Assembly: GCA_016183305.1 (NCBI GenBank)
Contig: JACPEW010000004.1
Coordinates: forward strand, 1-34,287
Origin: Candidatus Daviesbacteria bacterium
GTDB taxonomy: Bacteria > Patescibacteriota > Microgenomatia > Daviesbacterales > UBA10151
Reading direction: 5' to 3'
DNA: 34,287 bases
In this document: one piece after another, positions 1 to 34,287 of the stretch
How positions within the stretch are numbered: the stretch's first letter is position 1
How the letters are laid out: every line of letters starts with the position of its first letter
The notes under the pieces: generated by a model
The model's database searches: none
Told to the model about the DNA's origin: nothing
The model's input: only the letters and a program-made list of their open reading frames with translations
Position numbers and translations under genes: made by a program

Positions 1-968
1 ATTAAATCCTCTTTTTTCTCCTGAAGCTTAACCTCTTGGACCTTCATCTGGTTTTTAGTCAAAGTACCAGTTTTATCAGTACAAATTACTGTTACTCCGC
101 CCAAAGACTCAACAGCGATCATTTTCCGGACTAGAGCCTTTTGGCGGTACATTTTCCTGACCCCTAAAGCCAAAACGATTGTTACTACCGTTGGTAAACC
201 TTCTGGCACAACAGCCACCATTAAAGCAATGCTGGTTAAAACCAGCTGAGGAATATCATGCCCATTAAAAACCCCTAAGCCAAAAATAATAACTGCTACC
301 AGAATTGCTACTAGCCCTAAGCCTTTACTTAAAGTAATCAAGGATTTTTCAAAAGGAGTTTTCTCCTCCTCAATAGTAGCCAGGCTTTCTGCAATACTGC
401 CAAATTTAGTTTTTACCCCTGTTTGTAAAACCTCAACTAAAGCCCGCCCAGAGACAGCAGTGGTGCCAAAAAATACTAGGTTTTCTTCTTGTTTGGTGGA
501 TTTGGCTACAGGCAAAGACTCACCAGTCAAAACACTTTCATTAACTTGTAAAGAAAAGCCTTCCACAACTTTTCCATCTGCCAAAATCCTGTCTCCAGAT
601 TCTAAAACCAATAAATCTCCCGGCACAATTTCTGCGGAAGGAATTTTTATTTGTTTACCATCTCTTTTAACCCTGGCAAACTCTACCTGTAACTTAGCTA
701 GGGCTTCAAGTTCTCTTGAAGCTTTATATTCCTGCCAAAACCCCAGAAGAGTATTTAAAACTAAAATAGCGCCAATTAAAAAAATATCTAATTGATCTCC
801 AATTAAAGCTGAAAGAATAATTGCTCCAACCAATAAAATAGATAGAGGATTTTGTAACTGTCTTAAAAAAATCTTCAGGGCTGAAACGCCTTTTTTTTGA
901 GGCAGTATATTTAGACCATATTTTGCCAATGAACTTTGCGCTCGGTGAGAAGTAAGGCCAGACATCAT
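1..968 (-). CDS. P-type cation-transporting ATPase, N-terminal part (gene continues off the left edge)
   Basis: Minus-strand translation MMSGLTSHRAQSSLAKYGLN...VNESVLTGESLPVAK...MVAVVPEGLPTVVTIVLALGVRKMYRQKALVRKMIAVESLGGVTVICTDKTGTLTKNQM. TGES, PEGLP and DKTGTLT motifs present. ATGA overlap with the upstream gene. Not in the ORF track because it runs off the edge. Confidence 0.95.
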   Translation of the reverse strand, partial: MMSGLTSHRAQSSLAKYGLNILPQKKGVSALKIFLRQLQNPLSILLVGAIILSALIGDQLDIFLIGAILVLNTLLGFWQEYKASRELEALAKLQVEFARVKRDGKQIKIPSAEIVPGDLLVLESGDRILADGKVVEGFSLQVNESVLTGESLPVAKSTKQEENLVFFGTTAVSGRALVEVLQTGVKTKFGSIAESLATIEEEKTPFEKSLITLSKGLGLVAILVAVIIFGLGVFNGHDIPQLVLTSIALMVAVVPEGLPTVVTIVLALGVRKMYRQKALVRKMIAVESLGGVTVICTDKTGTLTKNQMKVQEVKLQEKKEDL

Positions 969-1519
969 GATAGTAAATTAACAGGTATCACAATCAGTAA
1001 AATCCCGGCAGTATTTAAAATATAGGTTAAAATAGCAATTTCGCGGTATTTTAAATGAGACACTCCTAACATAAGTAATCCTATCTCATCAGGAATAGGG
1101 GAGGCTACAATAAAAGCTCCTAGGACTGGAACCAGAAAGCCTAAATGAGCCTTTTGCAGAAAAGTATTAATTTTTTGCAGCTGAAACCCTTTTGAAACTT
1201 GCTTCAGATCAGAAGATATCTCTGCTCTAAAAAACCTAACTATTAAAAAATCTCCTAAAGCTGCGCCAAATCCTGCCAGAAGGGCAGTTAAAATAGGATT
1301 ATTTTCCTCTGCTAAAACAATCAACATAGCTAAAGCAATAGGAGAAGTTAAAAAAGAGGTATAAAACATACCAGCCAATATTTCTGAGGCAAACCTGATA
1401 GGAAGAACTGTTTCAACTAAGCTATTAAGGTAACCACTTTTAATTAACCACCAGGCAGAACTTAAGCTTAAAATAAACAGAAAAGTTTTAAAGAGAAGTT
1501 TTTTAACTTTGGAATCCAT
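965..1519 (-). CDS. polytopic membrane protein of unknown function
   Basis: 184 aa, several hydrophobic segments; stop overlaps the ATPase start (ATGA). Confidence 0.75.
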   Translation of the reverse strand: MDSKVKKLLFKTFLFILSLSSAWWLIKSGYLNSLVETVLPIRFASEILAGMFYTSFLTSPIALAMLIVLAEENNPILTALLAGFGAALGDFLIVRFFRAEISSDLKQVSKGFQLQKINTFLQKAHLGFLVPVLGAFIVASPIPDEIGLLMLGVSHLKYREIAILTYILNTAGILLIVIPVNLLS

Positions 1520-2201
1520 TATTTTAGTTTAACAGAAAAGTTGACATAAATACCGTTCTTAAAGATACAATGTCTTAATGTATGAGGCGTTGCTTTAATA
1601 GGTAAATTTAGGGCTTTAACATACTTTTCTACCACTCTCTCTATTGACCGGGGAGTCAGTCTCATCGCCTCTCCCTGATTAGCCGGATCTATCTTGCCTT
1701 GGAAACGGATAAATAAAGGCCTAAAAGTATCTTTGCGGGAACTTAAATACCTTTCTAAAGTTATCCTAGAGTTTCTAAAATAGCTTTATCCCTTAAACCC
1801 TCTTTTTTAGCCGTATCCGGAGCATTTAGCAAAGACTCTAACTGATTATTATCTAATACTTTAGCAGGGCTGCGTTCAGCTTCTTCCAGTTCTACTCGCT
1901 TATAAGACAACGAGGGTATATCAATCCTAGCTAAATACCGCAAAAACGCCCTTAAAGCAATCATAAAATAATTTCGGGTGACTGTTTTTAAGATTTTTCC
2001 AGTTTTTGGATCTGTATAACGCGAAAGATAACGCCTGTATTTTCTAATTAAGTTCAAGTCTATATCTTTCGGGTCAATATCTTTGGCAAATTCTAAAAAG
2101 CGTTTTAAATAATGATCATAATTCCTAATAGTCAGCTGGGAAGCATTGCGCTTAAGCTCTAAGTATTCCAGAAAATCTGTAATTAGTTTGGACAGCAGCA
2201 T
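1519..2201 (-). pseudogene. decayed XerC/D-type tyrosine recombinase
   Basis: ORF 1761..2201 encodes the SAM-like N-terminal core-binding domain and breaks off at 'GLRDKAILETLG*'. A different frame then reads ITLERYLSSRKDTFRPLFIRFQGKIDPANQGEAMRLTPRSIERVVEKYVKALNLPIKATPHTLRHCIFKNGIYVNFSVKLK*, ending at 1519. The catalytic-domain segment between them and everything after HTLRH (LLGH...Y) is missing. Confidence 0.85.
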
Positions 2202-2995
2202 TACAACAAGGCTATGCCTAAAATCCCCAGTATAGTTAAAATTCCACCAAAAATAACCAAGGTAGAGGTTAACTCAACTGTGCCTGGCCCTTTACCAGTT
2301 TGGTCTACAAACTGATCAAGGGTTTTTGCCCCGCCTTGCCCGGCAGAAGGAGTAGAAAAGCCTGTACTGCCCTGAAACACCGTTGTTCCTGTACCCGGCA
2401 ACACAACTACATTACTTCCAGAACCAGTATTGTTAAAAGCAGGTATAGGGGTAGGAGTTGCTGCAGGCTGTTGACCACAAGACCCTGTCCCAATCACATA
2501 ATTACCATTGGTTACAGAATTTAATACATCCACCACCGTACCTCTTTGTACTACATTAGAATCTCTGGTTTCAGCTTTATTCTGAGGATCAAAGTCAAAA
2601 GTAATTTGGCTTGCACCTGCTGGAGCGTTTTCAGCTACCATAAAGTTGACTGTTGCAAGGGTTCCTGTACCTTTAAAAGGCGAGGAAACAGAAGCAAGTC
2701 CAGAAATGGTTATTTTCCCGCTGGCATTGTCTATATTGTTACCGGGAAAATCTGGATAAATAGTGCCATTAGCAATATTTTGTCCGATAAATCTGGAGCT
2801 GTCATACATGAAAATAGCATCAGTCCCATCTGTTTCTGTTGCCCCGGTATCAAGGTTTATCTTTACAGAAAAAGTACAACCTCTGTTAAAAGTACCGCTA
2901 GCAGGATCTAAAGACAAGGTTGCTGTCTGGGCGAAAACCCCAGCAGGAAAAGCCATTAACAAAAAAGCAAAAATAACAGGCAGTGTCTTTTTCAT
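2201..2995 (-). CDS. secreted cohesin-domain-like protein with C-terminal transmembrane anchor
   Basis: Signal peptide MKKTLPVIFAFLLMAFPAGVFAQ; cohesin-like pattern ATLSLDPASGTFNRGCTFSVKINLDTG...GKITISGLASVSSPFKGTGTLATVNF; linker; C-terminal hydrophobic helix. ATGA overlap upstream, TAATG overlap downstream. Confidence 0.8.
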   Translation of the reverse strand: MKKTLPVIFAFLLMAFPAGVFAQTATLSLDPASGTFNRGCTFSVKINLDTGATETDGTDAIFMYDSSRFIGQNIANGTIYPDFPGNNIDNASGKITISGLASVSSPFKGTGTLATVNFMVAENAPAGASQITFDFDPQNKAETRDSNVVQRGTVVDVLNSVTNGNYVIGTGSCGQQPAATPTPIPAFNNTGSGSNVVVLPGTGTTVFQGSTGFSTPSAGQGGAKTLDQFVDQTGKGPGTVELTSTLVIFGGILTILGILGIALL

Positions 2996-3663
2996 TGTAT
3001 ATTAATTTCCAAATTATCAACTTTTTCTAAAATATTCTTAGCTGTTTTCATCTCTACCAAATTAGTGTAGGCAGTAGAATCCTTTTTAAAGTCTACTGTT
3101 AATACAGTTTTTCCAACAAGGTTCGCTTTTAAGTTCAACAAAGCGAATTGGCCTAGTCCTTTAAAACCATTTTTAGAGTTAGACACCCCGGAAATAGAAA
3201 TTATTCCCTTATCAGCATCTGCTGCTATAAGAGGGTAATCATCAAAAAGAGTACCTTTAGTTAAATCTTTTGATGTTACCTCTAATGCTTTAGGATCAAA
3301 TTTAACTACCAAATCTACCCCTGAAACAGTCCAGCTACCAGTATCTATCATAACAGAAACCGGCACTACTTCTCCTACTTTAAAGCTCAGATTAGAAGCA
3401 GTTAAAGATATTTTTGCTTCTGATTTGGTAACAGTATTAGTTGCTGGTAAAAAAGGAATAGGGGAGGATGCAGGCGAAGTTAAGTTTTTGGCAAAATAAA
3501 CCAGCTCTACTAAAATTATTATCCCTAAAATTATAAAAATAATTTTAACAACAGGAAGCTTAACCTTAGCTTTCTCAGGCTGGTTATATATTTGTACATT
3601 TATATCTTCCATATATTTAATTTGTACTACACCTAGCAAACTTTTACCAGCCCAAGTAATCAC
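2992..3663 (-). CDS. membrane-anchored cohesin-domain-like protein
   Basis: N-terminal TM helix (VVKIIFIILGIIILVELVYFA) then KISLTASNLSFKVGEVVPVSVMIDTGSWTVSGVDLVVKFDPKALEV...GIISISGVSNSKNGFKGLGQFALLNLKA, a cohesin-like beta pattern. ATGA overlap with the dockerin gene. Confidence 0.8.
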   Translation of the reverse strand: MITWAGKSLLGVVQIKYMEDINVQIYNQPEKAKVKLPVVKIIFIILGIIILVELVYFAKNLTSPASSPIPFLPATNTVTKSEAKISLTASNLSFKVGEVVPVSVMIDTGSWTVSGVDLVVKFDPKALEVTSKDLTKGTLFDDYPLIAADADKGIISISGVSNSKNGFKGLGQFALLNLKANLVGKTVLTVDFKKDSTAYTNLVEMKTAKNILEKVDNLEINIQ

Positions 3664-6187
3664 TCCACAACCGACGAACTCGAACTGGCAGTTGCAGTTG
3701 GATTAGGATTCACCACAACACCAATACATTTTCCAGAAGCATCCGGATAATCTCCATTCAGTTTGCAAGTTCCACCGGAAGGACATTGGATATTATCAAT
3801 CCCTCCGCAAAAGATAGTTACCGGGGTATCCACACCAGCCACTGGTTCTGTATCTTCTCCTCTTATAGAATCAGGCATCGAAACCCTCATGCAAGCATAA
3901 TCTATTGAGTTAACCCTTGAATCCTGGTTAAAATCCCCAGACCTGTTTTGAGTATCACCAGAAATAAGCCACTGGCGGTTTAGTTCAGCTTTATCATTAA
4001 CATTAATCCTGCTATCTCCGCCCTCAATTGGGAAAATATCACCTATAGGTAAAACAAAGTTAGGAATATTGGTTGTTCCATCTCCAGCTATAAAAGTCAC
4101 ACTTCTTCTTAAAGATTTAGGTGCTTTAATTGATAAACTATATTTTTTACCCTGTTCCAGTTTTTTGCTTAATCCTTGGATAACCCCGTCTTTATCAATA
4201 CTAACTTTTTGTTTAACTTTAGAAGTCCCTTCTTTAAAAGCTTCTGCTATAGCCAAATCTACATTTTCAGTTTGATGGGAAAAAGGCTGCCTGCAAAAAA
4301 CCTTAGCTCCTAAAGCCAGTTGAGAAACAGGGCTGCAAATACCAGGAGCGCTTTGTCCTGTTGAAGAAGTGAGCATAACATTAAGCGCCTGATCTGTAGG
4401 AGTATTTGGCCAAACAACCTGAACATTGTTATCTTTCCAAGTTTTAACCTCTAAGCTTGTATCATTATCATCTTTAACAGTTCCTTTAGTAGGACCAAAG
4501 TTTTTCCCTGTTAAATTCAAAACTGTATCATTACCTTTTAGATTCAAAGAACAGCTGGTAATAGTGGGGTCTGCGCCTAAGAAAGTAATTTGAGCTTGAC
4601 ATTTGGGGCAATTTACAGGAGTAGTAAGATTGCCATCTGAATCTTTAAACTGTACAAAGACAAATTTCGGCCCAGGAGTAGTATCTTTAGTAATTTGGAA
4701 AGGCACACTCATCCCATCAGCAGTATAATCCTGCCAGCCAGCTTTTTCTAGATCAGAAGGGGTCTCAGCAATCCTAAAGGCTACAGTAGTAACAGGGGGG
4801 GGCAGTTTAACTACAAAGTTACATTGTCCGGCGCAACCAGCGCCAGGAGGTTGGAATTCATAAGATTTGTGGTTGGGATCATTATCAGAAATACCAGTAG
4901 GAGGTAATGTATGTTTATTATCTCGTGAAGTAAATAATTTATCATTACTTACTCCGTCTGCTAAAGAATTACCATTGGCATCTTTTTCATCAGAGTTAGG
5001 TATCCTCACAAAATACCCATCAGGACCAATGGTAACTTGAGCAGAATAACCACCATTTGTTCCAGTAGTAACAGATTTATACATCCCCCCAGGATATCCC
5101 ACAAAGGAAGAAACATCAGCTATCCATACTTTTACTCCACTTACCCTCTTACCTTGATCATCTACTACTATACCACCAATAGTAGCTGTAGTTGGATTAG
5201 TAGTTACTTTACAACTTGTATTACAACTACCCTGACCTGGTGTTTGTTCATCACATTGGGCCTCAGCTCCACAACCCAGCTCGCAACAACCCTGGCCAAT
5301 CCCACCACTACCTGAACCCTGAGCAGCTCCGGTACATTGGCCATTCCAGTTAGCATACCTGGTCTCATTGCCTTGAGCAGATACATTACCATTACAAGCA
5401 GTAGCTGGACCGCTGGTATCTTTAGCTGTAGTTGGATTAGTAGTTACTTTACAACTTGTATTACAACTACCCTGACCTGGTGTTTGTTCATCACATTGGG
5501 CCTCAGCTCCACAACCCAGCTCGCAACAACCCTGGCCAATCTACCTGCCGGACTTACTCCACCATTACACCAAAAATTCAAAACTTTCAGGTTAGAACAG
5601 CCAGTTTGTCCTGATTTATCTTTTATAGACTTTATTGTTTCACCCTCAATTTTAGCTAAACAAGTTGCGCAATCTTCTGTCATACCAGGGGTCTGGTTAG
5701 CCAAATTACAAGGTCCAGAACCATCCCCACCGCCACTACCACCATCACAACTAGGAGGTCTAGGAGTATCATTAGGTCCGCACTTAGGCGGAGACCCAGT
5801 CCCGGGTCCTATATATTGAAGCCGCACACAACGCGGTCCGTCTTTAAAACCAAAACACCACCCACTATCAGCTGCATTAATATTAAGCGGATCACCGGTA
5901 TTTGCAGGACAATCTTCATTTTTCTGGCAAGTATGACTCTTCGCGCAAGTAGCATCTCCGCTTCCATCTTTAATAGGTGCCTTTAATACAAACTGATGCA
6001 ACCTATTACATATTCTACAATCACCAACTCCAAGCTCTTCTGGAGTAAAGGCTGTTTTATTACATTCTAATGTATCTTCAGCATATACTGTACCTGCCAA
6101 TCTTTGCTGGAAAACTAAACCACCAATTAATAAAAAGGCTAAGGAAATTAAAGTATATATTATTCTTCTATTAAAAAAATTTTTCAT
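3660..6187 (-). CDS. secreted multidomain surface protein (Cys-rich repeats, carboxypeptidase-regulatory-like domain, IPT/TIG-like domain, dockerin); interrupted by an apparent frameshift near 5541
   Basis: N-terminal frame 5444..6187 (signal peptide MKNFFNRRIIYTLISLAFLLIGGLVF) goes out of frame at 5541. The C-terminal frame is open from 5540 to 3660: IGQGCCELGCGAEAQCDEQTPGQGSCNTSCK..., GGIVVDDQGKRVSGVKVWI, TITSCSLNLKGNDTVLNLTGKNFGP, dockerin GGDSRINVNDKAELNRQWL...GDFNQDSRVNSIDYACM. Confidence 0.8.
5183..5301. repeat. 119-bp exact direct repeat, copy A
   Basis: Identical to 5423..5541 at an offset of exactly 240 bp (80 codons); encodes IGQGCCELGCGAEAQCDEQTPGQGSCNTSCKVTTNPTTA on the minus strand. 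Confidence 0.97.
5423..5541. repeat. 119-bp exact direct repeat, copy B
   Basis: Identical to 5183..5301; its outer edge coincides with loss of reading frame. Confidence 0.97.
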
Positions 6188-6189
6188 TT

Positions 6190-7242
6190 TTATGGCTTTA
6201 CCAGCAAACTTTTAGGCTTTTTATTATCCTCATAGCCTAGAGATCCCACTGCGAGCCATTCAACATAAAATGGCACTTTGGCTGTTCTTGACCCAGTTGA
6301 TCCTGAAAAACCTTGATAATTTCCTCCTCCTGTTTTTTGGCTAGGATCAGTAATACCTTCCCAAACACTAGTATGTATAGCATTAATAGTACCTCCGGCA
6401 GCTTGAAAATTTAAGGTAATGGTTTCTCCATTCACAAAATTAGAGCTTTTAGACAAAGTCACAGTAGTCTGCGGACCAGCAGGAAGAGTACCGCAGGTAA
6501 ATTTGGGGCCTGGGTTTTGATCAGTTCTGCCATTAACCTGCACTGTCCAAGCATATTCTTTACCAGGATTTACCTTTAAGCTGTTAACTATGATTTTACC
6601 ACCACTGGCTGTGTTATTAACTGAAATATACCTATCAGCTGGATTGTTGATATCACCGGTCGGATTATTCCAGTCGTCTCCAGGTCCGTCTATTCTGTTT
6701 AATCTCAAAACATAACCTATAGCTCCTGCTGCTATATCCCAAGACAAATTTACTTTAGAATTATCTGAGGAACAAGTATAAGTTAAATTAGTTAGTGGGG
6801 AAGAAGAGCTGGTAGGAACAGCAGTCTCAGCAGGACTGGTAGGCCTTGCTGTAGGAACAGCAGTCTCAGCAGGACTGGTAGGCCTTGCTGTAGGAACAGC
6901 AGTCTCAGCAGGACTGGTAGGAGCCGGGAAAGAACTACCAGAAGCTACTGCAGGACCTAAAGGAGAAGTAATTTGCACAGAAAAACTTTTACTTTTAGTA
7001 AACCATTTACCATCTTTTTGAAAAACATCATCAGATTCTACAAAGGCAATTGGATCACCACTTGCCCTGGATCTAATCATTCTTTGGTTTTTTAACAATT
7101 CCATCCCAATAGGGATAGCCAAAATCAGTATTCCCAAGATAAGGATACTGACTAAGTGTTTTTTATTGGCTAAGCCAAGAACTTGTTCATTCTGAAGCAA
7201 TTCTCTTACTTCGTTTTTAAAAGATTCAAAAAATTCTCCCAT
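6190..7242 (-). CDS. membrane-anchored surface protein with FN3-like domain and Pro/Thr/Ser-rich repeat linker
   Basis: 350 aa; TM helix HLVSILILGILILAIPIGMELL; linker PTSPAETAVPTAR x3; FN3-like SKVNLSWDIAAGAIGYVLRLNRID...GKEYAWTVQVNGR. Confidence 0.8.
   Translation of the reverse strand: MGEFFESFKNEVRELLQNEQVLGLANKKHLVSILILGILILAIPIGMELLKNQRMIRSRASGDPIAFVESDDVFQKDGKWFTKSKSFSVQITSPLGPAVASGSSFPAPTSPAETAVPTARPTSPAETAVPTARPTSPAETAVPTSSSSPLTNLTYTCSSDNSKVNLSWDIAAGAIGYVLRLNRIDGPGDDWNNPTGDINNPADRYISVNNTASGGKIIVNSLKVNPGKEYAWTVQVNGRTDQNPGPKFTCGTLPAGPQTTVTLSKSSNFVNGETITLNFQAAGGTINAIHTSVWEGITDPSQKTGGGNYQGFSGSTGSRTAKVPFYVEWLAVGSLGYEDNKKPKSLLVKP
6812..6921. repeat. 39-bp tandem repeat, about 2.8 copies, in frame (13-aa unit)
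   Basis: gtaggaacagcagtctcagcaggactggtaggccttgct begins at 6812, 6851 and 6890; encodes SPAETAVPTARPT units. Confidence 0.95.
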
Positions 7243-7286
7243 GTGTGCAGGGCCCTACTTTTATAGTGAACTATTACGGGTAGCTT

Positions 7287-7292
7287 TGTCAA
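7287..7292 (-). promoter_or_regulatory. candidate -35 box for the surface-protein operon
   Basis: Minus strand TTGACAAAGCTACCCGTAATAGTTCACTATAAAAG upstream of 7242; spacing to TATAAA is 21 nt, which is non-optimal. Confidence 0.35.
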
Positions 7293-7314
7293 CTACATGT
7301 ATACCCAATTAGGC

Positions 7315-7326
7315 ATAATCAACCTT
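7315..7326 (-). repeat. 12-bp AAGGTTGATTAT, inverted copy of the core of the 8305..8336 site
   Basis: Minus strand AAGGTTGATTAT, identical to plus strand 8316..8327; lies immediately 3' of the recombinase stop codon. Confidence 0.85.
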
Positions 7327-7328
7327 TG

Positions 7329-8306
7329 TCATTTAGACTTCCGGGCTAAAGGGTGATATTTTCTGTGTGTTTCCTGAGCAAAACGGTCTGAAGCATTAAC
7401 ATATCTGGTAGTTGTATTTAAACTCTCATGGCCAAGTAAGATTTGAAGGGCAGATGGAGACGCACCTTCCTCAGCCATATAGGTAGCAAAACCGTGTCTG
7501 AGAGAATGAGCGCTTGTTGGAAGATTAATTTTAAGCTTCTCCCTGTATCTTTTGATTTTTTCCTGTAAATAATTTGTGGATATCCTCCTTTGAGCTTTTG
7601 CAATATTCCGGCCTTTTGTAGGTACGAATAGAGCCTGTTGAGTATCATTTCTTAAAGCCAAATACTGCTCCAAATAGAACTGAGCCCTATCAGTCATATA
7701 GACAAACCGTTGTTTTCGCCCCTTCCCAGTTATAAAAATCCTTCCACTACTATCTATATCCCTTTTATTAAGATTTAAGAGCTCTGAAATACGCATTCCT
7801 GTAGAGAACAAGACTTCAAGCATGGCTCTATTTCTGGAAGATATTATCGGGTCTTTTTCTAAAATAGAAGGGGATTCTATAAGTGATATTAACTCATTCA
7901 ACTCAGCCACATTCGGGTGAGGCTTTTCCTTTTTCACCATCTTAAACTGGTTCGGCACAACAGGAGTGTGATAATCCTGATCAATCAAAAAATTGATATA
8001 TGCTCTCACTGCTGATAAACATCTATTGACACTGGCTGATGATAATCTGACAAGAGACTTTTGATGATTAGTAGCAGTTTCCCGGTTAGCCGAAACAAGA
8101 TAAGCTTTAAATTCAAATATCAAACGCTTATCCATATCTTTTATATAGATATTTCTAGATCTCAGGAAATTATCAAGGCAGAGGAGATCTTTTTTATAGC
8201 TATAGATTGTCTCAGGGGAATAATTATTAGTTTCCAAGAACAGAAAGAAGTCGTCAATTAAATCTAGATGCAAATAATTATTTTCAACAGGCAAAGGTGT
8301 ATTCAT
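7329..8306 (-). CDS. tyrosine recombinase/integrase (XerC/D-like), complete
   Basis: TGMRISELLNL (Arg I), HSLRHGFATYM, LLGHESLNTTTRYVN (His and Tyr). The ORF track starts at 8333, but MNTPLPVENN at 8306 is a better start because 8333 lies in the putative -10/palindrome. Confidence 0.93.
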   Translation of the reverse strand: MNTPLPVENNYLHLDLIDDFFLFLETNNYSPETIYSYKKDLLCLDNFLRSRNIYIKDMDKRLIFEFKAYLVSANRETATNHQKSLVRLSSASVNRCLSAVRAYINFLIDQDYHTPVVPNQFKMVKKEKPHPNVAELNELISLIESPSILEKDPIISSRNRAMLEVLFSTGMRISELLNLNKRDIDSSGRIFITGKGRKQRFVYMTDRAQFYLEQYLALRNDTQQALFVPTKGRNIAKAQRRISTNYLQEKIKRYREKLKINLPTSAHSLRHGFATYMAEEGASPSALQILLGHESLNTTTRYVNASDRFAQETHRKYHPLARKSK

Positions 8307-8336
8307 TATGAGTATAAGGTTGATTATACTCATAAT
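8305..8336. repeat. perfect inverted repeat, 13-bp arms with 6-bp spacer; dif/core-site-like architecture
   Basis: ATTATGAGTATAA GGTTGA TTATACTCATAAT read directly; arms are exact reverse complements; overlaps the recombinase start and putative -10. Confidence 0.9.
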
Positions 8337-8361
8337 ACCAAGGCTAAATAAGATTTGTCAA
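8332..8361 (-). promoter_or_regulatory. putative promoter of the recombinase gene
   Basis: Minus strand TTGACA-18 nt-TATTAT, about 25 nt upstream of the ATG at 8306. Confidence 0.6.
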
Positions 8362-8439
8362 GCACATAATTAAAACTCAGATGTGATTTGAAGAAACCAA
8401 ATTAGTTACCTATAATTAAATTGTACAGCAGCAGAAACA

Positions 8440-8635
8440 TATGTTTTCTCCGCAAATAGTGTGGAATGACAAATTCAGTTTGTTAGGCTCATCTGGAAAC
8501 AATTGGCATACCCCTCTAACTGCCTTTGAGGCTAATTAGGCTCGAGGCTCTACAAGGCCCCAAAAACGGCTTCTAAGGGGATAAGAGCTAGGATAGATCA
8601 TCCATAGTTTAGGGCTACAGAAAGCTCTAAAACAA
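8440..8635. other. possible structured non-coding RNA or decayed element in a ~0.8-kb gene-free region
   Basis: More GC-rich than flanks; complementary segments ACAAA-TTCAG-TTTGT, CCCCTCTAA...TTCTAAGGGG, GCCT-TTG-AGGC, AGAGCT...AGCTCT enclosing GGAT-AGATC-ATCC. No known family recognised; strand unknown. Confidence 0.25.
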
Positions 8636-8725
8636 AAATTACATTTCAAATATTAAGGATAAAATATTGGGGCAAAAATTGACGGGAAATAACCATAAAT
8701 AAGTAAATAAAATGCTGCCTTAAAA

Positions 8726-8753
8726 TTTTGATTTTTGAATTTTGATTTTTGAA
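8726..8753. repeat. heptameric repeat (TTTTGAW)x4
   Basis: ttttgat ttttgaa ttttgat ttttgaa. Confidence 0.9.
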
Positions 8754-8883
8754 TTTGCCGTTTAGACCACTTCTCCGGTTAATCTCTATCATATATTGTA
8801 CGACATCAAAAATATGGGGAACTCTGAACTGTATCAAAAAAGAGGAGGGATATATAGTGTAGCTTACAGCAAACAGTCTACAG

Positions 8884-8925
8884 CAGTAAGAAGTAAACAG
8901 TAAGAAGTAGACAATAAGGAGTCAG
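8884..8925. repeat. degenerate 7/14-bp periodic repeat
   Basis: cagtaag aagtaaa cagtaag aagtaga caataag gagtcag. Confidence 0.85.
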
Positions 8926-9127
8926 CTCCCCAAGGCTCCGGGTTATATTAACAAACTATATCAGCACTTATCCACAGAGAATGATGGATTTAGACACAAA
9001 TAGACCCCATAGTATTATACAATCATGCCTAACAACTATATCATATTACATCAATCATTTTTTTCACGAAATATCCCATAATTTTTCACAATCTCCTCTT
9101 AACTCCTATTCTACTCCTCTTCCCTAC

Positions 9128-9916
9128 CTATCCACCCCATGAAGTCGCCAAAAAGCTAACTACTAATACTCCTACTCCTATAAAGATATATTCCCATACT
9201 ACTCTCCTATTTAGCCTTCCTTTTAAGGTTTGAGTAGCCAATCCTAAAAGCACATACATAGCAGATGATAATGTTAATGACCAAATTGTAGTAGGAGCAG
9301 GCCAAAATGAAAAGCTTAAAGCAAGCTCTCCTAGAATTAGGCTTAAAATAAAACTTTGTACCCAAACCGGCAAGCTTACTCTATCCTCCATCTCAATAGA
9401 CCATAAAACCTGCAGAATTAGTAAAAAACTAACTAAAAAAACTACTACCCCATTCCATAAAAACAATAAATTAAAAGCAAAAATCACATGATATAAAAAG
9501 AAAGCTGCCAATAAAGTAAATAAAAAGCTTGCTGTTGACGCAGCCCTATACAGAGGTATTGTTCTAAGGCTTGCTACATTAAAAACATTCTGAGCTAAAA
9601 GTAAAAGATAAAAAGTCAGACCAAAAATTACAGCTACAGGAAGCCTGGTTAGCCATCTAACTGGTAATAAAAAATAGAAACTAGCTACTGCCACTGTAAA
9701 AAAAGTTGGTAAAATCATCAATACAAAAGCCTTTGTTAGATTAATCCCATCCCAAAGAGACCAGAGAGAAAGCAAGTAAGCTAAAACTCCTAATCCACCT
9801 AGAAACTGAAACCTAAGATTGAAATCCACTAATTGAGTTGATAATAGTCCTATAGTTAAGAAAAATGAGCTAATAACTATTTTCTGTCTTTTGTTTAAAA
9901 TTAAGACGCTATTCAC
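9128..9916 (-). CDS. polytopic membrane protein of unknown function
   Basis: 262 aa, multiple hydrophobic segments; upstream of and co-directional with ruvC. Confidence 0.75.
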   Translation of the reverse strand: MNSVLILNKRQKIVISSFFLTIGLLSTQLVDFNLRFQFLGGLGVLAYLLSLWSLWDGINLTKAFVLMILPTFFTVAVASFYFLLPVRWLTRLPVAVIFGLTFYLLLLAQNVFNVASLRTIPLYRAASTASFLFTLLAAFFLYHVIFAFNLLFLWNGVVVFLVSFLLILQVLWSIEMEDRVSLPVWVQSFILSLILGELALSFSFWPAPTTIWSLTLSSAMYVLLGLATQTLKGRLNRRVVWEYIFIGVGVLVVSFLATSWGG

Positions 9917-9929
9917 ATTAATCCCTTTA

Positions 9930-10463
9930 TTATTTGGCTACCATTTTCAGAATATGACAAATAGCAATAGCTAAAGCATCTGTAGCATCATCCAGATGGC
10001 CACCCTTCCAATACGACTTAAGCTTATTTTTTCTTCTATCTGGAGTCCCTAAAAATTTCCTTACCCCGTCATGGACTTGATTTTTATCAGCCCTGCCTGA
10101 TCCTGCTACCATTAGTTTTACCTGTAACCCGGTATAATCCTGAAATGGGATTCTGTATTTAGCGGCTGTTAACATAATTACTCCCCTGGCTTGGCCCACC
10201 ATGATAGCAGTTCTGGTATTTGCTCCAAAAAATAACATCTCACAAACCATTTGATCAGGTTTATGCTTCTCAATTACCGCGTTTAGCTGGCTATAAATCA
10301 TATGCAACCTATCTTGCATCAACTTTTCTTTAGGAGTGCTGATATTTCCATAAGTCACCAGCTCAATATCATACTTAAATTCCCTACCCAAAATATCATC
10401 AGGTATTTTTATTATTCCATAACCAGTAGTAGCAGTTCCTGGATCAATACCAATTATTATCAT
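9930..10463 (-). CDS. ruvC: crossover junction endodeoxyribonuclease RuvC
   Basis: MIIIGIDPGTATTGYGII...VCEMLFFGANTRTAIMVGQARGVI...KSYWKGGHLDDATDALAIAICH. Confidence 0.95.
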   Translation of the reverse strand: MIIIGIDPGTATTGYGIIKIPDDILGREFKYDIELVTYGNISTPKEKLMQDRLHMIYSQLNAVIEKHKPDQMVCEMLFFGANTRTAIMVGQARGVIMLTAAKYRIPFQDYTGLQVKLMVAGSGRADKNQVHDGVRKFLGTPDRRKNKLKSYWKGGHLDDATDALAIAICHILKMVAK

Positions 10464-11206
10464 ATAACCTCAAAATTCGCGTATACTTTTTGCACATCAT
10501 CCAGATCCTCTAATTTACCAGCAAAATCCAACACTTTTTGGGCTGACTGGGAATCAGAAATTGCAATTAAAGTATTGGGTTTAAAGACCATTTCCTGGGA
10601 TTCTACCCTATACCCTGCCTGAGTAACTTTATTGCCCATAGTATTTAATTCTGGGCTTTGTACATATATTAAATACTTCTGCATTCCTTCTTCCTCAAAA
10701 GGTTCAATATCCTCTGCTCCTAGATCAATTAATTCTAAAATTTCTTCCTCACTTTGAACTTTGAACTTTGAACTTTGAACTTTTATTTCTCCAACCCGGT
10801 CAAACATATAAGCTACACTGCCCTGTCCAGCCAATCCTCCACCATTTCTCTCAAAGATATTTTTAACTTCCTGCAAAGTCCTAAGTTTATTATCAGTAAC
10901 TCCTTCTACAATAAAAGCAGTTTTTGCAGGACCAAAACCTTCATACAACACTTCTTCCAAGGTTTGACCGGGCAGCTTACCCAAACCTCTATCAATTGCC
11001 CGCTGGACATTTTCTTTAGGCATATTTACAGTTTTAGCAGCATCTACTGCTACCCTGAGTCTTGGATTAGAATCTGGATCACCAGAACCACCCATTTTTA
11101 CAGCAATAGTGATAACATTAGCAAGCTTGGTAAAAGTTTGGCCACGCTTTATGTCAGCAGTCCCTTTGGCTCTTTTAATTGTCGACCACTTAGAATGCCC
11201 GCTCAT
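10460..11206 (-). CDS. yebC: YebC/PmpR family protein (TACO1 family)
   Basis: MSGHSKWSTIKRAKGTADIKRGQTFTKLANVITIAVK...NPRLRVAVDAAKTVNMPKENVQRAIDRG; ATGA overlap with ruvC. Confidence 0.96.
   Translation of the reverse strand: MSGHSKWSTIKRAKGTADIKRGQTFTKLANVITIAVKMGGSGDPDSNPRLRVAVDAAKTVNMPKENVQRAIDRGLGKLPGQTLEEVLYEGFGPAKTAFIVEGVTDNKLRTLQEVKNIFERNGGGLAGQGSVAYMFDRVGEIKVQSSKFKVQSEEEILELIDLGAEDIEPFEEEGMQKYLIYVQSPELNTMGNKVTQAGYRVESQEMVFKPNTLIAISDSQSAQKVLDFAGKLEDLDDVQKVYANFEVI
10751..10784. repeat. heptameric repeat (ACTTTGA)x4 plus partial, inside the yebC ORF
   Basis: Four exact tandem copies; encodes KVQSSKFKVQS in YebC. Confidence 0.95.
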
Positions 11207-11304
11207 ATTTAGTAGATATTAGTCTCTTGCCATAAGTTTTGCAAGCAAAGGAAACACGAAATATTGACAATCAGCATACTCTCTATCTATACTTCTTCAC
11301 TTAG

Positions 11305-11853
11305 ATGGACATTGCTCCTCAGTCTTCAAATTTTTGCCAACAAGCTATAGAAGCAGCTTTAGATTCCAAGTGGGAAGAAGCTCTTAAAATTAATAAAAAA
11401 ATCTTAAAATTAGATCCTCAAAATGTTGATGCTTTAAACCGCCAAGCCAAGGCTTGTATGGAGCTTGGTAAATGCAGCTCAGCTAAAAGAACCTACTCCG
11501 AAGTCTTAAAATTAGACCCTTACAATCCGATTGCCTTAAAGAATCTAAAAATAATGAAATCTTTCAGGTCTAATGGCCAAAGTTTTATTGCTTGTTCCCC
11601 TACTAAACTTTCTCCTTCCCTATTTTTACAGGAGCCTGGTAAAACTAAAATTGTGAGCCTGTTAAAAGTAGCAGAACCGCAAAAACTATCCCATGTTTTT
11701 TGTGGAATGAAAGTGGGCATGGCAATTAAAAATAGAAGAATTACTGTTACTGATCCTTTAGGAAACTATTTAGGAGTTTTACCAGATGATATTAGTCACC
11801 AATTAAAGAAGTATTCAGAAGCAAAAGGTTTAAAAACCAACCCTCATTTTTAG
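11305..11853 (+). CDS. TPR-repeat protein
   Basis: ALDSKWEEALKINKKILKLDPQNVDALNRQAKACMELGKCSSAKRTYSEVLKLDPYNPIALKNLKIM: two TPR units. Confidence 0.85.
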   Translation: MDIAPQSSNFCQQAIEAALDSKWEEALKINKKILKLDPQNVDALNRQAKACMELGKCSSAKRTYSEVLKLDPYNPIALKNLKIMKSFRSNGQSFIACSPTKLSPSLFLQEPGKTKIVSLLKVAEPQKLSHVFCGMKVGMAIKNRRITVTDPLGNYLGVLPDDISHQLKKYSEAKGLKTNPHF

Positions 11854-11950
11854 AATTCTCCCCATCTAGCACTGTAACAACCAATCTTTTAACTTCGCTA
11901 AGCAACACAACCGATGAAAGTTCTGAGGAACTTGAAGAAGAAGCCGAAGT

Positions 11951-12652
11951 TTAAATCTTTAACAAGCGTAAAACATCTTCTGGACCCAACACCGGACCTT
12001 TAGTATCAATACTTAAACTTCTTAGTTTGTAAAACTCCATCATTTGTTCCGGAGTAAAAGGCCTGGGAATTTTAACCAGCTTATCAACATGCAGGTTTTG
12101 CAGGATAGGAGTAATTGTTTTTCTCCTTACATGATCTTTAGAATAAACAGCTGCCCTGATTTGAGTTTGAAAAGATAAATCCTTCTCCCCTTTAGGAGAC
12201 AATATAATCTGCCACAAGAATTGGTCTTCACTGTGCATCTCAGGCAAGTCGTTAAAAATATTTTCTATTCCTGCCGGTAATTGATTGTTTTTAACTCCTA
12301 CTTCCCAAATAGCTGTTTCCTCATGATTTAAATCCAGGGTATAATCTTCTAATTCTAATAAATTTAATTGCTCCTTAAACTGGTCTAGAATGTTTTTTGG
12401 ACCAAAAAGAGTTAAAGCTGCCTGTTTACCCTTAAACAGTCTTTCTATGCTAATTATTAAACCATCTTTTTGCAGGCGGTCCCTAAGTAAATCAAGAGTT
12501 TGCGCATTTAAACCCTCAATATTTCTGATTAAAAACAAACCATACTCTACTTTTGAATGATGAGGAATTTCCTGGTAATCTCTCGTTGACAAAAAAGCCA
12601 AAATAAATGAAATTGCAATAACCAGTAAAAATAGTATAAGCCACAAAACCAT
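11951..12652 (-). CDS. membrane-anchored hypothetical protein
   Basis: 233 aa; N-terminal TM MVLWLILFLLVIAISFILAFL; co-directional with the LCP-like gene. Confidence 0.75.
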   Translation of the reverse strand: MVLWLILFLLVIAISFILAFLSTRDYQEIPHHSKVEYGLFLIRNIEGLNAQTLDLLRDRLQKDGLIISIERLFKGKQAALTLFGPKNILDQFKEQLNLLELEDYTLDLNHEETAIWEVGVKNNQLPAGIENIFNDLPEMHSEDQFLWQIILSPKGEKDLSFQTQIRAAVYSKDHVRRKTITPILQNLHVDKLVKIPRPFTPEQMMEFYKLRSLSIDTKGPVLGPEDVLRLLKI

Positions 12653-12657
12653 AAAAA

Positions 12658-13665
12658 TTACTTTTTAATAAAATCTTCTCCTAAGTATATGTTTACTTGG
12701 GCACGGGATGAAGTTAACTCCTGCTCTTTAGCGCTAATTCTATCACTTGAGGAAAATATTTGCTTGAGTCTTTTTAAAGTTTGCGAATCTTCACCAAAAA
12801 GTAAAGTTTTCTTAAGCTTTTTATCAGCATTGCTGGTTATAATTACGTTTCCTCCTAAATTAATAACCAGCCTTGCCCATTTGCCTGCCAGCTGAGGATG
12901 ATCTGCAGCATTAAAAACTGCAATACTTTTGTGTTCTGCAAAAACTGCAGGATCAGTCAAATCAGTTAAAACACTATCCAATTTCACAGGATCAGCCGTA
13001 AAAACTTGGCTGCCATCCGGCAGGGTTTCTTTATCTAATATATCTAACTCTTGTAGATTCAATACCTTGATCTTATCAAACCTAACTGAAGCAATACTCA
13101 ATTTAAGCTTTATCAGCTCCCACATGGTAATATCTGTTTTTAAAGAGGATACAAGCTGAAAACCGGAGAAAGGATTTTTCCTTAAAGTATCTATAATCTC
13201 AGAAGCAGAAAATTGATTTGAAGTGCTAAAATCCAAATAGCCATCAACCGGAACAGCAAAAAAAGAGGTTAAAGTATCTGCTAGTAATTTATTTCCTCCT
13301 ATTCCTTTTTGAGATTGCCCTAGCTCATAGATAGAACGGAGCTGCCATTTACCAAATCCTGATGGTACTTCTAAAAATGTCTCATCTGGGATATTAACAA
13401 TAGTTATCTTTTCATCCTGAGGGTTATATGAGAAAAGGGAGATATTTTTTGATTTAATCACCAAGTTGATATTAAATTCCCCATTCCAAGCATAGTTTTT
13501 TTGGGAAATAAATAAACTCTGTATTAATCTTGCTGTCCCTGAAATAATTATAAATCCAAAAACAACCGCTAAAACCCCCAAAGCAAGCTTTGTTTTCTTT
13601 TGCATTTTAGCCTTGGATTGAACATGTTTCCAACCCTTGACTTTATGGACAGTTTTTGAGGGCAT
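12658..13665 (-). CDS. LCP-like (LytR-CpsA-Psr) envelope protein with LytR_C-like C-terminal domain
   Basis: N-terminal TM; NLVIKSKNISLFSYNPQDEKITIVNIPDETFLEVPSGFGKWQLRSIYELGQ...; SIAVFNAADHPQLAGKWARLVINLGGNVI resembles LytR_C. Confidence 0.65.
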   Translation of the reverse strand: MPSKTVHKVKGWKHVQSKAKMQKKTKLALGVLAVVFGFIIISGTARLIQSLFISQKNYAWNGEFNINLVIKSKNISLFSYNPQDEKITIVNIPDETFLEVPSGFGKWQLRSIYELGQSQKGIGGNKLLADTLTSFFAVPVDGYLDFSTSNQFSASEIIDTLRKNPFSGFQLVSSLKTDITMWELIKLKLSIASVRFDKIKVLNLQELDILDKETLPDGSQVFTADPVKLDSVLTDLTDPAVFAEHKSIAVFNAADHPQLAGKWARLVINLGGNVIITSNADKKLKKTLLFGEDSQTLKRLKQIFSSSDRISAKEQELTSSRAQVNIYLGEDFIKK

Positions 13666-13691
13666 AAATCTAGTTTACTCAAATAGCCCTT

Positions 13692-13748
13692 GACCGTGCA
13701 ACTATCTACAATATAAACTGTGAGAGTGAAAGGGGGTGAAAGTTTTTT
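13692..13748 (+). promoter_or_regulatory. putative promoter and RBS of the 75-aa Pro/Gly/Gln-rich protein
   Basis: TTGACC-16 nt-TATAAA followed by AAAGGGGGTGA upstream of ATG at 13749. Confidence 0.55.
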
Positions 13749-13976
13749 ATGAATCCAACAGATCCAAATCAAGGCGGTATGGGAGGCGGAATGCCTGTTG
13801 ACCCTAATCAAGGCGGTCAACCAGCAGGAGCACCTGTTGATCCAAATGCTGGACAACCGGCTCCAGAAGCTCCAGTTTCAGAACCACAAGTTCCTGAAAC
13901 TCCAGCTCCAGAAACTCCTCAACCAGTTCCTGGACAGGGTGAACAAAATCCAGTAGGCGGAGCACCAGTAGTTTAA
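13749..13976 (+). CDS. small Pro/Gly/Gln-rich, probably disordered protein
   Basis: 75 aa MNPTDPNQGGMGGGMPVDPNQGGQPAGAPVDPNAGQPAPEAPVSEPQVPETPAPETPQPVPGQGEQNPVGGAPVV; own promoter/RBS and downstream hairpin. Confidence 0.75.
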   Translation: MNPTDPNQGGMGGGMPVDPNQGGQPAGAPVDPNAGQPAPEAPVSEPQVPETPAPETPQPVPGQGEQNPVGGAPVV

Positions 13977-14002
13977 AATTCTTTGCAAAGAATTTAACAG
14001 AT

Positions 14003-15296
<1,294 letters not shown>

Positions 15297-15301
15297 TTAT
15301 C

Positions 15302-15559
15302 CTAACCGTACAACTTACTGTGGGATCCAATTGCTATAAAAGTAACTTCATCACCATTCTTTTTAAAAATTACCCGCAAATCACCAGTTACATTAAAACT
15401 TCTATACCCTGTGTATTTTCCTGTTAAAGAATGATTATTGAGAGTAGGATTAAATTCATCCTGTAAAAATAAATCTCTTCTTTCCTTAAATTTCTTCTTT
15501 TCGTTTACTCTTAATTTTTGGTAAAGCTTCACAAAATTCTTATGGAGCTTAATTTTCAT
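15302..15559 (-). CDS. RelE/YafQ-family toxin
   Basis: 85 aa MKIKLHKNFVKLYQKL...HSLTGKYTGYRSFNVTGDLRVIFKKNGDEVTFIAIGSHSKLYG; directly downstream of an antitoxin-like gene. Confidence 0.85.
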   Translation of the reverse strand: MKIKLHKNFVKLYQKLRVNEKKKFKERRDLFLQDEFNPTLNNHSLTGKYTGYRSFNVTGDLRVIFKKNGDEVTFIAIGSHSKLYG

Positions 15560-15563
15560 GGGG

Positions 15564-15851
15564 TTATTTTAAAGAATCTAAATATTTATCCATCTCTTCA
15601 CCACTGGAAAATGCAGGGGAAAGATTCCTCCCGTGTTTGATATCACCCTCTACCTCATCAAGCATTTTTTCCAGTTCAGGAGTCATCTGAGGAATATCAG
15701 AAAAAATTACTTCCCTAGTCCTAATAAAATTCCGGAGGGCTGCATTAATCACATCAGATAAGGTTAACCCCAAATCCTTAGCAGCTTTTTGAGCATTTTC
15801 TTTAACTTCTTTATCAGCTTTAATATGGATTACTGTTTGCATATTAACCAA
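15564..15851 (-). CDS. RelB/DinJ-family antitoxin
   Basis: TVIHIKADKEVKENAQKAAKDLGLTLSDVINAALRNFI, a ribbon-helix-helix pattern; toxin follows. Confidence 0.85.
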   Translation of the reverse strand: MVNMQTVIHIKADKEVKENAQKAAKDLGLTLSDVINAALRNFIRTREVIFSDIPQMTPELEKMLDEVEGDIKHGRNLSPAFSSGEEMDKYLDSLK

Positions 15852-15983
15852 AGTATATACAATAGTTACAAAGTTGTCAAGCTATATCTGATTTTCAATC
15901 AGTTTCAGACAGCCAAAAAGGCTTAAAGTTATATAATCAGGTTTTTGTTCTTCAGTTTCAGGTTCTTCTGAAGCAAATTTACC

Positions 15984-16222
15984 TTATTTAACCCAAACTG
16001 TAGTTGCTCCCAGTTTATTACCAATCTCAAGCTCAGACCTCACTCTGTCTCTAATCAATAAAGTGTGTTTAGTAGGTTTAGTTAGATATTTGGCAAATGT
16101 GTTTGGATCCTTTCCTCCTTCTGCAAAAACAATTTCCTTAAAATATTTACTTACCCCTAATCTGTTTACCTCTCTCTGCATATCCTCTCCTCCTTTGCCT
16201 ATTAATACCAGCGGACTAGTAT
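15984..16222 (-). pseudogene. HAD-superfamily hydrolase remnant (C-terminal half)
   Basis: Open frame ...PLVLIGKGGEDMQREVNRLGVSKYFKEIVFAEGGKDPNTFAKYLTKPTKHTLLIRDRVRSELEIGNKLGATTVWVK*. No HAD motif I (DxD); in-frame stop just upstream. Confidence 0.65.
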
Positions 16223-16233
16223 ATAGTTATCCC

Positions 16234-16257
16234 GTTAAAGTGAGTACTCACTTTAAC
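16234..16257. repeat. perfect 24-bp palindrome
   Basis: GTTAAAGTGAGTACTCACTTTAAC is its own reverse complement; overlaps the antiporter stop codon. Confidence 0.95.
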
Positions 16258-17956
16258 CCCAGGCCAGGGTTTTGCGGGAGAGTTTTTCTAGCTCAATCCT
16301 TGGTCTGTCTTTGAAATAATTACTATCATTTATGTGGTCTTTTAGTAACTGAAGCAATAAATCCCCTGCTACTACTTCAGGCAAAATTACAAAATCTGCC
16401 CCTGCTTTATATAAGCTTTGGGCATCTTTAATCCCTTCTGCTCTAACTATCACCCTAATATTAGCTTTCCTAAACTTTAAATCCTCCAGCAAAGTTTTAT
16501 TATCCTCAACATCCTGGGCAGTAGAAATAATTAGTCTAGCTCTATCTAAATTTAGAATATCCAAAACTTCAGGGTCCCCCATATCCCCATAAATTACCTG
16601 GATTCCTTCTGCTAAAAGTATCTCTACCTGATGAGGGTTAAAATCTAACACTACTAATGGTTGTTTTTCTGCTTTTAAAAACCGAACTATCTCTCCTCCT
16701 ACTCTGTGAGCTCCTATAAGTACTACATGATTTTCTAATTCTGCAGGTTTAATACTGTTATAGCGGTTTAAATTTTTCCTCTCAAAAAATCCTATCCATT
16801 TGGTGATTAATCTATAAATCTCATTAGACTTGGAGATAGTCACAGAAGAAATAATCAGTGATAAAGTCCCGCTTGAGGCAATTACAGTTAAAGCTTCCTG
16901 GCTCACCAATCCCTGGTTTAAACCTACTAACAAGATAATCAAAGAAAATTCTGAGATATGGGATAAGGTAATAGCTGTATGAAACATAGTATGTTTCCTA
17001 AAACCAAAAGTACCAAGCAGTAAAGTAAAAATAAGAGGTTTTGCTAAAACTGCATAAATTGTAAATATTAAAATTGGCGGAATAAGTTGGGTAATGTGGG
17101 TAAAATTAACTTTAGTGCCAAGATAGACAAAAAACAAAGCCACAAAAAAATCTCTGATTGGCTTAACTTTACCCTGAATTTGATAGTGGTATGGAGATGA
17201 GGCTAAAGCCACCCCTGCTAAAAAAGCTCCTATAACTACAGAGAACCCCATTAATATTGATGCTGAGATAAAAATAAAACACCAAGCTAATGCTGTTAAA
17301 AACAATAATTCTGCAGACTCAGATACTGCTTTAAATAGAGCTCCTAAGATATAGTGGTTTAAAATAAGCGAGATGCTAAGTAAAACCAAAACCTTTCCCA
17401 TAAAAGCCAAAATCGGCAAAGCTTGGGTTAAACCAGTACCCAACATAGAAGTAGTTGAAGTTAAACCCAGTAAAATTATTACTGCCAGTAAATCCTCTAA
17501 AAGCAGTATTCCTACAGACAACTTCCCATATAAAGACCTTATATCTTTTTTTTCCAGCAATAGTTTAATTACCACAATAGTTGAGGAAAAAGATAAACCT
17601 ATTCCTAAATAAATAGACTCTGCTAAAGTAAACCCAAAGCTTTGGGCAATAAAAGTACCTAAAACAGAAGTAATAAAAATTTGTAATATACCTGCTGCCA
17701 GAATTGGCCTGCCCAAGCTTCTGATTTCTCTTAAATCTAATTCCATCCCAACTAAAAACAAAAGTAGAGCAATCCCAATCTCTGGCAAGAAAGATAAAGC
17801 TGCAGAAGTATGCACATCAAAAACCCCGACCAGGGCAATTAATAATCCACCTACTAAATAAGCAATAAGGAGAGGTAATTTCAGTTTATAAGTAATAAAA
17901 CCTAAAACAGAAGACAAACCTAAAATTATAGCAAGCTGTATAAAAATATTATCCAT
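16253..17956 (-). CDS. Kef-type CPA2 cation/proton antiporter with TrkA-N domain
   Basis: 567 aa; repeated TM segments, FLVGMELDLREI, ELENHVVLIGAHRVGGEIVRFLKAEKQPLVVLDFNP (Rossmann), YGDMGDPEVLDIL. Confidence 0.93.
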   Translation of the reverse strand: MDNIFIQLAIILGLSSVLGFITYKLKLPLLIAYLVGGLLIALVGVFDVHTSAALSFLPEIGIALLLFLVGMELDLREIRSLGRPILAAGILQIFITSVLGTFIAQSFGFTLAESIYLGIGLSFSSTIVVIKLLLEKKDIRSLYGKLSVGILLLEDLLAVIILLGLTSTTSMLGTGLTQALPILAFMGKVLVLLSISLILNHYILGALFKAVSESAELLFLTALAWCFIFISASILMGFSVVIGAFLAGVALASSPYHYQIQGKVKPIRDFFVALFFVYLGTKVNFTHITQLIPPILIFTIYAVLAKPLIFTLLLGTFGFRKHTMFHTAITLSHISEFSLIILLVGLNQGLVSQEALTVIASSGTLSLIISSVTISKSNEIYRLITKWIGFFERKNLNRYNSIKPAELENHVVLIGAHRVGGEIVRFLKAEKQPLVVLDFNPHQVEILLAEGIQVIYGDMGDPEVLDILNLDRARLIISTAQDVEDNKTLLEDLKFRKANIRVIVRAEGIKDAQSLYKAGADFVILPEVVAGDLLLQLLKDHINDSNYFKDRPRIELEKLSRKTLAWG

Positions 17957-17965
17957 AATCCCCTC

Positions 17966-18040
17966 TTGTCATTCCGAGTGAAACGAGAAATCTTAAGATT
18001 AAATAATCTAGAGATTCTTCACTTTGTTCAGGATGACAAA
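17966..18040. repeat. REP/MITE-like imperfect palindrome
   Basis: TTGTCATTCCGAGTGAAACGAGAAATCTTAAGATT AAAT AATCTAGAGATTCTTCACTTTGTTCAGGATGACAAA; ends are inverted (GTCATTCC / GGATGAC). Confidence 0.85.
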
Positions 18041-18804
18041 TAACTAAGTGCTTTTTTTAAATCTTCTGGCAATCCGCTCTCAAATTCCATCCATTCCCCT
18101 GATTTAGGATGTTTAAAACTAATCTTGGCTGCATGCAAAAATTGCCTAGGACACCACCTTTTATCTAATCTGTATGTTTTACGCCCGGCATACCTCTCAT
18201 CAGCCACTACTGGATTACCAATATATTTTAAATGTACCCTAATTTGATGAGTCCGTCCAGTCTTTGGCTTGCACCTTAAAAAAGTGAACAGGTTATAGTG
18301 AGTGGTGGACAGTTTCTTAAACTGAATTTTATTAAAACCAAAAAAGACTTCCTGTAACCTGTCACCTGTAAACTGTAACCTTTCCAGGGGTTCATACTCA
18401 GTTACTGCTTCCCTGGCCTCCTCACCCTCCATTACTATAAACTTTTCCCTATTCTCTGGATTCCTGGCAATTGCAGCGTCAATTATCCCTCCCTCTGTAA
18501 TAAACCCATGAGCTAAAGCCAAATATTCTTTTCTTACTACCCTCTCCTTAAACTGAGATTGTAAATTCTCCAAAGCATCTTGCGTTTTGGCTGCTAAAAT
18601 CAAACCTGAAGTATCTTTGTCTAACCTATGAACTATTCCGCCTCTTAAAAGTTTAATACCAAAATCCTTTTGCAAAATATCTGCTAAAGTTTTACTCTTT
18701 ACTGTTTCTGCTGGATCTACCACTAAACCAGCAGGTTTGTCTAAAACCAGGAGAGAATCATCTTCATAAATAACACTAATTAGGTTTGTCATTGCAGGTC
18801 CCAA
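18028..18804 (-). CDS. RluA/RluD-family pseudouridine synthase
   Basis: GGIVHRLDKDTSGLILAAKTQDALENLQSQFKERVVRKEYLAL...KTGRTHQIRVHLKYIGNPVVADERY. Confidence 0.95.
   Translation of the reverse strand: MGPAMTNLISVIYEDDSLLVLDKPAGLVVDPAETVKSKTLADILQKDFGIKLLRGGIVHRLDKDTSGLILAAKTQDALENLQSQFKERVVRKEYLALAHGFITEGGIIDAAIARNPENREKFIVMEGEEAREAVTEYEPLERLQFTGDRLQEVFFGFNKIQFKKLSTTHYNLFTFLRCKPKTGRTHQIRVHLKYIGNPVVADERYAGRKTYRLDKRWCPRQFLHAAKISFKHPKSGEWMEFESGLPEDLKKALSYLSS
18352..18379. repeat. heptameric repeat (CTGTMAM)x4 inside the pseudouridine synthase ORF
   Basis: ctgtaac ctgtcac ctgtaaa ctgtaac; encodes LQFTGDRLQ on the minus strand. Confidence 0.9.
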
Positions 18805-18831
18805 AGGGACGTGGATATAACAGCAATAATT

Positions 18832-19233
18832 TCACTGTCCATTATTAGGAGCTTTATTCAAATAACTTTTTACCTCTGTGAGTACCTGATCAGGATTTAA
18901 GGCAGATTTAATCAAAAACCCTTGAGCCCCTAATTCAAAACATTCTTTTATAATTGAATCTTGTCCCAGATTAGTTAAAACAACAGTTGTCAGATTAGGT
19001 GATTTGGGATGATTGACTTTTAAATCCCTAAGTACTTGCGCCCCGTCTTTTTTAGGAAGCATGATATCCAGAAGCAGTAAATCATACTCATTATTTTGAA
19101 GTTTACTAAAACCTATTTCTCCATTGGCTGCTGAGTCTACAAAATATCCTTCTGCCTGTAAAAGCTCTTGGTAAAATTCCCTTAAAAACTGATCATCCTC
19201 TACAATTAAAATTCTTTTCTGCCGGTTATCCAT
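18832..19233 (-). CDS. single-domain response regulator
   Basis: RILIVEDDQFLREFYQELLQAEGYFVDSAANGEIGFSKLQNNEYDLLLLDIMLPKKDG...VVLTNLG...GAQGFLIKS. Confidence 0.93.
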   Translation of the reverse strand: MDNRQKRILIVEDDQFLREFYQELLQAEGYFVDSAANGEIGFSKLQNNEYDLLLLDIMLPKKDGAQVLRDLKVNHPKSPNLTTVVLTNLGQDSIIKECFELGAQGFLIKSALNPDQVLTEVKSYLNKAPNNGQ

Positions 19234-19250
19234 ACAGTTTCTTTATACCA

Positions 19251-20600
19251 CTAAATAGCTACCGGCTCAAGACCCTTGGCTTCACCTTTAGATGTTACCC
19301 TGTATTTTTCTATATCCTTCAAAAGTTCAGGTGTAGCCACAGACAGAGAAACAGTAAAGGTTGTTCCTTTGCCTGCTCCTTCTGAACGGACCCAAATCTT
19401 GCCATGCATAAGTTCAACCAAATTTTTAGAGATATAAAGACCTAATCCGGTTCCACCTGAGGTGGCTGCTGCTGTATAGGAATTATCTAACCTGGAAAAT
19501 TTATTAAATAATTTACTCATATCCTCTTTGGAAATCCCTACTCCTGTATCTATTACTGAAGTTTCTACTACTTTACCGTCAGTAAAAAAATCAAAAGCAA
19601 TTTTCCCTCCATTAGGAGTAAACTTTAACGAATTACCTACTAAATTAAGAAGTACCTGCCTTAGTTTGTCTGGATCAGCCAATACCTTAGGAATAGATTT
19701 TTCTGCGACTATAAACTGAATAGTCTTTTCTTGAGATTTTGATAAGTAAACCTCATCCATAATATCCCTAGCCAAAGATAAAAGATCTACTGGTTCAGGG
19801 TTGATTTCAATCCTGCCGGATTCAATTCTGGACACATTCAACATATCATTAACTAAATTAATCAAACGCTCAGTTGAAATTAGTATCCTAGTAACATATT
19901 TTTCCAAAGTAGCAGACAAAGGCACATCAGAACGGTGTAAAGCCATCCAAGCATAGGAGCGTATAGCTGTCATTGGTGTTCTTAATTCGTGCGAGGCAAT
20001 TGAGACAAAATCATCCTTAAGCTTATCTAACTGATGCAACCTGGTATTCATTTCATAGACCTGTTGAGTAATCTTAGTTAAAGAACTTTCTGTATCCTGC
20101 AGCCTAAAAGAAAGATCAATTAAACGTGTTAACATTTCACCAAATTCAATTTCCTCTGCAGTTATTTGGTCTGCTGAAGCGCAGCGGGCCAGCACTAAAA
20201 GACCTCTCAGCTCCCGGACATGTTGTATTGGTAGAATTAAAAGCGAGTGAATACTAGACAACTGTGGATAAGCAGGATTAATAAAATAAGCTACATCAGA
20301 CACTATTGCTGCTTCTCCATACATTACCTTCATCTCCCATTCACTGCCTTTTTGAAATAAGTTTTCTGTTTTAGTTACCTCTCCGACAGTATTATGGTCT
20401 GTATCTATAGAAAAGGTCTGTTTTTCCTTCCCAGAAAAATCAGTAAATATGGCAGACAAAAAAATATACGGATAACCTACTAAAGTTAGCTCTGTTAAAG
20501 CTTTAGGCAGTAAATGTTCTAATATTTTAGTGCTGTCTTTTATATCTAAAACTGTTTGCTGGAGTTTTAAAAAAGCAACTAATTTTTCTTCTGATACCAT
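19251..20600 (-). CDS. soluble GAF-like sensor histidine kinase
   Basis: GAF-like N-terminus; HisKA DDFVSIASHELRTPMTAIRSY; HATPase LLNLVGNSLKFTPNGGKI, DTGVGISKEDMSKLF, SGGTGLGLYISKNLVELMHG. No obvious TM helix. Confidence 0.94.
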   Translation of the reverse strand: MVSEEKLVAFLKLQQTVLDIKDSTKILEHLLPKALTELTLVGYPYIFLSAIFTDFSGKEKQTFSIDTDHNTVGEVTKTENLFQKGSEWEMKVMYGEAAIVSDVAYFINPAYPQLSSIHSLLILPIQHVRELRGLLVLARCASADQITAEEIEFGEMLTRLIDLSFRLQDTESSLTKITQQVYEMNTRLHQLDKLKDDFVSIASHELRTPMTAIRSYAWMALHRSDVPLSATLEKYVTRILISTERLINLVNDMLNVSRIESGRIEINPEPVDLLSLARDIMDEVYLSKSQEKTIQFIVAEKSIPKVLADPDKLRQVLLNLVGNSLKFTPNGGKIAFDFFTDGKVVETSVIDTGVGISKEDMSKLFNKFSRLDNSYTAAATSGGTGLGLYISKNLVELMHGKIWVRSEGAGKGTTFTVSLSVATPELLKDIEKYRVTSKGEAKGLEPVAI

Positions 20601-20613
20601 GAAGTTATCCTTC

Positions 20614-20640
20614 TGTCATTCCTGCGAAAGCAGGAATCTA
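20614..20640. repeat. short REP-like hairpin
   Basis: tgtcATTCCTGC GAAA GCAGGAATc, 8-bp perfect stem with GAAA loop. Confidence 0.8.
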
Positions 20641-20687
20641 TCGCTAAGCGACAAGCTTTGCTTATATAAATAATAACAGATTCTATG

Positions 20688-20966
20688 TTAATTTTTAAGA
20701 ATATCTGGAACTTCAGTAGGATTAATCTTACCTGCTATAGAAGAAAAAGCTTCTTTGCATACCTCTATTGAAGCCCTGCCAAAAAGCTTGGCATATTGGT
20801 TAACTAAATTATTTAATACTTCTTTTTTATTTCCGGTGATTTTAACATCATCTGCTCCCCCAACCTGCAGTCCAGTCACCTTATTGGCCTGGTCTATTGC
20901 AACCGGACCAATAATTGACTGTTGTTCCTTAATTATCCGGCTAATCGCCTCAACATAAGGATCCAT
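20688..20966 (-). CDS. small conserved-looking hypothetical protein
   Basis: 92 aa MDPYVEAISRIIKEQQSIIGPVAIDQANKV...; between the membrane protein and the kinase, same strand. Confidence 0.7.
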   Translation of the reverse strand: MDPYVEAISRIIKEQQSIIGPVAIDQANKVTGLQVGGADDVKITGNKKEVLNNLVNQYAKLFGRASIEVCKEAFSSIAGKINPTEVPDILKN

Positions 20967-20978
20967 AAAAAACCTTAA

Positions 20979-21788
20979 CTAATTCAGTTTATCTAAAACT
21001 GTTCTAAATTGTATCAATCCTAGTGTCATAACAAAATAAGCTAGAAAATAAATATAGTCACCATATCCTCCATTAACCCATGTACCCTGGCTATTCTGGT
21101 ACAAGAAATTAAAATCTGCCAAATATTGCATTACAAAAGCACCTATTAAAAGCAGTATCCTACTTTTCATTACTCCTCCTAATAATTTTCTGGACAGAAA
21201 ATAAGCTAAAATTGCAACTGATATATAAAACGCTTCTCCAAAAGGATAACCAAAATCAAGAAAAACTTTTAGAGGATCACTAAAATCAAACTCATAGCCT
21301 TTCAAAAAAAGCAGATAAGAAATCATCAGCATTGAAACCGGTACAACTACTATTTGTAATTTATTTGTAATCGTATTTAAGGAAAATTTTGATCCAGCAG
21401 CCTTAGCTAAGTATGCCATACCAAAAATATAGAATGGAATACTGCCAAAAAACCCCACATCTGCTAACGAAGGATAAGGAATTTCTATCTTGAGAAAAAT
21501 ATTATAGTAGCTGAATACTAACTGACCAAATTCTTGTGCTAAAAGTCCTAGCGAAAAAAAAATAATAGCCCTGCCAATTGCCGAAGAAAACCCTCCCCAC
21601 TTTTTTGAGATTATTAAACCCCAACTTCCGCCCCATAAACAAATCAAACCATATGTCGCAGCAAAAAGATAATTCTGGAAAGTTTCTTTAGAACCTGGTA
21701 AAAAAATTGTTAACCACCAAATTGTCATAAAGACAAAAAAAACTGTGGCTATCTTAGCTGACCATTCTTTATTTAGAGTTTTCAGCAT
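20979..21788 (-). CDS. polytopic membrane protein, possibly sensory
   Basis: 269 aa with many TM segments; 13 nt upstream of the 92-aa gene and kinase. Confidence 0.75.
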   Translation of the reverse strand: MLKTLNKEWSAKIATVFFVFMTIWWLTIFLPGSKETFQNYLFAATYGLICLWGGSWGLIISKKWGGFSSAIGRAIIFFSLGLLAQEFGQLVFSYYNIFLKIEIPYPSLADVGFFGSIPFYIFGMAYLAKAAGSKFSLNTITNKLQIVVVPVSMLMISYLLFLKGYEFDFSDPLKVFLDFGYPFGEAFYISVAILAYFLSRKLLGGVMKSRILLLIGAFVMQYLADFNFLYQNSQGTWVNGGYGDYIYFLAYFVMTLGLIQFRTVLDKLN

Positions 21789-21855
21789 AATTTCAGTAAA
21801 GCATTACTAGCATTCAATGTCAACTCCTGTTTTGAGGGTGTATAATCGATTTTAA

Positions 21856-22770
21856 ATGATTCCAGTGTTCCCAAAATTTATCAAGCTATCCTTTGAACAC
21901 AAACCTCATGTAGAAAAACATGTACTAAAACACCCTCCTTACTCAGATTTTAACTTTACTTCTTTAATAAGTTGGGGTGGCGAGGAAACTTATTTATCTG
22001 AACTTAATAGTAATTTAGTTATCAGGCTTAGAGATTATTTAACCAATGAACCTTTTTATACCTTTATAGGCATAAACCTGGTGAATCAAACAATTAAGAC
22101 TCTTCTTTATGAATCTAAAAAAAATGGCCTTCATCCTAAACTAAAATTAATCCCAGAGGCAGTCCTCAAAGCAGATCCTCAAATACTTCACCAATTCGAA
22201 ATACAAGAAGATAGGGATAATTTTGACTATATTTATTTATTAGAAGAAGCAAAAGATTTTAAAGGTAACCAGCATCGGGATAAAAGAAATTTCATTAACA
22301 GATTTAAAAGGCTTTACCAGTCTTCTCATCAATTACTTGATATAGCTAACCCTCAAATTCGAACTGAAATGCTAAATCTTTTCTATCATTGGCAAAAACT
22401 TAAAGACAGAACTGATAAAGAGGTGGAAAATGAATTATTTGCTATCAAAAAGGTGCTTCAGCTTGGGAAACGTTTAAATCTTATTTGTATCGGTATTTAT
22501 ATAGAGAAAAAGTTAGTTGCTTTCTCAATTAATGAAATACTAACAGATGGGTATACTATGAATTTGTTTGAAAAAGCTGATACTAATTATCAAGGTATTT
22601 TCCCCTATTTAAGAAGCATCACAGCAAGATATTTAATAGATTTAGACGGTCAACTCCTCAGTCACGAACAAGATTTAGGAATAGAAGGACTAAGAAAATC
22701 TAAAATGTCTTATGGGCCAAAGTTTTTCCTAAAAAAATATACCATCTCCCACAAAACATCATCAGCTTAG
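21856..22770 (+). CDS. DUF2156 / phosphatidylglycerol lysyltransferase C-terminal-like protein
   Basis: 304 aa; FIGINLVNQTIK..., RDKRNFINRFKRLY, IGIYIEKKLVAFSINEIL...MNLFEKADTNYQGIFPYLRSI..., HEQDLGIEGLRKSKMSYGPKFFLKKY. Confidence 0.8.
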   Translation: MIPVFPKFIKLSFEHKPHVEKHVLKHPPYSDFNFTSLISWGGEETYLSELNSNLVIRLRDYLTNEPFYTFIGINLVNQTIKTLLYESKKNGLHPKLKLIPEAVLKADPQILHQFEIQEDRDNFDYIYLLEEAKDFKGNQHRDKRNFINRFKRLYQSSHQLLDIANPQIRTEMLNLFYHWQKLKDRTDKEVENELFAIKKVLQLGKRLNLICIGIYIEKKLVAFSINEILTDGYTMNLFEKADTNYQGIFPYLRSITARYLIDLDGQLLSHEQDLGIEGLRKSKMSYGPKFFLKKYTISHKTSSA

Positions 22771-23658
22771 CAACCAAATTCCCAAAAAAGCAATAAAGGC
22801 TAAAATAAAAATCCTAATCAAACCTTTTTTGCTAATATCCTCCTTAAAGACTCTTGGAACAATTAAGGTCAAAATAAATCCATACAAAATTCCATAAAAT
22901 ACCTGTGTTCCTTCTAATACACTTACTATTGAAGCTGATCCTAAAGTGATTGCCAGGTATGTAAATAATTTTGCTCCCACATAAATTGATTCATTAACCA
23001 TCACTGCCCCTAAACCCCAAACAGGAATTTTACTGTTATTAATAGCAAATGCTTTTCTGATAGAAGGAAAAACCATATAAAGTATCGCTCCCCCTAAAAA
23101 TATTCCCCAGCTTTCATAACTAATCATTTGTCCAAAGGTATTGTTTTCTGAAACAAATTTAAATAACACATAAGCTGAAGCTATAAATAAATCACAAATT
23201 AAAACCAGTAAAAATGCCCTGGAAGGTTTTAAGGATTTTTTATCACCTAAAGATGCCATGTTGATTGCTGCAAACAATACTAATAAAAACCCTAGGGCAG
23301 CTTTTAAACTAACTGTTTCTTTTAAAAAAAACATTGATAAAGTTAAAACAAATACCGGGGTCACTTGAAAAAGGATTACAATCTTACTGGTTTGTTCCAG
23401 CAGCAATGCTCTGTAATAAAGGACAAAACCAAAAATAGATAATATACCTGTTAATAACACTAGCACTGTATCTTTTACGCCAAGTACTGGAAAACCGTTC
23501 ACTATCCATAAAATCGTTCCTACAATCAAACCACTTAATGCAGTATAAACAGGCATCCCGCGGTAATCTTTAATAACTTTTTCTAGTAAATATTTATCAA
23601 CAAAATTAATTACTGCATACAAAGCAGGGGCAAGAAGAGCAAAGAATAACCAGTTCAT
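22762..23658 (-). CDS. EamA/DMT-family transporter
   Basis: 298 aa, 10 TM-like pattern; ALLLEQTSKIVILFQVTPVFVLTLSMFFLKETVSLKAALGFLLVLFA; SASIVSVLEGTQVFYGILYG. Confidence 0.88.
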   Translation of the reverse strand: MNWLFFALLAPALYAVINFVDKYLLEKVIKDYRGMPVYTALSGLIVGTILWIVNGFPVLGVKDTVLVLLTGILSIFGFVLYYRALLLEQTSKIVILFQVTPVFVLTLSMFFLKETVSLKAALGFLLVLFAAINMASLGDKKSLKPSRAFLLVLICDLFIASAYVLFKFVSENNTFGQMISYESWGIFLGGAILYMVFPSIRKAFAINNSKIPVWGLGAVMVNESIYVGAKLFTYLAITLGSASIVSVLEGTQVFYGILYGFILTLIVPRVFKEDISKKGLIRIFILAFIAFLGIWLLS

Positions 23659-23663
23659 TTATT

Positions 23664-24017
23664 TTATACCCAGCAAACCTCTTGGAAACGTATAGAAGAC
23701 TTAGAAACTTTAAAATAATTTAAAACAGTCTCTGTGGCTTTTTCTTTATCAAAAGGCTTGCAGGAAAATATATCAACCTCTGCTTCTCCATTTCTGGTAA
23801 AGGTGTGTGTTGAAACATGTGAATAATCAATAATTACAAACCCCGAAAGCCCAGGATTTTCTGGAATACCACTAACCACTACTGGACCATACAGAACATG
23901 CATATCAATTTTTTCTGTTACCTCAACTAAAAACTTCTTTAACCCTTCCTCATCATTTAATATCTGGTTATCAACTTTTTCCAAATCCAAAATAATATGA
24001 AATCTGCCTGTTTTCAT
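23664..24017 (-). CDS. speD: S-adenosylmethionine decarboxylase-family (SpeD-like) pyruvoyl enzyme
   Basis: 117 aa; GFVIIDYSHVSTHTFTRNGEAEVDIFSCKPFD matches the AdoMetDC processing region (SH..HT) and catalytic Cys (DIFSC). Confidence 0.85.
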   Translation of the reverse strand: MKTGRFHIILDLEKVDNQILNDEEGLKKFLVEVTEKIDMHVLYGPVVVSGIPENPGLSGFVIIDYSHVSTHTFTRNGEAEVDIFSCKPFDKEKATETVLNYFKVSKSSIRFQEVCWV

Positions 24018-24128
24018 TTATACCTTTTTTATCCTTATAGTTTCTATTATGATCGTAATGGTCTGGTATTGTCAAATATAACGGGAAGGTCCACTGTTTT
24101 CTTAGCCTGCGGTAGCAAACAAGCACAT

Positions 24129-24391
24129 AGAGAATTATTTATGCTATTGATACCCATTTAGGCTCTCCTGAGCATCAACCAGGAGGCACCCAAGCCTCTC
24201 ATATGCCTAGTGAAGGGACGACAGAATTTGTTTTCCGACAAAATATTAAAGATGCTGGAATCGAAGATTGGATTGTTCCTCCCGTAATAACTTCTACTGA
24301 TGCTTTAATAAGTTGGCAGGATCCGATAAGACTATTATTTATTGATGCTAATCATACTTATGAAGCTGTTAGGGAGGACTTTTTGAACTGA
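24129..24391 (+). pseudogene. fragment of a class I SAM methyltransferase (Methyltransf_24-like)
   Basis: Frame reads RIIYAIDTHLGSPEHQPGGTQASHMPSEGTTEFVFRQNIKDAGIEDWIVPPVITSTDALISWQDPIRLLFIDANHTYEAVREDFLN*; N-terminal SAM-binding region missing, in-frame stop at the 5' end. Confidence 0.6.
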
Positions 24392-24551
24392 CAATAATAC
24401 GTCGTAAGTAGTATATGGAGATATTACCCAAACAAAATTGTACTCAGAACCTATTCTTGTCAATCATCTAGCATTCATCTCTAAAATCAGACAACTCCGG
24501 AGCGGTTAACTAGTTATTCTTAAAGCTATTTTATTTAACTTTTTCTATCAC

Positions 24552-24911
24552 TTATTTAATAACCTTTTTGGAGCAGGAGACACAATATTGGGCTGTAGGC
24601 ATAGCAAGCAGCCTGCCTAATTCAATCTGATTACCACATTTCTCACATTTGCCATACCCACCTTTTTTTAGTTTAAAAAGAGCAGTTTTAATACTGTTTT
24701 TTGTTCTTTTTAAAATTTCCCCTAAAACTAAATTTTTTGCATGGGTATCAGCAATATATGAATCTGTCCCAGGCTCTGAAGATTCTGCCAAAGCAGGACT
24801 TCTCGCTGGATCATCCTCCTCTACTTCTTTTAAATTCTTATCTATTTCTTTTTGTTGCCTATGTAAATACTTTTTAATAAAATCCAAAGATTGTTTAGGA
24901 AAACTTAACAT
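24552..24911 (-). CDS. DksA/TraR-type C4 zinc-finger protein
   Basis: ALFKLKKGGYGKCEKCGNQIELGRLLAMPTAQYCVSCSKK. Confidence 0.9.
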   Translation of the reverse strand: MLSFPKQSLDFIKKYLHRQQKEIDKNLKEVEEDDPARSPALAESSEPGTDSYIADTHAKNLVLGEILKRTKNSIKTALFKLKKGGYGKCEKCGNQIELGRLLAMPTAQYCVSCSKKVIK

Positions 24912-25791
24912 TAAACCTCCTTAATATTTTCTTCCAATTCTTGAGTTTCCAAATGAAATTTGCTTTCTGATTATACCAGCTTTTAATTATGATTTGAAGG
25001 ACTTTACTTCTAAATCTTTCATCAATAATAAAATCCATGATAAATATTTTTACCTGTTGCAGGTGTTTAATTGGGCTCTGCTTGGTAATCAGATAATAAA
25101 TAGTTATTCCTAAAATGGTTATAACCAAAGAAAAGATTGCCCCTGAATGATCCTGCTTTAAAGGTTCAAGTATAAACCCAATTATGCCTATATAAATAAA
25201 CCCAAGACTGACTATTTTTCCCCTTTGGTGGAAATGAGTAGCCTGTGACCAAATCCTGATTAAAACAAAAGAAAGTAATATAGCTTCAATTGCTTGAACA
25301 GGCCAACGTCTCCCAACTAATCCTTGTTGGGTAACTGCAAAAAACGCTTTTGAAGGAATACCAATGTTACACCCTCCCAGCAGACAACCTATATCAGAAA
25401 AGATTAACCCGCCTATAAATCCTACTAAAGCAATATCAGCCAGTTGCCAAAAATTGATACGGAAACGCTTAGCAAAAAAGTATAAAGTTAACCAGCCTCC
25501 TAAAAATCCTCCCCAAAAATTAAAACCAGGTACTTTATTTATCAAAATAAAATTTAATGCTGAAGCGCTAAATAAGGAAAAATTTTCTATTACAAAGTAA
25601 ATTCTTGCTCCCAGCAAACCCCCAATAAAGGTTAAAAGCATTAAATCCAAAGCTTTTTCTTCGTTTATATCCCAAGCTCTGCAAAGTCTCCAGATTAAAA
25701 ATACTCCAAATATAAATCCTGATATCAAAAAAACGCCAAACGAAGAGGCGTTGATGCTGCCAATTGAGAAAAGTACCGGAGCCATACTCAT
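24895..25791 (-). CDS. lgt: prolipoprotein diacylglyceryl transferase family protein
   Basis: GGLLGARIYFVIENF, GFNFWGGFLGGWLTLYFFAKR, IGCLLGGCNIGIPS, RRWPVQAIEAILL. Confidence 0.8.
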   Translation of the reverse strand: MSMAPVLFSIGSINASSFGVFLISGFIFGVFLIWRLCRAWDINEEKALDLMLLTFIGGLLGARIYFVIENFSLFSASALNFILINKVPGFNFWGGFLGGWLTLYFFAKRFRINFWQLADIALVGFIGGLIFSDIGCLLGGCNIGIPSKAFFAVTQQGLVGRRWPVQAIEAILLSFVLIRIWSQATHFHQRGKIVSLGFIYIGIIGFILEPLKQDHSGAIFSLVITILGITIYYLITKQSPIKHLQQVKIFIMDFIIDERFRSKVLQIIIKSWYNQKANFIWKLKNWKKILRRFNVKFS

Positions 25792-25852
25792 GAGCTTACC
25801 ATAACATTATATTTGAATCAAATTGACAAAACGTGATACACTGACTAAACAC

Positions 25853-26296
25853 ATGACCGCAACAGCGCATGCATTAATCGGTGGAGCAATTGCTGCTTCT
25901 GTTCCAAATCCGGCTATCGGCATACCCCTTATAGCTATTTCTCATCCTATTGCAGACATGATCCCTCATTGGGATTTTGGCTTAGGCTGGAGAAGCAAGA
26001 GTAAAATCTTGCTTTTTTTAGAGGCTGCAGGCGATTTAATCCTTGGAGTAATCTTAACTTTTATTCTTTTTGGTAATAGCACTAATTATTTATATTTAGC
26101 CTTAGCTATATTTATTTCTGAATCATGGGACCTTTTACAAGTTCCTTATTGGTTATTTGGCTGGAAGTTTTTCCCTTTCTCAGCCTTCTATAATTTTGGC
26201 CATGAGATTAACAGAAGAGCAAAAATGCCTTGGGGAATCCTAACTCAGGCGGCCTCAGTTACAGGACTGGTTTTAGTTCTTAGAATTCTGCACTAA
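25853..26296 (+). CDS. small integral membrane protein (metal-dependent hydrolase-like)
   Basis: MTATAHALIGGAIAASVPNPAIGIPLIAISHPIADMIPHWDF with TM segments; start at MTATAH preferred over the track start at 25823. Confidence 0.7.
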   Translation: MTATAHALIGGAIAASVPNPAIGIPLIAISHPIADMIPHWDFGLGWRSKSKILLFLEAAGDLILGVILTFILFGNSTNYLYLALAIFISESWDLLQVPYWLFGWKFFPFSAFYNFGHEINRRAKMPWGILTQAASVTGLVLVLRILH

Positions 26297-27169
26297 GTTT
26301 TGCAAATATTTATTAAACTCTTCACCAATCTCAGGATGTTTACAAGCTAAATCTACTACAGTCTTCATATATTCTAATTTATTGCCAGTGTCATAATACT
26401 TACCATTTTCAATCTCTACAGCATAAATGGGCACGCCTTTATCTTTTAACAAATTAATTGCATCAACTAACCAAATCTCTCCTCCTTTACCAGGCTTAAG
26501 ACTTTTTAAGGCAGAAAAGATTTCTGGAGGTAAAATATATGCTCCCACCATAGCAATATTTGATGGGGCCTCATCAGGGTCTGGCTTTTCCACAATCCCT
26601 TTAATCTTAAAAACATTACCTTCAACTGGTTCTAAATCAGCCACACCATAACGCTTTAAGTCTGCTTTATTCTGGATTCTCATCCCAGAAATGACAATCC
26701 CCCCATATTTTTCATGAACCTTAATCATTTGAGACAGCCTAGGTGGATCAGCATAAATAAACTCATCTCCCCAAACAACAGCAAAAGGCTCATCTTCTAT
26801 TACTGCTTCCCCTGCTAAAACAGGGGTACCATTACCGTAAGGGCCTTTTTGCCTGACATAAATAAAATTAGCCATATCTGAGATATGTTTTAAATATTCT
26901 AAAACTTCTGTTTTTTTACCATTGATTAAATTCTGGACTAAATCCTGGTTAGGCACATCAAAGTGGTCTTCAATTGCTCTTTTAGTAGCGCCTGTCACAA
27001 TAATGATATTCTCTATACCAGAGGCAACTACCTCCTCTACCACATATTGAATAACAGGCTTATCAACTATTGGAAGCATTTCCTTAGGAAGAGCTTTGGT
27101 TTGAGGAAGAAACCTGGTTCCAAAGCCTGCTGCAGGTATTAAAGCTTTAGTAATCTTTTTAGCCATGGT
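26273..27169 (-). CDS. galU: UTP--glucose-1-phosphate uridylyltransferase
   Basis: KALIPAAGFGTRFLPQTKALPKEMLPIVDKPVIQYVVEEVVASGI...; start at MAKKITKAL preferred over the track start at 27184. Confidence 0.95.
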   Translation of the reverse strand, partial: TMAKKITKALIPAAGFGTRFLPQTKALPKEMLPIVDKPVIQYVVEEVVASGIENIIIVTGATKRAIEDHFDVPNQDLVQNLINGKKTEVLEYLKHISDMANFIYVRQKGPYGNGTPVLAGEAVIEDEPFAVVWGDEFIYADPPRLSQMIKVHEKYGGIVISGMRIQNKADLKRYGVADLEPVEGNVFKIKGIVEKPDPDEAPSNIAMVGAYILPPEIFSALKSLKPGKGGEIWLVDAINLLKDKGVPIYAVEIENGKYYDTGNKLEYMKTVVDLACKHPEIGEEFNKYLQNLVQNSKN

Positions 27170-27183
27170 ATTAGTATAAAGCA

Positions 27184-27211
27184 AAAAGTCAAAAGTTAAA
27201 AGTCAAAAGTA
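27184..27211. repeat. heptameric repeat (AAAAGTN)x4
   Basis: aaaagtc aaaagtt aaaagtc aaaagta; followed at 27249 by (ttttgaa)x2. Confidence 0.9.
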
Positions 27212-27262
27212 TTGTAATTTTGTTCTGCCGGAGGCAGTTTGAAAAACATTTTGAATTTTGAA

Positions 27263-27823
27263 TTACTTAACTCTTTCTATATACTCCCCAGATCTAGTAT
27301 CTACCTTTATCTTTTCTCCATTACCAATAAACATAGGTACTTTTACTACTAATCCATTATCTAGAACTGCTTCTTTAAAAACATTAGAAACAGAGTTACC
27401 TTTTTCACCTGGACCTGTTTCAGCAACTGTATAAGTTAAACTAGCTGGCAACTCTAAACCTAAAGCTTCCTCATCTGAAACTACTAAAGTAACTTCTATA
27501 CCGTCTCTTAGATATTTTGCTTGATCTCCCAGGACTTGGGAGGAAATAGTAAATTGTTCAAAGCTAATTGGATCCATAAAAGAAAAGTTATCTCCATCTT
27601 TGTAGAGAAATTGAGCTTTCTTCTTGCTAACATTAGCCTCATCTACCCTTGCTCCAGTTATAAAGGTTTTTTCTACCACAGAACCAGTCCTGACATTTCT
27701 AACTTTAAGTTTAATAGTCCCACTCCCCCTGCCCATTTTGACATGCTCATAAGTTACAACCTGCAAAATATTATTGCCTTCTTTATAAAAAGTATTATTC
27801 CTAAGTTCTGTGACATTAAGCAT
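27263..27823 (-). CDS. efp: elongation factor P
   Basis: NVTELRNNTFYKEGNNILQVVTYEHVKMGRGSGTIKLKVRNVRTGSVVEKTFITGARVDEANVSKKKAQFLYKDGDNFSFMD...; start at MLNVTEL preferred over 27877. Confidence 0.95.
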   Translation of the reverse strand: MLNVTELRNNTFYKEGNNILQVVTYEHVKMGRGSGTIKLKVRNVRTGSVVEKTFITGARVDEANVSKKKAQFLYKDGDNFSFMDPISFEQFTISSQVLGDQAKYLRDGIEVTLVVSDEEALGLELPASLTYTVAETGPGEKGNSVSNVFKEAVLDNGLVVKVPMFIGNGEKIKVDTRSGEYIERVK

Positions 27824-30431
27824 AAGTTTTAAAGAAATGTAACATATTTTTCCTATCTCTTGCAAGCCACTGGGCATTTGAATAGACTTGTTCTAAAACT
27901 TGAGCTATGGTTCTTTTAGCTTCAGGAGCAGGATTCTTCTTAATAAACCTTTCCAAATCTAGAGCATCAGAAACTTTAGTAAACTCACCTGCTGGAGAGA
28001 AAACCCTAGTAAAATAATGTCCTCCTGCATACCTGTCTTTAAGAAGCTGCCAATGCTTTTTAATAAACTCCCAGGCTAAATACCTGCCATGAGAATTGCC
28101 CCAAACAGAAGCAATAATTTGTAAGCTGTTTTGAAATCTAACATGTTCAGAAATAGCAAAATCCAGGGCTTTTTCAAGTAAATCCCTATCTTTAAACACT
28201 CCTAAGCTTCTGCCTATTCTGTCTCTTTCTTGCTGGTTATCTTCCCCTTTATACATCCTGACTAAAGTATTAAATTCTTTTAATCCTCCATTTTCTGTTA
28301 TCAAGTTATAAACCACTCCTCTTAAATCAGGATCTAATCCTTTGCTACCAAATAATTTTTGGGCTTTTTGAATAGTTTCCTTGTCACCAAAAGAACCAAA
28401 TCTATATAAAACCATGCTTCTAAGTAAAGAATCTGTATGCTTTTCTCCTGGTCTTTTAACCCAACCAACTTTTTTAACAATGTTGTTATAAATTTTCTGA
28501 CCATAATTCCTAAAATCCTGGTAAAAAGGTTCATAAGCTATTAAAGATTCTAGCTTTGCTAAATTAGCAGTAATCTCAGACCAAACTACATAATCTTCTT
28601 CCTGGGTAAACTTGGATGTGAGTTCTAAAGCCAGATGAGTTTGAGTTTCTCCTGCTTCTGCTAAATCAAAAATATCCCTTATTAATCCCAGTCTATCTGG
28701 GGCAGATAATTTACCATCTTTCACAGCCTGCTCTAGGCCTTTAAGATATTCCTCTGGATAACTCACCCTAACCACAGATGTTTCTCCAGCGTTTAACTTA
28801 ATCCACCCATCTTTTGGGACATCAATACTTATTGACTTTTTATCCATTAAGATCTTTGTCATTCTGGGCCCGCTTTGCGGACTGCAGACTTGTCCAGAAT
28901 CCTTACTACTAGATTCTGGTGTCGCTCCGCTCCCCAAAATGACACTAACAGGTATACTCCAGACAGTCTTATCTTTAGACTCCTTCTTAGAAATAGAGCT
29001 GGAAAAAAACCTGGATTGTGTTAACTGTAGTCTGTTGCCCTCCCCGCTTTCAGTGTGGGCCCGCTGCAACCTTACCACTGGATGGCCTGGTTTAGAAGTC
29101 CAGCTTTTCATCACCTTAACAACTGGTTTACCAGAAACTTGTTCTAAAGAATTCCATAAATCTAAAGTTTGCGCATTTGAGTAAGCATATTTTTTTAGAT
29201 AATGTTGCAAACCCTTCCGGAAATCTTTTTCTCCTAAATATGACATCAACATCCTTAAAACTGAGGCTCCTTTAGAATAAGACACCTTATCAAAAATCTC
29301 TGCAATCTCTGCAGGATGACCAACTTCTACCTCAACAGGATGGGTATTTTTTAAAGCATCAAGTTCTAAGGCTTCTTCCAACTCAGTCCCCACAAACTGG
29401 GTCCAAATATCCCACTGGGGGAAAATATGATCTATTGCCAAATATTCTATAAAAGAGGCAAAACCCTCATTCAACCAAAGATGTGTCCACCACTTCATTG
29501 TTACCAAATCCCCAAACCACATATGAGCCAGCTCATGGGCAATTACTAAGGCCACCCATTGTTTATTACCTGTAGATGACCGTTCCTCATCAATAAGGAG
29601 TGTAGATTCCCGGTAAGTAACTGCTCCCCAATTTTCCATTGCTCCAGCAGCAAAATCTGGAATAGCAATCATATCCAGCACAGGGAAAGGTAACTCTATT
29701 CCAAAATAATCCTCATAAAAATTTAGACATTTAACAGCTACATCTAAAGCAAATTTTGCTTGAGCTTTTTTGCCTGGAGTAGTAAAAACTCTAACTTTCC
29801 CATTTTTCCTTTTCTCCTCAATATACTCAAAATCTCCTACAATAAAAGCTAAAAGATAAGTAGACATTTTAGGGGTTGGTGCAAACTCAATAATCTGGTA
29901 ATCACCCTCATGCTCTTTAACTGCTGTTTCAATAGTATTGGAAATAGCTTTTGTTCCTTTAGGAATTATTAAACTCACTTCAAAAATAGCTTTTCTATTG
30001 GGCTCATCAAAACAAGGAAAAGCGCGCCTTGCATCTGTGGATTCAAATTGAGTAGTAGCCAAATGTTTTACTTTTCCCCCTACTTCATACTTGCTTCTAT
30101 AAAAACCTCTCATTTTATCGTTTAAAATGCCTCTAAAAGTTAATTTAAGTTGGCCTTTACCAGCCGCCAGTTTTTTTGGGAAAGTTAAAATGGCTGTTTC
30201 TGCTTTTTTATCATAACTAGTTTTTCCAACCCGGGTTTCCTGGTTTTGATGAATAAATTCAGCTGATTCTATCTCTAGCTCAGCAGCATGAAGGGTAATC
30301 TGTTTAGTAGGTTTTTCTAAAACTAGAGAGATCGTTTCTTCCCCTGTAAAGGTAAACTCATTTAAATCTGGCTTGAGTAAAATTTTATATCTTTCAGGCA
30401 TAACATGAGATGGAAGTCTGACACTTTTCAT
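27816..30431 (-). CDS. pepN: M1-family aminopeptidase
   Basis: GAMENWGAVTYRE, HELAHMWFGDLVTMKWWTHLWLNEGFASFIEY (HEXXH-18-E). Confidence 0.96.
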   Translation of the reverse strand: MKSVRLPSHVMPERYKILLKPDLNEFTFTGEETISLVLEKPTKQITLHAAELEIESAEFIHQNQETRVGKTSYDKKAETAILTFPKKLAAGKGQLKLTFRGILNDKMRGFYRSKYEVGGKVKHLATTQFESTDARRAFPCFDEPNRKAIFEVSLIIPKGTKAISNTIETAVKEHEGDYQIIEFAPTPKMSTYLLAFIVGDFEYIEEKRKNGKVRVFTTPGKKAQAKFALDVAVKCLNFYEDYFGIELPFPVLDMIAIPDFAAGAMENWGAVTYRESTLLIDEERSSTGNKQWVALVIAHELAHMWFGDLVTMKWWTHLWLNEGFASFIEYLAIDHIFPQWDIWTQFVGTELEEALELDALKNTHPVEVEVGHPAEIAEIFDKVSYSKGASVLRMLMSYLGEKDFRKGLQHYLKKYAYSNAQTLDLWNSLEQVSGKPVVKVMKSWTSKPGHPVVRLQRAHTESGEGNRLQLTQSRFFSSSISKKESKDKTVWSIPVSVILGSGATPESSSKDSGQVCSPQSGPRMTKILMDKKSISIDVPKDGWIKLNAGETSVVRVSYPEEYLKGLEQAVKDGKLSAPDRLGLIRDIFDLAEAGETQTHLALELTSKFTQEEDYVVWSEITANLAKLESLIAYEPFYQDFRNYGQKIYNNIVKKVGWVKRPGEKHTDSLLRSMVLYRFGSFGDKETIQKAQKLFGSKGLDPDLRGVVYNLITENGGLKEFNTLVRMYKGEDNQQERDRIGRSLGVFKDRDLLEKALDFAISEHVRFQNSLQIIASVWGNSHGRYLAWEFIKKHWQLLKDRYAGGHYFTRVFSPAGEFTKVSDALDLERFIKKNPAPEAKRTIAQVLEQVYSNAQWLARDRKNMLHFFKTYA
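28855..28945. repeat. REP/MITE-like palindromic element inside the aminopeptidase ORF
   Basis: tttgtcattctgggcccgctttgcgg...gtccagaatcc...agattctggtgtcgctccgctccccaaaatgacact: inverted ends gtcatt/aatgac and inner ccagaatc/gattctgg; encodes SVILGSGATPESSSKDSGQVCSPQSGPRMTK. Confidence 0.8.
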
Positions 30432-30457
30432 AGGCTTAAGTTTAGCCTAAAAGCTGG

Positions 30458-30463
30458 TATAAT
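30458..30463 (+). promoter_or_regulatory. extended -10 promoter of tRNA-Leu
   Basis: TGGTATAAT immediately upstream of the tRNA. Confidence 0.6.
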
Positions 30464-30472
30464 ACAACTTAC

Positions 30473-30555
30473 GCCCAGGTGGCGGAACGGTTTACGCGCA
30501 CGACTCAAAATCGTGTGGTCTCACGACCATGTGGGTTCAAATCCCACCCTGGGTA
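30473..30555 (+). tRNA. tRNA-Leu (anticodon CAA)
   Basis: Acceptor GCCCAGG/CCTGGGT, anticodon stem-loop CACGA-CTCAAAA-TCGTG, long variable arm TGGTCTCACGACCA, T arm GTGGGTTCAAATCCCAC; 3' CCA not encoded. Confidence 0.95.
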
Positions 30556-30577
30556 CTCTTAATGCTATACTGGTATT

Positions 30578-31126
30578 ATGGTTAGATTTCAACTTGAGGA
30601 TGATACAAAAGAAAGGCTGTCTTTTTTAATCAAACAACGTCTTCCCTGGTTAATTTTAGGCCTTTTTGGTGGAATTATAGCTACTGTTGTCGTTGCTAAC
30701 TTTGAACAAACTTTATCTAAAAATATAGCTTTAGCTTTTTTCCTGCCTGTAATTATCTATATGTCTGATGCAATAGGCACTCAAACAGAAAATATTTATA
30801 TTAGACACTTAGCTAAGTTTAAAGACAGCTTCTGGTCTTATCTTGCTAAAGAGATATTGATTGGTTTAACCTTTGGCCTATTTTTTGGACTGTTACTAGG
30901 GCTTTTTGCTAAGATTTGGCTCAACTCTGACACGGTAGCCCTAACTGTGGGTATATCAATGCTGATCAATGGAGCCATAGCTCCTGTGGTAGCTTTAATA
31001 GTCCCTGAGATTATTTTTAAGGAACACCGTGATCCAGCACTCGGAGCAGGACCTTTTACCACTATTTCCCAGGATTTAATCAGTTTATCAGTTTATCTTT
31101 TAATAGCTACTATTATTATTTTTTAA
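30578..31126 (+). CDS. MgtE-like transmembrane domain protein without N/CBS domains
   Basis: RLPWLILGLFGGIIATVVVANFEQTLSKNIALAFFLPVIIYMSDAIGTQTENIYIRHLA, INGAIAPVVALIVPEIIFKEHRDPALGAGPFTTISQDLISL. Confidence 0.88.
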   Translation: MVRFQLEDDTKERLSFLIKQRLPWLILGLFGGIIATVVVANFEQTLSKNIALAFFLPVIIYMSDAIGTQTENIYIRHLAKFKDSFWSYLAKEILIGLTFGLFFGLLLGLFAKIWLNSDTVALTVGISMLINGAIAPVVALIVPEIIFKEHRDPALGAGPFTTISQDLISLSVYLLIATIIIF

Positions 31127-32463
31127 GCTGCAGCTTCTTTAGGCTTAGCCCTCATTTTTTCCATCCCATAAAACTTGGTTCTGTCTGCTTTAAACATCAA
31201 ATCAATATCTCCTGTTGCTCCATTCCTGTGTTTTTGGATATCTAATTTAACTTGTTCAGGATGCTCTGGATCTTCTCTCCAAATAAACATCACAACATCA
31301 GCATCTTGTTCTATGGCTCCTGATTCCCGCAAATCTGCCAGTTGCGGCCTTTTAGTCCCTCTTTGTTCAACAGCCCTAGATAATTGGGAAATGGCCAAAA
31401 CTGGAACTTTTAACTCCCTTGCCAAGTTTTTTAAGCTTTGGGAGATTTCAGATACTTCCTGAACCCTGTTTTCTAAACTCCTACCCTTAACCAGCTGCAA
31501 ATAATCCACAATTAAAAACTTGAGTCCATGTTCTATTTGTAATCTTCTAGCTTTAGTTCTCATCTCAGAAATAGAAATACCGGGGGTATCATCAATAAAA
31601 ATAGGAGCCTCAGCCAACTCACCCATTGCTAAAGATAACTTATCAAAGTCTTTTTCATCCAGCCTGCCTGTTTTTAGCTTCCAAGCATCAATATCAGCCT
31701 GTCCCACCAACAACCTGTCTACCAGCTCTTCCTGGCTCATCTCCAAAGAAAAAATCCCTACAGGCAGACCTGCAGAAACAGCCACATATTGGGCAATATT
31801 CAAAGCCATGCTGGTTTTTCCTTGACCTGGCCGAGAAGCTAAAATAATTAAGTTAGAGTTTTGCATCCCAGCAAGTTTGTTATCCAAATCCTTAAATCCA
31901 GTTGGTACTCCCCTGAGTTTTCCTGAGGATTTTTGCAGCTCATCTAATCTATCAAAAGACTCAGTTAAAGCATCCTTAATTGGTAAAAAGTCCCTGCTAA
32001 CATGTTCCTGAGATAAAGAGAATATTCCTGTTTCAGCTTCTTCTAATAGCTTTTCTACTGGTTCACTTTCATTATAGGCCTTTTTGATTATTGCTGTAGC
32101 TTCAGCAATCAAATTTCTTCTTAAAGCATGGTCTTTAATTATCTTGGCATAATATTCAATATGAGCAGAAGTAGGCACCACATTTACTAAAGAGGTCAAA
32201 TAAGCAGATCCACCAATCTTGTCATAAAGGCTTTTTCTTTTAAGCTCCTCTGTCACGGTCACCAAATCAATTGGCTCACGCCTTTCAAATAAACTTTGCA
32301 CCGCTTCAAAAATTGCTCCATGCTGGTCAGTCCGGTAAAAACTGGAAGGATGCAAAAGTTCAGAGATACGGACAATTGCTTCTTTATCAATGAGCAAAGC
32401 TCCCAAAAGGGATTGTTCTGCTTCTATATTCTGCGGAGGAAGCTTGGTAATAGAATCTGCCAT
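31123..32463 (-). CDS. dnaB: replicative DNA helicase DnaB
   Basis: PPQNIEAEQSLLGALLIDKEA..., LIILASRPGQGKTSMALNIA (Walker A), IVDYLQLVKG (Walker B), RESGAIEQDADVVMFI. Confidence 0.97.
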   Translation of the reverse strand: MADSITKLPPQNIEAEQSLLGALLIDKEAIVRISELLHPSSFYRTDQHGAIFEAVQSLFERREPIDLVTVTEELKRKSLYDKIGGSAYLTSLVNVVPTSAHIEYYAKIIKDHALRRNLIAEATAIIKKAYNESEPVEKLLEEAETGIFSLSQEHVSRDFLPIKDALTESFDRLDELQKSSGKLRGVPTGFKDLDNKLAGMQNSNLIILASRPGQGKTSMALNIAQYVAVSAGLPVGIFSLEMSQEELVDRLLVGQADIDAWKLKTGRLDEKDFDKLSLAMGELAEAPIFIDDTPGISISEMRTKARRLQIEHGLKFLIVDYLQLVKGRSLENRVQEVSEISQSLKNLARELKVPVLAISQLSRAVEQRGTKRPQLADLRESGAIEQDADVVMFIWREDPEHPEQVKLDIQKHRNGATGDIDLMFKADRTKFYGMEKMRAKPKEAAA

Positions 32464-33137
32464 TAACTTTTACTTAATACCACAACTTGTGGTTCTTCAG
32501 GCAGTTTTTCTTTGGTAATAGAAAGCTTTGGTTGGGGGCTGATATTTTCTACTCCCATTTCTTTCAAAAAACTCTCAACACCATCAAGCTCAAACTTTAA
32601 TCCATCTAATTTATAGTGCATGGGAATGATAATCTTGGGCTCTAGCTGGGATACAATATCTGAGGCTGCTTTGGCATCAATGGTATAAATTGATCCAACA
32701 GGAATAAGTAAAATATCTGTTTGTCCAATTTCTGCCACCTGTTCCTCAGAAAGTTTGTTTTGTCCCAAATCCCCTAAATGAACAATATCTAAACCATCAA
32801 AAAACAAATGGAAGATAGTATTTTTTCCCCTTTGACTACCTTCTGAGTTATCATGGAAAGAATTTATCCCTGTTATCACAACCCCAGCCACTTCATACTC
32901 TCCTGGTTTATCAAAAATCATTGGCTTTATGCCCCGTGAACTAATAGCTGCTGAAACAAAATTATGATCTTTATGATCATGAGTTGATAAAACTATATCT
33001 GATTGTAAATCTTTGGGGACTTTTAATCCAACAAACTCTGGATCAAAAGGATCGGTTAATACTGCTGTCTTTTTACCTTTTATCTTAAAACATGCTTGAC
33101 CATACCAGTATAAATCCATAGAAATGCATACTAGCAA
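32463..33137 (-). CDS. metallo-beta-lactamase-fold hydrolase
   Basis: DLYWYGQACFKIKGKKTAVLTDPFDP...LSTHDHKDHNFV...IVHLGDLGQNKLSEEQVAEIGQTDILLIPVG...IIPMHYK. Confidence 0.88.
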   Translation of the reverse strand: MLVCISMDLYWYGQACFKIKGKKTAVLTDPFDPEFVGLKVPKDLQSDIVLSTHDHKDHNFVSAAISSRGIKPMIFDKPGEYEVAGVVITGINSFHDNSEGSQRGKNTIFHLFFDGLDIVHLGDLGQNKLSEEQVAEIGQTDILLIPVGSIYTIDAKAASDIVSQLEPKIIIPMHYKLDGLKFELDGVESFLKEMGVENISPQPKLSITKEKLPEEPQVVVLSKS

Positions 33138-33177
33138 AAAGTCATTTTTTAAACAATATGCTAAAATGGTTTAATCC

Positions 33178-33612
33178 ATGAAATTCAGCCAAAAACTGAC
33201 TACTAAACAATTTATCTTTTCTCATTTTTTAATTTTTGTTTTAAGCTTAATGTTTTTAGCTGGCCTTTATTATATTATAAATATCCAATACCAAAGACCA
33301 ACTAATCTTTTCTTAAACGGACCAGTTACTACCCCTCCTAAAAGCCTGCGGTTAGATCTTGATCAACCAGATCAAGATAGTTTATCTTACTCATCAACTA
33401 TTATTGTTTCCGGACAAACTGCGCCTTCAAAAGAAGTTCTAATTTCTACTGATAATACTGATTCGGTAATTGAATCTAAGCAAAATGGTTCTTTTTCTAC
33501 CATTGTAGAACTGCAGGAAGGCGTTAACAGGATTACTGCTGTAGTGTTTGATGCAACAGGTGATTCTAGGTCTACCGAAAGAACAGTTTATTACTCAAAG
33601 GAGAAGCTATGA
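33178..33612 (+). CDS. membrane-anchored protein with Ig-like/bacterial adhesin-type domain
   Basis: N-terminal TM FIFSHFLIFVLSLMFLAGLYYI; STIIVSGQTAPSKEVLISTDNTDSVIESKQNGSFSTIVELQEGVNRITAVVFDATGDSRSTERTVYY. Confidence 0.75.
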   Translation: MKFSQKLTTKQFIFSHFLIFVLSLMFLAGLYYIINIQYQRPTNLFLNGPVTTPPKSLRLDLDQPDQDSLSYSSTIIVSGQTAPSKEVLISTDNTDSVIESKQNGSFSTIVELQEGVNRITAVVFDATGDSRSTERTVYYSKEKL

Positions 33613-34287
33613 TAAAAATTCAAAATTCAAAATTCAAAAGTTTTAAAACTTTTAACTTTATACTTGTATTTTTGACTTTTAACTTTTACCTTTTGACTTT
33701 TCCTGTACATGCTGCTGACTCCACTCCATCAGCTGATATTAAATCTAAACTTGAGGAGCTTAAAAAACAGATTGCTTCAAAAGCTGCTAAATTAAAACAG
33801 GAAGTAAACCGTAAGTTAAAAGATAAAGCTTATGTTGGAAAAATTAAATCAAAATCAGATACTTCTTTAACCTTAGCCACTAACTCAGGTCCAAAGATAG
33901 TTAGTTTAAATCAAGATACTATCTGGGAAAGTGAAATTAAATCAAAAACTAAATTCTCAAGTAAAACTATTTCTTTGGAGGATTATGTTGCTACTTTAGG
34001 CGATACTGATGAGACAGGAGTGCTGATTGCAAAAAAAGTCATTTTATTGCCTGCTCCTAAAGCTGAACAAAAAACTTACCAATGGGGTAAAATAATTTCT
34101 ATCTCAGACAAACTTACTACCTTAAAAACTGATGGACTAAAAAATGTAGCAGCAGTTTTACCAGTTAATCCGAAAGCAAAAATAAATGATTTTGTGATAT
34201 TAACAGGCACTAAAGATAACAATGAGATTTTTGAAGCAGAATTTGTTTATATAATACCCCAGGGAGCTGTTTTAAAACCTAAAATAG
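33609..34287 (+). CDS. secreted protein, partial (runs off right edge)
   Basis: MIKIQNSKFKSFKTFNFILVFLTFNFYLLTFPVHAADSTPSADIKSKLEELKKQIASKAAKLKQEVNRKLKDKAYVGKIKSKSDTSLTLATNSG...; ATGA overlap with the upstream ORF. Confidence 0.85.
   Translation, partial: MIKIQNSKFKSFKTFNFILVFLTFNFYLLTFPVHAADSTPSADIKSKLEELKKQIASKAAKLKQEVNRKLKDKAYVGKIKSKSDTSLTLATNSGPKIVSLNQDTIWESEIKSKTKFSSKTISLEDYVATLGDTDETGVLIAKKVILLPAPKAEQKTYQWGKIISISDKLTTLKTDGLKNVAAVLPVNPKAKINDFVILTGTKDNNEIFEAEFVYIIPQGAVLKPKI
33615..33704. repeat. heptameric repeat tract encoding the signal peptide of the 33609 gene
   Basis: (aaaattc)x3 aaaagtt ... ttttgac ttttaac ttttacc ttttgac ttttcct. Confidence 0.9.

Follow-up and report, generated by a model that had tools for sequence, protein, structure and literature searches.

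A gene that runs off the end of a Candidatus Daviesbacteria contig begins with a predicted signal peptide encoded almost entirely by a short element of two inverted heptanucleotide arrays, and we put at roughly 0.6 the probability that this tract is a copy of a dispersed, palindromic, two-armed heptamer element which rewrote a signal peptide already in place. The sequences of this and related genomes document that the element exists, that it is dispersed, that it has two arms, and that in relatives other heptamer families have replaced it at this site. The window referred to below is the whole stretch of DNA analyzed, 34,287 nucleotides in length; gene and signal peptide calls made in scripts are heuristic, and the genomes are drafts that were partly sampled.

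The ATG of the gene, at position 33609, overlaps the stop codon of the upstream gene (ATGA) and follows a Shine-Dalgarno-like AAGGAG (33598–33603, forward strand, position approximate to 1–2 bases), which is kept in congeners when the orthologs are compared by eye. Judged from composition, positions 33609–33713 of the same strand encode a signal peptide, MIKIQNSKFKSFKTFNFILVFLTFNFYLLTFPVHA, with predicted cleavage after A35, and the window protein and its orthologs have the net-positive n-region, hydrophobic core and A-X-A-like site (VHA/A, the slash marking cleavage) of a Sec signal peptide. The initial annotation had proposed this anatomy, which composition bears out, and the translation MIKIQNSKFKSFKTFNFILVFLTFNFYLLTFPVHA/ADS is exact. 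The mature part (33714–34286, forward strand) is conserved in the family, almost every family genome searched having an ortholog, and matches DUF5666 weakly (E 0.028, below the cut-off); it ends at the contig end, and because the open reading frame runs off the contig there, the gene is truncated at 34287.

Within this segment, all on the forward strand, an A-rich left arm (33612–33640) composed of (AAAATTC)x3 and AAAAG encodes the basic n-region; on inspection the three repeated units span 33615–33635 and are followed by AAAAGTT. A spacer, TTTTAAAACTTTTAACTTTATACTTGTAT (33641–33669), whose ACTTGTATTTTTGACTTTTAACTTTT end is common to other copies of the element, leads to a T-rich right arm (33670–33701), which encodes the hydrophobic core and comprises TTTTGAC (33670–33676), TTTTAAC (33677–33683), TTTTACC (33684–33690), TTTTGAC (33691–33697) and a final TTTT. 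Across the tract 33609–33713, the T-rich arm is reverse complementary to the A-rich arm. This heptamer layout had been correctly described at the outset, as had the encoding of TFNFYLL by 21 nt (ACT TTT AAC TTT TAC CTT TTG) and the different products of the two orientations, one half rich in K/Q/N and the other in F/L/T. Exactly where a perfect T-rich array would read an in-frame TAA the stop is avoided, with TTTTACC in place of TTTTAAC. Translation from a downstream start instead of the ATG at 33609 looks unlikely, since the Shine-Dalgarno site and start are conserved in congeneric orthologs and in-frame stops are avoided in the T-rich arm.

Lag-7 self-matches number 59 over the 96 nt from 33609 to 33704, a periodicity above that of all 5000 dinucleotide shuffles (mean 31.0, sd 4.6, maximum 49). 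Across the whole window a lag of 7 yields six tracts, its harmonic 14 four, lags 6 and 15 one each, and the other lags from 3 to 24 none. Elsewhere in the window, heptamer tracts occur in intergenic DNA (AATTTTG/GATTTTT, 8723–8757, forward strand) and inside the gene of an RluA-type pseudouridine synthase (CCTGTAA units, 18351–18381, reverse strand). A perfect 39-bp tandem repeat of 2.8 copies is also present at 6812–6921, where a surface-type protein is rich in proline and threonine.

Period-7 tracts number 22 in 179 kb of this genome (G000), 25 in 240 kb of G007 and 27 in 300 kb of G011, a density of about one per 10 kb; in these samples other non-harmonic periods up to 13 gave 0–3 tracts and shuffled DNA gave none, and in none of the three genomes was any period but 7 enriched. 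Called coding sequences contain 17/22 of the tracts in G000 and 21/25 in G007, per-base tract density is about threefold higher in intergenic DNA (1.16% vs 0.39%), and the heptamer units vary from locus to locus. The stop-free orientation of tracts in called open reading frames is partly circular and was left out as a test, and a reversed-pattern control is not neutral, the reversed unit CAATTTT itself being a heptamer of the same kind. The CTTTTRA heptamer of the window is found in Cyanobacteria, Bacteroidota and Patescibacteria as well, lying inside long open frames in 1/33, 2/23 and 8/14 instances, respectively.

A second two-armed copy of the signal peptide tract family (an AAAAGTC arm and an ATTTTGA arm) lies in intergenic DNA at 27184–27264 (forward strand) and aligns inverted to the signal peptide tract. 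When sampled DNA was searched by BLAST, leaving out the signal peptide locus itself, the tract of G011 matched nine other loci in its own genome vs none and one in the other two genomes, and that of G007 four vs one and none; the tract of G000 matched 11 own-genome loci vs five and three, in a sample biased by having been partly picked by repeat hits. In the congener G001, a single composite element of ~130 bp (an AAAATTC arm, a GCCATGGCGGAC palindrome and a TTTTGAC/TTTTAAC arm) is found at three different signal peptides, where it lies after the start codons of three genes, and at one intergenic site, so that homologous copies at unrelated loci extend beyond the repeat units. Individual signal peptide heptamers differ in their abundance elsewhere: ACGAACT triples are confined to the signal peptide in G009, TTCACCC has one further locus in G010, and ATACCCT has four in G011.

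The inverted relationship of the arms is general. Compared as reverse complements, signal peptide halves match better within species (mean 10.9) than across species (7.3; permutation p < 5e-5, with 0 of 20000 permutations reaching the observed mean), and in direct orientation there is no signal (7.6 within vs 7.2 across species). An inverted partner lies no more than 110 bp away for 27 of the 104 tracts from three genomes, against four expected from swapped partners; many tracts are single-armed.

Comparison of orthologs, which the initial annotation had suggested, finds the tract absent or replaced by other heptamers at the same place. A strong tract (lag-7 score of at least 16 of 21, a level that any other non-harmonic lag reaches in at most two orthologs) is present in 19 of 29 family orthologs and a weaker one in five; the remaining five (G002, G003, G015, G020 and G016) are free of heptamers. 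The mature parts align well among all 29; the signal peptide DNA differs, its heptamers including ATACCCT, ACGAACT, TTCACCC, CTTTACG, TACATTC and ATATCAA. A concatenation of seven segments gave a partly resolved tree, where a tree built from the DUF gene gave no resolution; on the concatenated tree, heptamers change even between sister species (G001 vs G002, G003 vs G007), and at least 12 changes of heptamer class are needed among 16 genomes. By composition, all 29 orthologs begin with basic residues and keep a hydrophobic core and an A-X-A-like site. The initial annotation suggested that a dispersed repeat family had supplied the secretion signal. The coding tract is indeed a member of such a family; secretion of the window gene, on the other hand, was not created by it, as five of the 29 signal-peptide-like orthologs lack heptamers. 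Because all 29 are signal-peptide-like and five of them are heptamer-free, we read the repeat as having rewritten an existing signal peptide, and at the level of sequence a dispersed repeat forms the predicted signal peptide of the window gene in this way. The export signal seems to have been rewritten repeatedly by spreading repeat DNA while still working. In another family (G045, locus L033), the signal peptide region of the ortholog has a period-8 palindromic repeat, ACAAAGAT / CTCTGCTT, in place of period 7.

Real supply of a signal peptide by the repeat may be seen in a T4SS-pilin gene (PF18895), in which a signal peptide is found in six of 16 genomes, exactly the six with a heptamer tract (6/6 vs 0/10; Fisher p 1.2e-4, an association resting on only two to three independent evolutionary pairs). 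This signal peptide is absent from every sampled genome outside the inner clade, which fits its gain within that clade. Paralogs of the T4SS pilin stand in tandem arrays in the family genomes searched (G000:C14 and relatives). In a glycosidase-like gene, G000, G007 and G011 each have a signal peptide of a different heptamer family. Genes with signal peptides are not significantly enriched for heptamer tracts (2/99 vs 8/627 genes without a signal peptide or N-terminal transmembrane segment, p 0.63); a first count of 5/54 had suggested a general preference of the repeats for signal peptides, but its sample was partly chosen by repeat hits, and we discarded the idea in favor of the less biased count.

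Arrays also persist at sites inside conserved genes. Tracts in genes for which another sampled congener has an ortholog give 37 positions; at the orthologous position the lag-7 score is at least 15 in 14 of these (38%), compared with 1.1% for control positions taken from these genes, and the heptamer there is usually a different one. A tract of AAGTTCA units inside yebC (10751–10783, reverse strand) occupies a loop position at which several congeners have different heptamer arrays. Insertion in frame into conserved protein genes is seen in yebC, in an IF-2-like GTPase and in others, and three inserts are of exactly 14 amino acids (42 bp, six heptamers), one of which falls in the putative IF-2-like GTPase domain, named from motifs only, of G011 (L231:10209-10239). 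The gene of an M1-type aminopeptidase (named from sequence; window 27816–30431) has a different, degenerate insert where G007 has a CTGTAAC array (L062:5647-5684). The swapping of heptamers between sister species, at sites in conserved genes that keep their arrays, amounts to an unusual concerted evolution in reduced genomes.

Under the mechanism we favor, the lineage would carry a changing set of element families, mostly inside genes, each element being a palindrome of ~70–130 bp with arms that are arrays of about four heptamers. One such element would have been copied just behind the start codon, A-rich arm first, with the start, the Shine-Dalgarno site and the Ala-X-Ala cleavage site coming from the host gene and together yielding a working signal peptide. 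The A-rich arm would give K/N/Q/S-rich residues and hence the basic n-region, and the reverse-complementary T-rich arm F/L/T/Y-rich residues and hence the hydrophobic core; where an A-rich arm precedes its reverse complement, lysine, asparagine and glutamine codons come before those for phenylalanine and leucine, the order that a signal peptide needs. A heptamer array passes through all three frames in 21 nt, and so only stop-free arrays would survive in genes; we infer that the signal peptide works and that selection keeps only its readable versions. Spread most likely combines growth of the arrays by slippage in 7-nt steps with recopying, through template switching or conversion, from one locus or arm to another; older sites would thereby come to carry whichever families are current in the genome. 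Such a history would show concretely how repeat DNA can give rise to, or rewrite, a functional segment of a protein, both halves of a signal peptide being encoded by a palindrome that has one A-rich arm.

The strongest competitor, though an unlikely one, is that these are ordinary heptanucleotide simple sequence repeats, produced by in-place 7-nt polymerase slippage, with inverted arms arising from local template switching, no copying between loci, and tolerance of the repeats in signal peptides and loops. For most prokaryotes, heptanucleotides are reported to be the commonest repeats of 5–11 nt, and slippage by 7 nt has been hypothesized to account for them (PMC4679880, PMC4692102), and variation of heptamers by locus and the many one-armed tracts agree with such an origin. 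Against it stand the same composite element, with a non-heptamer center, at four unrelated loci of G001 and the far better match of signal peptide tracts to own-genome than to congener loci; slippage of 7 nt can account for arms that lengthen, but not for copies that have a center in common. We count against dispersal that no transposase or other mobility enzyme could be tied to the elements (heptamer tracts are absent beside the five Y1 genes of G000), that no clean target-site duplication was seen in the few occupied/unoccupied site pairs read by eye, that many tracts are single-armed and some signal peptide heptamers rare elsewhere, that signal peptide genes are not significantly enriched, and that the pilin pairs are few.

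A regulatory device at the 5′ end (an mRNA hairpin, an attenuator or a phase-variation switch operating by heptamer gain and loss), with the peptide as by-product, is very doubtful. Since 7 is not a multiple of three, a change in copy number would shift the frame, and the arms are complementary; the RNA, however, folds no better than shuffles (z -0.44), the tract is without a terminator, an Rfam match or a promoter excess, and a signal-peptide-like product is kept in all orthologs despite differing heptamers, with in-frame stops avoided. That the periodicity merely follows from codon use in a hydrophobic F/L/K-rich peptide is hardly credible: the DNA here is rich in A/T and few kinds of residue are encoded, yet a 7-bp period does not keep step with codons, no shuffle attains the observed score, and period 7 also dominates intergenic DNA and genes without signal peptides.

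Heptanucleotide repeats and repeat-derived coding segments are already known, and their combination here looks new; the literature searched, which reached few subscription papers, nowhere describes palindromes of heptamers within the genes of this bacterial group. Long heptanucleotide simple sequence repeats include the cyanobacterial STRR, GGGAATC of Xanthomonas and Nostoc (PMC4692102) and TAACTGA of Beggiatoaceae (PMC4679880), and slippage in steps of 7 nt has been proposed for such repeats in general in work cited there. The tracts described here share with them tandem repetition above chance of units of exactly 7 bp, low copy number, dispersal and taxonomic scatter; those repeats, however, have been described as lying chiefly between genes, each genome having one dominant unit, whereas our tracts lie mostly in genes, vary in unit by locus and often have arms in inverted pairs. 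Rickettsia palindromic elements are likewise short palindromic repeats lying in frame within protein-coding genes at tolerated positions (Ogata et al., 2000, as cited in PMC2759123), but the present elements have no fixed consensus, their arms are heptamer arrays, and their sequence is replaced at the same site between species. The closest precedent in a signal peptide is YPO1552 of Y. pestis, part of whose signal peptide is formed by a dispersed inverted-repeat element where orthologs have unrelated signal peptides (PMC2759123); that is one case with an element of fixed sequence, unlike the recurrence here across several genes and species with different heptamers. Inverted arms and homologous copies at unrelated loci, as in MITE-like or other palindromic dispersed elements, are both found here. 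We tentatively suggest, while holding it to be somewhat less probable than not, a new class of palindromic elements with heptamer arms that invade coding sequence. The sites of these elements would be conserved across species, with the heptamer families current in each genome periodically replacing their sequence. Their repeated domestication as secretion signals would follow from the coding of a purine-rich arm and its reverse complement, which make an n-region and an h-region.

REP/REPIN sequences are short dispersed palindromes associated with RAYT transposases. This genome likewise combines short dispersed palindromes with Y1/RAYT-like genes, but no tag sequence was found, and an origin of the RAYT/REP kind was set aside, as no heptamer tract flanks any of the five Y1 genes. 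These Y1-type transposase genes are located at G000:C24, C2, C9 (two genes) and C1, and four of them are RAYT-like in size.
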